From contig JAAYBR010000130.1 of assembly GCA_012730045.1 (NCBI GenBank), positions 1 through 59,652 of the forward strand: DNA of 59,652 nt. Direction: 5' to 3'. Source of the DNA: Candidatus Hydrogenedentota bacterium. GTDB taxonomy: Bacteria; Hydrogenedentota; Hydrogenedentia; Hydrogenedentales; CAITNO01. The position numbers and the translations under genes are program-made. A model generated the notes under the pieces. It ran no database searches, had not been told where the DNA came from, and saw only the letters and a list, made by a program, of their open reading frames with translations. Positions 1 through 59,652 of this stretch are shown one piece after another; positions within the stretch are counted from its first letter, which is position 1; every line of letters starts with the position of its first letter.

Positions 1-112
1 ACGCTGAAAGCGTTGCCGAATATAGCCCAGGCCAGGCCGCCGCCCGAAGGGCCAGGCCTGCCCTGGGTTGCCCGCGCAGAACCATCATGCCCCAACGGGG
101 CAGCCGAAATTG
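1..112. repeat. Dispersed palindromic repeat, copy 1
   Basis: This segment matches 51965-52076 at 110 of 112 positions in the same orientation. It is a string of hairpins: CGCTgaaAGCG, then a stem CCCAGG(C/G)CAGGCC pairing with GGCCTGCCCTGGG, then TGCCCCaacGGGGCA. This copy has one mismatch in the long stem, where copy 2 pairs perfectly. No coding potential is evident. The window begins inside or at the edge of the element, so its true left end is unknown. Confidence 0.9.
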
Positions 113-454
113 CGGCGGGGGGACCGGACCGGCCTTGGGGAAACACGCGGTCCCAGTCGTTTTTCGTGTGCCTCCGCGCGGGCAAGCCCACGCGAAGAAA
201 GGCGGCAGCAAGCTGCCGCACTCCAAGGCGCTGTGCGGACCCGGGGCTTCGGAGATGGGCGGCGGCCTGCTTGGACCATAGGCGGATGTCCCGTTGGGAC
301 AATAAACACCAAATCACCGACCCGGGGAGCGTTCATGCCGGTCGCAGGCGTTTCTCGAGGGGCCTTTTAGTGCGATTGCCCCTGGGGGGTTGCACGGGGG
401 GTGGGGGCTCCGGTACGCTGTCTTCCGAAACGCGCCGGAAGGCGTTATTGGAGC
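113..454. other. Intergenic region with further short hairpins
   Basis: There is no convincing gene here. The region holds more palindromic pieces, for example CGGCAGCaaGCTGCCG near 210-226, typical of dispersed intergenic repeats. A possible promoter for the lipoprotein gene at 455 is TTGCAC (390-395), an 18-bp spacer, and TACGCT (414-419). Open frames across the region have low-complexity compositions and no recognisable domain. Confidence 0.5.
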
Positions 455-1096
455 ATGATGCGCCGTCTATTTCGATATTCCGCCTCCCTGCTGGCGGGGG
501 TGTGCCTCGCCGGATGCGGCGGGACGCCGGAGCCCCTGCTTCCGGACCTGCCGAAACCGGGCACGATGATCACGCTGTCCGTACAGCCGTTGGCCCCGGC
601 GCCGCCGGTGGAGACGGCCGCACCCAACCTGCTGAAGGACGGCGATTTCCAGGCGTGGTGGGCGGGCGCGCCGGCGCCGAAGGCCCTGACCGCGCCGGAT
701 GCGGCGTTTTCGAAGCTGGAGCGCGTGCAGGCGGGCGTGAAACAGGTGTGGGATGCGTCGGACACGTATGAGGACTTGGCGGTGCGCGCGCGGGCGCGGA
801 TCGAGAGCCTGCCTCCGGGGGAATATGAGATCGAGCTGACGGCCACCGGGCCGGCGGCGGCGACGGTGTCGGTGGGCCTGTGGCTGGACGACCCGTCGGG
901 GGCGGTGGAACTGGACGACGACTTCATCCAGATTCCCCCGGCACCGGGCCTGGTCAAGCGCTACACGAAGCGCGTCACCCTGGGCGCGCCGGGGTCGCTC
1001 CTGCTCACCGCGCACGCGGGCCTGGGCCTCGTGCGGGGGGCGGAGATCACCTGGGGCGGCTGGCGCGTGTCGCCGGTGGGGGGAAACCAGCCATGA
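455..1096 (+). CDS. Putative lipoprotein with carbohydrate-binding-like fold
   Basis: The 213-residue protein starts MMRRLFRYSASLLAG and has a clear lipobox LAGC at residues 19-22, so it is predicted to be lipidated. A longer frame opens at 401, but the lipoprotein signal and the TTGGAG just upstream favour ATG 455 or 458. The stretch NLLKDGDFQAWW resembles the opening of beta-sandwich carbohydrate-binding modules of the NLLxNGdFE type. The rest is beta-rich and ends in GGWRVSPV. The gene overlaps the next one by ATGA, so the two are probably translationally coupled. The specific function is unknown; binding of an extracellular ligand is an inference. Confidence 0.7.
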   Translation: MMRRLFRYSASLLAGVCLAGCGGTPEPLLPDLPKPGTMITLSVQPLAPAPPVETAAPNLLKDGDFQAWWAGAPAPKALTAPDAAFSKLERVQAGVKQVWDASDTYEDLAVRARARIESLPPGEYEIELTATGPAAATVSVGLWLDDPSGAVELDDDFIQIPPAPGLVKRYTKRVTLGAPGSLLLTAHAGLGLVRGAEITWGGWRVSPVGGNQP

Positions 1097-1908
1097 AGCG
1101 TCTCGCCCCGGTCTGCATCCTCCTGCTGGCGGCCCTTGCGGGGGCGCAGGAGAAGGACGCCGCGGCCGCGCCGGAGCCCGGCACGGTGAAGGTCATCCAG
1201 GACATGGAGTTTGTGTGGGTGCCCGCGGGCGCCTTCACCCCCGGACTGGAGGGGGGCGGCGTGGCGGTGAAGGACGCGCTCGGGGGGCGCGAGGAGTGGT
1301 TTAACGACGAGGCGCCGCGCCCGGAGGTGACCTTCGAGAGGGGCTTCTGGATGTCGCGCACGGAGGTCACGCGCACCCAGTGGCGGCGGATCATGAACTC
1401 CGAGCCCTGGCTGGACACGGGGGCCGGCGGCGGGCAGGAGGTGCCCGCCACGGGCGTCACCTGGCAGGACGCGGCCACGTTCGCGAAGACCCTGGGCAAG
1501 AACGCCGAGGGGGTGTTCCGCCTGCCCACGGAAAATGAGTGGGAGTACGCCTGCCGCGCCGGGACTGCGGGCCTGTTCCCCTTCGAGGGGACGGACGCGA
1601 ACGTCCTCGCCGCCCACGCCTGGTTCCGGGGCAACACGCCGGACGGCCTTATCCAGGATGTCGGGCAGAAGACGCCCAACGCCTGGGGGCTGCTGGACAT
1701 GCTGGGGAACGCCTGGGAATGGTGCGCCGACGAGCGGGTCTCCGCCGGCAAGGGCGGCGGCGAGCCCGCCCGAGCCCTCCGGGGCGGCGCGGCCAACCAG
1801 ACGGCGCTCCTGACGCGGCCCACGGCCCGCGCGGCCCTGCCGGCCGACCAGCGGGGCCCCCGCGTCGGCTTCCGGATCGTCTGCGCACCCGCGGACGCGG
1901 CGGAGTAG
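1093..1908 (+). CDS. FGE-sulfatase (SUMF1) domain protein, secreted
   Basis: The 271-residue protein has an N-terminal signal peptide (MKRLAPVCILLLAALAGA). The formylglycine-generating-enzyme fold follows: MEFVWVPAGAF, then FWMSRTEVTRTQW, then FRLPTENEWEYACRAG, then GLLDMLGNAWEWCAD and a final RVGFRIV. These are the family landmarks. The C-terminal segment before GFRIV lacks the cysteine pair and serine/arginine pattern of true sulfatase-activating enzymes, so activation of the sulfatase at 52213 is doubtful. Many secreted proteins use this fold for other roles. It begins inside the stop of the lipoprotein gene (ATGA overlap) and converges with the next gene, 8 bases away. Confidence 0.85.
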   Translation: MKRLAPVCILLLAALAGAQEKDAAAAPEPGTVKVIQDMEFVWVPAGAFTPGLEGGGVAVKDALGGREEWFNDEAPRPEVTFERGFWMSRTEVTRTQWRRIMNSEPWLDTGAGGGQEVPATGVTWQDAATFAKTLGKNAEGVFRLPTENEWEYACRAGTAGLFPFEGTDANVLAAHAWFRGNTPDGLIQDVGQKTPNAWGLLDMLGNAWEWCADERVSAGKGGGEPARALRGGAANQTALLTRPTARAALPADQRGPRVGFRIVCAPADAAE

Positions 1909-1916
1909 GACGCCCC

Positions 1917-2522
1917 CTACTGTTTCGACACGCTGACGGACAGCGTGGACTTCTCCCCGTCCTTGGACACCATGACCGAGAGGGCGCGGTCATCCTTCTC
2001 GCACATGAGGGTCTGCATGTCCCCGGCGTTCATGGACATGGTCTCCTTCCAGCCCTGCGCCGCGGTCTTCTCCTTGTAGAAGGCCATCACCGTGTCCGGC
2101 GCGGCGGCAATGCCGCCCGTGACGTTGAACATGCCGGAGGCGGTGTCCGACATGGCCTGCTGCACCGCCAGCCCGTCATAGAGCGGCACGTCCTTCGGGA
2201 AGTCCGCCGGAATCTTGGTGCCCTCGCCGCTCTGGATGGCGACGGTGCCGCCCTCCCCGGTGGTCTGGGTCATGGAGAAGGACTGCGAATCCCCCTCGCC
2301 GCCGGAGGTCACCTTGAACTCCGCGCCCGAGGCGTCCTTCCCCGTCACGTTCACGGCGCCCGTTTCGCTGTTGATGTCCACCTTCGCGTCGCCGCCCTCC
2401 ACGGAGATCGCCTTCTCGACGGCCTTCTCCGACACCTTCTCGGCCGCCTTGCCGCACCCGGCCAGGGTCATCCCAACCGCCACGGCGATGCACAGTCCGA
2501 AAACCACAATACCCTTGCGCAT
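1917..2522 (-). CDS. Hypothetical lipoprotein
   Basis: The 201-residue protein begins MRKGIVVFGLCIAVAVGM and has the lipobox LAGC. ATG 2522 is chosen because AGAGGAC precedes it and the lipoprotein signal starts there; the longer frame to 2771 runs through an inverted repeat. After the anchor comes an alanine/lysine/glutamate segment, a glycine- and threonine-rich beta region, and a C-terminal part with IPADFPKDVPLYDGL and VMAFYKEKTAAQGW. That second part resembles small envelope proteins in which a short helical/beta domain follows a lipid anchor. No precise family is recognised. A TACACT -10-like box lies near 2610 upstream. Confidence 0.75.
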   Translation of the reverse strand: MRKGIVVFGLCIAVAVGMTLAGCGKAAEKVSEKAVEKAISVEGGDAKVDINSETGAVNVTGKDASGAEFKVTSGGEGDSQSFSMTQTTGEGGTVAIQSGEGTKIPADFPKDVPLYDGLAVQQAMSDTASGMFNVTGGIAAAPDTVMAFYKEKTAAQGWKETMSMNAGDMQTLMCEKDDRALSVMVSKDGEKSTLSVSVSKQ

Positions 2523-2665
2523 GGTCTTTGTCCTCTTCTGTCCTGCCGCGCGTCTGCCGCGAACATCACCCGACGCCCGCGCCGCAGGGCGGCATATCTG
2601 CCCACAGTGTACCAAGCGCCCGAATCCCCGCGCCAGCGGGAAAATATCCTGCGCCGAGATGCAAG

Positions 2666-2760
2666 AGGGCGCAGCAAGCAGCGCCCCTACATCCGCGTGC
2701 CTTGGGTTTGCGCAAGAACGCCGGGCAATCGTCTTGTAGGGGCGCTGCTTGCTGCGCCCT
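2666..2760. repeat. Perfect 26-bp inverted repeat
   Basis: The arms at 2666-2691 and 2735-2760 are perfect reverse complements (AGGGCGCAGCAAGCAGCG... and ...GCTTGCTGCGCCCT), with a 43-base loop. The arm is itself partly palindromic (GCGCAGCAAGCAGCGC). It lies between two minus-strand genes. It could form a large hairpin in RNA, but no T-tract follows it, so it looks more like a dispersed intergenic element than a simple terminator. Confidence 0.9.
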
Positions 2761-2807
2761 GACGCGGGCACGAAGGCCGTTGTTTTTCCGGCGCGCGGGG
2801 GGGCGGG

Positions 2808-4259
2808 TCAGTAACGCCCCAGCCGCCGCAGGTGGGCGCGGAGCTGGAGGCGGGCCAGGTCGCGGAGGTCCGCCGGGGTGTCGTCATAGGCGGCGTCGAG
2901 AAGGTCGTCCTCCGCGCGGAGGCCCCGGTCCAACGCGGCGCGGATGCGCTCCTCGCGCTGGAGCCGGTGCGCGATAAGGCGGCGCAGGCGCACGGTTCCC
3001 TCCGCGCCGGGCATCGCCCAGCCGTGGGACGGCACCACCATGTCGAGTCCCTCCAGCGCGGCGGCGCGCTCGAGGCTCTCGAGATACTGCGTCATGTCGC
3101 CACCGTGTTCGGGGGACACGAGGATGGTGCCGGGGTTGGCGAAGAGATCGCCGGAAATGAGCGTGCGGGTGGTCTCCTCCAGGAAGGCGAGATGCCCCGG
3201 GTCGTGGCCCGGCGTGTGCAGCGCCCGCAGCCGCCAGGGCGGATCACCGGCCGCCTCCAGCACCGCGCCGTCCTCCAGGGGCCGCGCGCCGGGGAAACCC
3301 GCCGCCGGGTGCGCCCACACCGGCACCCCGTGCCGCGCCGCGAGAAAGGAAGCCGCGCCCGCGTGGTCGCCGTGGGCGTGGGTGAGGGCGACGCCCGTCA
3401 CCGCGCCCCCCAGTGCGCACAGGTCGTCCAGCCGCGCCGCGAGGCGCGCGCGCTCCTCCCCCGCCACGGGGCCGGGGTCCACGATGATCATCTCCCGCCA
3501 GCCGATGACAACGCAGTTGGTGTGGGTGGCCGGGGGCAGCGTCTGCGTGCGCAGGGGGATCACGTGGATGCCGGGCCTCGACTCAATAAAGTCCGCGCGG
3601 ACGTCATCCACCCCCGGCGGGCGGCGCAGACGCTCCAGGGCGGCGTCCGGCGCGAGCGCCGCCAGGCTCCGCAGAACATAGGCGACGGGTGTGGACAGGC
3701 GGATACCGCCGCCGCGCCAGCACGCCAGCGCCGCCACGGGGGTCAGCCAGTCCAGCCCGCAAATCTCGTCGTCCGGCCCGCAGGACCCGCCGGCAGGAAC
3801 ACCCGCACGACGGCACAGGAAGTACTGGGTGTCGTAGCGGACGGGCGAAAAGGACGGGGTGATCCACCGGCCCGCGGGCGTGAAGGCCGCCGCGTCCACG
3901 CGGCATCCGGCCTCCCGCAGCCACGCGGAAAAGCGCAACTCCCCGCGGTTCAGCGCGTCGCGCGCCGCCGCCAGCGCGTCCGGGCCGGGCATCGGCCCGT
4001 CCGCCAGCAGCATCCCCGTCTCCTCGAAGGTTTCGCGCACCGCGCCCGCCAGAAAGGGGTCGGGGGCGCCGTTCAGCACGGGCACCTCCGCGTCGTCCGC
4101 CACGAGGCTGCCGCCGGGAAAGGCGTGGTGGCCGCCCATGAAGGGCAGCGCCGGATTGCGCCGCCCGAGAAGGATGGAACCGCCCCGCGACAGGTCGCAG
4201 ACCACCAGCGCGGCGGCCCGCCGCGGGGGCACCCCCCCGCCAAACATCCCGCCGCTCAT
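2808..4259 (-). CDS. Nudix hydrolase fused to metallo-beta-lactamase-fold hydrolase
   Basis: The 483-residue protein has two enzymes in one chain. Residues about 15-230 form a Nudix domain with HAFPGGSL (45-52) and the box core REtFEEtG (75-82). The spacing inside the box is stretched, as in the RP2p/NUDT19 type that acts on CoA or related nucleotides. Residues about 235-440 are a metallo-beta-lactamase fold with THAHGDHAG near 293-301, then HTPGHDPGHL, SGDLF and VVPSHG, as in LACTB2-like hydrolases. A C-terminal helical tail ends LRAHLRRLGRY. No clear partner gene is adjacent. The substrate is unknown; hydrolysis of a nucleotide or CoA derivative is the best family-based guess. Confidence 0.88.
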   Translation of the reverse strand: MSGGMFGGGVPPRRAAALVVCDLSRGGSILLGRRNPALPFMGGHHAFPGGSLVADDAEVPVLNGAPDPFLAGAVRETFEETGMLLADGPMPGPDALAAARDALNRGELRFSAWLREAGCRVDAAAFTPAGRWITPSFSPVRYDTQYFLCRRAGVPAGGSCGPDDEICGLDWLTPVAALACWRGGGIRLSTPVAYVLRSLAALAPDAALERLRRPPGVDDVRADFIESRPGIHVIPLRTQTLPPATHTNCVVIGWREMIIVDPGPVAGEERARLAARLDDLCALGGAVTGVALTHAHGDHAGAASFLAARHGVPVWAHPAAGFPGARPLEDGAVLEAAGDPPWRLRALHTPGHDPGHLAFLEETTRTLISGDLFANPGTILVSPEHGGDMTQYLESLERAAALEGLDMVVPSHGWAMPGAEGTVRLRRLIAHRLQREERIRAALDRGLRAEDDLLDAAYDDTPADLRDLARLQLRAHLRRLGRY

Positions 4260-4398
4260 GAGGGGCGCTCTCCAACGCAGAGGAAGGGTTTCTGGAAATC
4301 AGGCATCAAGACACAGTCTACCCGGAAGAACGGGGCGGTTTTCCACTGAGAGGGGTGACGAAGGACGGAAATGTGAAAGCACCAGGCGGCAGGCATGA

Positions 4399-5304
4399 TC
4401 AGGCGGACGCGGAGGGCGCGGGGGTGGGCTTTCGGCCGACAATCTTTCCCGCTAAGGCCGCCGCGAGCAGGAGGATTCCCGCCAGCAGGAGGCCCTTGCC
4501 GCCCCCAAGCGGCGGGTTGGAGGCCGGGAAAAGAAACATCCACATGCCCTGCTGCTGCGAGACCACCAGCCCCATGGCCAGGGCGGACAGGCCCAGATGG
4601 CCGCGGCGGAGCACGATCTCGTTGAGAAAGGCGTTCAGTCCCAGCGCGAAGGCCAGCCCGCAGCCCAGGGTGACCGGCAGGGCCGAGTAGTCATTGTCCA
4701 AGACGGCGTATCCGAGGGGCAGGGGCAGGAAGAAGAGGGCCCACAGGGCGCCTGTGATGAGATGCGCGGGGACACGGCCCAGGGGCAGGAGGCGCGGCAG
4801 CAGGCCGCCGCGCCAGCCGATCTCCAGGCCCAGCACGCACAGGGGGAAAAACAGAAAACCCAGCAGGATGGTCGCCGGGAAACCAATGGCCAGCAACAGG
4901 GCCGGCAGCAGGTGCCGGACGTTCTCCGGATAGTCGGACAGGTCCGCATAGTCCTCCACGCCGCTGAGGAGAGTGGAGAGGTGCCACTGCGGCGGCGCCT
5001 GGGCGATCACCGCATCTGCGGCGTAGGCCGCCGCGAAGAACAGGGGGACCGCCACCCCCAGACGCAGCGCCGCACCCGCGGGCACGGGCCATATCCGGGG
5101 GAGGGGCTGGGCGGGGTTCGGTGCGGCCAGCGCGGCGGCCAGCGCCCCGACGGCGGGCACCCACATCACCGCCAGCAGGTAGAGCGAGCGGAAGAAACCC
5201 AAGTCATCGGAGGTGATGAAGCCCGCAGCCAGGCCGCCCGCCATCAGGGCGGCGCCCAGACCGAAGGTGACCAGCAGAAAGACAACCAGGCCTTTTTTGT
5301 CCAT
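4399..5304 (-). CDS. CPBP-family (CAAX protease-like) membrane protein, degenerate active site
   Basis: The 301-residue protein is strongly hydrophobic with about eight membrane segments. ATG 5304 (MDKKGLVVFLLVTF) is chosen over upstream starts because it begins a normal membrane helix and has GGGAGC upstream. The family core is recognisable as GLEIGWRGGLLPRL (around residues 158-171), where active members have EExxxRG, and as GALWALFFLPL, where active members have a histidine in place of the second phenylalanine. The first glutamate is leucine and that histidine is absent, so peptidase activity is unlikely. It may be a scaffold or a diverged member. Neighbours give no functional hint. Confidence 0.7.
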   Translation of the reverse strand: MDKKGLVVFLLVTFGLGAALMAGGLAAGFITSDDLGFFRSLYLLAVMWVPAVGALAAALAAPNPAQPLPRIWPVPAGAALRLGVAVPLFFAAAYAADAVIAQAPPQWHLSTLLSGVEDYADLSDYPENVRHLLPALLLAIGFPATILLGFLFFPLCVLGLEIGWRGGLLPRLLPLGRVPAHLITGALWALFFLPLPLGYAVLDNDYSALPVTLGCGLAFALGLNAFLNEIVLRRGHLGLSALAMGLVVSQQQGMWMFLFPASNPPLGGGKGLLLAGILLLAAALAGKIVGRKPTPAPSASA

Positions 5305-5510
5305 GGTGTGACGAAATGCTCCCATTCGTGCGCGGGGTTTTCCGGCGCTCCAGAAACGAACGCCCCGGCGTCCCCTCGGGGTGACAGGCCGGAGCGGCCG
5401 CCCCAATGGTACAATACCCGGATGGCTGCGGGAAAGGCGGGGCGTGACGGCGCGTCCCGGATGCCCGCATGGCGTGCCGTCCGGAGGACGGCCACCCGGG
5501 AGAACGTTCC

Positions 5511-6851
5511 ATGAAGACGCCTCTTTTTCGTCTGGCGGTTCCCGCTGTCCTGCTGATGCTGGCCGCCCTGGCCGCCCCCGCGTGGGAACACCATCCGCTG
5601 TTCACCGGCCCCGCCCTGTCTATCCTGCCGGAGGTGGCGCAGGCCGCGCCGGTGGCCGCGGAGCGGCTGGAGGACTTCCTGCTCGCGGTCGAGACGGAGC
5701 TGGCGGGGGTGCTGGCGGCGGAGGAGGCCTGGGCGCGGGAAAACCTTCCCCTGTACGCGCCCCGCCCGGACGCGCTGGCCTTTGCGCCGGGCAGCGCCCG
5801 CACGGTCCGGGAACGGTTTCTCCAGGCCGTCCGGGTGAACCCGGAGATGATGACGCCGCTCTACGCGTTCAGCCTGAAGGGCATGGCCCCCCATGAGGGC
5901 CGCAAGCTGGACGCATCGGAGGTGTCCGTGCTGGAGGACCTGAGCGCGCTGGACCCCTTCGAGTTCACCGAGCTGGCCCCCGGCGCGCTGGTCGCCCCGC
6001 TGGATGTGGTGGCCACGTCGAGCAACGAGCCGGACTACGGTCTGGACGTGGGGCTTTTTGAGGACAACGGGACCCCGGCGGGCCAGGCCTACGGGTTTGG
6101 GGTGCAGCCCTTCGGCAACCCCAACCTGGATTTCGGGTCGCAGGCCCCCTTCCACATGGGCTACTATCACGAGGCGGGCATCGTCTTCGCCTTCGCCTCC
6201 TTCCTGAAGGTGTCCTACCCCGAGCACCGCATCCACCTGTACAAGACCCTGTCCGAGTTTGCCTTCCGCACGGGCCACCCCTACTGGGGCTGGCGCTTCA
6301 TGGGCTGGGGGCTGCACTACCTCGCCGACCTGTCGCAGCCCTACCACGCCACGGTGCTGCCGGGCGTGAGCGTGATGCGGATGCTGTGGATCAACCTCCT
6401 CGACATCCTCGGCTGGTCCAAGCCGAAAGACGATGCGGTGCAGCTCGTGTCCAACCAGCACCTCATCATGGAGGTCTGGCAGGGGATCGAGATGGTGCGC
6501 GCCTGGCGCGGCGGCGACATGGACCATCCGCTGATCCGCGCGGTGACCGCCCCTGTGTCCGCGCCGGACTACACCGACGCGTCCGCGCGCGCGATGGTGG
6601 CCCGCCGGGCCTTCACGCGGGCGAAAAGCACCTGCGCCCTGCTGCTGGCGTATCTGCCCGCGGCCTTCGTCAGCGACCCCGCCGTGGAGGTGATGGACCA
6701 GCCGGAGCGCCACGAGGTGGTGGAGACGGTCGTGGCGCGGCACGGTGCCGGGGCGGCGGCGGAGATCAACGCCATGGAGGCGGGGCTGCTGTCGTCCTTC
6801 GCGGCCCACGGGCGGTCCTATGCGCGGGCGATCCTGGCCGCGGCCGGCTGA
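5511..6851 (+). CDS. Secreted zinc-dependent phospholipase C / S1-P1 nuclease-like protein
   Basis: The 446-residue protein starts at ATG 5511 after GGGAGAAC. Its signal peptide ends LAALAAPA, so cleavage would expose WEHHPLF with tryptophan as the first mature residue. This is the hallmark of the zinc phospholipase C/P1 nuclease superfamily, where the N-terminal Trp binds zinc. A second zinc motif HYLADLSQPYH (about 269-279) matches HxxxDxxQPxH, and NQHLIMEVW supplies a later H/E pair. At 446 residues it is longer than typical secreted members (about 250-300), with an extra N-terminal region. Whether the substrate is a phospholipid or nucleic acid cannot be told. It converges with ruvC, 7 bases apart. 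Confidence 0.75.
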   Translation: MKTPLFRLAVPAVLLMLAALAAPAWEHHPLFTGPALSILPEVAQAAPVAAERLEDFLLAVETELAGVLAAEEAWARENLPLYAPRPDALAFAPGSARTVRERFLQAVRVNPEMMTPLYAFSLKGMAPHEGRKLDASEVSVLEDLSALDPFEFTELAPGALVAPLDVVATSSNEPDYGLDVGLFEDNGTPAGQAYGFGVQPFGNPNLDFGSQAPFHMGYYHEAGIVFAFASFLKVSYPEHRIHLYKTLSEFAFRTGHPYWGWRFMGWGLHYLADLSQPYHATVLPGVSVMRMLWINLLDILGWSKPKDDAVQLVSNQHLIMEVWQGIEMVRAWRGGDMDHPLIRAVTAPVSAPDYTDASARAMVARRAFTRAKSTCALLLAYLPAAFVSDPAVEVMDQPERHEVVETVVARHGAGAAAEINAMEAGLLSSFAAHGRSYARAILAAAG

Positions 6852-6858
6852 ACCGGGG

Positions 6859-7353
6859 TCACTTCCCCTCGAGCCGGCGCTGGACCAGTCCGGTCTGTAC
6901 CTGGCAGATGGCCAGGGCGAGGGCGTCGGCCGCGTCGTCGGGTTTGGGGATGTGCTCCAGGGCGAGGAGGATGCGGACCATTTCCTGCATCTGGCGCTTG
7001 TCCGCCCGGCCGTAGCCGGTGATGGCCGTCTTGGCCTCCGTCGGGCTGAACTCCCCCACATGCACCCCCGCGAGCACGGCGGCCAGCACGATGACCCCGC
7101 GCGCCTGGGCCACCTGGATGCCCGTGGTCACGTTCTGCTTGAAAAACAGGCGCTCGATGGACACGGCGTCGGGCTTAAACGTTTCGAGGAGGCCCGAGGC
7201 CTCCTCGAAAATCTTTTTCAGCCGCCCGCCCAACTCGGTGTTGGCCGGGGTGGTGATGACGCCGTGGGCCAGATGCCGCAACCGGCTGGCGCGCCCCTCG
7301 ACGACGCCGTAGCCCGTGGTGGCCGTGCCCGGATCGAACCCGATCACGCGCAT
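6859..7353 (-). CDS. ruvC: Holliday junction endonuclease RuvC
   Basis: The 164-residue protein has the usual RuvC length. It resolves Holliday junctions together with RuvAB during recombination and repair. The four acidic catalytic residues are present: D7 (GFDPGT), E67 (SIERLF), D140 and D143 (DDAADALALA). FKQNV and TAITGYGRADK are further family signatures. It lies 2 bases downstream of yebC, the conserved yebC-ruvC order, so it is almost certainly co-transcribed from the promoter upstream of yebC. ruvA and ruvB are not next to it here. Confidence 0.97.
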   Translation of the reverse strand: MRVIGFDPGTATTGYGVVEGRASRLRHLAHGVITTPANTELGGRLKKIFEEASGLLETFKPDAVSIERLFFKQNVTTGIQVAQARGVIVLAAVLAGVHVGEFSPTEAKTAITGYGRADKRQMQEMVRILLALEHIPKPDDAADALALAICQVQTGLVQRRLEGK

Positions 7354-7355
7354 GG

Positions 7356-8111
7356 CTAGTCGGCCATCGCCGCCTCCATGTCCTCGTCGCTGATGTCCGC
7401 GTTGGAGAACACGTTCTGCACGTCGTCGTTCTCCTCCAGCGTGTCCAGCAGGCGCAGGAGGGCGGGCACGCTCTTGGACTCGATTTTCATCGTTGTGCGG
7501 GGAATCATCTTGAGCGCGACCTCCTCCGCCTTCACCCCCATCTTGTCCAGCTCGCCCGCCACCGTGTGGAGCTGCCCCGGCTCGCAGAAGACCTCGTGGG
7601 CCTCCTCGCCCGAGCTGTCCACGTCGTCCGCCCCCGCCTCAATGGCCTTCTCCATCATGTCGTCGTCGGAGACGCCCTCTTTGGGCACCGTGATGACGCC
7701 GCGCTGGTCGAAGTTCCACGCCACAGCGTTGGTCGCCGCCAGCGAGCCGCCCGCCTTGCTCAGAATGTGGCGGATTTCGGCCGTGGCCCGGTTCTTGTTG
7801 TCCGTGACCACGTCAATGATGATGCCCACGCCGTTGGGGCCGTAGCCCTCGTAGCGCTGCTCCTCGTAGGTGATCCCCTCCAGCTCGCCCGTGCCGCGCT
7901 TGATCGCGCGCTCAATGTTGTCCAGGGGCATGTTGTTGGCGCGGCAGGCCATCAGCACGGCGCGCAGGCGGGGGTTGCCGTTGGGGTCGCCGCCGCCCTG
8001 GCGGGCGGCAAGCGTCGCCTCCTTGGCGAGATTCGAGAAAATCTTGCCCCGTTTTGCGTCGGCCGCGCCCTTTTTCCGCTTGATGGTGCTCCACTTGGAA
8101 TGGCCGGACAT
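7356..8111 (-). CDS. yebC: YebC/PmpR family protein
   Basis: The 251-residue protein matches the YebC family over its full length: MSGHSKWSTIKRKKGA at the start, then GRIF-like KRGKIFSNLAKE, RAVLMACRANNMPLDNIERAIKRG, and GVGIIIDVVTDNKNRA. The family was described as DNA-binding regulators and is now linked to relief of ribosome stalling at proline-rich sequences. It is first in the yebC-ruvC operon. The promoter at 8179-8208 is the likely start of transcription. Confidence 0.96.
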   Translation of the reverse strand: MSGHSKWSTIKRKKGAADAKRGKIFSNLAKEATLAARQGGGDPNGNPRLRAVLMACRANNMPLDNIERAIKRGTGELEGITYEEQRYEGYGPNGVGIIIDVVTDNKNRATAEIRHILSKAGGSLAATNAVAWNFDQRGVITVPKEGVSDDDMMEKAIEAGADDVDSSGEEAHEVFCEPGQLHTVAGELDKMGVKAEEVALKMIPRTTMKIESKSVPALLRLLDTLEENDDVQNVFSNADISDEDMEAAMAD

Positions 8112-8178
8112 GTTTCTTGTCTCCCTGTTGGGGTTTCCTTCAAATGATGGGTGATTCGCCGTGCTTTCCGGGCTGGGC

Positions 8179-8208
8179 AGTTTACCAGATGCGGGGCTTT
8201 CGGCGCAA
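8179..8208 (-). promoter_or_regulatory. Predicted sigma70-type promoter of yebC-ruvC
   Basis: On the minus strand, TTGCGC (8203-8208) and TAAACT (8179-8184) are separated by 18 bases, about 70 bases before the yebC start. A possible clpC promoter on the other strand is TTCCTC (8265-8270), a 17-base spacer and TATGCT (8288-8293), so the 234-base gap appears to carry divergent promoters. Confidence 0.55.
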
Positions 8209-8345
8209 TCCCGGGTTGCGGGGGGAAAGCGGCGCGGTTGCCGGGCGGGAATCGTCGCGCGGGCTTCCTCCGGGGCGGTCTTTGTGCTATGCTATGCGCG
8301 CCCCCGGGCTGTGGGGCCAACCCATGTGTGGAATCTTGTCCCGGC

Positions 8346-10808
8346 ATGTTTGAAAGATACACCGAAAGGGCGAAAGCTGCGGTAAGCGCGGCGCGGAGCG
8401 AGGCGCTGCGCCACGGGTCGGACTATGTCCGCACGGAGCATCTGCTGCTGGGGCTTTGCCGCGATCCGGAGGGGATCGCCGCGCGCACCCTGGAAAACCT
8501 CGGGGTGGACATCCAGATGCTGGCCGCCGATATTGAGCGGCAGGTGCAGCCGGGTACCCGGGCGGCCTCGCGCGAGGAGATCACGTTCACGTCGCGGGCC
8601 AAGAAGGTGCTGGAGCTGGCGGTGGAGGAGGCGCGCCGTTTGAACCACAACTACGTGGGGACGGAGCACATTCTTCTGGGGCTGATAAAGGAGGGCGAGG
8701 GGATCGCCGCGAAGCTGCTGAACGACCTGGGCGTGGACCATGCCCGGATGCAGACCGAGGTGCAGCGGCTGGTCGGCGGCCAGGGCCGCCCCGGCGCGGC
8801 GCCCGAGCCCGGCGCGGGCCGCAAGTCGCAGACCCCGGCGCTGGACGCCTTCGGCCGCGACCTGACCGCGCTGGCGCGGGAGAACAAGCTGGACCCGGTG
8901 ATCGGCCGCGAGGCGGAGATTGAGCGGGTGATCCAGGTGCTCAGCCGCCGCACGAAGAACAACCCGGTGCTCATCGGCGAGGCGGGCGTCGGCAAGACGG
9001 CCATCGTCGAGGGGCTGGCCCAGGCCATCGTGAACGGCGACGTGCCCGACCTGCTGCTGAACCGGCGCGTGCTGACGCTGGACCTGGCGGGGGTGGTGGC
9101 GGGGACGAAGTACCGGGGCCAGTTCGAGGAGCGGCTCAAGTCGGTGATGAAGGAAATCCGCCGGGCGGACAACGTCATCCTGTTCATTGACGAGCTGCAC
9201 ACCATCGTGGGCGCGGGGGCGGCGGAGGGCGCGGTGGACGCCGCGAACATGCTGAAGCCCTCGCTGGCGCGCGGCGAGCTGCAGTGCATCGGCGCGACGA
9301 CGATGGACGAGTACCGCAAGCACATCGAGAAGGACGCCGCCCTGGCGCGGCGTTTCCAGACGATCCTGGTGAACGCGCCGTCGGTGGAGCAGACCATCGA
9401 GATCATCCGCGGCCTGCGCGACAAGTACGAGGCGCACCACCGGGTGAAGTTTTCCGACGAGGCGGTGGTGGCGGCGGCGCGCCTGTCGAACCAGTACATC
9501 ATGGACCGGTTCCTGCCGGACAAGGCTGTGGACGTCATAGACGAGGCGGGCAGCCGGGCGCGGCTCCAGATCACGACGCGCCCCCCGGCGCTGAAGCTGC
9601 TGGAGGCGGAGATCGGCGAGGCGGTGAAGGAGAAGGAGGAGGCCATCCACAACCAGGAATACGAGCGGGCGGCGTCGCTGCGCGACCGCGAGCGCACGCT
9701 CCAGGCCCGCCTCGAGGAGGCCCAGCGCGACTGGCAGCGCAAGCGCGACTCCGCCGAAACCGTGGTCACGGAGGAGGACATCGCCCACATCGTCTCGAAG
9801 TGGACCGGCGTGCCCCTGACCAAACTGGAGGAGAAGGAGTCGCTGCGGCTCCTGCGCATGCGCGACGAGCTGCACCGGGGCGTGGTGGGGCAGGACGAGG
9901 CGATAGACGCGATCACGCGGGCCATCCAGCGCTCGCGGTCGGGCCTGCGCGACCGCACCCGGCCCGTGGGCTCCTTCCTCCTGCTGGGCCCCACCGGCGT
10001 GGGCAAGACCCTGCTCGCCAAGACCCTGGCCGAGTTCCTCTTCGGCAGCCAGGAGGCCCTGATCACGGTGGACATGTCGGAGTACATGGAGAAGTTCGCC
10101 GTGTCCCGCCTCATGGGCGCGCCCCCCGGATACATCGGCTACGACCAGGGCGGCCAGCTCACCGAGCAGGTGCGCCGCCGCCCCTATTCCGTGGTGCTCT
10201 TCGACGAGATTGAAAAGGCGCACCCGGACGTGTTTAACGCCCTGCTCCAGGTGCTCGACGAGGGGCACATGACGGACTCGACGGGCCGCAAGGTGGATTT
10301 CCGGAACACGGTGGTCATGATGACCTCCAACGCCGGGGCGCGCCGGATCGGCCGGAGCACGTCGCTGGGATTCCACACGGACGAGGACGACGGCGTCCAC
10401 GCCCGGATGAGGGACCGGGTGCTGGAGGAGGCCCGCAAGGTCTTCAATCCGGAGTTTCTCAACCGGATAGACGAGACGCTGGTGTTCCACCGGCTCAGCG
10501 GCGCCGAGCTGCTCCAGATTGTGGACATCCAGTCCGGGGAGGTGGTCCGCCGGGCGGCGGAGCAGGGGTTGCGCCTGGTCCTGAGCCCCGAGGCGCGGGA
10601 GTTTCTGGTGCGGATCGGCAGCAGCAACGAGTACGGCGCCCGGCCCCTGCGGCGGGCGGTGCAGCAATACATGGAAGACCCCCTGGCTGAATTGTTGCTT
10701 CGGGGCGGGTTGAACAGGGATACTGAAATCAGTGTGCGGCCCTCGGACGCCGGCGACAGGCTGGTGTTTGACGGGGCTGTGCGGGCCGCGGAGGGTGCAA
10801 CGTCTTGA
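8346..10808 (+). CDS. clpC: ATP-dependent Clp protease ATPase subunit ClpC
   Basis: The 820-residue class I AAA+ unfoldase feeds substrates to ClpP. ATG 8346 gives the family N terminus [13 protein letters not shown]; the longer frame to 8151 has no family match. Two Clp-N repeats (1-150) contain TEHLLLGL and TEHILLGL. The first ATPase domain has GEAGVGKT near 211 and ILFIDE. A UVR/M domain around 425-460 ([19 protein letters not shown]) marks it as ClpC rather than ClpB. The second ATPase domain has GPTGVGKT near 549 and [14 protein letters not shown]. Its stop codon overlaps the TTG start of bamA, so the chaperone and the outer-membrane assembly factor are coupled here. Confidence 0.96.
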
Positions 10809-13117
10809 AAACGAAACATGTCGCGCTGGGAATCATGGTGCTTGGTCTGTTCGCGTTTGCCGCCGCGGCCCAGGATGCCCCGGCGAAAACGGTGGACGAG
10901 GTGCGCTTCGAGGGGCTGGTGCGCGTGAGCGACCAGGCAGTCCGCTCCCGGGTGGAGTCCGCCGCGGGCGCCGCCCTCGACCAGGGCGCCGTCTCGCGCG
11001 ACGTCCGCCGGCTCTACGAGCTGGGCTACTTCGACAAGGTGGACGCCGGGGTCGTGGACGAGGCCGGGAAGACCGTCCTCGTGTTTAAGGTGGAGGAGAA
11101 GCGGGTGATCGAGGAGGTGCGGGTCATCGGCAACAAGAAGATCAAGGACCGCAACATCCGCGGCGCCCTCACCCTGCGCGAGGGCGAGTCCTTCGTGCCC
11201 GAGGCGTTCGACGAGGAGCGCAAGGCCGTCCTCAAGCTCTACGAGGGCAAGGGTTTCGCGAACACGACGGTGGACGCCGCCGCCGAGAACGTGGGCCCCT
11301 CCCGCGTGCGCCTGATCTACACCATCACCGAGGGCCGCAAGGCCCGCATCCGCGACATCGAGTTCGAGGGCAACGAGGCCCTGAGCGACCGCCAGCTGCG
11401 CAAGGTCATGAAGACCAAGCGCGCGTGGTGGTTCTTCGGCGGCAAGTACGAGGAGGAGAAGTTCGAGGCGGACCTCGCCGGCATCGTGGACGCCTACGGC
11501 GACAAGGGCCGCCTGGAGTCCGAGGTGGCCAAGACCGACGTGGTCTACACGGACGACGGCAAGGGCATGAAGATCACGGTCCATGTGGCCGAGGGCCCCG
11601 AGTACAAAATGGAGGCCATGGACGTCGCGGGGAACATCGTCTACGACGACGACGAGATGTCCGGCCTGGTCAAGGTGAAGCCCGGCGACGTGCACAACAA
11701 GGGGCAGGTGGCGAAGGACGCGCGGGTGCTGCAGAAGGGCCTGGAGGACAGCGGCTACGTGGACGCCCTGGTCACCCCGCAGGTGGCGCTGGACCGCGAG
11801 AAGAAGACAACGAGCGTGGTGTACGACGTGGCCGAGGGCGACCTGAAATACGTGCGCCAGATCCGGATCACGGGCAACAGCGTCACCAGGGACGAGATCG
11901 TCCGCCGTCAGATGCTGCTGGTGCCCGGCGAGCGCTACGACGGCGCCGCGGTGGACCAGAGCAAGAAACGCCTCGACGACACGCGGTTCTTCGACTCCGT
12001 GCGGGTCACCCTCGACGAGACGCCGGACAACGCGGGGGGCGACCTCTTCACGGACCTGAACGTGGACGTGGAGGAGGGGAAGACCGGCACCTTCAACTTC
12101 GGCGGCGGCTACAGCACCGAGGACGGCATGGGCGTCTACACGGAGCTGCGCCTGAACAATTTCGACATCGCCAACTGGCCCAAATTCAGCGGCGGCGGGC
12201 AGCAGCTGCGGCTCAAGGTCAACACGGGCACCCGGCGCGACCAGTACAGCCTGAGCTTCACGGAGCCCGAGTTCCTCGGGCGGCCCATCTCCTTCGGCGT
12301 GGACCTCTTCGACGAGTCCTACCTCGTGCGCGGCGGCGCCGACTACGAGGAGGACTCCCGGGGCGGCCAGCTCCGCTTCGGCAAGTCGCTCTCCCCCTAT
12401 GTCACGGCGCAGTCCAGCTTCCGCGTGCAGGAGACCGACATCAGCGACCTGCCCTGGCTGATCAACAGGGAGATCAAACGGCAGGAGGGCGAGTCCACGA
12501 CCGTGAGCACGCGCTGGGCCATCGAGCGCAACACGCTGGACAGCCGCTTCGACCCCGGCAAGGGCTCCACCCACAGCCTGGCCGCCGAGGTGGCCGGGTT
12601 CGGCGGCGACCATGAGTTTGTCAAGCTGGAGCACGACTCCATCTGGTACCGCGGCGTCGGCTCCGCCGAGAAGGTGGTCCTCTCCCTGCGCCAGCGCGAG
12701 GGCTGGATGACCGAGTACGGCAGTTCGGACTATGTGCCCCTCCAGGACCGCTTCTACGCCGGCGGCACCACCACCGTCCGCGGCTACCGCAACCGCGACA
12801 TCGGCCCGAAGGTCCGCGAGTACCGGTGGTGGGGCGACACCTTCGCCATCGGCGGCAATGTCCGCCTGCTCACCAACCTGGAGATGAAGTACAAGATCAC
12901 CGACATGCTCCGGGTCTACACCTTCGCGGACGCGGGCGGCGTGTGGGAGGACACCGATTTTGACCTCGGCGACATGCGCTACAGCGTGGGCGTCGGCCTC
13001 GGGTTCAACGTCCCCATGCTCGGCCCCATCCGTGTGGACTACGGCTTCCCGCTGAACCCGGACGACGACCAGAGCAGCTCGGGCAGGCTCCACCTCGCCA
13101 CGGGCTTCCGTTTCTAG
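10805..13117 (+). CDS. bamA: Outer membrane protein assembly factor BamA
   Basis: The 770-residue protein is predicted to insert beta-barrel proteins into the outer membrane. TTG 10805 is the likely start: GAGGGTG lies 7 bases upstream and it gives a proper signal peptide ([22 protein letters not shown]). An internal ATG at 10835 would lose the charged N region. Residues about 28-430 form POTRA domains (for example VDEVRFEGLVRVSDQAVRSRV, with IEEVRVIGNKKIKDRNIRGAL next). The C-terminal half is the 16-strand barrel, with TTTVRGYRNRDIGP, FADAGGVW and a final phenylalanine-ended strand LHLATGFRF. The start overlaps the clpC stop. A skp/ompH-lpxD-lpxC block follows, a classic gene order. Confidence 0.96.
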   Translation: MKTKHVALGIMVLGLFAFAAAAQDAPAKTVDEVRFEGLVRVSDQAVRSRVESAAGAALDQGAVSRDVRRLYELGYFDKVDAGVVDEAGKTVLVFKVEEKRVIEEVRVIGNKKIKDRNIRGALTLREGESFVPEAFDEERKAVLKLYEGKGFANTTVDAAAENVGPSRVRLIYTITEGRKARIRDIEFEGNEALSDRQLRKVMKTKRAWWFFGGKYEEEKFEADLAGIVDAYGDKGRLESEVAKTDVVYTDDGKGMKITVHVAEGPEYKMEAMDVAGNIVYDDDEMSGLVKVKPGDVHNKGQVAKDARVLQKGLEDSGYVDALVTPQVALDREKKTTSVVYDVAEGDLKYVRQIRITGNSVTRDEIVRRQMLLVPGERYDGAAVDQSKKRLDDTRFFDSVRVTLDETPDNAGGDLFTDLNVDVEEGKTGTFNFGGGYSTEDGMGVYTELRLNNFDIANWPKFSGGGQQLRLKVNTGTRRDQYSLSFTEPEFLGRPISFGVDLFDESYLVRGGADYEEDSRGGQLRFGKSLSPYVTAQSSFRVQETDISDLPWLINREIKRQEGESTTVSTRWAIERNTLDSRFDPGKGSTHSLAAEVAGFGGDHEFVKLEHDSIWYRGVGSAEKVVLSLRQREGWMTEYGSSDYVPLQDRFYAGGTTTVRGYRNRDIGPKVREYRWWGDTFAIGGNVRLLTNLEMKYKITDMLRVYTFADAGGVWEDTDFDLGDMRYSVGVGLGFNVPMLGPIRVDYGFPLNPDDDQSSSGRLHLATGFRF

Positions 13118-13141
13118 GCCCCCGAAACGGCGCCGGGGGCC
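13117..13141 (+). terminator. Hairpin after bamA
   Basis: GGCCCCCG (13117-13124) pairs with CGGGGGCC (13134-13141). A second GC stem follows (GGGGGC with GCGCCCCC) and ends in TTT at 13161-13163. It may attenuate or terminate clpC-bamA transcription before the ompH promoter. The T-tract is short, so termination is uncertain. Confidence 0.4.
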
Positions 13142-13160
13142 GGCGCGGGCCGCGCCCCCT

Positions 13161-13189
13161 TTGAACCCGTTCCGCCGGCATGGTATACT
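13161..13189 (+). promoter_or_regulatory. Near-consensus sigma70-type promoter for ompH-lpxD-lpxC/fabZ
   Basis: TTGAAC (13161-13166) is followed by a 17-base spacer and TATACT (13184-13189). It stands out sharply from the GC-rich surroundings. The ompH start lies about 89 bases further on. It gives the envelope genes their own transcription start, separate from clpC-bamA. Confidence 0.75.
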
Positions 13190-13277
13190 GGCGGACCATG
13201 GTGGAAATGCAGGAGAACCGCGGGCGCGCCCCTGTTGCGCCCGCTTCCCACAATCAACCCAGCAAAAGGATTCAGCC

Positions 13278-13850
13278 GTGTCACGTCAACCGTCGGTGAA
13301 GACTTTGTCCGTGTTTGTGGCGCTGCTGGTGGCCGGGGCCGGGGCCGTCGCGCTCCTGAGCGCCGCCGCCAACGCGCAGAACAACTCCCAGCCCTCCTAC
13401 AAGATCGCCGTGGTGGACATGGGCGTCCTCCTGAGCGACTACGGCAAGCGCAAGACGCTCTACGACGAGCTGCAGAAGGACGTGGACGCCAAGCAGAAGG
13501 AGCTGGACGCCATGGAGGCGGCCATCAGCGCCGACCGCAAGAAGCTGGAGACCGAGGGGGCGGGCATGACCGACGCCCAGCGCATGGAGCTGGGGACCAA
13601 GGTCCAGACCGCCGTCACGAACTTCCGCGCCGCCATGCAGACCCGGCAGCAGATGATTGACAGCAACGAGGCGAAGGTGATGAAGGAGGTCATGGCGGAC
13701 GTGCAGAAGGTCATCGCCCAGATCGGCGAGCAGGAGGGGTACCACCTCATCCTCAACGCCGCCGAGGAGGGATCGCCCCGCTCCGGCCTGCTGTTCCACA
13801 GCGCCACCCTGGACGTCACCCCCAAGGTGCTGGCCATTCTCAACAAGTGA
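13278..13850 (+). CDS. skp: Periplasmic chaperone Skp/OmpH family
   Basis: The 190-residue protein carries a signal peptide (SRQPSVKTLSVFVALLVAGAG) followed by YKIAVVDMGVLLSDYG, the usual opening beta strand of OmpH/Skp. A long coiled-coil-prone helix comes next (KDVDAKQKELDAMEAAISADRKK) and then a returning helix ending in VIAQIGEQEGYHLILNA. GTG 13278 is chosen because AAAGGA precedes it at the right distance and it begins the signal peptide. The family holds unfolded outer-membrane proteins in the periplasm and passes them to BamA, whose gene is just upstream. lpxD follows 59 bases later. Confidence 0.92.
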   Translation: MSRQPSVKTLSVFVALLVAGAGAVALLSAAANAQNNSQPSYKIAVVDMGVLLSDYGKRKTLYDELQKDVDAKQKELDAMEAAISADRKKLETEGAGMTDAQRMELGTKVQTAVTNFRAAMQTRQQMIDSNEAKVMKEVMADVQKVIAQIGEQEGYHLILNAAEEGSPRSGLLFHSATLDVTPKVLAILNK

Positions 13851-13909
13851 TTTCCGGAATCCGGGGTCCTGTCCGCGGCCGGAAGGCCGCGCGGGAGGCT
13901 TGACGGTTC

Positions 13910-14944
13910 ATGGGACATTCCGTTGAAGACATCGCCCGCCTGGTGGGGGGGGAGGCGCTTGGCGACCCCGCCGTCCCGGTCACGGGGGCAAACGGCCTCG
14001 CCGAGGCCGGCCCCGGCGACCTCTGCTTCGTGCGCGGCGAGAAATACTACCCCCTCCTCCGCGAGTGCCGGGCCGCCGCCGTCCTTGTGCCCGAGCCGGT
14101 GGCGGACGCCGCCCCCGTGCAGATATGCGTGGCCCGGCCCGAGGAGGCGTTTCTGCGCGCCCTGGCCCTGTTTGACCGCGGCGAGGCGGCGCGGCCCGCG
14201 CCGGGGGTTCATCCCGGCGCCCATGTTTCCCCGGAGGCCCGGCTGGGCGACGGCGTCGCCGTCGGCCCCGGCGCCGTGGTGGAAGCCGGGGCGGTGCTTG
14301 GAGACGGCGTGGTGCTGTTTCCCGGGGCCTATGTCGGCGCGGACTGCCGGGTCGGCGACGGCACGGTGGTGCATCCCAACGCGGTGCTCCGGGAAGAAAC
14401 CACTGTTGGCCGGGGTTGCATCATCCATGCGGGGGCCTGCCTGGGCAGTGACGGGTTCGGTTTCGTCCCCATGGACGGCGCATGGCACAAAGTGCCCCAG
14501 GTGGGCCGCGTGGAGATCGGCGACGGCGTGGAGATCGGCAGCAACACGGCGGTGGACCGGGCGACTTTTGGCGTCACCCGCATCGGACGGGGCACGAAAA
14601 TTGATAATCTTGTGCAAATAGGGCACAATGTGGAGATCGGCGAGCACTGTGTGGTCGCCGGGATGGCCGGGATCGCGGGCAGCGCGAAAATCGGCAACCA
14701 AGTCAGAATAGGGGCCTCCGCCGGCATTGCCGGCCACATCACCATCGGCGACGGCGCCAGCATTGGCGGCCGCAGCGGGGTGACGCGGTCCGTCCCGCCG
14801 GGGGCGACCGTCTCGGGCTTTCCCGCCACGGACCACGAGGCGCAGAAGCGCATCATGGTGGGCCAGATGCGGCTGCCCGGGCTGATGCGGCGGATCAACC
14901 AGCTTGAGGCGCGCCTCAAGGCCCTGGAAGAGTCGGAATCATGA
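13910..14944 (+). CDS. lpxD: UDP-3-O-acylglucosamine N-acyltransferase LpxD
   Basis: The 344-residue protein attaches the N-linked hydroxyacyl chain in the third step of lipid A synthesis. An N-terminal uridine-binding domain (1-100; [13 protein letters not shown]) is followed by left-handed hexapeptide repeats (for example [19 protein letters not shown] and [19 protein letters not shown]). The catalytic histidine is probably the one in [10 protein letters not shown]. The C-terminal helix carries [15 protein letters not shown], used for trimer packing. It overlaps the lpxC/fabZ gene by ATGA. GGGAGG lies upstream of the start. Confidence 0.96.
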
Positions 14945-16263
14945 GACAAAGAACCATCGCCTCCGAAGCGTCGTACTCCGGGGTCGGGCTCCACACCGGC
15001 AGCCTGACCACCGTCACGTTCAAACCCGCGCCCCCGGACAGCGGCATCAATTTCGTCCGGACGGACCTGCCGGACCGGCCGATGGTCCCCGCGCTGGTGG
15101 ACAACGTGGTGGACGTGTCCCGCGGCACCACCATCGGCATCGGCAGCGTCGCCATCCACACCGTCGAGCACGCCATGTCCGCCTTCGCGGGCATGGGCGT
15201 GGACAACATCACCGTCGAGGTGGACGCCGACGAGATCCCCAACGGCGACGGCAGCTCGCTGCCCGCCCTGGGCGCGATCATGAAGGCGGGCATCGTCGAG
15301 CAGGACGCCGAGAAGCAGTACATCACGGTGGACCACCCGGTCTACTACCGCAAGGACGATGTCACGCTGAGCATCCTGCCGTCGGACGAGTTCCGGGTGA
15401 CCATGACGATCTCCTACGGGCATCCCGCCATCGGCACGCAGTACGCCTCGTTCACCATCAACGAGGACACCTTCCGCAACGAGCTGGCCCCCGCGCGGAC
15501 CTTCTGCTTCCTGCGCGAGGTGAAGATGCTCCAGGAGGCGGGCCTCATCAAGGGCGGCGACCTCGAAAGCGCCGTGGTCATCGGCGACGACAAGATCCTG
15601 AACGACGACCTGCGCTTCCCCGACGAGTTTGTGCGCCACAAGATTCTTGACCTGATCGGCGACACCTACCTCCTGGGCCGCCCCATCAAGGGCCACATCA
15701 TCGGCGCGAAGTGCGGCCACGAGAAGAACGTCAACTTCTCCAAGCAGATCAAGAAGGCGTACCTCACGGGGCAGCAGGAGCGCTCCGGCGACGGCTACGG
15801 GGCCGTCCCGCGCCGCCAGCCGCCGGCCCTCGACGTCAACAAGATCATGAAGATCCTCCCCCACCGCTACCCCTTCCTGCTGGTGGACCGGATACTCTCC
15901 TTCGAGCCCATGAAGACCGTCACGGGCATGAAGAACGTCACGGTGAACGAGCCCTTCTTCCAGGGGCACTGGCCCGACGTGCCGGTCATGCCCGGCGTGC
16001 TGATCATCGAGGCCATGGCCCAGGTCAGCGCCATGCTCGTCTTCGGGGACAACGGCGAGCCCAACGGGCGCCTCGCCTTCCTCACGGGCATCGAGAAGGC
16101 CAAGTTCCGCAGCACCGTCGTCCCCGGCGACCAGATGGTCATCAAGGCCGAAATGGTGCAGTACCGCGACAACGCGTGCAAGGTCCAGGCCGTGGCCCTC
16201 ACGGACGACATGGTGGCGGCCGAGGCCGTCATGACCTTCGCCCTCATGGAAATTGACGCCTAG
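14941..16263 (+). CDS. lpxC/fabZ: Bifunctional LpxC-FabZ fusion (UDP-3-O-acyl-GlcNAc deacetylase / 3-hydroxyacyl-ACP dehydratase)
   Basis: The 440-residue protein joins two enzymes that compete for 3-hydroxyacyl-ACP. Residues 1-290 are LpxC, the committed lipid A step: the zinc ligands sit in VEHAMSAF (H about 77) and in HKILDLIGD, and CGHEKNV holds the later histidine. Residues about 297-440 are FabZ, with [13 protein letters not shown] (catalytic His near 309) and [20 protein letters not shown] (catalytic Glu near 357). Such fusions are known in Bacteroidetes and some other lineages. The linker is short ([17 protein letters not shown]). It overlaps lpxD by ATGA; lpxA is not next to it. Confidence 0.96.
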
Positions 16264-16295
16264 CCGTCCCATTCCCGGTCTCCCGGAGACTTCCC

Positions 16296-18323
16296 ATGAA
16301 CCCCCACAGGATGGCCGTGTTTCTGCTCTGCCTCGCGGCGGTCTGCGGCGCGGCGGCGGACATCGTTCTGGAGCCCCCCGTTTTCCATGGGGCGGTCCGG
16401 TCCGCCCTCTACAGGGAGAAATGGCCCGAGGACAACGGCGGGGTCGTCTACTGCTTCGTGCGCAACACCGGCGCGGCCCCCGACGGGGTGGCGGAGCTGC
16501 TTGTGAACGGCAAGGCCCCCGGCGAGGGCCCCAAATTCTCCTGGTGGCGGGTCTGGCCCGAATCCCTCGCCCCCGGGGAGACCGGATGCGTCACCCTCAA
16601 GGCGACCGGCGCCCCCCTGGCGAAGGGTTCCACGGCGGAACTGGCCGTCGTCATGGACTCCGGCGCGCGGGATTCCGTGTCCTTTGTGTGCGAAACCCCC
16701 GCATTGCGCCTGGCCAATGTGCTCCCCGCGCCCGAGCCGGGCACGCTCCTGCTCTACCTCCGCAACGACGGGAAGACCCCCGCCGAGGTCCGCCGGGTCC
16801 TCCTGAACAGCCGGGAGTGGGCCGCCGGGACCGATGCGGGCCTTGCGGCCGTCGGCGGATCCCACACCGTGCCGCCGGGCGGGCTGCGCATCCTGGAACT
16901 CGCCCACGGGGAATCCCTTCCCCCGATGGCCCCCCTGAACGTTCGCGTGCTCGCGGAGGCCGGGGACTCGCAGCTGCGGGTCGGCGCCGGCATCCGCCTC
17001 ACGGAGGCGGCGTTCCCCATTGGCACCTGGAGCAGCGACATGATCCAGTCGCCGGAGGGACAGCGCCAGGCGCGCCGGCTCGGGATAGACGCGTGCGTCA
17101 GCCACACCGACTGGCCCGCGCAGGAGGCCATGTTCGCCAGCCACCACATCCGCACGCTCAACATCTGCGCGCGCCAGGCGGGCGACCCGCCCCAGAAGGA
17201 GCCCGACACCGAACAGGTGGCCGCGCGGGCCGGGGCGGCGCACATCGCCGCGTGGATGGTGCGCGACGAGCCGGACCTCCACGGCATCCCCGCCGCGCGC
17301 ATGCTGGACCACGCCCTGGATTACTGGCGGCACGACCCGGACACCCCCGCCTACCTCAATCTCATGAGCATGTCGGGGTTCAACGAGTACGGCCCCGCGG
17401 CGGACATTGCCTGCATGGACCACTACGTCATGCACGCGCCCAACGCCCTCCCGCGCACGGGCATCACGCGCCACGCCCGGCTGGAGGAGGCCCTCGAGTA
17501 CACCGACCAGCTCAAGCGCAACACCGAGCCCGTGCGCATGTGGACCTGGGCCCAGCTCGCCGCGCCCGTGTGGGGCCGCCAGCCCGAAGGTTGGGGCGTC
17601 AAGCACCAGTTCTGGTCCCATGTCATGGGCGGCGCCAAGGGCATCCTCTGGTTCAAGTACGGCCCCGGGTACGAGCGCGACCACCCCGACCAGATCCGCA
17701 CCGCCGAGAACATCATCCGCGCGTTCAACACCGTGCGCGCCCTGTGCTTCTACGGCGAGCCCCTGGGTGCACTGAAAAGCGACGACCCGGAGATCACCGG
17801 GCGGCTCCTCGTCTCCCGCGACGCCGTCGTGGCCGTGGTCCTCAACAACAACTACACGACCGGCCTGCTCCCCTTCCGCAGCAACTACTCGCTGAAATCC
17901 TCCAGCGGCACCGTCTCCTTCGCCATGCCGTCGTGGATTCCCCTCGAGCAGGCCGTCACCGTCACCCCCGCCGGGTTCGTTCCCGTGGAGCACACAACGG
18001 ACGGGGAATCCGTCTCCCTGCGCGTCAGCATGAACGGCGCGGCGCGGGTCTTCCTCCTTGGCAGGCGCGACATCCAGCCGCCCGAGACCCCGGCGCGGGT
18101 CGTCATCGCCGGCCGGGACGACAAGGGCGCGACCCTCTCCTGGCCCGCCCCCTGCGACAACTACGGCGTCGCCGCCTACGAAATCCTCCTCAACGGCGAA
18201 CCCGCCGACACCACGCCCTTCCCCGTCTACACCGCCGCCATCCCCGGCGCCTACACCGTCCGCGCCCGCGACGCCGCAGGCAACGCCTCCCCCCCCACCG
18301 AGCCCGTCCTCGTCGCGTTCTGA
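16296..18323 (+). CDS. Secreted TIM-barrel glycosidase-like protein with C-terminal fibronectin III domain
   Basis: The 675-residue protein starts MNPHRMAVFLLCLAAVCGAAA, a signal peptide preceded by GGAG. The N-terminal half has beta-sandwich features (GGVVYCFVRNTGAAPDG and LYLRNDGKTPAEVRRV). Residues about 240-490 look like a beta/alpha barrel of the GH42/GH5 kind, with HIAAWMVRDEPDLHG, DHYVMHAPNALPR, VRMWTWAQLAAP and GILWFKYGPGYERDHPDQIRTAEN. After a beta-sandwich, residues from about 590 form a fibronectin III-like domain (TPARVVIAGRDDKGATLSWP... and YEILLNGEP). No family match is certain, so the substrate is unknown. It begins 32 bases after lpxC/fabZ and may be read through from it. Confidence 0.6.
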   Translation: MNPHRMAVFLLCLAAVCGAAADIVLEPPVFHGAVRSALYREKWPEDNGGVVYCFVRNTGAAPDGVAELLVNGKAPGEGPKFSWWRVWPESLAPGETGCVTLKATGAPLAKGSTAELAVVMDSGARDSVSFVCETPALRLANVLPAPEPGTLLLYLRNDGKTPAEVRRVLLNSREWAAGTDAGLAAVGGSHTVPPGGLRILELAHGESLPPMAPLNVRVLAEAGDSQLRVGAGIRLTEAAFPIGTWSSDMIQSPEGQRQARRLGIDACVSHTDWPAQEAMFASHHIRTLNICARQAGDPPQKEPDTEQVAARAGAAHIAAWMVRDEPDLHGIPAARMLDHALDYWRHDPDTPAYLNLMSMSGFNEYGPAADIACMDHYVMHAPNALPRTGITRHARLEEALEYTDQLKRNTEPVRMWTWAQLAAPVWGRQPEGWGVKHQFWSHVMGGAKGILWFKYGPGYERDHPDQIRTAENIIRAFNTVRALCFYGEPLGALKSDDPEITGRLLVSRDAVVAVVLNNNYTTGLLPFRSNYSLKSSSGTVSFAMPSWIPLEQAVTVTPAGFVPVEHTTDGESVSLRVSMNGAARVFLLGRRDIQPPETPARVVIAGRDDKGATLSWPAPCDNYGVAAYEILLNGEPADTTPFPVYTAAIPGAYTVRARDAAGNASPPTEPVLVAF

Positions 18324-18443
18324 GGCCGGCACGCAGCGACTCCGCGCAGAGAATCTCACACGGAGCCGCAGAGCCACTGAGAGGACAAGATGTCTCTTGA
18401 CGTCCCCTTGGGGCGTGTTCTCTTAGTGGGTGACCGCCTGCGC
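18324..18443. other. Gap with a small hairpin between convergent genes
   Basis: Two genes converge here. ACGtCCCC and GGGGCGT around 18398-18416 can form a stem with a TT loop, which could act as a weak bidirectional terminator. The short CACGGAGCCGCAGAG stretch resembles simple intergenic repeats. No gene is seen. Confidence 0.35.
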
Positions 18444-21400
18444 CTATTTGCCCATCCCGGCGATGCGGTATTCCTCGACGCCGGGGGCGCAGTCCAAGGC
18501 CCAGTGTTCACCTTCGCGGCGGAGGGCGGCTTCGGTGATGGTGCTGCCGTCCGCGTCGAGCGCGGCGGCGGTGGGCGGCGGGGTGTCTCCCTGGGCCTGG
18601 AAGAGGAGCGTGCAGGGGGCTGTGCCGGGGAAGGGGGTGACGGTCCAGTGGCCGTCGGCCTTCTCGACGGTGAGGGCGCCGTTGGTGCGCAGGCCGCCAA
18701 AGGGGACGATGCGGCGTTCAGGGTTGGTGCGGGCGATCCACGGGTCGTCGGTCTCTTCCACAGGGGCCCAGTCGAAACCTGTTTCGGTGACCGTGACCGT
18801 GCCGAGGCACGCGCGCTGCTCGGCGTCGCAGGCGCCCGTCATGACGGCGCGCGCCCCCCCCTTCACATACAGACCGACGCGCATCTCGTAGCGGGTACCG
18901 GGGGCGGCGTCCGCGGGAATCCGCGCGGCGCATTCCGTGGTGACGGGGCCGGTCCACTGGGTGGCCGGCACGGGGAAGGCGTGGTCGGCCTGGAAGGCGA
19001 TCTTGCCGTCGCCGCCGACGAAGTGGACGAAGGGCTGCCAGTCCGTGAGCGCGGGCGCGGCGCTGGACCATTGGAGGGCGGCCCGCACGGCGCGGCCCTC
19101 CCCGGGCGTCACGGAGAGAGAGAGAGCGCGGAAGGGGACACGCTCGCCCTGCGGGGAGCGGGCGTTGCAGTAGGCGCGCGCGCCGTCGTCCGAAAAACTC
19201 CATTCCACGATGAGCCCGTCCACACGGGTGATGCCCGCGCGGACCCCGCGGCCGCCGTCGCCGAGGGCGAGGAAGCCGTACTGCGGCAGGACGTGGGTCC
19301 CGCCGCCCGCAGTGACGGTCCAGTCCGCCTCACCGCGGTTGATCCAGGTTTCATAGGCGGGCGCGCCGGTCCACTGGACATGCTGGCGGCGGAGGTCGCC
19401 GTCCGCGAAGTCCACGCGGGCCACGCGGCGGTCGGGGCCGAGGTGCATGTCGCAGACGCCGCGGAACAGCTCGGCCTTGCGGAGGACGTCCCATCCGCCG
19501 GGGTCGGAGACCATGGGCGGGTGGCCGGTCATGATCTCTGAGCAGATGTAGTCGTCGCTGTAGATCCCGTGGAGGCGCGGGTCGAGTCCGGCGCGGTAGC
19601 GCGGGTCATAGCCCGCACCGTGGGCGACGAAGCGGCCGTGGTGGGCGGCGTCAAACCACGGGATGCGCTCCGCGTCCGCGCAGGTGATCCGCCAGGTGAA
19701 GACGCTGTTGTAGCCCGCGGGGGGATTGGGGTCCACGCGCAGGTGGTTGCACTGGCTGCCGTCGAGCCACCCGATGAGCTGGTCGTGGCCGCCCTCGGAG
19801 ATGGTGGGCGCGCCTCCGAGGGTGTCGCGGATTTCGGCGAAGGCGCGGCCCCAGGCGTCGCGGGTGTGCGTCTGGGTTTGGTGCGCGCCCGCGCGGGTCC
19901 ACCCGTCATAGGGGCCGATGGAGGACCACACATCCACGAAGTAGGCCGTGGGCGCGCAGAAGTCGCGCAGGAGGTGGAGGTTCCGGAGCATGGCGGGCCG
20001 GAAGGCGTCGGTGTCCCAGCGGTAGGCCTGCGCGCCGCGGTACTCGTTGAGCCACCCGCGCACGGGGTCGCCCGAGGGGGAGAAAAGGACATGGTCGTAG
20101 GAAAACCCGTCCGCGTCGGGGTAGAGGTCAATGTAGTTGTCGTGGGGGGCGAAGAGCGCGCCCGCCTCTGTGCAGGTCCGGGCCAGCCGCGCGAAATCGG
20201 AGTCCGTGCCGTAGTCCGGGTTCGGCGGGAAGATGTCCGGCAGGCGGTAGTCATAGCCCCAGCGCTGCCAGTTGTGGAAGATGACGACGCAGCGCTCCCC
20301 GCCGACGCGGGCGAAGGTGTCGCGGAGCGCGGCGGCGGTGGGGGCGTAGTCGCCGCCCCACAGGTCAAAGGCCATGCGCCCGCGCAGGACCTTCACGCCC
20401 GGCGCCTCGGTGCGCGTGTCCACCTTTTCCGCCCAGTTGGCCGCGCCGTCCCATACGTCCGCGCAGGGGATGAGGAAGAGGGTCTGCCCGCCGCCCGCGT
20501 GGAGGGAGTAGGTGCTGCGGGAGCGGCTGAACTCGAGGCGCGACGGCGGGGCGTCCACGCCCTGCACGAGGCACACGCCGCCGCCGAAGTCGAAGCCGAC
20601 GAAAGACGTGGCCATCTGGTGGCTGTCGAAGGGGAGGCTGAAATCCTGCGGCTCACGGAGGAGGTTGCCGATCCCCGCGTAGACGTCGCGCGGCGCGCGG
20701 TCCAGCGGGCCGAGGGCGGCGTCCTCGATGAACACGTCGAACCACGGGCGGGCCGGGGGCGTGTTTTCGAGGCGCAGCCGCGCGCGCAGCGCGGCGCCGT
20801 CCGGCGCGATGGAGAGGTCCGCCACCACGTCATAGGCCGTGTCGCCGCGCCGCATCCGGTGGCGGAAGCGCGCGCCGTCGTCCGCCGCCTCGCGGGTCCA
20901 TTCCACCAGCTCCGTCGGGCCCCGGCCGTCGGCGAGGTCGTCGCCCAGCACCCGCAGCGCGATGCCCCGGCAGACCAGGGCCGACGGTCCGTCGCCGAGC
21001 CGGATTTCGGCGTCCAGCAGGCCGCGCCCTCCCGGCGTGACGGAGACGGGGAACGCCTGGCCGCCGCAGGTGACGGTGCCCAGGGCGACGGTTTCCGCCG
21101 CCGCATCCTGCGCCGCATCGCCCGCCGCCGCGAAGACCAGCAGGGGGTCGCCCCAGTGCGACTCGTCGCAGGTGGTGTCGTTCTTAGGGCCGGGGTGCGA
21201 CTCGAGCTGGAGCCGGACCGCCTGTCCCGCCCAGGGGGAGAGGTCGGCCTCGCCCGGCTGCCAGGTCTTCGCGTCCGTGTGCTGTTCAAAGGCCACCTCG
21301 CCGAACATGCCGTCCGGCGCGTCGAAGGGGACGACGCGCACGCGGAAGGTGACGCCGTCGCTGGGAGGCTCGCCGGGGTGCGTGTCGCGGACGGCGTTGC

Positions 21401-22130
21401 CGAAGCGGAGCCGCGCCGGGGCCGCCGGCAGGCTCAGGGCGAACTCGGCCATCACGGTGCCCGGCGCGTTGCGCCAGCAGGGGTGCATGACCAGGGAGGG
21501 GCGTCCGTCCGGATGGGCGCGCCATCCGGCGTACTCCACCGACGCGCCCGTGCCCGGGTCCGCGCCGTGCCAGTCCGCGGGGGTGGTCAGGGGCGGCTGC
21601 CCGAAGACCTGCCAGACCGCGCGCCGCGCGGGGTAGCGCAGGAGGGCCTTTTCGCCCTGCCCGGCGAGGGGCCAGGGCGCCCATTCGGCGGCGCGGTCCG
21701 GACGCGGCGGGTCGGGCCGCCGCATCTCCACCATCTGCACCGCGTGGAAGGTGGCTTTGCCGTCCACGGGCGGTTCAAAGGCCGCCTCAGCGTGTAAGGC
21801 ATAAATGGCGTTGTGCGAGTCCAGGGCCGGGGTCACGGAGGTTTCCAGCCGGAACGTTTCGCCGGGGGCCACGCTGAAGGGGCGGGGCTCCGCCGGGTCC
21901 ACGGCCCATTGGTCCACGCCGCGCATGTGCACGCGCCCGGACACGGGCGCGGTCCCGCCGTTCTCGATCAGCAGGGTGGCCGCAAAGGGGGCGTCCGCCT
22001 CTTCGACTACCCCGGGGGCCTCAATGCGGAGCTTCACCGGGCCGGACGAGTCCTCCGGCGGGTTGAAGGCCAGGGCGGGCACGGCCGCCAGCAGAAGCAG
22101 GACCGGGAACAGGCGTGAAAAGCGGGGCAT
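18444..22130 (-). CDS. Large secreted protein, GH101/DUF5696-like TIM-barrel candidate
   Basis: The 1228-residue protein has a signal peptide (MPRFSRLFPVLLLLAAVPALA). ATG 22130 is preferred to the upstream start because it begins this signal and has CCGGAG before it. Early domains are beta-sandwiches (ENGGTAPVSGRVHMRG and similar). The middle region has a catalytic-barrel look: VVIFHNWQRWGYDYRLPD, ALFAPHDNYIDLYPD, GAQAYRWDTDAF, AYFVDVWSSIGPYDG and GAPTISEGGHDQLIG. These tracts recall the conserved segments of endo-alpha-N-acetylgalactosaminidase-like and DUF5696 proteins. Late domains are again beta-rich. The substrate is unknown. It follows the alpha-galactosidase on the same strand but has its own predicted promoter. 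Confidence 0.55.
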   Translation of the reverse strand: MPRFSRLFPVLLLLAAVPALAFNPPEDSSGPVKLRIEAPGVVEEADAPFAATLLIENGGTAPVSGRVHMRGVDQWAVDPAEPRPFSVAPGETFRLETSVTPALDSHNAIYALHAEAAFEPPVDGKATFHAVQMVEMRRPDPPRPDRAAEWAPWPLAGQGEKALLRYPARRAVWQVFGQPPLTTPADWHGADPGTGASVEYAGWRAHPDGRPSLVMHPCWRNAPGTVMAEFALSLPAAPARLRFGNAVRDTHPGEPPSDGVTFRVRVVPFDAPDGMFGEVAFEQHTDAKTWQPGEADLSPWAGQAVRLQLESHPGPKNDTTCDESHWGDPLLVFAAAGDAAQDAAAETVALGTVTCGGQAFPVSVTPGGRGLLDAEIRLGDGPSALVCRGIALRVLGDDLADGRGPTELVEWTREAADDGARFRHRMRRGDTAYDVVADLSIAPDGAALRARLRLENTPPARPWFDVFIEDAALGPLDRAPRDVYAGIGNLLREPQDFSLPFDSHQMATSFVGFDFGGGVCLVQGVDAPPSRLEFSRSRSTYSLHAGGGQTLFLIPCADVWDGAANWAEKVDTRTEAPGVKVLRGRMAFDLWGGDYAPTAAALRDTFARVGGERCVVIFHNWQRWGYDYRLPDIFPPNPDYGTDSDFARLARTCTEAGALFAPHDNYIDLYPDADGFSYDHVLFSPSGDPVRGWLNEYRGAQAYRWDTDAFRPAMLRNLHLLRDFCAPTAYFVDVWSSIGPYDGWTRAGAHQTQTHTRDAWGRAFAEIRDTLGGAPTISEGGHDQLIGWLDGSQCNHLRVDPNPPAGYNSVFTWRITCADAERIPWFDAAHHGRFVAHGAGYDPRYRAGLDPRLHGIYSDDYICSEIMTGHPPMVSDPGGWDVLRKAELFRGVCDMHLGPDRRVARVDFADGDLRRQHVQWTGAPAYETWINRGEADWTVTAGGGTHVLPQYGFLALGDGGRGVRAGITRVDGLIVEWSFSDDGARAYCNARSPQGERVPFRALSLSVTPGEGRAVRAALQWSSAAPALTDWQPFVHFVGGDGKIAFQADHAFPVPATQWTGPVTTECAARIPADAAPGTRYEMRVGLYVKGGARAVMTGACDAEQRACLGTVTVTETGFDWAPVEETDDPWIARTNPERRIVPFGGLRTNGALTVEKADGHWTVTPFPGTAPCTLLFQAQGDTPPPTAAALDADGSTITEAALRREGEHWALDCAPGVEEYRIAGMGK

Positions 22131-22153
22131 GTCAGAAATCTCCGGAGTGGGGC

Positions 22154-22181
22154 GGTATGGGAAAGGGTTAGAGCATGTCAA
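22154..22181 (-). promoter_or_regulatory. Predicted promoter of the 18444-22130 gene
   Basis: On the minus strand, consensus TTGACA (22176-22181) and CATACC (22154-22159) are separated by 16 bases, shortly before the start at 22130. The -35 box is perfect and the -10 box is weak. Confidence 0.5.
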
Positions 22182-22225
22182 GCTTGAAATGCCGTATCGA
22201 AAGGAAGAGGGCGGGGACGGGCTCC

Positions 22226-22305
22226 GAGGTGGCACGGGCTTCCATCCCGTGTTTCTTGGGCTGCATCCATGACCCAAGACACGGGCTGGAAGCCCGTGCC
22301 GCCTC
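22226..22305. repeat. Imperfect inverted repeat
   Basis: GAGGTGGCACGGGCTTCCA... (22226 onward, through CCCGTGTTTCTTGGG) pairs with CCCAAGACACGGG...TGGAAGCCCGTGCCGCCTC (22273-22305). It sits between two minus-strand genes and could form a long RNA hairpin between the two glycosidase-type genes. Confidence 0.85.
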
Positions 22306-22358
22306 GGTGTGCCTGCTGGACGTTCTCTTGGAATGCTGCATCTCAACCTGAAGTTTCT

Positions 22359-24869
22359 CTAGATGTCCTTCTTGTTGTAGGAGACGACCAGGGCCTGGGG
22401 GCGTTCCGTCATGTGGGCGGGCAGGCCCGCGTCCATGAGTTCCGCGCCGGTGCGGGTGGTGGACGCGCCGGTGGAGACGTCCGTGAGCTCGTACTCCGCG
22501 GCGGGGTCGAGGTCCTTCAGGGGGAGCTGGGCGTCGGTGTAGATGCTTTCGGCGCGGCGGAAGGCCTGCACCATGCCGGCGCCCTCTTCGGGCCGGTTGA
22601 ACTGCCAGGCGATCCACGCGCCCCTGTCCATCGTGCAGGGGGTGAGGGGCCAGAAGTCGCCGTAGTAGTTGGCGCTGAGGCCGCGCCACGCGCCGAAGAG
22701 CCCGCGCAGGGCGTCATAGTCAATCTCGCGCACCCGCATGTCGAAGCCGCAGTTGATGCTGGGGGCGGCGTTGCTCCAGAAGGCGTAGGGCTGCACGGGG
22801 GTGAGCCCGCCGCCGTAGTACCCGGCGTCCACGCAGCCCACGGTGCCCGTGCCGTGGAAGGGGATCCACTGCGAGATGCCGTAGGTCATGCACTGGTGGC
22901 CGACGGGCTCGAAGGCGTAGTCGCTGCGCCACAGGGGCACGGCGCGGCGCATGGTCTCGAGGTCGTTGCGCCGCCCGCCGGAGGCGCAGGAGTCAATGAG
23001 CATGTCCGGATGCCGCCGCCGCAGCTCGTCCCAGTAGGCGAGATAGCCCGTGACGTGCCGGATTTCCGTGATGCCCTGCCGGTCCTCCGCATCGTTCCCG
23101 CGCCAGAAGTCGAGGGGGTCCATGTTGAAGTCCTGGCGGTAGAGGTCAATGCCCTGCTCCGTGAGGAGCCGGTCCACATGCTCCGTGAGCCATTCGCGGG
23201 CCGCGTCGTCGCCGAGGTTGAGCAGGCCGCCCTTCTTACCGCCGAAAATCCACTCGGGGCGGTTCTCCGCGAGCCAGGTGCCCCCGGCCACGCGCTCCGG
23301 CTCGAACCACACGAGGATCTTGACGCCGTTCCCGTGGGCGTGGGCGCTGACGGGCTTGAAGCCGTCGGGGAAGCGTTTCGGGTCCACCTCCCAGGTGCCC
23401 ACCTGGGGCCAGCCCCTCTCCTGGATGTACCAGCCCGCGTCCATCCACCAGTAGTCTATCTTGATCTTCTCCTCCAGATAGCGGTTGATGAACATGATCT
23501 GCTTGTCGGCGTCGGCCTTGATCATCTCCTCGTAGGCGCGCGAACTGCACCCCTCCACCATGGGCGCGGGGAGTTGTCCGCCGGGCTTGGGCATGCCGTG
23601 GGCCATCATCCAGCGCCGCCAGACGTTCTGCGAGCGGGCGTGGCCGCCCTTCCAGAACTGGAGGACGATGAGGGGCGAGCGCACCTCCTCGCCCGGCAGC
23701 AGCTTGAAGCGCGTCAGCTCCTGCCCGGCGGTGACGCGCAGGCCTTTCCCGTCGTCGCGGGCGAAGTCGGCCGCCCACTGGCCCGGCCAGCCCACCACGG
23801 CGATGAGGCCGTCGTCCACCGTCGAGGCGATGTTGAAATACGACATGTCGGTGTTGGTGGGGCGGCCGCCCGCCGCGCCGACGCGCTTGGTCGTCTTCGC
23901 CTCCAGTTTCGTCTCCAGGGGGCCGTAGTCGTTGCCGTTCGCCGGGGAGCCCACATTGTGGTGGAGGACGAACTCGCCGGTGTCCCCGCGCTCCAGGCGC
24001 AGGTCGAGGGCCTGGATGTTTTCCAGGAGGGGCGTGTCCCTGGTGCCGGTGTTCTTGAAGTGCAGGGTCCACTCCACCGTCGGGAAATCGTGGTACGCGA
24101 TCCCCTCGCAGCGCAGGACCAGCCCCGTCTCCGGGTCGGTGCAGGTGATGGTGTGGCCCGTGCGGGCGTCGTCGAGCCGCTTCTCAGCCCGCTCCACCTT
24201 CCAGCCTTTCAGCAGGTCGGCGGAGGGCTTTCCCCCGTAGACAAAGGAGAAGGGCGGCGTGTCGCCGTCCGGCACGACGGGGCTTCCCGGCATGGGCAGC
24301 TCGTCCAGCCACAGCTCCGAGCCGTCGGCCAGGGTGACCTTCGCGTCGGCCCACTCCCCCTGGTCGGCGGAGATGCCGTCCCCGGCGTCGCCCATCTCCA
24401 GCGTGAACTCCGCCGCGCCCGCGAGGTCCACGGACACGGGCACGCCCGGATCGCCGCCGTGCAGGACGCCCGAGGTGAAGAGGGCCTTCCCCCCGGCCAC
24501 CACCGAGAAGACCCCGGAGCCCCTGCCGCCCGCCGTGTCCCCGTTGTTGTCCATGCCCGCCACGGCGGTCAGGGTCTTTGCGGGCCCCGGCAGGCGCACG
24601 AGGAGTTTGCTGTCGGCATGGCAGTAGAGGCCGCGCGCGTGCTCCGTCTCCCCGATGCGCAGAGGCTTTCCAAAACGCCCGTTCTTCTGCACGGGGTTGT
24701 GGTTGTCCAGCACCACGAGCGACGGCGCGGGGGGAAGGGCCGTGTCGCCGGCGAACTTCGCCCGCGCCCAGCGGTCCGCCGTGGCCAGCTCGTCGGGGCT
24801 GGGGGAGACGGCCCCCGCCGCGGCGCACAGCGCCGCAAGGCCCATGAACAGCACTGAAACGCGTTTCAT
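22359..24869 (-). CDS. Secreted GH36-family alpha-galactosidase with NPCBM domain
   Basis: The 836-residue protein begins MKRVSVLFMGLAALCAAAGAV, a signal peptide. Residues about 30-195 form an NPCBM carbohydrate-binding module (ARGLYCHADSKLLVRLPG... ADAKVTLADGSELW). A GH36 (melibiase) enzyme follows, with KIDYWWMDAGWYI, VKILVWFEPERVAGGTW and LYRQDFNMD (nucleophile Asp near 579), then DSCASGGRRND and a later acid/base Asp in WRSDY near 649. The predicted reaction is release of terminal alpha-linked galactose or a similar sugar from polysaccharides. The signal peptide suggests export. GGGAGGG lies upstream of the start. Confidence 0.88.
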   Translation of the reverse strand: MKRVSVLFMGLAALCAAAGAVSPSPDELATADRWARAKFAGDTALPPAPSLVVLDNHNPVQKNGRFGKPLRIGETEHARGLYCHADSKLLVRLPGPAKTLTAVAGMDNNGDTAGGRGSGVFSVVAGGKALFTSGVLHGGDPGVPVSVDLAGAAEFTLEMGDAGDGISADQGEWADAKVTLADGSELWLDELPMPGSPVVPDGDTPPFSFVYGGKPSADLLKGWKVERAEKRLDDARTGHTITCTDPETGLVLRCEGIAYHDFPTVEWTLHFKNTGTRDTPLLENIQALDLRLERGDTGEFVLHHNVGSPANGNDYGPLETKLEAKTTKRVGAAGGRPTNTDMSYFNIASTVDDGLIAVVGWPGQWAADFARDDGKGLRVTAGQELTRFKLLPGEEVRSPLIVLQFWKGGHARSQNVWRRWMMAHGMPKPGGQLPAPMVEGCSSRAYEEMIKADADKQIMFINRYLEEKIKIDYWWMDAGWYIQERGWPQVGTWEVDPKRFPDGFKPVSAHAHGNGVKILVWFEPERVAGGTWLAENRPEWIFGGKKGGLLNLGDDAAREWLTEHVDRLLTEQGIDLYRQDFNMDPLDFWRGNDAEDRQGITEIRHVTGYLAYWDELRRRHPDMLIDSCASGGRRNDLETMRRAVPLWRSDYAFEPVGHQCMTYGISQWIPFHGTGTVGCVDAGYYGGGLTPVQPYAFWSNAAPSINCGFDMRVREIDYDALRGLFGAWRGLSANYYGDFWPLTPCTMDRGAWIAWQFNRPEEGAGMVQAFRRAESIYTDAQLPLKDLDPAAEYELTDVSTGASTTRTGAELMDAGLPAHMTERPQALVVSYNKKDI

Positions 24870-24925
24870 GACAACGCCCTCCCTTGGTGGAAAGTTCCGG
24901 GTCCGCCCGGCGGCGGACCGGAGAC

Positions 24926-24954
24926 ATTATAGTCCCGCGCCCACGCGGTTCCCA
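24926..24954 (-). promoter_or_regulatory. Predicted promoter of the alpha-galactosidase gene
   Basis: On the minus strand, a perfect TATAAT box (24926-24931) lies 17 bases after TGGGAA (24949-24954). It is 57 bases before the start at 24869. The -35 half is weak. Confidence 0.5.
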
Positions 24955-24978
24955 CCGCCGCGGAAGGGAAAAAGGAAA

Positions 24979-25004
24979 CGCCCCCGCGCCGGAACGCGGG
25001 GGCG
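24979..25004 (-). terminator. Rho-independent terminator of carB
   Basis: CGCCCCCGCG (24979-24988) pairs with CGCGGGGGCG (24995-25004) around a 6-base loop, a perfect 10-bp stem. On the minus strand, downstream of the carB stop at 25018, it is followed by TTTCCTTTTTCCC, a T-rich tract. Confidence 0.8.
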
Positions 25005-25017
25005 GAGGCACGGCAGA

Positions 25018-28218
<3,201 letters not shown>

Positions 28219-28552
28219 GGGAGGTCTCCTGTGGTGGTGGTACTGCCCGGGAAAGCGCGCGGTCCGGCGGATCGAAGGCCCCGACCTCAGCCCGAAGAGG
28301 GGCGTCCACCGGCCGCTTTGGCGCGGTAAGATACCACACCGGACCGCCCCGGGGCCAGCGGCAGGCTGCTTCCGGTTCACGAACTGCCCGCACCCCTCTA
28401 ATCACCGCCTGGAATGCGGCCTTCGACCGGGCCAAAGATGCGGCAGACTTGCCGGATAGGGGCGAATTGCGGCATCAGCCTGCCGGACAGGGCCTCATGC
28501 GGCCGGCATGGACGGCAGGACGTCATGGACGGCGCTGCCCCGGGGGCTCCGG
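28219..28552. other. Gap between carB start and the NamZ fusion end
   Basis: No gene is seen in these 334 bases. On the minus strand the segment 28324-28338 reads TGTGGTATCTTACCG. The same 15 bases lie upstream of the PIG-L gene (36673-36687), and the core GGTAtctTACC is palindromic. It may be a -10-like box (TATCTT) or a regulator site for carB; no good -35 box accompanies it. The rest is GC-rich with short GCCGGAC-type repeats. Confidence 0.4.
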
Positions 28553-30778
28553 TCATTTCTCCAGGGCGGCGCGCTGTTCGGCGCCGGTCTGGTAGAGCCT
28601 GGGGCGGGCGGCGTCGAAGGGGGTGTGCGAGGCGGCGGCCTCGGCGAGAACATCCTCCGCGGGTGCTCCCGCGGCGAGGCGTTTCCGCAGCTCGGACCCG
28701 CCTGCCAGGGCGTCGAAGTGGGGCTTCCACGTCAGGGCGTCCGCGTGGCGCTTCACCAGCCACGCCAGAACGGCGGTGACCAGCGCGAAGGGCCGCGCGG
28801 CGTTCCGGTCGGTGAACCCGACATCCACGCCCCGGCACAGCAGGCCCTTGTACTCCGGGCTGGCGGCCTTGCCGGGGATGGCCTTGGGGATGTAGAGCGT
28901 TTTCTTGAGGGTCATGCCGACGGCGTGGGGGCTTGCCGACAGGGCGTCCACCAGCCCCTCGGCGTCCAGCCAGGGCGCGCCGAAGCGCAGGAAGGGCGTT
29001 TCGGTGCCGCGGCCCTCGTTGAGGTTCACGCCCTCGAAGAGGCAGGTGCCCGCGTAGGCGAGGGCGCTGTCGAAGGACGGCAGGTTGGGCGACGGCGGCA
29101 CCCAGGGCAGGGCGCACTGGTCGAAGAGCAGCTCGCGCCGCCAGTTCTCCACGGGTTTCACGGTGAGGTCGAGTTTCTTCTTCCCCGGGAGGCCCGCCTG
29201 GAAAAAGAGGGCCAGCTCGCCCATGGTCATGCCGTGGCGCACGGGCACGGCGGCGGCGCACACCAGCGAGGTGGTGTCGGCGGGCAGGCCGCCCTCCAGC
29301 ACAACGCCGCCCAGGGGATTGGGGCGGTCGAGCACCATCACAGGCACCCCCGCCTCCGCACAGGCCTCCAGACACCCCTTCATGGTGGCCATGTAGGTGT
29401 ACCAGCGCGCGCCCACGTCGGGCAGGTCCACCACCATGAGGTCCACGCCCGAGAGCTGGCCACCGATGGGGCGCTTCTGGTCGCCGTAGAGGCTGATCAC
29501 CGGCACGGGCCCGGCGGTGGACGTGCCCACGCTCTCGCCCGCCTCCGCCTGCACGCGCAGGCCGTGCTCCGGGGCAAAGAGGACGCCCACCCGCACGCCG
29601 GGGTCCAGCCCCAGCACGTCCAGCGCGGGCCGCTCCAGACGGTCCACGGCGGCGGTGTTGGTGAGCAGCGCCGTCTTGCGCTTCCCGCGCACGCCGTCGA
29701 AACTGTCGCGCAGGAGCATGTCGAGGCCGTTCTGCGCGTTGCACGACGCGGGGTAGCGGTCCAGCGCGACCGCCGTGTGGAACATGCGGCGCAGGGTGCC
29801 GTTGTCCCGCCGCGCGCGCGACGGGTGGCAGGTGTTGGACAGCAGGATGACGAAGAGGCCCGTGGCGCGGTCCATCCACAGGCTGGTGCCCGTGAAGCCC
29901 GTGTGGCCGAAGACCGTCCGCGCGGGGAGGAAGCCGTTGGCCCCCGTCTCGCGCGGGTCGAGCCACCAGCCGAGGCCCTGCCAGGGATAGGTCGGGACGC
30001 GGCCCGGCAGCAGCATCTCGTCGAGGGTTTCCGGCTTGAAGAGTTTTCCATCGAGCAGGGCGCGGCAGAACAGCGCGAGGTCCGGCGCGGTGCTGAAGAG
30101 GCCCGCGTGGCCCGAGACCCCGCCCATGGCGAAGGCATTCTCGTCGTGGACCTCGCCGCACAGGAGCCGCCCCCGCCACGCGCATTGCTCCGTGGGCGCG
30201 CAGCGCGGCCGCAGGTTCTCCGGCGGGGTGAACATCGTGTCGCGCATTTTCAGCGGCGCGAAGACGCGGCGTTTGACGAACTGGGCGAGGGGCTCGCGGG
30301 CGGCCTTCTCGGCCACCTGGCCGAGGAGGATGAAGCCGAGGTCGGAGTAGACGCGCGCGGCCCCCGGCGGGTGGTCCAGCGAAAGCGCGGCAATGCGGCC
30401 GACCATGTCCTCCGGCCCCGTGATCTCCTTGTACCAGAGTTTGAAGGGCTCCAGGCCGCTGGTGTGCGTGATGAGGTGGCGCAGGGTGAAGCGGTCCAGC
30501 CCCGGCAGGGGCAGCCACTCCGACACCCGCTGGTCCAGCGAGAGCTTGCCGTCCTCTTTCAGGAGCATGACGGCGGTGGTGGTGGAGACCACCTTGGTGA
30601 GCGAGGCGAGGTCGTAGACCGTGTCCAGCGCGGCGGGCTCGGGGGCGGGTTCCCGCCGGCGCAGGCCCGTCGCGCCGGAGAACAGCGTCTCCGCGCCGCA
30701 GCCCACCAGTGCCACGGCGCCGGGGGCCTTCGCCTTCTCCACGGCCCGCGCGAGGATCCGCCCCAGATCAACCGTCAT
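28553..30778 (-). CDS. Serine hydrolase (beta-lactamase fold) fused to NamZ-type exo-N-acetylmuramidase (DUF1343)
   Basis: The 741-residue protein starts at ATG 30778, overlapping the stop of the upstream eda gene. Residues 1-360 form a class C beta-lactamase/penicillin-binding-fold hydrolase with the SxxK motif S59-LT-K62, a YSD motif near 146 and FGHTG as the third motif. Residues about 365-741 are a DUF1343/NamZ domain with LTNTAAVDRL, LFAPEHGLRVQAEAGE near 402 (the conserved Glu), and LDRPNPLGG. NamZ removes terminal MurNAc from peptidoglycan fragments, and the serine hydrolase could cut peptides or esters from the same material. I see no signal peptide, so the site of action is unclear. 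Confidence 0.88.
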   Translation of the reverse strand: MTVDLGRILARAVEKAKAPGAVALVGCGAETLFSGATGLRRREPAPEPAALDTVYDLASLTKVVSTTTAVMLLKEDGKLSLDQRVSEWLPLPGLDRFTLRHLITHTSGLEPFKLWYKEITGPEDMVGRIAALSLDHPPGAARVYSDLGFILLGQVAEKAAREPLAQFVKRRVFAPLKMRDTMFTPPENLRPRCAPTEQCAWRGRLLCGEVHDENAFAMGGVSGHAGLFSTAPDLALFCRALLDGKLFKPETLDEMLLPGRVPTYPWQGLGWWLDPRETGANGFLPARTVFGHTGFTGTSLWMDRATGLFVILLSNTCHPSRARRDNGTLRRMFHTAVALDRYPASCNAQNGLDMLLRDSFDGVRGKRKTALLTNTAAVDRLERPALDVLGLDPGVRVGVLFAPEHGLRVQAEAGESVGTSTAGPVPVISLYGDQKRPIGGQLSGVDLMVVDLPDVGARWYTYMATMKGCLEACAEAGVPVMVLDRPNPLGGVVLEGGLPADTTSLVCAAAVPVRHGMTMGELALFFQAGLPGKKKLDLTVKPVENWRRELLFDQCALPWVPPSPNLPSFDSALAYAGTCLFEGVNLNEGRGTETPFLRFGAPWLDAEGLVDALSASPHAVGMTLKKTLYIPKAIPGKAASPEYKGLLCRGVDVGFTDRNAARPFALVTAVLAWLVKRHADALTWKPHFDALAGGSELRKRLAAGAPAEDVLAEAAASHTPFDAARPRLYQTGAEQRAALEK

Positions 30779-31431
30779 GCCAGGGCGTTCCGGGCCACAG
30801 CCAGGGCCGTCGCGTACTTGCGGGCGTTCTCGGTGATCTCGGCGAACCTGCCCGCCTTGATGAGGTCCTTGCCCGCGAGGTTGCCCCCGACGCCGATGGC
30901 CGACACGCCTGCGGCCACGAAGGCCGCGAGATTGTTCAGGTCCACGCCGCCCGTGGGCACCAGCGGGATGTTCGGCAGGGGCGCGCGCACCGCCTTGATG
31001 TAGTCCAGGCCGCCCAGCGACGCGGGGAAGACCTTGACCATGTCCGCGCCCGCCTCCCAGGCGGTGAAGATTTCCGTGGGCGTGAAGGCGCCCGGCAGGC
31101 AGGGGCAGCCGTAGCGGTGGGCCGTCTCGATGACCCCCGGCGCGAGCACCGGGCTCACCACATAGCGCGCCCCCGCGAGGATGGCCAGCCGCGCCGTCTC
31201 CGCGTCGAGCACGCTGCCCACGCCGAGGCAGATGTCCGTGGCCGACAGCCGCGCCGCGGCCAGCTCCAGGCAGCGCAGCGCGCCCGGCGTCGTCATCGTC
31301 ACCTCGATGCAGCGGATGCCCCCCTCCGCCACGGCCTCCACCACGCGGACCAGGTCCTCCCCGCTGTCCGCGCGGATGATCGCGATAATCCCGTGTCGCC
31401 GGATGTAGTCGAGAACCGTCATTTTGTCCAT
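30775..31431 (-). CDS. eda: KDPG/KHG aldolase family protein
   Basis: The 218-residue protein belongs to the 2-dehydro-3-deoxyphosphogluconate / 4-hydroxy-2-oxoglutarate aldolase family. It would split a 2-keto-3-deoxy sugar acid phosphate to pyruvate plus an aldehyde. Family signatures are IIAIIRADSGEDLVRVVEA, GIRCIEVTMTTPGAL, GVGSVLDAETARLAILAGA and the lysine-bearing DMVKVFPASLGG, plus PLVPTGGV. It overlaps the NamZ fusion by ATGA-type coupling, hinting at shared use in sugar-acid or amino-sugar breakdown. Substrate specificity is not certain. The promoter at 31489-31516 lies upstream. Confidence 0.92.
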   Translation of the reverse strand: MDKMTVLDYIRRHGIIAIIRADSGEDLVRVVEAVAEGGIRCIEVTMTTPGALRCLELAAARLSATDICLGVGSVLDAETARLAILAGARYVVSPVLAPGVIETAHRYGCPCLPGAFTPTEIFTAWEAGADMVKVFPASLGGLDYIKAVRAPLPNIPLVPTGGVDLNNLAAFVAAGVSAIGVGGNLAGKDLIKAGRFAEITENARKYATALAVARNALA

Positions 31432-31488
31432 GGGTCTGCGCTCCTCCGTTGGGGCGCCGCGCGCGGCGCCGGGTGTCCGAAACGCTAT

Positions 31489-31516
31489 GGTATAGTAAGG
31501 CGCGCGAAAAAGTCGA
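31489..31516 (-). promoter_or_regulatory. Predicted promoter of eda-namZ fusion operon
   Basis: On the minus strand, TCGACT (31511-31516) is followed by a 16-base spacer and TATACC (31489-31494), 58 bases before the eda start. GGAGGAG sits just before the start codon. Confidence 0.55.
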
Positions 31517-31576
31517 GAGCGGCGCGCGGCTCACCGGACCCCCTTCTCGGCCCCGTCCGGGGTCTTCAAGAACACG

Positions 31577-31604
31577 GGTCCGGCGCCCGCCAGGGCGCCG
31601 GACC
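31577..31604 (-). terminator. Perfect 12-bp hairpin after the PASTA protein gene
   Basis: GGTCCGGCGCCC pairs exactly with GGGCGCCGGACC around the loop GCCA, 29 bases past the stop at 31633. No T-tract follows, only GTTCTTG, so it is a terminator-like or RNA-protecting hairpin rather than a standard terminator. Confidence 0.6.
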
Positions 31605-31632
31605 GTCTGCATCGTTCACTGTGCCGGATGTG

Positions 31633-34600
31633 TCAGTCGCGCCGGGCGCCGCCGAGCGTCGCCAACAGCGCCAAAGCCATGCCGCCGAGGAAGAGGTCGC
31701 CCAGGCGCGCCTTGAGGCCGCCGGGGCTGAGGGCGTTTTTGGCGCAGGCGCAGCCGCCGCATCCCCCCTCGTCCGCGATGCCCAGCTCGTCGCGGCCGAG
31801 CGCGCCGTCCCCGTTGGTGTCGAGGAGGTCGAACACGGCCTGGGAGAGGGAGGGCAGGACCGCCTGGGCCTCGGCGAAGGACAGGGTGCCGCCGCCGTCG
31901 GTGTCCGCCTGGGAGAAGGCCTCCGCCAGCGCGCCGCGCGCGGCCTGGGCCGCGGCGGGGTCCGCGCCCTTGGACACGGAAAGGTCCACCGCAAAACCGG
32001 CGGCCACCCCGGTGCCCGCGGCGGGGCTCTGGCTGATGACCCGGCCCGCCGCTACGGTCTCGCTGAAGACCTCGGTGACCGCGCCGAGCGTCAGGCCCGC
32101 CGCGCCCACGGCCGCGCCCGCCGCCGCCTGCGTCATCCCCGCCACGTTGGGCACGGTGCCGGGCTGCACCCCTTTGGACACCACGAGGGCCACGGCGGAG
32201 CCGGGGGCCGCCTCCGCGCCCGCCTCCGGATTCTGGCTGATCACCTGGCCCGAGGGCACCGTCGCGCTGTACACCTCGGTGACAAGACCCAAGGTCATCC
32301 CCGCCGCGCCCACGGCCGCGCCCGCCGCCGCCTGCGTCATCCCGATCGTGTTCGGAACGCTGACCGGGGCCGGTCCTTCGGAGACCACGACATCCACGAC
32401 GGAGCCGGGGGCCGCCTCCGTGCCCGCCGCCGGGCTCTGGCTGATGATCTGCCCGGCGGGCACCGCCGGATCGCAGGCCTCCGTGACCGCGCCGAGCGCC
32501 AGGCCCGCCGCGCCGATGGCCGCGCCCGCCGCCGTCTGCGTCATGCCGGCGACATCGGGAACCGTGGCGGGCTGCACGCCCTTGGACACGGTGAGGGCGA
32601 CCGCCGCGCCGGGAAGCACGCTCACGCCCGCCGCCGGACTCTGGCCGGAAACCTGCCCGGCGGGCACCGTCGCGCTGAAGGCCTCCGTGACCGCGCCGAG
32701 CGCCAAGCCCGCGCCGGTGATCGCGGCCGCCGCGTCGGTCTGCGTCATGTCGGCGACGTCCGGGACGGCGACGGGCTCGGGGCCCTTGGACACAAGGATG
32801 TTCACCGGCGTGCCCGGGGCGACCATGGCACCCGCCCCCGGGTTCTGACTGACCACCTGCCCGACGGGCACCACCGCGCTGTACTGCTCCGCGGCCATGC
32901 CCAGGGTCAGCTCCGCCGCGCCAAGCGCGGCCTCGGCCTCCAGTTGCATCATCCCCGAGAGGTCCGGAACCGCCCGGTCGCCGGGGGGCGCGGAGCCCTT
33001 GGACACCTCCAGATCCACCGCGGATCCCGGGGCCGCCAACGCGCCGGCGGCCGGGGCCTGGGCGGTCACGATTCCCGCCGGAACCGTGTCGCTGTAACTT
33101 TCCGTCACCACGCCCAGCACCAGCCCCGCCGCGCCGACGGCCGCGCCCGCGGCGGCCTCCGTCATGCCGGCGACGTCGGGAACCGTGACAGGCTCCACAC
33201 CCTTCGACACGACCAGGTCCACGGCCTCACCGGGGCCGATGTCCGAGCCCGCCGCCGGGATCTGGATGACCACCTGCCCGGCGGGCGCCGACGCGTCCCA
33301 CTGCTCCATGACCACGCCGACGGCGAGGCCCGCGCCCGTGAGGGCGGCCTCCGCGTCCGCCTGCGCCAGCCCCAAGACATAGGGCACCACGACGCAGGGC
33401 CCCCGCGAAACCACGAGGGCAACGGCATTCCCCGTGTACAGCTGCGCGCCCGCCTCGGGGAACTGGCTGATGACCAGGCCTGCGGGCACCGTGTCGCTGC
33501 ACTGCTCCGTCGTTGTGGAAATCACCAGGTTTACCGTGTCCAGAAGTGCGAAGGCGGTGTCCTGTGTCTGGCCGGTCACGTCCGGGACCGCCACGAGGAT
33601 GCGGTCGAGCACGTCCACATCCAGGGTCTTCGTGTCGGAGAGCTGCGGGTCGCCGTCGTCGGCCGCCGAGAATGTCATGGTGAAGTGCTGTCCCGCCGTG
33701 CCCGGACCGGGCCGCCAGGTGAACATGCCGGTCGCGGGGTCCACCTGCGCGCCGTCGGGCAGCCCCGAGCCGGAGAAGGCCAGGGGGTCGTCATTGGGGT
33801 CGAGGGCGCAGAGGGCCACCTCCAGTCGCTGCCCCTCGCGGACACTCCGGGGGGGGATGGTGTCCAGACGGGGCCCGTAGTTGGGCTCGTTGTAATGGGA
33901 GTTCCAGACGGCCAGCGTCACGGTGGTGTCGGTCTGGCTGACGATGCACACCTTCCACCCGTACTGGCCGGGCCCACCGGGCGCGTCCTTGGGGTTGCCC
34001 GTGCCGCCGGCATAGCCCAGTCCGATACCGGCCCCGAGCCAGTACGCGCCCAGCCGCCCAGTGTCGGTCCGTTCAGCGGCCCACCGAAACTCCTCGTCGG
34101 CGGTGTAGCCCGGGGCGTTGATGCCGTAGAACTGGGTGGAGGGAAGCACCACGCCGACATCCCAGTCTTTCGTGACCCACTTGTAGCTGCCCCCGGCGTA
34201 GCCCGGCCCGCGGTTCACGTATTCGGAGCCGGGATAGAACCCGTACTCATCGAGGAACATGCTCACGGCGGGGCGGCCGGGGAAATCCACGGGATCCGTC
34301 CCGTAGACCAGCGGCGGCAGCAGGGTGAAGCCGGCGGTGTCGTTCAGGCTGAACGCCGCGTCGCGCATCTGGCATTTTCCGGTGAGGTTGGCACCCTCGT
34401 TGAGATACCCGTAGACCTCCCAGTAGGGGTCCCGGAGGGGTTCCGGATGCGCGTCGACCAGCAGCATCCGTCCCTTGGGCCCGAATCCCGGATAATCCCG
34501 CAAGGACCCGAAGAGGTAGTTGTCCTCGTAGTGGTTGTTGTTGTACCAGACCAGCAGACCCGTGTCCGCCGCGCCGTAGGGGCCGGCGGGGTCCCCCAGG

Positions 34601-36528
34601 ACGCTGTCAAACCCGCCGGTAGCGCCGGTGTTGCGCCACTGGAGGTAGTAGTTGTGGGTGAAGGTCTGCGTGCCGTTGGAGACCATCCACGGCTCCGTGT
34701 AGGCCCAGCCGCCGCCGCCCGACTCCCCGTCGTCCGAAAACAGGACGGTGGTGTCCGCCTCCACGCGGACATTGTCCAGGAAGACGCCCTCGTAGGTGGT
34801 GCCCCAGTCCGTCATATACCAGAACCGCACCAGAATGTCCTGCCCGGCATAGGCCGCAAGGTCGAAGGTCTCGGTGCTGTAGTCGGGAAACGCGCTGGAA
34901 TAACCGGTGAACCCGCCGATGCCCGCCGCGCACAGGTCATCGGGAAACCCGTTGGACGTCCCAATCCATCCCGAATCATGCGTGCAGACCGTGTGCGCGT
35001 TGGTCAGGGTGTTCCAGGTGGTGCCCGCGTCCGCGGAGACCTGCACCCAGAGGAAGTCCCACTCGGTCTCAATGCCATAGACCATATCCACGCTCAGTGT
35101 GGCCACCGGGGAGCCGGGCAGCGTGATGGGCGCGTTCAGGGTCATCTGCGCGTTGGCGACCTCTTCCGCGCCGCCCCACCAGCCATACGCCCCCTGCGGA
35201 GTGACCGCCAGGGGAAGGGCGCCGTCCTCCAGCGCGATCTTCGCGCCGCGGGGGGTGGCAGCGGCCGTGCCCGCCTGGTCCAGCGTGACCACGGAAGTCT
35301 CCGCGGGGTCGGAAAGAACCGTGGGGTTCAGCCAGCCAACCTTGTCGAGGTTCCAGGGGTCCAGCGCGGCGGGCTGAAACCCGGCGGGAAACCCCGTCAC
35401 CGGATCCGCCATCGGCGTCCAGATGCCGGGGGAGGTGTCGGCCTCGCCCGTGGGATCCGCCAGACTGTCCGCACCCAGGTACCCGGCGAGGTGCCGCGCC
35501 ACGGCGGACACTCCGGTGTTCTCCGGCAGGATCACATAGGACGTCGCGGAGATGTTGTTGACCGCGTCCACAAGATACGGCGTGGTCAGGACGCTGGCCC
35601 GCGACCACAGCGCCGACTCGCCGTAGGCCGTCCGGTTCAGCAGTTCCGCCGAAGACTCCTCCTCCCCGTAGCCCGCGTGGATGATGAACAGCCGGTCAAT
35701 CACGCCGTCGGCGTCCAGGTCGTAGTTGAAGAAACTGAACCCCGGAATGGTGTGCTGTATGGCGACGAGGGCGTCCAGCGCGTCGCCCACAAACGAGGCG
35801 GGGCTGCCCGCCCCCGCGATGGGCGAGCCGTCCACCGAACCGCCGGACCGGCCGCCGGGGCAGCAGTCCGCCCCGTACCACGCCATGGAGTGCGGAACGG
35901 TGAGCCAGCCGATGACGTCGCCGTTGACGGTGTACTGGCTGTTGGACATGTCGAGGAAGTACTGGCGCACCGACTTTCCCGTGAAATCGGCGGACACCGG
36001 CGACGTGTCCTGCCGCAGGTAGTTGAACGTCACCCCGCCTCCGAACAGCATCTGCTGGTACCAGTTGGCCGAGAAGTCCTCCGTCCAAATCATGGTCCCC
36101 GACGGGTCCGCCGCCGACAGGGGGCGCGGAATCTGGTTGTGCAGCGGACCGGAAGGCGTGAACCGCTGGGCCGTCGTCATCGTCAGCGAGCAGTCGCAGT
36201 AGATGCCGGTGAATCCCACCGGCTCGGCCACGCCCAGGGCGTCCCAGGTGGACGAGCTGAGCACACCCGCCTCCCCCTCGCCCTCCGCCCCCTCGGGGAT
36301 GAAGTCAAAGGTGTCCGTGCCCGCGAACTCCACCAGCAGGACCAGCACCCGCTCGGTGCCCGTGACCGCCTTGTCCCCGACGCCCTTTCCCCCGGCGGGG
36401 GAAGGATAGACATTCAGCCGCTCTGCGGGCGGCGAGGCCGCCGCCATGCCCGAACACACCGCCCCGCCCAGCACGAGCAGCGCGGCAAGAAAATGAAAAG
36501 ACGCCTTGAGAGACCCGTTGGTGACCAT
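31633..36528 (-). CDS. Secreted M6 pseudoprotease with eight PASTA domains, EF-hand pair and Cys-rich C-terminal anchor
   Basis: The 1631-residue protein has a signal peptide after ATG 36528 (GGAGGAAAC upstream). Residues about 45-700 match the M6 (immune inhibitor A) protease family, with QYTVNGDVIGWLTVPHSMAWYG, FNYDLDADGVIDRLFIIHAGYGEEE and LDPWNLDKVGWLNP. Where the family has HExxH, this protein reads ARHLAGYLGAD (about 343-353), so both zinc-binding His and catalytic Glu are gone. From about 976 to 1519 there are eight PASTA repeats (openings such as VAVPDV, VVVPYV, VTVPDV). Next come two EF-hand-like loops (DTDGGGTLSFAE, DTNGDGALGRDE). The tail is GGCGGCACAK, a hydrophobic helix and GGARRD, a sorting-signal layout. 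It is probably surface displayed and non-proteolytic. Confidence 0.85.
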   Translation of the reverse strand: MVTNGSLKASFHFLAALLVLGGAVCSGMAAASPPAERLNVYPSPAGGKGVGDKAVTGTERVLVLLVEFAGTDTFDFIPEGAEGEGEAGVLSSSTWDALGVAEPVGFTGIYCDCSLTMTTAQRFTPSGPLHNQIPRPLSAADPSGTMIWTEDFSANWYQQMLFGGGVTFNYLRQDTSPVSADFTGKSVRQYFLDMSNSQYTVNGDVIGWLTVPHSMAWYGADCCPGGRSGGSVDGSPIAGAGSPASFVGDALDALVAIQHTIPGFSFFNYDLDADGVIDRLFIIHAGYGEEESSAELLNRTAYGESALWSRASVLTTPYLVDAVNNISATSYVILPENTGVSAVARHLAGYLGADSLADPTGEADTSPGIWTPMADPVTGFPAGFQPAALDPWNLDKVGWLNPTVLSDPAETSVVTLDQAGTAAATPRGAKIALEDGALPLAVTPQGAYGWWGGAEEVANAQMTLNAPITLPGSPVATLSVDMVYGIETEWDFLWVQVSADAGTTWNTLTNAHTVCTHDSGWIGTSNGFPDDLCAAGIGGFTGYSSAFPDYSTETFDLAAYAGQDILVRFWYMTDWGTTYEGVFLDNVRVEADTTVLFSDDGESGGGGWAYTEPWMVSNGTQTFTHNYYLQWRNTGATGGFDSVLGDPAGPYGAADTGLLVWYNNNHYEDNYLFGSLRDYPGFGPKGRMLLVDAHPEPLRDPYWEVYGYLNEGANLTGKCQMRDAAFSLNDTAGFTLLPPLVYGTDPVDFPGRPAVSMFLDEYGFYPGSEYVNRGPGYAGGSYKWVTKDWDVGVVLPSTQFYGINAPGYTADEEFRWAAERTDTGRLGAYWLGAGIGLGYAGGTGNPKDAPGGPGQYGWKVCIVSQTDTTVTLAVWNSHYNEPNYGPRLDTIPPRSVREGQRLEVALCALDPNDDPLAFSGSGLPDGAQVDPATGMFTWRPGPGTAGQHFTMTFSAADDGDPQLSDTKTLDVDVLDRILVAVPDVTGQTQDTAFALLDTVNLVISTTTEQCSDTVPAGLVISQFPEAGAQLYTGNAVALVVSRGPCVVVPYVLGLAQADAEAALTGAGLAVGVVMEQWDASAPAGQVVIQIPAAGSDIGPGEAVDLVVSKGVEPVTVPDVAGMTEAAAGAAVGAAGLVLGVVTESYSDTVPAGIVTAQAPAAGALAAPGSAVDLEVSKGSAPPGDRAVPDLSGMMQLEAEAALGAAELTLGMAAEQYSAVVPVGQVVSQNPGAGAMVAPGTPVNILVSKGPEPVAVPDVADMTQTDAAAAITGAGLALGAVTEAFSATVPAGQVSGQSPAAGVSVLPGAAVALTVSKGVQPATVPDVAGMTQTAAGAAIGAAGLALGAVTEACDPAVPAGQIISQSPAAGTEAAPGSVVDVVVSEGPAPVSVPNTIGMTQAAAGAAVGAAGMTLGLVTEVYSATVPSGQVISQNPEAGAEAAPGSAVALVVSKGVQPGTVPNVAGMTQAAAGAAVGAAGLTLGAVTEVFSETVAAGRVISQSPAAGTGVAAGFAVDLSVSKGADPAAAQAARGALAEAFSQADTDGGGTLSFAEAQAVLPSLSQAVFDLLDTNGDGALGRDELGIADEGGCGGCACAKNALSPGGLKARLGDLFLGGMALALLATLGGARRD
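31960..33610. repeat. Tandem PASTA-coding repeats (about 200-bp unit)
   Basis: Eight units of about 200 bases lie head to tail inside the M6-like gene. Some segments are identical at DNA level: the run encoding QAAAGAAVGAAG recurs with the same bases around 32101-32140 and 32303-32343. This points to recent duplication or conversion among the C-terminal units, while the first two units (from 33600) are more diverged. The opposite strand carries a spurious frame of over 2000 codons because of the skewed composition. Confidence 0.8.
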
Positions 36529-36583
36529 GATCCCGTTTCCTCCGTTCGGTTCCAAGACCGGTTCAGCACGCGATACGCCCTTC

Positions 36584-36606
36584 AGAATAGCACACCGCCC
36601 CCCAAA
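36584..36606 (-). promoter_or_regulatory. Possible extended -10 promoter of the M6/PASTA gene
   Basis: On the minus strand TGCTATTCT (TATTCT at 36584-36589) is an extended -10 box. A weak TTCATT lies 16 bases upstream of it. The gene starts at 36528. Confidence 0.4.
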
Positions 36607-36732
36607 ATGAACCAACAAAAATGTGATTTATCCGGAAACCGCGCACGGCCGGTCTCCGTTCAGGCGGCGTCCTGTGGTATCTTACCGGCACCGGTCGAGT
36701 CCGGAAAACGGCCCCCAACGGAGGTTTTCAAG

Positions 36733-37509
36733 ATGACGAATCCCGTGGTGTTTGCGGTGGCGGCGCACCCCGATGATGTGGAGTTCATGATGGCGGGCAC
36801 GCTCCTGCGGCTGCGCGACGCGGGGTGTGAGCTGCATGTGATGAATGTGGGCTCGGGCAACTGCGGCAGCCAGACCATGGACGGCCCCACGGCGGCCGCG
36901 ACGCGGCTGGAGGAGGCCCGCGACGCCGCCCGGGTCCTCGGCGCGACGCTGCACCCGCCCCTCGCCCACGACCTGGAGATCACCTACCGCGTGGACCTCC
37001 TGCGGCGGCTCGCCGCCGTCATGCGGGAGGTGAACCCCGCCATCGTCCTCGCGCAGTGCCCCCTGGACTACATGGAGGACCACATGATCACCGCGCGGCT
37101 CGCCGTCACGGCGGCCTTCTCGCGCGGCATGCCCAACTTCATCACCGACCCGCCGACGGTCCCCGTGGCCGGGGCCGCCGCCGTCTACCACGCCCTCCCC
37201 TACGGCCTCTGCGACGGCCTGCGCAACCGCGTCCGCCCCCACTGCTACGTGGACATCTCGCCGGTCCTCGACCGGAAGCGCGCCGCCCTCGCCTGCCACC
37301 GCAGCCAGCGCGAATGGCTCGACGCCAGCCAGGGCCTCGACAGCTATGTCACCGCCATGGCGGACATGGCCCGCGAGGTCGGTCGGTGGTCCGGCCAATT
37401 CCAACACGCCGAAGGCTGGATCCGCCACTCGCACCTTGGCTTCTGCGGCCCCGAAGACCACCCCCTCCGCGACCTCCTCGGCGGCGCGGTGATGGAGGCG
37501 GAGGGGTAG
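36733..37509 (+). CDS. PIG-L/LmbE family deacetylase
   Basis: The 258-residue protein starts at ATG 36733 (GGAGG upstream). The zinc motif AHPDDVEF (His12, Asp14, Asp15) marks the family, together with HVMNVGSGNCGS, TRLEEARDAARVLGA and the later EDHMITARLAV, which holds the downstream zinc histidine. Family members remove acetyl groups from N-acetylglucosamine-type sugars, including GlcNAc-inositol and bacillithiol precursors. The true substrate is unknown. No signal peptide is present, so it is cytoplasmic. No partner glycosyltransferase lies next to it. The conserved TGTGGTATCTTACCG sequence is upstream. Confidence 0.9.
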   Translation: MTNPVVFAVAAHPDDVEFMMAGTLLRLRDAGCELHVMNVGSGNCGSQTMDGPTAAATRLEEARDAARVLGATLHPPLAHDLEITYRVDLLRRLAAVMREVNPAIVLAQCPLDYMEDHMITARLAVTAAFSRGMPNFITDPPTVPVAGAAAVYHALPYGLCDGLRNRVRPHCYVDISPVLDRKRAALACHRSQREWLDASQGLDSYVTAMADMAREVGRWSGQFQHAEGWIRHSHLGFCGPEDHPLRDLLGGAVMEAEG

Positions 37510-37544
37510 ATCACTCAACACACCATTCATCCGAGGGGCAAGGA

Positions 37545-37573
37545 AGACAAGGTCGGCGGGACGCCGGCGCTAC
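37545..37573. repeat. AGACA-type palindromic repeat, copy a
   Basis: AGACAAGGTCGGCGGGACGC followed by CGGCGCTAC matches the repeat core seen at 45486, 52091 and 57788. Only one arm is present at this place. Confidence 0.8.
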
Positions 37574-37655
37574 GTGACGCGCTGTTGACGCCCGCGCCGC
37601 GAGAGTTAGGGCAGTTTAGAATGAACCATGGCCGCCCTTGCATGTGCGGGTTTTT

Positions 37656-37880
37656 CTTCCCCGGAGGGGAAGAATGTGAATAGCCGGAGGCGACCGAAGG
37701 GAACCTCCGGACAGAAGTCCGGAGAACAGCAACCCCGAAGGGGTTGAATGTGTGTTGCCTGCGGCCCGGTCTGCGAACCCGTTCACATTCAACCCCTTCA
37801 GGGTTGGGATTCTCCGGACCGCTGACCGGAGGTTCCCTTCGGTCGCCTCCGGCTATTCACATTTGTCCCCTTCGGGGACA
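37656..37880. repeat. Large inverted repeat with 80-bp arms
   Basis: Arm one (37674-37752) starts ATGTGAATAGCCGGAGGCGA and ends GGGGTTGAATGTG. Arm two (37784-37863) is its near-perfect reverse complement. A 31-base loop separates them. Each outer flank carries a further small hairpin: CTTCCCCggaGGGGAAG at 37656-37672 and TGTCCCCttcGGGGACA at 37864-37880. It lies between a plus-strand gene end and the 3' end of a minus-strand gene, so both transcripts run into it. Confidence 0.93.
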
Positions 37881-37963
37881 TTGGCCCTGAAACGCCCCAC
37901 GCATAGGCACTGAACCCACACCAACGCCTTTGGGGCGGCGCACCGCCCTGGTTTGTTGTCTGC

Positions 37964-39718
37964 CTACTGCGCGGGCGGGGGGGCGGTTTCGGGCGCCGCC
38001 GGGGCCGGCTCGGGGGCGGCGGGGGGCGTGGGGGGGGCGATCTCGTAGGTGGCGTTGATGCGGCGGACCATTTCGATCATGCCGGTGTGGACGGCGGGGG
38101 CGACGTCGGGGCCGCCGGAGTTCTCCTCGCCGTACTGGGATTTCTCGTAGACGTTGGGCTTTTCGGTGTCCCACTGGCTCTTGGGGATGATGTAGCCGAT
38201 CTCGTCGTTGGCGAGGCCGAACAGCAGGGACTGGCGGGCGCGCTGGCGGGCCTCCATCTGCACGGGGGGAACCTCGACGGGGGCCACCTCGAAGTCGCGG
38301 CCGGGCTTGGCCTCGATGCCGCCGACCACAATTTCGGAGTAGATTTCGCCGGGGGCGGTGGCGACGAGGGCGTCGCCCACGCGCAGGGCGTTGACCTCGG
38401 TCTTGGAGTGGCCGCCCCAGTAGTACCCCTCGTGGATGAAGCCGAACATGATGAGCCATTTGAACATGCCGGTCATGGGGGCCTTGATGGTCTTTCCGGC
38501 CACGGCAAGGAAGGGGTTCTCGTTCTTCCAGGCGCTGGGGCCGCGCAGGGCCTCGAGGGCCTTTTCGGCGATGTTGTAGCCGAGGTTCTCGGCCTTCTCG
38601 AAGGTGCCGTCCTCGGCGATGCCGGAGCCGTCGCGCTTGGGCACGTCGGCGTGGAGCGGGTTGGCCAGGCCGCCGATGGGGCCCTGCACGAAGAGGCAGG
38701 TGCCGCCGAGCCCCTCGACGGGGCGCGGGCCGGGGATGCCCTCCTCCATGCCCAGGCGCAGCCAGTTGCAGAAGTCGGAGGTGAGGAAGCCGTTGCTTCC
38801 GCCCAGGGCCTCGGGGTGGTTCCCCCAGTTGACCAGGGTGGCGATGGTCTTGTCGGTGCCGCGCACAGCGAAGCGCCACAGGTACGCGTTGTCGTCGAGG
38901 ACGACGGGGCGGCGGGAGTCGTGGTTGAAGGCCTCGCGGGGGAGGAGTTCCGCGGTGGCGCAGGTCATGTCGGAGGGGCGCAGGCCCGCGACGGCCTCCT
39001 CGATGGCCTCCTTGGCCTTCTTCTTGATGGACTCGACGTAGGCCCGGTCGTAGTTCAGCACGGGCACCGCCCCGCTGAAGATTTCCATGGTGTCCGGCAC
39101 CTCGTGGCTGTGCGTGGACGAGAAGATGATGTGGTCAATCTTGGCGGCCGGGTTCACGGACTTGCGGATGTCTATGTACTCGTTGTGGTAGATGCCGATG
39201 GCGTCAATGGAGACGATGACCACGGTCACGCCGTTGTTGCGCAGGGCCAGGGCGCGCACCCACTGCGGGTCGTTGATCCCCTTCGCGGGGCGGTTGGAGT
39301 TGAACCCGGCCACCCACACGGGGTCGAAGCGGCCGTTCCCGTTGCGGTCCACATAGGAGTCGCCGGACTGGGCCGCCTTCGCCGGGTCGTAGAGCTTGAA
39401 TTTCTTGTTGACGGCGGCAAAGAGCGCCTTCTGCCAGGGCGTGAGCGTGTCGGGCACGATGTCGTACTGGGTGTTGTTGTTGCCGTCCACCCAGCTGTCG
39501 TACCTCTCGAGGTCGATGGTGATGTCGCGCTTGGCGACGCCCGCCTGGATGGGCCCGGCGGGCTCGGAGGGCTGCCCGGCGGGCAGGGTGAAGTCCAGGG
39601 TGTAGCCGTGGTGCGGCCCCCGGCGCAGGGAGTAGTACCACAGTCCGATGAGGACCACGAGCAGGACCAGCGCGGTGATGATCTTGTGGCGGCGGATGAA
39701 GGCGTCTTCTGAGAACAT
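37964..39718 (-). CDS. Membrane-anchored neutral/alkaline ceramidase-like protein
   Basis: The 584-residue protein has one N-terminal membrane helix (KIITALVLLVVLIGLWYY) with the bulk outside. The N-terminal part fits the neutral/alkaline ceramidase family: IQAGVAKRDITI, ALALRNNGVTVVIVSIDAIGI and the zinc-type STHSHEVPD motif, then LVNWGNHPEALG with a second conserved His. The C terminus is a low-complexity proline/alanine tail (EIAPPTPPAAPEPAPAAP). Members hydrolyse ceramide or, in environmental bacteria, unknown lipid or peptide-like amides. Repeat-like Ca-binding loops (DGNNNTQYD, DRNGNGRFD) occur near the N terminus. Substrate unassigned. A good TATAAT promoter lies at 39849-39878. Confidence 0.78.
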   Translation of the reverse strand: MFSEDAFIRRHKIITALVLLVVLIGLWYYSLRRGPHHGYTLDFTLPAGQPSEPAGPIQAGVAKRDITIDLERYDSWVDGNNNTQYDIVPDTLTPWQKALFAAVNKKFKLYDPAKAAQSGDSYVDRNGNGRFDPVWVAGFNSNRPAKGINDPQWVRALALRNNGVTVVIVSIDAIGIYHNEYIDIRKSVNPAAKIDHIIFSSTHSHEVPDTMEIFSGAVPVLNYDRAYVESIKKKAKEAIEEAVAGLRPSDMTCATAELLPREAFNHDSRRPVVLDDNAYLWRFAVRGTDKTIATLVNWGNHPEALGGSNGFLTSDFCNWLRLGMEEGIPGPRPVEGLGGTCLFVQGPIGGLANPLHADVPKRDGSGIAEDGTFEKAENLGYNIAEKALEALRGPSAWKNENPFLAVAGKTIKAPMTGMFKWLIMFGFIHEGYYWGGHSKTEVNALRVGDALVATAPGEIYSEIVVGGIEAKPGRDFEVAPVEVPPVQMEARQRARQSLLFGLANDEIGYIIPKSQWDTEKPNVYEKSQYGEENSGGPDVAPAVHTGMIEMVRRINATYEIAPPTPPAAPEPAPAAPETAPPPAQ

Positions 39719-39848
39719 GAACTCGCTCCATTGGGCCGCGGACGGCGTCCGTCCGGCGGAGGTGACGGGATCGCGGGGAGGCGGGGCGCTGCCCGCGCGG
39801 CGGCGGATGGAAACCCGCCAACACCGGCTTTCCCGGACTGCTGGGCGG

Positions 39849-39878
39849 ATTATAGCACGCCCGGCCGCCGGGCGTCAT
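39849..39878 (-). promoter_or_regulatory. Predicted promoter of the ceramidase-like gene
   Basis: On the minus strand, ATGACG (39873-39878) is followed by an 18-base spacer and the perfect box TATAAT (39849-39854), preceded by TGC as an extended -10. It is 131 bases before the start and close to the stop codon of the upstream gene at 39882. Confidence 0.55.
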
Positions 39879-39881
39879 GCG

Positions 39882-41765
39882 TCAGGAGGCGTTCCGCGAG
39901 GTGACGGTCTTGCCGGAGTAGTACTTGGCGAGCACCCGGTCTATGGCGCTGTTGGTGGCGACGACGGCCTCGATGTGCGCGCCCGTGGCGTGCTGCAGGT
40001 CCTCCAGGGCAATGAGATCCAGGGGGTTGGCCATGGCCACGGTGAGGGTGCCGCCCTCGAAGACAAGGGGAACGGAGCGGTGCTTCACCGCCACGGTCTG
40101 CGGCACCATCCGCATGGCGTCGGGGGTCATCTCGCGCTCCAGATTGTCCACGAAACGGGTGCGCAGCTGCGCGGCCAGGGTGGCGCCGACGGCCTCCTCG
40201 GTGGTGTAGCCCTGCTCGACCAGAATGGCGCCCAGACGCCGCCTGGGATCGGCGGCCTGAAGCCGTATGGCCTCCTCCAGCTGCGCCTGGGTGATGATGT
40301 CCGCCTCCACCAGGATCTCACCGAGCTGCTTGCGCGCGGCGCGGGTTCGCCGGCCCCGGCCGCCCTCGGTGCGGTTTCGGGGCCCCGACGGCAGGGGGGC
40401 GACGTCCAGATCGGCGGGCATCCGGCCGCCGTCCAGGTCCGGGGAGATCGGGGGCAGGTCCAGATCGTCGGAGAAAAAGGCCGTCCCGCCCGCAGGCGCC
40501 CCGCCGAGCGGGGCCGATATCTGCTCCTCCAGGGGGGTGGACCCGGCGTGGCGCTCGTACCGGGGCACCGTGGGGCGCTCGGGCTTGCCGGCCTCCGCGC
40601 GCGCCCTCAGCCGCAGCACCCGTGTGCGCTCCACCTCCAGCTCCGCCTCAAGCTTGGCGATGCGGGTCCGGGCGTCGGCGGCGTCGGTCACATGAAGGCT
40701 AAGCCCCTCCACCTGCCCGCAGAGCATCTTCTTCTCCAGTTCGAGTTTGGCAAGGTCCTCTTCCCGCGCCTCCAGGCGCGCCGCCAGCTCACTCTTCTCC
40801 GTCTCCAGCGCCGCCGTCCGTTCCTGCGCCGTCCGGAGCGCATCGTCCCCGGAGGCCGCCCCCGCCAGCGCCGTCTCCAGCTCCGCAATGCGCGCGTGCT
40901 GCGCCTCCGCCGCCGCCTGGGCGGTCCGCGCCTGATCCGCAGCCCGTTCCGCCGCCTGCTCCTCCGCCCGCGCGGCTTCGATCCGCGCCGCCTCGGCCGC
41001 GGCTGCGGCCTCTGCCAGCGAGGTCCGCAGCGTCTCCGTTGCCCGTGCGGCGTCTTCGGCCGCGCCGCGCAGGGCGGCCACCTCCTGCTCCAGCGGGGAA
41101 AGTTCGGCGAGACGCGCCTGCGCCGCCGCGAGGGTTTCGTACAGGGTGGCCGTCTCGGCGTTTGCGGAACGGCTTTCCGCCAGCTCCGCGCGAAGGGCTG
41201 CGGCGGCGGCGGCCTGTTCCGCGGTGGCGGCGCGCAGCGTCTCCATCTCGGCCGCGGCGGTCTCCAGTTCGGCGATCCGGGCGCGCAGCGCCTCCGCCTC
41301 CAGCACCAGCCCCTCCAGTTCCGCCAGCCGGCCGCGCAGGCCGTCCAACTCGTCCAGATCCGCGTTCTGCTGGATCAGTGTGGCGCGCAGGGTGTCCAAT
41401 TCCGCCAGCCGTGTGTCCTTTTCGGCGATGGCCGCGCGCAGGGCGTCGCCTTCCGCCCGGACCCCCTCCAGTTCCGCGAGGGACCGCTCGGCCGCCGCCA
41501 GCCGTTCCAGGGCCGCGTCCTTCTCCGAAGAGGCGCCGCGCGCCTCCTCCAAGGCTGCGGCCAGCCGATCCCGCTCCTCCGTCAGCGCCGCTGCCGCCGC
41601 AGGGTCCGCGGCAGGCTCCGGTTTGCGCGCCGCGAGGCGTCCGGCCTGGGCGCGAAGGGTGCGCGCCTGTTCCTCCAAAGAGGAAAGGGCGGAGGCGGAC
41701 CACTCGTCCAGCAGACGCTGTTCCTGGGAAAGCTCCTCAATCAGGGTGCGAATATCGGATTCCAT
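39882..41765 (-). CDS. Long coiled-coil protein with C-terminal MshEN (c-di-GMP-binding) domain
   Basis: The 627-residue protein starts at ATG 41765 (GGTGGA upstream). Residues about 10-400 are a continuous alanine/glutamate/leucine coiled coil with no signal peptide or membrane helix. A disordered proline/glycine linker follows, and then residues about 478-620 form an MshEN/GspE N-terminal domain. The two half-motifs are [20 protein letters not shown] and [20 protein letters not shown], each ending in a conserved Gln, followed by [11 protein letters not shown]. This layout is the c-di-GMP-binding signature of MshE-type ATPases, but no ATPase domain is attached. I infer a cytoplasmic c-di-GMP-responsive filament or scaffold. 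Its role is untested. Confidence 0.85.
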
Positions 41766-41841
41766 AATTCCACCTTTCACCCCAGACAACACCCAAACGC
41801 AACCACCCGTGCTCCTTGCGCTTAGTACGCACCTTGTCAAG

Positions 41842-41870
41842 ATTATAGTGCAGGCGGCCCGTTTCTGCAA
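41842..41870 (-). promoter_or_regulatory. Predicted promoter of the coiled-coil MshEN gene
   Basis: On the minus strand TTGCAG (41865-41870) is followed by a 17-base spacer and TATAAT (41842-41847), 77 bases before the start. It is back to back with the promoter of the ABM gene. Confidence 0.65.
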
Positions 41871-41894
41871 GTGTTTTTTTGGGCGCGGAACGAT

Positions 41895-41923
41895 TTCGCC
41901 CCCGGACTGCCGTCCGCTATACT
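41895..41923 (+). promoter_or_regulatory. Predicted promoter of the ABM-domain gene
   Basis: TTCGCC (41895-41900) is followed by a 17-base spacer and TATACT (41918-41923), 32 bases before the start at 41956. The -35 is weak and the -10 is good. Confidence 0.5.
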
Positions 41924-41955
41924 GGCGCGGTCCGACAACGAAAGGAGCCCCGGAG

Positions 41956-42246
41956 ATGCTGGAAGTGCTTGTTTATGTGCATGTGAAGCCGGGATGCGCG
42001 GAGGCGTTCCGAGCCGCATCGCTGGAAAACGCCCGCAAGAGCCGTCAGGAGCCCGGCGTCTACCGCTTTGACGTCCTGCAGGAAACGGAGGCGCCGGAGC
42101 GCTTTGTGCTCGTGGAGGGCTACCGGACCCCGGAGGCCGCCGCCGCCCACAAGGAGACAGCCCACTACGCGAAATGGCGCGACACCGTGGCGGACATGAT
42201 GGCCGAACCCCGGCGCGGGGTGAAGCACCTCCCCTGCGGGGAGTAG
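41956..42246 (+). CDS. Antibiotic biosynthesis monooxygenase (ABM) domain protein
   Basis: The 96-residue protein has a complete ABM/YgiN-like ferredoxin-type fold: [20 protein letters not shown] at the start, then [49 protein letters not shown] lies before ATG 41956. Members include small cofactor-free quinone or polyketide monooxygenases and stress-induced proteins; many have no known substrate. The HxxxxHYxxW pattern near the end is typical of the YgiN-like branch. A remnant of a hydrolase gene follows on the same strand. Confidence 0.9.
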
Positions 42247-42274
42247 GGCGGACACCGGAAGAGGAAAGAGGCTC

Positions 42275-42552
42275 TTGAAGAACATCATGAGACAGGGGGG
42301 GCTGGTCACCGCCGCCCTCCTGGCCTGTGCGGCCATCCTCACGCCCGGCGCGGCGGCATAACCCCAGGAGAGGGCGTGGGCGGAGCGGTTTGCCTGGGCG
42401 CCCCTGCCGTGGGGAGCGGCCGCGCCGGAGCCCGCGCCGCCGGCGCGGGCGACCGCCTCGTCACCAGACTCTGGGACGTCCCCCACCAGTTCTCCATCGA
42501 GATGCAGGACGAGGCCTTCGCCTGGCTGGAGAAGCAGCTCGCGGGCGAATAG
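42275..42552 (+). pseudogene. Broken alpha/beta-hydrolase gene (signal peptide and C-terminal tail only)
   Basis: A TTG start at 42275 after AGAGGAAAGAGG reads a signal-like peptide KNIMRQGGLVTAALLACAAI, then LTPGAAA, and hits TAA at 42359. The same frame goes on past the stop with ERAWAERFAWAPLPWG. Then another frame takes over and ends GDRLVTRLWDVPHQFSIEMQ and DEAFAWLEKQLAGE before TAG at 42550-42552. That last part resembles the C terminus of secreted dienelactone-hydrolase/esterase-type proteins with the active-site His in DVPHQF. The central catalytic domain is missing, so this looks like a gene with a large deletion plus a stop and a frameshift. Confidence 0.65.
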
Positions 42553-42604
42553 GGTTGTTCTGTAGGCAAGTCCAGATGCTGGGGTCTGCGCCCGTCCGTT
42601 CTTA

Positions 42605-42730
42605 GGTCCCCCCTTGAGGGGGGTGGCCGCGTCTTCGCGGCCGGAGGATGTTCTTGACGCCCACCATCGTCCTGGAATCCGGAACATCCCCCGGTTCGCT
42701 CCCGCGAACCACCCCCCTCAAGGGGGGACC
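42605..42730. repeat. Inverted repeat flanking a short central region
   Basis: GGTCCCCCCTTGAGGGGGGT (from 42605) pairs with ACCCCCCTCAAGGGGGGACC at 42711-42730. The parts further inside also match (GGATGTTC with GAACATCC, and CCGCGtcttCGCGG-type hairpins). The loop is roughly 40 bases. It lies just after the broken hydrolase gene and may be connected to the deletion. Confidence 0.85.
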
Positions 42731-42823
42731 AAAACGGCGTGCGACCATCAGGCCCATAATCCATCACTGGGCAGGTGCGGAACGATGCATCTCTGCCGCG
42801 GACGCATGGCCGCGCCCCCCGCG

Positions 42824-44182
42824 TCAGTACAGCGTGACGTTCATCCCCGTGCCGGGGACGGCCGGGCCTTCGGGGCGTTTCCCGCTTTCGTTCCTGTAGA
42901 CGTAGACGGTGGCGGGGGTGATGATGAGGATGTCCGGGACGCCGTCGCCGTCGCAGTCGCCGATGAGCAGGCTGAGTTCGTAGCCCTCTGTTGCGGGGTC
43001 GCCCGCGCCGGGCATCGCGAAGGTGGCGACGCGCTTCCCCGTGCCGTCGTACACGCCGCGGCTGTCGGCGGCGAGGATGTCGGCGAGGCCGTCGCCCGTC
43101 CAGTCGAGCAGGCGGTGGTGGCGCGAGTAGCGCGTGGTGATGCGGCCGAGGGGCGCGCCGTCGGCGTCAAGCACCCACATCGGGCTGGCACCGTCCGGCG
43201 TGTGGTCCACATCCACCAGAATCTGCGGCCCCGGCGCGTCCGCCACGATGCTCCCCGTCTGCACCGACTCGAAATGGAGGCCCGGCCGCTCCCAGACCAC
43301 CGCGCCCGCGCCGTCCACCACGGCGATGTTGTTCGCGCCGCAGCAGGTGAACACGATGCGGACCTCCTCCGGCGTCTTTCCCGCGCGGAGCACGCGCGCG
43401 CAGTCCATGTGGCCGACGCCCGGGAGAATGGGCTCCTTCGTCTCGTAGACCCAGCGGACCGAGCCGTCGGGGTTCAGCAGGGCATAGCCCGCCAGAATCT
43501 CATCCCGGCCGTCGCTGTCCACGTCCAGGGGCCGGGGCTGGTGCGCCGTGCGGTAGCCCCCGGGCTTCGTCACGTCCCAGAGCAGGGTGCCGCTGCGGTC
43601 ATGGGCCCAGATGCGCTCATAGCGGTCCTTGACCAGCACCTCCTCCGGCCGCCCGCGCCCGGCGAGGTCGCAGAAGACCAGGCAGTCCGTCGCGCCCTCC
43701 GCGATGGGGATGCGGCGCTTCTCCGCGCCCGTCGCGCCGTCCAGCTCCACGATGTCCCGCTGGTCGCAGACGACCACCTCGTTCTTTCCGTCGCCGTCCC
43801 AGTCATGAATCTGGCAGGCCACGTCATGGTGCCAGACCTTGCGGCCCGCGTCCGGTTTCCCCCAGCGCCAGAGGACCGACCCGTCCAGCCGGTGCGCCGC
43901 CACGGCGCTCGTGTAATGCGTGTCCTCCACGTTCACATTCTCCGCCGCCACAACCTCCACCGCGCCGTCGCCGTCCACATCCCCCGCCACCGCCCACTGC
44001 CCCGCATAGTCCGGGTCCAGCGCCACCACCTTCCACGGCGCGACCTCCGGCACCCCCTCCGGCGGCGCCCCCGTGTCCCGCACGTCAAAGCGCGGAAAGA
44101 CGGGTTCGGCGGCGGGGACCCCGGCAAACACAGGGGCGGCGCAGCACAGCGCCACGGCAAGCGGGAGGGCGATTCTCATCAT
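42824..44182 (-). CDS. Secreted FG-GAP/VCBS-repeat protein
   Basis: The 452-residue protein starts MMRIALPLAVALCCAAPVFA, a signal peptide with GGAGACC before it. The body has several FG-GAP/VCBS-type motifs in a beta-propeller: VAGDVDGDGAVEVVAAENV, IHDWDGDGKNEVVVCD, RPLDVDSDGRDEILAGY, DWTGDGLADILAAD and GDCDGDGVPDILII. The D-x-D-G-D-G loops probably bind calcium. Comparable proteins are secreted or surface proteins of unknown role that may bind polysaccharides. The gene is divergent from the epimerase gene and downstream genes run away from it. Confidence 0.85.
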   Translation of the reverse strand: MMRIALPLAVALCCAAPVFAGVPAAEPVFPRFDVRDTGAPPEGVPEVAPWKVVALDPDYAGQWAVAGDVDGDGAVEVVAAENVNVEDTHYTSAVAAHRLDGSVLWRWGKPDAGRKVWHHDVACQIHDWDGDGKNEVVVCDQRDIVELDGATGAEKRRIPIAEGATDCLVFCDLAGRGRPEEVLVKDRYERIWAHDRSGTLLWDVTKPGGYRTAHQPRPLDVDSDGRDEILAGYALLNPDGSVRWVYETKEPILPGVGHMDCARVLRAGKTPEEVRIVFTCCGANNIAVVDGAGAVVWERPGLHFESVQTGSIVADAPGPQILVDVDHTPDGASPMWVLDADGAPLGRITTRYSRHHRLLDWTGDGLADILAADSRGVYDGTGKRVATFAMPGAGDPATEGYELSLLIGDCDGDGVPDILIITPATVYVYRNESGKRPEGPAVPGTGMNVTLY

Positions 44183-44497
44183 GATTGGTCTCCATGGTCG
44201 GCGCGGAAAGCGCGCCGCCTTTCCGGAAAACGCCATGGTACAGCATCGCCGCACAGAGATGGGAAAAGACCTGCGGGTGTTCCGGGACCAGCGTGGCCGT
44301 CCCCGGCGCCCCCGGAGAATGGGAATTGGAGGCCGCATGGGGCGCACGATCCTGGGGATGCGCTGTCCGGGGGGGCTTCGCCGTGCCGCCGCCCCAGCGG
44401 CCCTGTCTTCGGTTGTTCCGCGCTTTCGCGGTTGCGGGCGGTTGGGCTACAATGGCCCCGTTCTTTTGTCCTGTTCCCATCCACAAGGAATCACCGC
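44183..44497. other. Gap between divergent VCBS and epimerase genes
   Basis: No gene is seen in 315 bases. On the plus strand, GGGCTACAATGG (TACAAT at 44448-44453) looks like a -10 box for the epimerase, with only a weak TTTCGC upstream. The rest is GC-rich with no obvious repeat. Confidence 0.4.
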
Positions 44498-45454
44498 ATG
44501 AAACGTGTGCTGGTCACCGGCGCGGCCGGGTTTATCGGATCCCATCTGACGGACGCCCTGCTGGCGCGGGGGGACGAGGTGCTGGGGCTGGACGAGTTCA
44601 ATGACTATTACGACCCGGCGGTGAAGCGGGGGAACCTCGCCGGGGCGCTGGCACAGCCCGGGTTTGCGCTGGTGGAGGCGGACATCTGCGACGAGGCGGC
44701 GCTGCGGGGGGCCTTTGAGCGGTTCCGTCCGGAGGTGGTGGTGCATCTGGCGGCGCGGGCGGGGGTGCGGCCGTCGCTTCAGGACCCGAACCTCTACCAC
44801 CGGGTGAACGTGATCGGCGGCCAGCACGTCCTGGACGCGTGCCGCGACTTCGGGCCGTCGCACCTGGTGTTCGCGTCGAGCTCGTCGGTCTACGGCGGGA
44901 GCACGGCGGTGCCCTTCACGGAGGAGGACCCCGTGATGCGGCCCATCAGCCCCTACGCGGCGACGAAGCGGATGAACGAGCTGCAGGCCCACGTGTACAG
45001 CCACCTCTACGGGCTGAACGTGACGATGCTGCGCTTCTTCACGGTGTACGGCCCGCGCCAGCGGCCCGACATGGCGATCCACAAGTTCACGCGGAACCTC
45101 CTGCGCGGCGAGCCCATCCCCGTCTTCGGCGACGGGTCCACCCGGCGCGACTACACCTACATAGACGACATTGTGCAGGGGCTGCTGGGCTGCGTGGACA
45201 CGCCGCTGCGCTATGAGATCCTCAACCTGGGCGAAAGCCGCACCACGACCCTCGCCGAGCTGGTGGAGATGGTCGCGCGGCACGCGGGCCGCCCCGCCGT
45301 CATTGACCGCCGCCCCGTGCAGCCGGGAGACGTGGAGATCACCTACGCGGACATCTCCCGCGCGCGGCGGCTTGTGGGCTACGCCCCGCGCTTCGAGATG
45401 GACGAGGGCGTCCGCCGCTTCGTGGCGTGGTACCGGAAGACGCACGGCGTGTGA
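44498..45454 (+). CDS. NAD-dependent nucleotide-sugar epimerase, UDP-glucuronate 4-epimerase-like
   Basis: The 318-residue protein is an extended short-chain dehydrogenase. It has the NAD-binding GxxGxxG at G8, G11 and G14 (VTGAAGFIGSH), and the catalytic YxxxK with Y153 and K157 (SPYAATK) after the serine-rich ASSSSVYGG. FFTVYGPRQRPDMAIHKF and FGDGSTRRDYTYIDDIVQG are typical of the UDP-glucuronate/UDP-galacturonate epimerase branch, as is ILNLGESRTTTLAELVEM. It would supply acidic sugars for surface polysaccharide. AAGGAATC precedes ATG 44498. No glycosyltransferase lies next to it. Confidence 0.9.
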   Translation: MKRVLVTGAAGFIGSHLTDALLARGDEVLGLDEFNDYYDPAVKRGNLAGALAQPGFALVEADICDEAALRGAFERFRPEVVVHLAARAGVRPSLQDPNLYHRVNVIGGQHVLDACRDFGPSHLVFASSSSVYGGSTAVPFTEEDPVMRPISPYAATKRMNELQAHVYSHLYGLNVTMLRFFTVYGPRQRPDMAIHKFTRNLLRGEPIPVFGDGSTRRDYTYIDDIVQGLLGCVDTPLRYEILNLGESRTTTLAELVEMVARHAGRPAVIDRRPVQPGDVEITYADISRARRLVGYAPRFEMDEGVRRFVAWYRKTHGV

Positions 45455-45484
45455 CCGGACGGCCGGATCGCATGCGGAACCCCG

Positions 45485-45569
45485 AAGACAGGGCGGGCGG
45501 GACGCCTGCGGTACGAAGGCGGCGTCCGGGGCGTTTTCCGTACCGCAGGCGTCCCGCCTGCCTTGTCTT
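45485..45569. repeat. AGACA-type palindromic repeat, copy b (two arms)
   Basis: AAGACAGGGCGGGCGGGACG... (45485-45515) and its near-perfect reverse complement ending CTGCCTTGTCTT (45539-45569) are 23 bases apart. It lies just past the end of the epimerase gene and might act as a 3' hairpin. The core matches the copies at 37545, 52091 and 57788. Confidence 0.88.
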
Positions 45570-45623
45570 TTGTTCACCTCCAGGCGGCCGGGCGCGCGGG
45601 GCGACTGTCTGAGCGGGCGACGC

Positions 45624-45650
45624 TTTACCGCTTCGCGCGCGTGCTATAAT
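45624..45650 (+). promoter_or_regulatory. Predicted promoter of the 45695 lipoprotein gene
   Basis: The extended -10 TGCTATAAT (TATAAT at 45645-45650) is 45 bases before the GTG start. TTTACC (45624-45629) is a -35 candidate with a short spacer of 15. Confidence 0.55.
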
Positions 45651-45694
45651 GGCCCCGCGCCGGAAAGACAGCCCCGGCGCGCGAGGATTTCACC

Positions 45695-46210
45695 GTGAAA
45701 ATGCGCGCTTTCCTGCTTCTGATGGCCGCGGTTTCCGTCGCCGGGTGCCAGACCGGCGGCGGCAGTGTCACCGAGAAGGTGCTGGCCGATTTCGGCCTCC
45801 GCGAGCAGCCCGAGGGCTATGTCTCCGGCTCCGACAAGGTGTTCCAGGAGCTGGACGCCGTCGGCAAGACCGAGATGAAGCGCCTGAACGCCCAGGGCCG
45901 CAACGGCGAGATCAAATTCGAGCAGGACGGCCTGCGCGGCCGGTATTTCAAGGAGGTCAAAATCTACGAGAACTTCATGCCCCTGGACGCCAAGGCGGCG
46001 GGGCATCTCGTGGACCAGGACCGGGGCTACGTCGGCACCGTCGAGTACCGGTACCGCGTGTACCGGGGGGCGGACAAGCCGACGCGCGCCGAGGCCGCCG
46101 CCGTGACCGCCGACATCCCCACGGACACGGAGGGCCGCGAGACCCTGCGCTACACCTTCACCGCCGGCGGCACCTGGAACGGCGCCAAGGGCGAGAAGGT
46201 TGCGAACTAG
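45695..46210 (+). CDS. Hypothetical lipoprotein
   Basis: The 171-residue protein has a lipoprotein signal (KMRAFLLLMAAVSVAGC) with lipobox VAGC. The GTG start at 45695 has GAGGA at a good distance, and the later ATG (45701) would also keep the lipobox. The mature part contains VTEKVLADFGLREQPEGYVSG, YVGTVEYRYRVYRGADKPTR and LRYTFTAGGTWN. The YRYRVY and RYTF stretches suggest beta-strands. No family is recognised. It converges with the SGNH hydrolase gene six bases away. Confidence 0.72.
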   Translation: MKMRAFLLLMAAVSVAGCQTGGGSVTEKVLADFGLREQPEGYVSGSDKVFQELDAVGKTEMKRLNAQGRNGEIKFEQDGLRGRYFKEVKIYENFMPLDAKAAGHLVDQDRGYVGTVEYRYRVYRGADKPTRAEAAAVTADIPTDTEGRETLRYTFTAGGTWNGAKGEKVAN

Positions 46211-46216
46211 CGCGCG

Positions 46217-46906
46217 TCAGGGCGTGTGCTTCTTGAGCGTCTCCGCCCAAAGGCGGTAGCCCTCGCGGTTGAGGTGGAGGCCGTCCTTCATAAGGAGGTC
46301 CTTCCGGGGGAGCCCGTCGGGGCCGAGGCTCACGGGGACCGTGTCCACATATTCGGCCCACGGGGTCTCCTCACACCATTTCGCGACGCGGGCGTTGAGG
46401 TCCTGGATGGCGGGCCACTTGTCCCAGCGCGCGGTGGAGGGCTTGGTGGAGATCACGAGCAGGCGCGCGTCAGACCGCAGGGCGTGGAGCTTCGCCGCGA
46501 AGGACGCGAAGTCCTGGAACACCTTCTCCGGCGCGCCGCCCGAGGCGATGTCGTTGTCGCCGGAATAGGCCACCACGGTGCGGGGCCGGTGGGCGGCGAT
46601 GATGCGCCCGATGTGCCGGTCAAGGTCGGCGTAGGCGGAGCCGCCGAAGCCGCGGTTGACGGCGGGCAGGTCCGGGAAGTCTGCCTTGAGGTCCCACATG
46701 CGGGTGGTGGAGCTGCCCGTGAAGAGGACGCCGCCGGGCGCGGGCGGGGCCGCCTGGTCTTCAGCCTCAAAGGCGGCGATGTCCTTCTCCCATCGGTCGG
46801 CTTCCGGGGCGGCGGCGGGGGCGTCCGCGCCCCGCGCGGCGAGGTCCAGCGTGAGGATCAGGGCCGCGCCGAGCACGGCCAGGACGGAGACCACGGATGT
46901 CTTCAC
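46217..46906 (-). CDS. Secreted SGNH/GDSL hydrolase
   Basis: The 229-residue protein has a signal peptide (MKTSVVSVLAVLGAALILTLD). The SGNH landmarks are in order: GSST (nucleophile Ser near 65), GFGGS (oxyanion Gly), GDND (Asn), and DGLHLN with Asp208 and His211. The enzyme is expected to act on esters or acetylated sugars outside the cytoplasm. It starts 4 bases after the stop of the CoA-transferase gene, so the two are probably co-transcribed, although no link in metabolism is evident. Confidence 0.88.
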   Translation of the reverse strand: MKTSVVSVLAVLGAALILTLDLAARGADAPAAAPEADRWEKDIAAFEAEDQAAPPAPGGVLFTGSSTTRMWDLKADFPDLPAVNRGFGGSAYADLDRHIGRIIAAHRPRTVVAYSGDNDIASGGAPEKVFQDFASFAAKLHALRSDARLLVISTKPSTARWDKWPAIQDLNARVAKWCEETPWAEYVDTVPVSLGPDGLPRKDLLMKDGLHLNREGYRLWAETLKKHTP

Positions 46907-46910
46907 AGGC

Positions 46911-48620
46911 TCATCCCTCCGGCAGGGCGAACTTGAACCCCTGCCCGGTCACGACCGCCTCGGGCGCCACGGGCACCTTTCCGGATTCCGGAAGGACCAC
47001 CCTCATGGTGCAGCCGCCGACGACGTCCCTTTCGACGTCCACGCCCGGCATGACCCAGATCATCTCCATGCCGCGCTCCGTGAGCTGGAACGCGCCCACG
47101 TGGGTGACGTAAAAGACCTTCTTGCCCTGCTTCAGGGCCTCGCGGCCGTTGAACGTGACCTCGTCCACCCGGTCCACAAACTTCGGGGTGCCCTTCTGGA
47201 GCACGCGCATCTGCCCGCCCTCGGGCTGGATGACGCCGCGGTCGTTCCACGCCGCGCAGAACAGCAGGAGCTTCGAGCAGGCGCACAGGTCGATGAACCC
47301 GCCGGGGCCGACGTAGTTGATGGCGCCCTCGCCGCGCCTGGACACGTTGACGTTGCCGTCGCTGTCCACCTGGAGCGCGCCGAGGATGGACCAGTCGAGG
47401 CGCTGGTAGATGCGCTCGAAGGCCGTGGCCGAGGGCACGATCTCGGTGGGGTTGACGGCCGCCCCGAAGAAGATGCCCGGGGCCGCCATGCCGCCGAAGA
47501 CGCCGCTCTCGTTGATCATGGCGAGCTCGCCCATGACGCCGCTCGCGTGCAGCAGGCGCGACACCTCCTCGGGCAGGCCCACGCCGATGTCCACGTGGTC
47601 GCCCTTCCGGGCGTTCTCCACGAAAATCTTCGTTCCCAGCCGCGCCAGCACCTGGTCCGCGGCGCTTCGCTTCGGCGTGACGCCGAGCATGTCGTTCACG
47701 ACGCGCGCGCGCGCGATCCCCTCCTCCGTGGACATGCGGCTGTTCAGGGTGAACTGCTCCCAGCGCTTCCGGTGCTTGATCGTCGCCGTCTGCTCCACAT
47801 CGGGCCAGTACACCACCGCGTCCACGTCCTCCGCCTTCAGAAAGACCTCGTCGTACCCCTCGTCCACCAGCAGGCCCACGTTCACGATCACGCGGCCGCC
47901 GTTGCGCCGCGCGGCCCGCGCGATCTCCAGGCTCTCCGCGAGGACCGCGCAGTTCTTCATGTAGATGTTGCCCCTGCGGTCCGCCGCCGGGGCGCTGAAC
48001 ACGGCCGTGTCAATCTTCGGGATGGTGTACCTGAACCGGCCGTCCGCCACCTCCACATACTGCGGGGCCGTCTCCGGCTTCAACGGCGTGCCGCGGCCGC
48101 AGCGCGGATCCATGAAGGTGCCCGCGCCGGTGTCGTTGACGACGCAGTCGCGCCCCTCGCCCTGCCCCCGGAGCAGCAGGGTCATCGTGCCCTGCGGGAT
48201 GATCTGGAGCTCCAGCTTCCCCTGGTCCGCGAGGCGGAGCTGCGCCTTGAACGTCTCCGCGTGCCCTGTGAAAAGCCGCGTGTTCAGCCCCTCCAGCCCG
48301 ATCTCCTCCAGCGACCCCGGGATTTTCCCGCGGCCGCCCTGGCCGCCCACGCAGATGATGGTCACGTTGTTCGGGTGGCCCGTCGCCTGGAACTTCTCCC
48401 GCATGGCCCAGTACATGAGCGCGCAGCGCTGGTTCCCGCCCAGGCCAGAGGTGCCCATCACCGCACCGTCCCGGATCAGGTCCACGGCGTCCCATGCCGT
48501 CATGAACTTCGGGTTGTCGCGCACCGACGCCGGAACGGGGTGCTTGGAGTCATGTTTCTTCCAAGTAAGCCGCCAGTGGAGAACATGTGCCTTGATGGCC
48601 GCCTTGGTGAGAAAATTCAT
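46911..48620 (-). CDS. Family I CoA-transferase (YdiF/propionate CoA-transferase-like)
   Basis: The 569-residue protein combines alpha and beta halves as in YdiF and propionate CoA-transferases. The signatures are GAVMGTSGLGGNQRC and ICVGGQGGRGKIPG in the first half, and DIGVGLPEEVSRLLHASG plus INESGVFGG in the second. The Glu in INESGVFGG (about 371) is the likely CoA-ester-forming catalytic residue. ATG 48620 is chosen for GAGGGTCC at -11. Specific acids are not predictable. It lies at the head of a pair with the SGNH hydrolase and is preceded by a good promoter. Confidence 0.85.
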   Translation of the reverse strand: MNFLTKAAIKAHVLHWRLTWKKHDSKHPVPASVRDNPKFMTAWDAVDLIRDGAVMGTSGLGGNQRCALMYWAMREKFQATGHPNNVTIICVGGQGGRGKIPGSLEEIGLEGLNTRLFTGHAETFKAQLRLADQGKLELQIIPQGTMTLLLRGQGEGRDCVVNDTGAGTFMDPRCGRGTPLKPETAPQYVEVADGRFRYTIPKIDTAVFSAPAADRRGNIYMKNCAVLAESLEIARAARRNGGRVIVNVGLLVDEGYDEVFLKAEDVDAVVYWPDVEQTATIKHRKRWEQFTLNSRMSTEEGIARARVVNDMLGVTPKRSAADQVLARLGTKIFVENARKGDHVDIGVGLPEEVSRLLHASGVMGELAMINESGVFGGMAAPGIFFGAAVNPTEIVPSATAFERIYQRLDWSILGALQVDSDGNVNVSRRGEGAINYVGPGGFIDLCACSKLLLFCAAWNDRGVIQPEGGQMRVLQKGTPKFVDRVDEVTFNGREALKQGKKVFYVTHVGAFQLTERGMEMIWVMPGVDVERDVVGGCTMRVVLPESGKVPVAPEAVVTGQGFKFALPEG

Positions 48621-48702
48621 GCCGGACCCTCGGAAATGAAGACGCGGGAATATCTTAGGCCCGGCGTTGCAACGTCCACAACGCCGAAATTCCCTCAAAA
48701 AG

Positions 48703-48732
48703 ATAATACTACAAGGGGAAAGTCCCGTTCAA
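48703..48732 (-). promoter_or_regulatory. Predicted promoter of the CoA-transferase gene
   Basis: On the minus strand, TTGAAC (48727-48732) is followed by an 18-base spacer and TATTAT (48703-48708), 82 bases before the start. The box pair is close to the sigma70 consensus and lies in an unusually A/T-rich patch. Confidence 0.65.
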
Positions 48733-48831
48733 GGACGGCGTTTTGGACGTCTTGCGGCGGACAAAAGTGGGATGGATTTCAGGCTTCAGGCTTCAGACTT
48801 CAGGAAGGTAGTAAACACGCGGGGCGGGGGC

Positions 48832-48915
48832 ATCGGACCGATCGGTCGGATCCGTCGGATCGGTCGGATGCGGGCGGGACTTTGTCGGACTGGTCGGACT
48901 GGTCGGACCGGCCCG
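48832..48915. repeat. 9-base tandem simple-sequence repeat
   Basis: Two blocks are made of related 9-mers: CGGTCGGAT, CCGTCGGAT, CGGTCGGAT, then after a break TCGGACTGG, TCGGACTGG, TCGGACCGG. It is downstream of mnmG on the minus strand. Slippage could vary its length between strains. Confidence 0.85.
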
Positions 48916-48926
48916 ATGGGGCAGTG

Positions 48927-50837
48927 CTATTCCAAGGGGGCCGGCTGCGGCCCGCACCCGCCGCTTTCCCGCCGGCGCTTCTCCAGCCACACATGCAGGA
49001 TGGCGACGTCCGAGGCGCGGACACCGGGGACGCGGGCGGCCTGGCCGAAGCTGGCGGGGCGCACCTCCTTCAGGCGCTGGCGGCTTTCGCGGGGAAGGCC
49101 GGGCACGGCGTCGTAGTCGAAGCCGTCGGGGATGGGCAGGTGCTCGGCGCGGCGGAACTGCTCGATGGTGCGCCGCTCGCGGTCGAGGTAGCCCTCGTAC
49201 TTGACGCGGATCTCGACCTGCTCGCGGGCCTCGAGGTCCACGGGTTCGGGGGGCGGGCTGAAGCGCCACAGCTCCTCCAGCGACAGGCCGGGCCGCCGCA
49301 GGAGCTGGCCGACGGTGTGGGACCGCGCCGCGGGCACGCCGCCGTGGCGCGCGAGCAGGGCGTTCAGGGCCTCCGACACGGGCACGGCGGCGCCCTCGAT
49401 GCGGGCCAGCTCGCGCGCGGCGGCGTCCTGCTTTTCGCGCAGGCGCGCCAGCACGGCGTCGTTTCGGAACCCGTACTTCGCGAGGCGCTCGTCGGCGTTG
49501 TCGTGGCGGAGGTGCAGCCGGTACTCCGCGCGGGAGGTGAAGAGGCGGTAGGGCTCGCGCACGCCGCGCGTGACGATGTCGTCCACCATGACGGCGAGGT
49601 AGGCCTCGTCGCGCGAGAGGAGGAGCGGCGGCGCGCCGTCGAGCAGGCGCAGGGCGTTGAGCGCGGCGAAGAGGCCCTGTCCGGCGGCCTCCTCATAGCC
49701 CGAGGTGCCGTTGATCTGCCCGGCGTGGAAGAGGCCGCGCACGCGCTTGGTCTCCAGCGTGGGCCTCAGCTCCACGGGGGGTACAAAGTCGTACTCGACG
49801 GCGTAGCCGGGGCGCACGATCTCGGCGCGCTCGAGGCCGGGGCAGGAGTGGAGCATGTCGCGCTGCACGTCCTCGGGCAGGCTGGTGGAGAGGCCGTTGA
49901 CGTAGAACTCCGCCGTGTCGAGGCCCTCGGGCTCCAGGAAGAGATGGTGCGACGTCCGGTCGGGGAACTTGACGTATTTGTCCTCGATGCTCGGGCAGTA
50001 GCGCGTGCCGACGCCCTCGATGCGCCCGGAGTAGAGGGGCGACCGGTCCATGTTGCGCAGGATGATGTCGCGGGTGCGCTCGTTGGTCCGCGTGACCCAG
50101 CAGGAGGCCAGATTGCGGTTGAATCCCGCGACGGGCGTGGAAAAGGAGAAGGGGCGCGGGTCGGGGTCGCCGGGCTGCTCGGCCAGCACGCCGAAGTCTA
50201 TGCTGCGGCGGTGGATGCGCGCGCAGGTGCCGGTCTTCAGGCGCTCCACGGGGAAGCCTAGGCGGCGGTAGGCTTCGCTGAGGCCGTCGGCGGCGGGGGC
50301 GCCGCCGCGCCCGCCGGCCACGCTGGTCATGCCGTAGTGCAGGCGGCCGCGCAGGAAGGTGCCCGCGCAGACGATGACGGCGCGCGCGCGGATCTCCTCG
50401 CCGAAGGCGGTCACCACTCCCGCGACGCGCGGCGTTTCGCCGCCGTCCCCCTCCACGAGGAGGTCCACGGCCTCGGCCTGCTTCAGGAAGAGGTTCGGCT
50501 CGCCCTCGCAGACACGCTTCATGTCCTGCTGGTAGAGGAAACGGTCGGCCTGGGCGCGCGGGGAGTGGACCGCGGCGCCCTTGCTCCGGTTAAGCATGCG
50601 GAACTGGATGCCCGTGCGGTCTATGCAGCGGCCCATCTCGCCGCCGAGGGCGTCGATCTCGCGGACGAGCTGGCCCTTGGCCACGCCGCCGATGGCGGGG
50701 TTGCACGACATGCGGCCGATGTCGTCGAGATTGAGCGTGAGCAGGAGCGTGCGGCGGCCCAGGCGCGCGCAGGCGAGCGCCGCCTCGATGCCCGCGTGGC
50801 CCGCGCCCACTATGACGACGTCAGTATCGTGAAGCAT
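48927..50837 (-). CDS. mnmG: tRNA uridine 5-carboxymethylaminomethyl modification enzyme MnmG (GidA)
   Basis: The 636-residue protein has the FAD-binding N terminus [17 protein letters not shown], followed by [42 protein letters not shown] and TGTFLRG-like [12 protein letters not shown]. It acts with MnmE to modify wobble U34 in certain tRNAs. The tail has [23 protein letters not shown] and [15 protein letters not shown], as usual. It follows purE by 28 bases and may share the transcript of the upstream genes. mnmE is not next to it. Confidence 0.97.
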
Positions 50838-50865
50838 GGGGCGTCCCTGCCCTCCGGCGCGCCGG

Positions 50866-51366
50866 TCAGTCCTCCGGCAGCGTGATGGCCTGGATCTTCT
50901 CTGCCTGCGCCGCGCGGTACGCCGCGAGCTTTTCGGCGAGGACGGGGTATTTGTTGGCGAGGATGGCCACGGCCAGGAGCGCGGCGTTGGTCGCGCCCGC
51001 GCCGCCGATGGCCAGCGTGCCCACGGGGATGCCCGGGGGCATTTGAACGATGGCGAGAAGGGCGTCCTGCCCGTTGAGGGGCCCCGAGGCCACGGGCACG
51101 CCCAGCACGGGCCGCGTGGTCAGCGCGGCCACGACGCCGGGCAGCGCGGCGGCCAGCCCGGCCCCTGCGATGAAGACCTCCGTCCCGTTCGCGTCCGATG
51201 CGCGGACGTAGTCGGCCACGAGGTCGGGCGTGCGGTGGGCCGAGAGCACCCGCGACTCATGGGGCACGCCGAACTCGGCGAGGGTTCTGTGGGCGCGGCG
51301 CATGGTCTCCCAGTCGGACTCGCTGCCCATGAGGATGACGACCAGGGGCGTGGCGGGCATGTTCAT
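50866..51366 (-). CDS. purE: N5-carboxyaminoimidazole ribonucleotide mutase PurE
   Basis: The 166-residue protein has the active-site motifs GSESDW and SAHRTPD, then [20 protein letters not shown] and [33 protein letters not shown]. These fit PurE, which rearranges N5-CAIR in de novo purine synthesis. ATG 51366 is chosen because GGGAGAAG precedes it and it keeps the family N terminus; the longer frame begins inside the upstream gap. purK and other pur genes are not adjacent. Confidence 0.95.
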
Positions 51367-51385
51367 GTCTGTCTTCTCCCGGCGG

Positions 51386-51796
51386 TTAGAAGTGGCGTTC
51401 AATATAGTCCAGCGCGGCGTCGAGGTCCGGCAGGATTTTCGTGCAGTAGCGCACCATCCACGGCGACATGTCCTGGAAGGGGAAGGGGCTGAAGGCGATC
51501 ACGAACTTCCCCTGGTCATGGGCGGCGTAAAACACCTCCATGGACGTGCCGATGGACGGCTTGTTGTAGTTCACCAGCAGGATGTCCGCGTCGCGCACGT
51601 CCTGCAGGTCGAACTCCACGATCTCGTTGGCGCTGTCAATCTCGCGGTCGCGGAAGTCGCGCCGCATGGGGTCCAGCAGGATGAAACGGCCCGCGAGCCG
51701 CTCCTTGGCCCGCTGGCGCCACGGCTTGCTCTCGTCCGCCGCCGCGTCCATGATCGGCCCGCTCAGATAGATGGTCCGCGCGTCTTTCCGGTTCAT
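51386..51796 (-). CDS. Nucleoside 2-deoxyribosyltransferase-like protein
   Basis: The 136-residue protein has the YLSGPI opening and a DADILLVNYNKPSIGTSMEV segment, with the conserved Glu that serves as nucleophile in nucleoside 2-deoxyribosyltransferases. It then has GKFVIAF. Several related families share this small Rossmann-like fold, so the exact reaction is not secured. It is first in a run with purE (19 bases downstream) and mnmG. The extended -10 TGCTACAAT lies upstream (TACAAT at 51844-51849). Confidence 0.7.
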   Translation of the reverse strand: MNRKDARTIYLSGPIMDAAADESKPWRQRAKERLAGRFILLDPMRRDFRDREIDSANEIVEFDLQDVRDADILLVNYNKPSIGTSMEVFYAAHDQGKFVIAFSPFPFQDMSPWMVRYCTKILPDLDAALDYIERHF

Positions 51797-51843
51797 GCCG
51801 CCTGTTCACTCCCTGGGCCGGAACGGCCCCCGTTGCGGCCCGT

Positions 51844-51852
51844 ATTGTAGCA
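51844..51852 (-). promoter_or_regulatory. Extended -10 box before the 51386-51796/purE/mnmG run
   Basis: On the minus strand TGC precedes TACAAT (51844-51849), the extended -10 form. No good -35 box is seen at the normal distance. The first start is 48 bases away. Confidence 0.45.
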
Positions 51853-51964
51853 CATGCCCGCGGGGGCGGTTTTCAGTAGGGCGGCCGCGCGGGGCACTCG
51901 CACGAAAACCCGTTCACCCCCTCTGATAAAAAGTCTGATCGTTGCCTATTCTGGACCCTCTTCA

Positions 51965-52076
51965 ACGCTGAAAGCGTTGCCGAATATAGCCCAGGGCAGG
52001 CCGCCGCCCGAAGGGCCAGGCCTGCCCTGGGTTGCCCGCGCAGAACCGTCATGCCCCAACGGGGCAGCCGAAATTG
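51965..52076. repeat. Dispersed palindromic repeat, copy 2
   Basis: It is 110/112 identical to 1-112 and in the same orientation. Its main stem pairs 13 of 13 bases (CCCAGGGCAGGCC with GGCCTGCCCTGGG). It is followed within 20 bases by the AGACA-type repeat, so two families meet here. Confidence 0.92.
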
Positions 52077-52090
52077 TGAAGGGTGCCCAA

Positions 52091-52162
52091 AGACAAGGCC
52101 GGCGGTACGGAATGCCCCCGTCGGCCTCTTTCGTGCCGCTGGCGTCCCGGCGGCCTTGTCTT
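52091..52162. repeat. AGACA-type palindromic repeat, copy c (imperfect)
   Basis: AGACAAGGCCGGCGGTACGG (52091-52110) pairs imperfectly with GGCGTCCCGGCGGCCTTGTC and TT (52141-52162). The same family is found at 37545, 45485 and 57788. Confidence 0.8.
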
Positions 52163-52212
52163 GATGCGCATGTTCCGGCCATCTCACAAGGGTGCGGTAC
52201 GCCAAGGCTCTA

Positions 52213-53604
52213 TCATCCCGTCTTTGCCGCGCGGGCGGGGTCGTGGGCGGGGTTCGGCGTGGGCATCTGGGCGTCCACGTCGAGGAGCCAGCCGTGGAGG
52301 GCGCGGCGAAGCTCTTCGGCCTTTTCGGGCATCTCCGCCGCGAGGTTCCTGGTCTCGGCGGGGTCGGCGGCCAGGTCGTACAGCTCCAGACGGCTGTCCT
52401 CGTAGTACTCGATGAGCTTGTGGTTGCCGCGGCGAACGATGCCGCCGGGCGTCGCGCCGAGGGGGTGGTAGTGCGGGTAGTGCCAGTACAAATCGCGCGC
52501 GGCGATGCCGCCCGCGCCCGTCAGCAGGGGCACGAGGCTCACGCCGTCCGTCTGCGGCCCCGGCCCCACGCCCGCGATCTCCAGAATGGTCGGGAAGAAG
52601 TCCACGCTGCACGCCGGGGTGTCGCACAGGGACCCCGCGGCGACCCTGCCCGGCCAGCGGACGATCAGGGGCTCGCGGACGCCGCCCTCGTACAGCGTGC
52701 CCTTGCCCCCGCGGAGGGGCGCGTTGGACGTCACCCGGCCGTGGCCGCCGTTGTCGGAGGTGAAAATGACCACCGTGCCCTCCGCCAGCCCGAGGCGGTC
52801 CAGCGCGCCCATCACGCGGCCCACGCTCTGGTCCACGGCCTCCACCATGGCGGCGTAGCCGGGGTTGTTCTGCGGGTCGTCACCGCGCACCCTCCCGGCG
52901 TGCCGCGCCTGAACGTCCTTCTTCGCCTGGATCGGCGTGTGGACCGCGTAGTGCGGGAAGTACAGGAAGAAGGGGCGCTCCCGGTTGCTCTCGATGAAGG
53001 CCACCGCCTCGTCCGTGAGCCGGTCGGTCAGGTACTCGCCCTCCGGGCCGTCCTTCAGCGCGGGGATGCCATAGGGCGAGAAGTACGACGGCGGCTGGCC
53101 CTGGTGCGTGCCGCCCGCGTTCAGGTCAAAGCCCTGCGACGCCGGCCCGAAGTCCGGCCCGCCCAGATGCCACTTGCCGACGCTCGCGGTGGCGTAGCCC
53201 GCGGGCTTCAGCGCCTCCGCCAGCGTCACGGCGTCGTGCGGCAGCTCCTGGTTGAACTTCGGCGGCAGCAGTTTCGCGTACGGGTGTTTGTGCCCGGGGA
53301 TCCAGTCCGTCAGATGGAGCCGCGCCGGGTATTTCCCCGTGAGCACGCTGGCCCGCGTCGGCGAGCACACGGGGCACGCCGCGTAGGCCTGCGTGAACCG
53401 CATGCCCTGCGCCGCCAGCCGGTCAATGTTCGGCGTCTCATAGAACCGGCTGCCGTAGCACCCGACATCCCGCCAGCCCATGTCGTCAATCAGGAACAAG
53501 ACCACATTCGGCGGCCGTGTTGCCGCCGCGCGCGCGGCCGCGCCCGCCCCCAGCGCCGCCGCCCCCGCCGCCTTCAAAAACACCCGCCGGTTCATTCTGT
53601 CCAT
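52213..53604 (-). CDS. Tat-exported sulfatase
   Basis: The 463-residue protein has a twin-arginine signal (MNRRVFLKAAGAAALGAG). The sulfatase motif C-S-P-T-R at 80-84 fits the CxPxR site whose cysteine becomes formylglycine. The metal-binding LFLIDDMGWRDVGCYG and the later VIFTSDNGGHG and SVGKWHLGG complete the active site. ATG 53604 is chosen because GGAGGAC precedes it. It may desulfate polysaccharides or related esters. The maturase needed for the cysteine is not evident in this window; the FGE-domain protein at 1093 lacks the usual key residues. A weak promoter is TTGCCT/TAGGCT near 53648-53676. Confidence 0.92.
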   Translation of the reverse strand: MDRMNRRVFLKAAGAAALGAGAAARAAATRPPNVVLFLIDDMGWRDVGCYGSRFYETPNIDRLAAQGMRFTQAYAACPVCSPTRASVLTGKYPARLHLTDWIPGHKHPYAKLLPPKFNQELPHDAVTLAEALKPAGYATASVGKWHLGGPDFGPASQGFDLNAGGTHQGQPPSYFSPYGIPALKDGPEGEYLTDRLTDEAVAFIESNRERPFFLYFPHYAVHTPIQAKKDVQARHAGRVRGDDPQNNPGYAAMVEAVDQSVGRVMGALDRLGLAEGTVVIFTSDNGGHGRVTSNAPLRGGKGTLYEGGVREPLIVRWPGRVAAGSLCDTPACSVDFFPTILEIAGVGPGPQTDGVSLVPLLTGAGGIAARDLYWHYPHYHPLGATPGGIVRRGNHKLIEYYEDSRLELYDLAADPAETRNLAAEMPEKAEELRRALHGWLLDVDAQMPTPNPAHDPARAAKTG

Positions 53605-54000
53605 GAGCCTGTCCTCCGGTTGCGCCCGGTCCCGCGAAACATGCAGAAGCCTACCGCACGGGGGCGGAAAAGGCAAGGGGGCAGGCTATGGCGGATTGCC
53701 AGACAGGCGGGGGGCCGGCCTCCTTCAGAGAGGTGGAGAGCGAAGTGACCGAAAAAAGCGCTGAAAGCGCGGCACTAAACAGCCCGGGGCGTGAGCCCCG
53801 GGAAAGCGACCCCTCCCCCCATCCCCCGAGCCCCGAAGGGGCGGCACAAAGGCCTTCCGCGGATGTGCCGTGCTTTCAACGCTCTCCAAAGAGGACGGGT
53901 GCATCCGCATTCCCGGGGCTCACGTCCCGGGCTGTGCAATACCGCGCCCTCGGCGCCCCGGAGTGTGGCCTGGCCAGCCACTTGTCCGGCAGTCCGGGAC
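53605..54000. other. Gap with palindromic repeats between sulfatase and BlaR1-like gene
   Basis: No gene is seen in 396 bases. The main feature is the inverted repeat at 53781-53933. CTGAAAGCG and CTTTCAACGC-type halves extend the dyad symmetry outward. The plus-strand frames here are shadow frames. Confidence 0.6.
53781..53933. repeat. Inverted repeat of GC-rich 24-bp arms
   Basis: AGCCCGGGGCGTGAGCCCCG plus GGAA (53781-53804) pairs with TTCCCGGGGCTCACGTCCCG plus GGCT (53910-53933), with one mismatch. The loop is about 105 bases with its own smaller hairpins (CCCCGAAGGGG). Confidence 0.85.
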
Positions 54001-57000
54001 TCAGGAGGCGGGTTCCTCAAAGAACCTGCCACGCTTCGCGGGATCAACTGCGGACAGCGTCAGCAGGACGAACTGAACCGTTTCAGGCGCCTCCGTGTCA
54101 CAGACTACGGCGACCGTTTCCCCCGGCGCGAGGGGCATCCGCAGGGTCACGGGGTGGTCGCGCACCTTGGGGGCCGTCCCGCGCCGCAGCTCGTTGAGGT
54201 AGACCGTGACGTCCAGCGGGGCGGGCGGCCCGGCGGCCCCCGCGGCCAGGGCGAACACAACGCCCTCATGGAGGGGTGCCTGGTTCCCCTCCCCGGAAAC
54301 CGGCTGGGTGGTCAGGTCTGCCATCACGACGCAGGGGGGCGTCTGCGCGCGGAACCGGGAAAACGAGGGGCTCAGGGCGTCAAGCGTTCGGAGAGGCGCG
54401 TCTCCCGGCCCCGGATTCCGGTTTTCGTCCCTCCTCCAGAGAACCTTGGGCGGCGTCTTCCCCGGTATGAACGTGCAGCGGGGCGCCGAGACAAGCATCG
54501 TTCCCTCCACCTTCTCAAGGCCGTTGAGCACCTGTTCCGCATCCGGAAAGCGGAACACGCGCACGTCTTCCGGCGATCTCGTCTCGACAAACATCTGATT
54601 CACCCACTGTGGGCTGGACATCACCGTCTCTGCCAGCCCCATTCTTGGCACATGGAAGAACCGGGCCTCCACGGCATACTGCGGGCCCTTCTCCTCCCCG
54701 GCCTGCGCGGCCGCCGCGGCCTCCTCCCCCGGTTTCGGGGCCATCTCCACGGACTCCACGACGCCCTGCGCCTCGGACCACGACAACCCCGGGATCATTA
54801 CCCCCTCCGTGATCCGGCTGCGCACCTCGGGCGCGGACACGACCTCTCCGTCGAACACGATGGCGAGCTTCCGGCCCACGCCCGCCTCGGTGGCCGCACC
54901 GAAGGCCGCCGCCGCTTCGGGCCGCAGCGTGAGCAGCACGTCCCGGGTGCGACCGTCCTCCGACGGTCTGATGGCCGCGCGCAGCACGCCATACTCCGTA
55001 AGCAGCGCCTCCGGCTCCAGCCGCAGGCGGCCCTCCCCGTGGCCCTTCGCCCACGGCACCTCCTCCCCGCCCCCGTCGCGGGCCTCCCAGCGAAACGCCA
55101 CATAGGGCCCCGTCCAGGCCGGCTCGGGGGCGCCGTCCCTGGTCTCCGCAACCATGTGAATTCCCTGCCCGTCGTCCGCGACGAGCCGCGCCGTCTTCTT
55201 GACGGCGTTGATTTCCGTGACCGTGAAGTCCCCCACGCGCGCGCCCTCGTTGTACCAGTGCAGCCCGCCGTCCGTGTCGCGGATCAGGGCGCGCTTCACC
55301 CCGCTGTCAAGCGTGCGGACGCGCACCAGCGCCGGAACCGTCCCCGTTCCCGCCGGGGCCTGCGCACCGCGCGCCGTCACCAACAACTTTCCGTTTTTCG
55401 GGACGCACACGAGGTTCAGCGGGCGCAGCATGCAGGAAAGCGCCGTCCGCGCCGCCACGTTGCCAAGAAAGACCCTGGGCAGCCAGGTCCCGGCCGGGGG
55501 AGCCTCCCCTTCGAAGGGGGGCGCCCCCCCCCGGATGCCGTCCGGCCCCACGGGGCCATATAACCAGGTGGACTGATCTTCAGAGGGGGGCGGGATCGCC
55601 TGAGTGTCCAGCACGAGGGGGAGATCGTAGGAGTCCGCGAGGAACTCCACCACCTGCTGGACGTGAATGTCCTCAAACTCAACCGTGGTCGGCGCGTTGA
55701 GGACCTTGTCCCATTCCGGGAAAGCCCCGGGCGCGGGCACGACAGCCCGGGCTGATCCATCGGCGGCGTCCCGCCGCAACTGCTCCGGCGTGCTCACCCA
55801 CACCACGCCCTCCGCGGATTCATAGGCCAGGCCCAGGGGTTCCAGCATCTTCGTCAGGGCTTCCCGCAGGGCGACGTCGCGGCAGTCCACCGCCGCCACC
55901 ATGCCGTCTGTCGCGTAGGCGGCGGTGCCCCCCTTCACGGTGTGCCCGTCCCTGCGTGGCGGCGGCGCAATCACCCGCCAGTCCAGGGCGAAATCCACAT
56001 CATAGGCGTCTGCGGCAAAACTCAGCACGTCCCACAGATGCACCTTGTTGAATACCAGGGAAGCGGGACGTTCGAGCGCCTTTTCCAACTCCGCCTGTAT
56101 GGTGTCCGGCGGCGTGTCGGCGGACACCTGCCCGCCAAAGGTTCCGCCGGTCCCCAGCGCGGCGGCCGCGAGGAGCAGCAGGCCGGCCACGGCCCACATG
56201 CCGGGCCGGGCGGGGCACCGCAGGGGGTTGGCCAGCAGGGCCGCGATGCGTTTTCCGATCTGGGTGCGCGTGGCGCCGAGGGTTCCCGCGAAGGCGCGGT
56301 CGCGCCGCCCGCGCATCTGCGCGAGCACCTCGTACAGCGTCCCCGCATAGGCGTCCGCCTCACCCGGCGTGTTGATGAGCGCGCGGTCGCAGGCCAGTTC
56401 CGCCTCCTCCTCCCACCGCGCCGCCGCCCACCAGGTCGCCGGATGGAAGAAGAAGAGCGCCCGCGCCGCCTGGCGCACCAGGTTCGACAGGGTGTCGCCG
56501 AGCTTCCAGTGCATCAGTTCGTGCCGCAGGGCCCAGGAGACCACCCCCGGCTCCCCCGCCGTGTGCAGCCACGCGGGCAGCAGCACCACCGGACGCAGCG
56601 TGCCCGCCAGCGCGGGCGACTCCACCTCGTCCGTCACCACCAGCCGCGGCGGCCGCCGCACCTCCAGTCCGCGGGCCGCTTCGGCGTAAAGCGCCGCGCA
56701 CGCCGCCGACGGGGCCGCGCCGCGCCGCACCAGCCGGCGCAGCCGGACCGCGTCCAGCGCGCGGTGCAGCGCCATCAGCCCGGCGAGCAGCCCCCACAGC
56801 GCCGCCCCGGCCCGGCGGGGGTCGGCGCGCCGCGCGACGTCCGCCCACGCCTCCCACCAGGGCCGGGCGGCCGTGTCCGCCGGTACCGCCGCCGGGGCCG
56901 GACGCGGCGGCGCGGCGGGGGCTGTCAGCAGTTCATCGTCCCAGGGTGCAGGGTCCACCGCCAGGTAGGCGACCTGCGGTTCCTCCACAATGAGCACGGG

Positions 57001-57225
57001 ATACAGCGGCCCGAGGGCCAGCGCGGCCAGGGGCTTCGCCAGCACCAGCAGCCAGAGCAGCGCCCGCACGCGCGGCGACGCCGGCCGCGCCAGCGCGATC
57101 ACCATCCCCACGGCGAGCGCGAGGACCGCCATCTCCAGGCTCGCCCAGAAAAGGCGCTCCAACACAACGTTCCCGCCCAGGTACCACAGCCATGCGTTCA
57201 TCTCTTCCGGCAGGCGCATGGTCAC
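54001..57225 (-). CDS. BlaR1-like M56 membrane peptidase with STN, SecD-head and secretin-like periplasmic domains
   Basis: The 1074-residue protein starts with GTG 57225, overlapping the blaI stop, or with ATG 57219. Residues 1-360 form the M56 part with several membrane helices and the zinc motif HELMH near 235 (ALRHELMHWKLGD). Residues about 375-600 hold two STN-type repeats (FNKVHLWDVLSFAADAYDV and FEDIHVQQVVEFLADSYDL). Residues about 765-820 look like the SecDF P1 head domain (LTLRPEAAAAFG, RKLAIVFDGEVVSAPEVRSR). A secretin-like C-terminal part (MLVSAPRCTFIPGKTP) follows. No penicillin-binding sensor domain is seen. The adjacent BlaI suggests a signal that leads to repressor cleavage; the ligand is unknown. 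Confidence 0.82.
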   Translation of the reverse strand: MTMRLPEEMNAWLWYLGGNVVLERLFWASLEMAVLALAVGMVIALARPASPRVRALLWLLVLAKPLAALALGPLYPVLIVEEPQVAYLAVDPAPWDDELLTAPAAPPRPAPAAVPADTAARPWWEAWADVARRADPRRAGAALWGLLAGLMALHRALDAVRLRRLVRRGAAPSAACAALYAEAARGLEVRRPPRLVVTDEVESPALAGTLRPVVLLPAWLHTAGEPGVVSWALRHELMHWKLGDTLSNLVRQAARALFFFHPATWWAAARWEEEAELACDRALINTPGEADAYAGTLYEVLAQMRGRRDRAFAGTLGATRTQIGKRIAALLANPLRCPARPGMWAVAGLLLLAAAALGTGGTFGGQVSADTPPDTIQAELEKALERPASLVFNKVHLWDVLSFAADAYDVDFALDWRVIAPPPRRDGHTVKGGTAAYATDGMVAAVDCRDVALREALTKMLEPLGLAYESAEGVVWVSTPEQLRRDAADGSARAVVPAPGAFPEWDKVLNAPTTVEFEDIHVQQVVEFLADSYDLPLVLDTQAIPPPSEDQSTWLYGPVGPDGIRGGAPPFEGEAPPAGTWLPRVFLGNVAARTALSCMLRPLNLVCVPKNGKLLVTARGAQAPAGTGTVPALVRVRTLDSGVKRALIRDTDGGLHWYNEGARVGDFTVTEINAVKKTARLVADDGQGIHMVAETRDGAPEPAWTGPYVAFRWEARDGGGEEVPWAKGHGEGRLRLEPEALLTEYGVLRAAIRPSEDGRTRDVLLTLRPEAAAAFGAATEAGVGRKLAIVFDGEVVSAPEVRSRITEGVMIPGLSWSEAQGVVESVEMAPKPGEEAAAAAQAGEEKGPQYAVEARFFHVPRMGLAETVMSSPQWVNQMFVETRSPEDVRVFRFPDAEQVLNGLEKVEGTMLVSAPRCTFIPGKTPPKVLWRRDENRNPGPGDAPLRTLDALSPSFSRFRAQTPPCVVMADLTTQPVSGEGNQAPLHEGVVFALAAGAAGPPAPLDVTVYLNELRRGTAPKVRDHPVTLRMPLAPGETVAVVCDTEAPETVQFVLLTLSAVDPAKRGRFFEEPAS

Positions 57226-57626
57226 TCCCTTTCCTTGTTGCGTGTTTCGACCATCCGGCGGATTTCCTCCAAGTCCTCCGCCGTGATGTCCGGGTCGTTC
57301 AGCAGATAGGCCACCGCATGCCGCGGCGACCCGTCAAAGAAATCGGCCACCAGCCCCCGGATGGAGCGCCGCGCCACCTGTTCCCGGGCCACCGTGGGCC
57401 GCAGCCGGTACCCCCGCTCCGTGCTCGGCACCACCGCCACATACCCCTTCTTCCGCAGGTTCGCCAGCACCGTCTTGATCGTCGTCGCCGCCAGCGCGGG
57501 CTCCCGCGTGTGCGCCGCGATCACCTCCGACGATGAGCACTCCCCCAGCGCCCACACCACCTGCATGATCTCCCGCTCCAGCCGGGACAACTCCGGCAGC
57601 CGCTCTTTCCTGCTCTTGCCCATCAT
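57222..57626 (-). CDS. blaI: BlaI/MecI-type transcriptional repressor
   Basis: The 134-residue protein has a winged-helix N terminus (LSRLEREIMQVVWALGECSS, then IAAHTREPALAATTIKTVLA) and a helical dimerisation tail with the DITAEDLEEIRRMVE region. GGAGGAC lies before the starts at 57626 or 57623. The downstream M56 gene overlaps its stop by 4 bases, so the two are coupled. Its own promoter carries a palindrome, so autorepression is likely. Confidence 0.93.
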   Translation of the reverse strand: MMGKSRKERLPELSRLEREIMQVVWALGECSSSEVIAAHTREPALAATTIKTVLANLRKKGYVAVVPSTERGYRLRPTVAREQVARRSIRGLVADFFDGSPRHAVAYLLNDPDITAEDLEEIRRMVETRNKERE

Positions 57627-57637
57627 GGCCTGTCCTC

Positions 57638-57674
57638 CGACTATGTTTGCCGCTTACGACTATGAGTATAGTCG
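57638..57674 (-). promoter_or_regulatory. Predicted BlaI operator
   Basis: CGACTAT-GAGT-ATAGTCG (57657-57674) is a perfect 7-4-7 palindrome that covers the -10 box. A further half site CGACTATG lies at 57638-57645, on the start side. BlaI binds similar dyads, so repressor binding here would block the promoter. Confidence 0.7.
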
Positions 57675-57693
57675 AAACGCGCCCGGTTGTCAA
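57665..57693 (-). promoter_or_regulatory. Consensus sigma70-type promoter of blaI
   Basis: On the minus strand TTGACA (57688-57693), a 17-base spacer and TATACT (57665-57670) form a near-perfect promoter. The transcript would start about 30 bases before the blaI start codon. The operator palindrome overlaps the -10 box. Confidence 0.85.
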
Positions 57694-57787
57694 GGGGTCA
57701 GACGGAAAAAAACGGCGCGGACGAGAAGGCGGGCGTTCTGGAAACCGGGACGGATGGGAATTAGGGGAGGCAGGGGAAGCGCAGGAC

Positions 57788-57812
57788 GCAGGCGTCCCGC
57801 CGGCCCTGTCTT
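57788..57812. repeat. AGACA-type palindromic repeat, copy d
   Basis: GCAGGCGTCCCGCCGGCCCT and GTCTT are the reverse form of the core seen at 37545 and 45486. Only one arm is present. Confidence 0.75.
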
Positions 57813-57861
57813 CTTCCCCTCCCGGTCTTCATCGGTGGTTCCCTCTCCCCCTTCCGCCGGT

Positions 57862-58311
57862 CTAGAATCCTTTCCGCGAGTCGAGCAGGAGCGTCACGGG
57901 GCCGTCGTTCACCAGGCGCACCGCCATGTGCGCGCCGAAGACGCCCGTGGCCACGGGGACACCCCGCGCGCGGAGCCGCTCCGCCGTCCGCTCGTAGAGG
58001 GGGACGGCGGTCTCAGGCCGCGCCGCCGTGATGAACGACGGGCGTTTTCCCCGGCGGCAGTCGCCGTGCAGCGTGAACTGCGAGATGAGCAGCACGCCGC
58101 CGCCGGTGTCCCCCAGCGACAGGTTCATCTTGCCGTCGGCGTCGTTGAAGACCCGCAGGCCCGCGATCTTCTCCGCGAGGTAGTCCGCGTCCGCGGACGT
58201 GTCGCCCTCCTCCACCCCCAGCAGCACGAGGAAGCCCGGGCCCGTCGCGCCGACCACGGCGCCGTCCACCTCCACGGAGGCCTCGGAGACCCGCTGGACC
58301 ACGGCGCGCAT
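57862..58311 (-). CDS. dtd: D-aminoacyl-tRNA deacylase
   Basis: The 149-residue protein has the Dtd signatures [21 protein letters not shown] (77-84) and NDGPVT near the C terminus. It removes D-amino acids (and glycine) wrongly attached to tRNA. It starts 3 bases after the stop of the glycosyltransferase gene, so the two are one transcript. The length is typical of bacterial Dtd. Confidence 0.96.
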
Positions 58312-58314
58312 GCG

Positions 58315-59391
58315 TCAGCCCCCCCCGTCCGGGGCCATGCGCGCCCGGAGCTCGGCCATCTGGCGGTCCCAGCGCTCCAGGTCGCGGGCGATGTAGGCGT
58401 CGCACGCCTCCGCCCGCGCCGCGCGCCGCTCCACGGCCCGCAGCAGCGCCGCCCGCAGCGACGCCGGGTCGTGGGCCGAGAACTCGCCGAGGCCGTCGAA
58501 CTCCGCGCGGGTCACGGCGCTGTCCGTGGCCGTGAACGGCACGCCCAGGGCCAGGCACTCGCGGATGGACCACAGCAGCGTGTCGGGCCGCAGGGTGAGC
58601 GTGAGCGCGGCGTCGCACGCGGCCATCAGCGCCAGGAAGCGCGGCCGGGGCAGGAGCCCCGTCAGCGTGACGTTCGCCGGCGCGGCCGCAGGGGCGAGCC
58701 CCGCCCGCGCCGGGTCGCCCGTGAGGAAGAAATGCGCCTCCGGCATGGCCTCCGCCCCCCGCAGCACCTCGCGCCACGCGTCGTCCGGCGCGAAGCGGTT
58801 CACCATCAGCACCTTCAGGCGGTCCCCCGCCGCCGCCGTCACCGCCGACACGTCCTCCCCCGCCGCCAGGGCCAGCATGTCCCCCCGCGCCACGGCGGGC
58901 GACTTTACCAGCGCCGTCCCGCCCGCGCCCCACGCGCGCAGTAGCGCCTCGTTCGCCTCGTTGTGCGCCAGGTTCGCCCGCAGCCGCCGTGCGAGCGGCC
59001 GCTGCAGCCAGTGGAACCAGCGCCAGCGCCCGTCGAGAAACGACGAATGGTTGTCCGCCGCCACGGGGATCCCGCGCGGCGCGGCGTAGAGCACCGCCTG
59101 CAGCAGCGCGAAGACCGGAGGCACCTGCACATAGATGGCGGCGGGCCGCAGGCAGCGCAGCGTCCGCGCCGTGTCCACCCACTGCGCCACATAGCGCAGC
59201 GGCGTCGGCAGACGGAACGGCCCCAGCGTCCCCCGCCACACATGCACCGGCACCGCGCCCAGGGCGCGCGCCATGCGCACCCCGCGGCCGCTCCCCTCGC
59301 CCTCGCGGCACCAGAACAGGAACACCGCCGGCCCTGCGGGGGCGGCGTCCTGCCTGAGAGAACTCGGCTGTCGGGGACTGTCCACCATCCG
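58315..59391 (-). CDS. Putative GT-B glycosyltransferase
   Basis: The chosen start ATG 59391 gives 358 residues (the frame continues to 59520 with a proline-rich leader that looks non-coding). The C-terminal half has the features of a GT4-like enzyme: RLKVLMVNRFAPDDAWREVL, HFFLTGDP, VTLTGLLPRPRFLALMAACDA and SIRECLALGVPFTATD. The N-terminal half includes AIYVQVPPVFALLQAVLYA and DNHSSFLDGRWRWFHWLQ. GGAGCGG lies before the start. Sugar and acceptor are unknown. dtd follows 3 bases later. Confidence 0.75.
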   Translation of the reverse strand, partial: RMVDSPRQPSSLRQDAAPAGPAVFLFWCREGEGSGRGVRMARALGAVPVHVWRGTLGPFRLPTPLRYVAQWVDTARTLRCLRPAAIYVQVPPVFALLQAVLYAAPRGIPVAADNHSSFLDGRWRWFHWLQRPLARRLRANLAHNEANEALLRAWGAGGTALVKSPAVARGDMLALAAGEDVSAVTAAAGDRLKVLMVNRFAPDDAWREVLRGAEAMPEAHFFLTGDPARAGLAPAAAPANVTLTGLLPRPRFLALMAACDAALTLTLRPDTLLWSIRECLALGVPFTATDSAVTRAEFDGLGEFSAHDPASLRAALLRAVERRAARAEACDAYIARDLERWDRQMAELRARMAPDGGG

Positions 59392-59652
59392 CTCCGGGCC
59401 CCCGCCCGCGCCGGGCCCATCCCGGCCGCGCGGGAAACGGCCCGCCGGATTTAACCACACCCGCCCCGGGGCGCACAAGCCCGGGGCGGGCGGGGGAGCG
59501 CAAACCAGTAGGCGGGGCATCTGAAAACACGGGCGATCGCGAGAACGAGGTTGCTTCAGTCGCTTCGCTCCTTCGCAATGACGACGAAAACCCGCGTCAT
59601 CGCGAAGGAGCGAAGCGACGGAAGCGATCTCGTGCCCGGAGCACCCAGGGTC
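59392..59652. other. Window end with palindromic repeat
   Basis: The first part (to 59520) could be a longer N terminus of the glycosyltransferase, but it is rich in GC and proline. The arms at 59546-59583 and 59595-59632 form a near-perfect inverted repeat (CGTCATCGCGAAGGAGCGAA type), similar to the CGTCATTGCGAGGAGCGAAG elements seen in many bacteria. No gene is seen after 59521. Confidence 0.6.
59546..59632. repeat. Inverted repeat with 38-bp arms
   Basis: The left arm CGAGGTTGCTTCAGTCGCTT... ends in AATGACG at 59583. The right arm CGTCATCGCGAAGGAGCGAA... ends in CTCG at 59632. The 38-bp arms match at about 33 positions around an 11-base loop. It resembles the widespread CGTCATTGCGAGGAGC-type dispersed repeats. 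Confidence 0.85.

Follow-up and report, generated by a model that had tools for sequence, protein, structure and literature searches.

The stretch of DNA analysed here (the window, 59,652 nucleotides from a Candidatus Hydrogenedentota genome of 4.46 Mb) encodes a BlaI-family repressor together with an M56-peptidase receptor whose ectodomain combines two STN/secretin N0-like domains, a putative GspC-HR/PilP-like domain, a SecD P1-head and a secretin-core-like tail. With moderate confidence, we propose that these two genes form a self-regulated proteolytic switch of the BlaI/BlaR1 type with a new input, namely the status of either polypeptide export or a secretin-type envelope machine. Support for the domain architecture and for the link with BlaI is good; the proposed input draws on the roles of related domains elsewhere. 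The open-licence literature that we searched yielded no report of an M56 protein carrying a SecDF_P1_head domain.

A repressor-receptor gene pair under its own operator

The gene pair and its control region comprise the following features, in window coordinates:

57222..57626, minus strand: blaI-family repressor gene, 134 aa (Penicillinase_R)
57665..57693, minus strand: sigma-70-like blaI promoter, TTGACA-17-TATACT (11/12 matches; 0.0 expected in shuffles)
57657..57674, unstranded: operator dyad of the BlaI type, CGACTATACTCATAGTCG, which overlaps the -10 box (sequence and conservation)
57638..57644, minus strand: extra (third) operator half-site ATAGTCG beside the blaI ribosome-binding site (TAGTCGGAGG in loci L007 and L028)
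54001..57225, minus strand: M56 receptor gene, an open reading frame of 1074 aa with a GTG start

The blaI product belongs to the BlaI/MecI family, as it scores 87.1 bits against Penicillinase_R (Pfam, cut-off 22.6), and it aligns over its full length with MecI (1okr) and BlaI (1sd4). Its stop is overlapped by 4 bp by the GTG start of the M56 gene, and the overlap is present also in another Hydrogenedentota genome, G039. The arrangement of promoter and dyad is common to the window, L028 and L007, the last of these being the nearest public relative (a Candidatus Hydrogenedentota MAG, genome G291), which is 96% identical over receptor residues 1-302 and whose contig stops before the ectodomain; in G039 the dyad at the same arrangement reads CAACTATAAATATAGTCG. 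As in BlaR1/MecR1 systems, then, the receptor has an adjacent BlaI/MecI-family repressor and an operator at a shared promoter, and the overlap and the conserved operator and promoter bear out the proposal of an earlier, sequence-based note on this DNA that the pair is one signalling unit.

The operator core RACTATNNNNATAGTC occurs with zero mismatches once per genome in the window's genome (G000), G291 and G039, each time at the blaI-M56 promoter. A search of these three genomes for the exact operator found no second site and no wider effector regulon, and a single one-mismatch site in G000, considered as a regulon member, was rejected because it was at control level. With the exact operator confined to this promoter, the switch may have the receptor as its output, or else genes whose operator sites are weaker. 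The same restriction, together with the gene next to the receptor in G039 being on the opposite strand, would also suit an M56 protein that acts as effector rather than sensor, serving as a scaffold or envelope protease whose amount is all that BlaI sets. We consider this improbable, as a pairing of M56 with BlaI is how such sensors are canonically arranged, and, wherever the upstream region of other blaI-M56 pairs is readable, most of them have their own dyad in that position.

The window's genome contains a second BlaI/M56 pair (L042:655-4329, plus strand, contig C146), with the operator TACGAACGCCTTCGTA and a receptor ectodomain of CarboxypepD_reg repeats plus an AhpC/TSA thioredoxin-like domain. 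As each pair has its own dyad, the two appear to be insulated from each other. Between the M56 gene of the window and a sulfatase gene lie two inverted copies (53783-53802 and 53912-53931) of a GC-rich, REP-like hairpin, CCCGGGGCGTGAGCCCCGGG, of which the window holds no further copies.

The peptidase half

Four features define the membrane-embedded half of the receptor:

56236..57144, minus strand: membrane-embedded M56 peptidase domain, residues 28-330 (Pfam, 93.5 bits)
56509-56523, minus strand: zinc motif HELMH, residues 235-239
56398-56400, minus strand: third zinc ligand, E276
56137..56193, minus strand: last transmembrane helix, residues 345-363, ahead of the ectodomain (hydropathy)

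The Peptidase_M56 match, from a Pfam search with the whole protein (cut-off 31), places the receptor in family M56, and H235, E236, H239, E276 and D280 are invariant in an alignment of 11 M56 relatives. A profile built from these relatives matches the solved BlaR1 structure 8exs at 1.6e-20; the blaR1_generic score is 59.5 bits against a cut-off of 400, with the match confined to residues 158-330. A simple hydropathy scan, in which the third BlaR1 helix is not clearly separated, places membrane segments near residues 28-46, 56-74 and 345-363. In BlaR1 the protease lies on the cytoplasmic side and cleaves BlaI directly (PMC9834060), and we infer by analogy that the M56 domain of the window protein would face the cytoplasm and cut its own BlaI.

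With a transducer half so like that of BlaR1, it might be imagined that a cell-wall fragment or a beta-lactam is sensed in BlaR1 fashion through a site that escaped recognition. This seems very unlikely. Searched with Pfam over its whole length, the protein has no penicillin-binding or transpeptidase domain, and thus lacks the sensor of BlaR1 and MecR1; both ectodomain models match other folds, that of the C-terminal region matching secretins rather than a penicillin-binding protein; and neither a beta-lactamase nor a PBP is found among the adjacent genes examined, which encode by Pfam a sulfatase, a D-Tyr-tRNA deacylase, a glycosyltransferase-like protein and a nucleoside deoxyribosyltransferase-like protein. 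A conventional beta-lactam sensor was rejected on Pfam domain content, and the view of the earlier note that the input is probably something other than beta-lactams is supported.

An ectodomain built of STN, SecD-head and secretin-like parts

The ectodomain is divided as follows:

55765..56097, minus strand: STN1, secretin N0-like, residues 377-487 (STN, 22.6 bits as an isolated domain; fold)
55360..55695, minus strand: STN2, secretin N0-like, residues 511-622 (phmmer match to STN1; fold)
55141..55347, minus strand: putative GspC-HR/PilP-like domain, residues 627-695 (fold only)
54766..55029, minus strand: SecD P1-head domain, residues 733-820 (Pfam, phmmer and fold)
54004..54681, minus strand: secretin-core-like C-terminal domain, residues 849-1074 (AF2 model and structural matches)

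The order predicted from the sequence, in which the HELMH peptidase was followed by two STN-like repeats, a SecD head and a secretin-like tail, is recovered by Pfam, phmmer and fold comparison, although it passed over the HR-like domain. A model of residues 365-826 resolves into four fold blocks by structural matching (STN1, STN2, the HR-like domain and the head); its mean pLDDT of 82 and pTM of 0.55 indicate that single domains are reliable whereas their mutual arrangement is uncertain. In the whole protein the Pfam STN match (20.5 bits, residues 444-479) is below the cut-off, but phmmer matches STN1 and STN2 to one another and to some 20 further M56 proteins, and an ectodomain profile finds the N-terminal domains of PilQ in the PDB (best 4ar0, at 8e-5). 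The fold of STN1 matches PilQ N0, EscC and a FecR-like anti-sigma factor with Z of 8.4-9.1, and that of STN2 matches the GspD N0 domains of 4jtm and 3ezj with Z of ~8. Residues 627-695, between STN2 and the head, are modelled with a fold that would resemble GspC (3oss, Z 8.8, rmsd 2.1 Å, 61 aligned) and PilP (2y4y, Z 8.2), a probable addition to the domains previously listed; a sequence-level match for this domain was sought and not found.

The SecD P1-head is the best supported of these parts. Pfam assigns SecDF_P1_head to residues 733-814 (46.6 bits, E 3.6e-12, curated cut-off 27), a wider stretch than the residues 765-820 to which the earlier note had assigned the SecD resemblance; phmmer with the single protein aligns residues 757-820 with Thermus SecDF P1 (3aqo, E 1.5e-6), and the fold matches Thermus SecDF with Z of 13.7-14.3 and a Foldseek E of 1e-7. 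Chance or low complexity as the source of the match is ruled out by this agreement of three independent methods and by retention of the motif in relatives. The domain thus corresponds to the P1-head subdomain of the SecD/SecDF translocase and not to full SecD with its RND membrane region, as the SecD equivalog TIGR01129 scores 31.6 bits against 244.4 and matches residues 749-817 only. In SecD the P1-head binds substrate in a pocket and is in contact with the chaperone PpiD (PMC11470409), which makes it plausible that the head in the window would bind polypeptide, although it may instead have lost peptide binding and serve as a spacer alone.

The tail has no Pfam secretin match and no sequence match to any known family, and its assignment comes from the AF2 model of residues 821-1074 (pLDDT 76, pTM 0.76). 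The 24 best VIA structural matches to this model are all secretins, with Z from 9.6 to 7.5 and the next row at 6.6, which identifies a secretin-core fold; by Foldseek alone the matches to structures are weak. Homologues of the tail form the C-terminal ends of other M56 proteins that have no head (L094, L098).

SecD heads on other receptors

The earlier note regarded a SecD head on an M56 protein as unusual. It is indeed rare, and the exact order M56-STN-STN-HR-head-tail was found only in the window and G039 in a survey of 68 Hydrogenedentota genomes with about 126 M56 matches above the cut-off, but the fusion of M56 with a head is also recurrent: eight of the 68 (G000, G002, G009, G010, G034, G039, G046 and G052) encode M56 and SecDF_P1_head in one open frame, in several M56 lineages, so that a fusion unique to the window is ruled out. 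G053 encodes the two in neighbouring frames that overlap; a HEAT-head fragment lies at a contig edge in G051. What lies between M56 and the head varies, from STN (window, G039) to HEAT repeats (G046, G052) and MlaD plus LolA-like domains (G010), with nothing recognised there in G002 and G034. The fusion is present also in one genome of a Verrucomicrobiota sample (L088); none was found among 109 Planctomycetota genomes, where only those with an extra head were inspected and a single head match was assumed to be SecD. In one of these Planctomycetota genomes, G072, a Ser/Thr kinase of the Hanks type (L080:1139-2851, plus strand) has a single membrane helix and, outside the membrane, a C-terminal SecDF_P1_head (40 bits).

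Several further architectures were noted. The M56 receptors at L026:2031-6131, L029:1983-6500, L027 (split over two frames) and L033 (cut at a contig edge) have a long ectodomain of HEAT repeats with a SecD P1-head at its end, and those at L030:1977-6851 and L031:1690-9762 are at least 1625 aa long, with MlaD-like, LolA-like and SecD-head domains (Pfam was run on L030). Non-SecD proteins with a head, as TPR plus head or head plus CarboxypepD_reg, occur in Planctomycetota (L084:255-3305, plus strand, genome G122) and Hydrogenedentota (L035:1019-2593, L036:1206-2828).

Mapping the head onto the M56 tree takes 4-5 label changes, of which well-supported branches force no fewer than three, and a single origin of the fusions is unsupported. 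Given these changes, the different ectodomains it accompanies on M56 proteins and its presence on a Ser/Thr kinase, the SecD-head behaves as a mobile ectodomain module, and this recurrence fits a sensory one. It is tempting to speculate, although only tentatively, that the P1-head has repeatedly been captured as an extracytoplasmic sensor on receptors like BlaR1 as well as on at least one membrane Ser/Thr kinase, so that a piece of the Sec motor might sense export load directly and relay this to transcription or phosphorylation.

It is also conceivable that the two N0/STN domains, or the HR-like domain, serve as docking sites for a partner of the outer membrane or of secretin type, with the head a structural adaptor and export itself unmeasured by the receptor. 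STN is the domain by which TonB receptors pass signals to FecR anti-sigma factors, and the STN folds here match the signalling domains of FpvA, PupA and FecA in addition to the FecR-like anti-sigma factor; STN is, moreover, the commonest relative of the window ectodomain among M56 proteins of the phylum. In type II secretion and in pili, N0 pairs with GspC-HR/PilP, and 3oss, matched by the HR-like domain, is such a GspC-GspD complex, which makes docking through these parts credible. We nevertheless think this account rather doubtful, as the orthologue in G039, which is about 45% identical across the aligned part of the ectodomain, keeps the head with its core motif, and the head recurs on M56 proteins that lack STN.

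Proposed mechanism

For the switch that we favour, BlaI would occupy the dyad that overlaps the -10 box of its own gene, repressing blaI-M56. The M56 protein would be anchored in the inner membrane, its zinc protease extending to the cytoplasm and some 700 residues lying outside, where the N0, N0, GspC-HR/PilP-like, SecD P1-head and secretin-core-like parts would recognise some feature of either polypeptide export or a secretin-type envelope machine, for example exported unfolded chains bound to the head or a partner that docks on the N0 and HR-like parts. We infer a direction of activation in which ligand binding would turn the M56 domain on, leading to cleavage of BlaI and opening of the operon. 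Judged by the roles of the SecD P1-head and of secretin parts elsewhere, the most likely input would be the state of polypeptide export or that of a secretin-type machine, either one, and the suggestion in the earlier note of export or envelope sensing seems reasonable.

Comparison with known systems

BlaR1/BlaI is known almost solely as an antibiotic-resistance switch. The window pair shares with BlaR1/BlaI and MecR1/MecI of Staphylococcus and Bacillus the M56 HExxH motif and Glu ligand, a C-terminal extracytoplasmic part, the adjacent BlaI-family repressor and the operator over the promoter; it differs in that its ectodomain is of N0, HR-like, SecD-head and secretin-core-like parts with no penicillin-binding sensor detected, and in that its adjacent genes show no beta-lactamase or PBP target. 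The switch appears to be a general chassis into which lineages plug differing sensors, including Sec-motor and secretin parts. Hydrogenedentota M56-STN receptors such as those of L049, L053 and L055 also carry STN pairs behind M56 that are related to the pair in the window, but unlike the window protein they have no SecD head match and most are without HR and tail. With SecD/SecDF P1 the head shares its fold and motif, although the window protein has none of the RND membrane part of SecD. Likewise, the N0-like and secretin-core-like folds are those of type II secretion and type IV pilus secretins, and the HR-like fold is probably that of GspC/PilP, but here they are on an inner-membrane receptor chain. 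If the head does read exported chains, the pair would be a new type of secretion monitor, and would offer a concrete test of stand-alone polypeptide binding by a SecD P1-head. Its purpose would then be that of the VemP-SecD secretion monitoring of Vibrio, although VemP acts by translation arrest (PMC11470409), unlike a protease-repressor pair.
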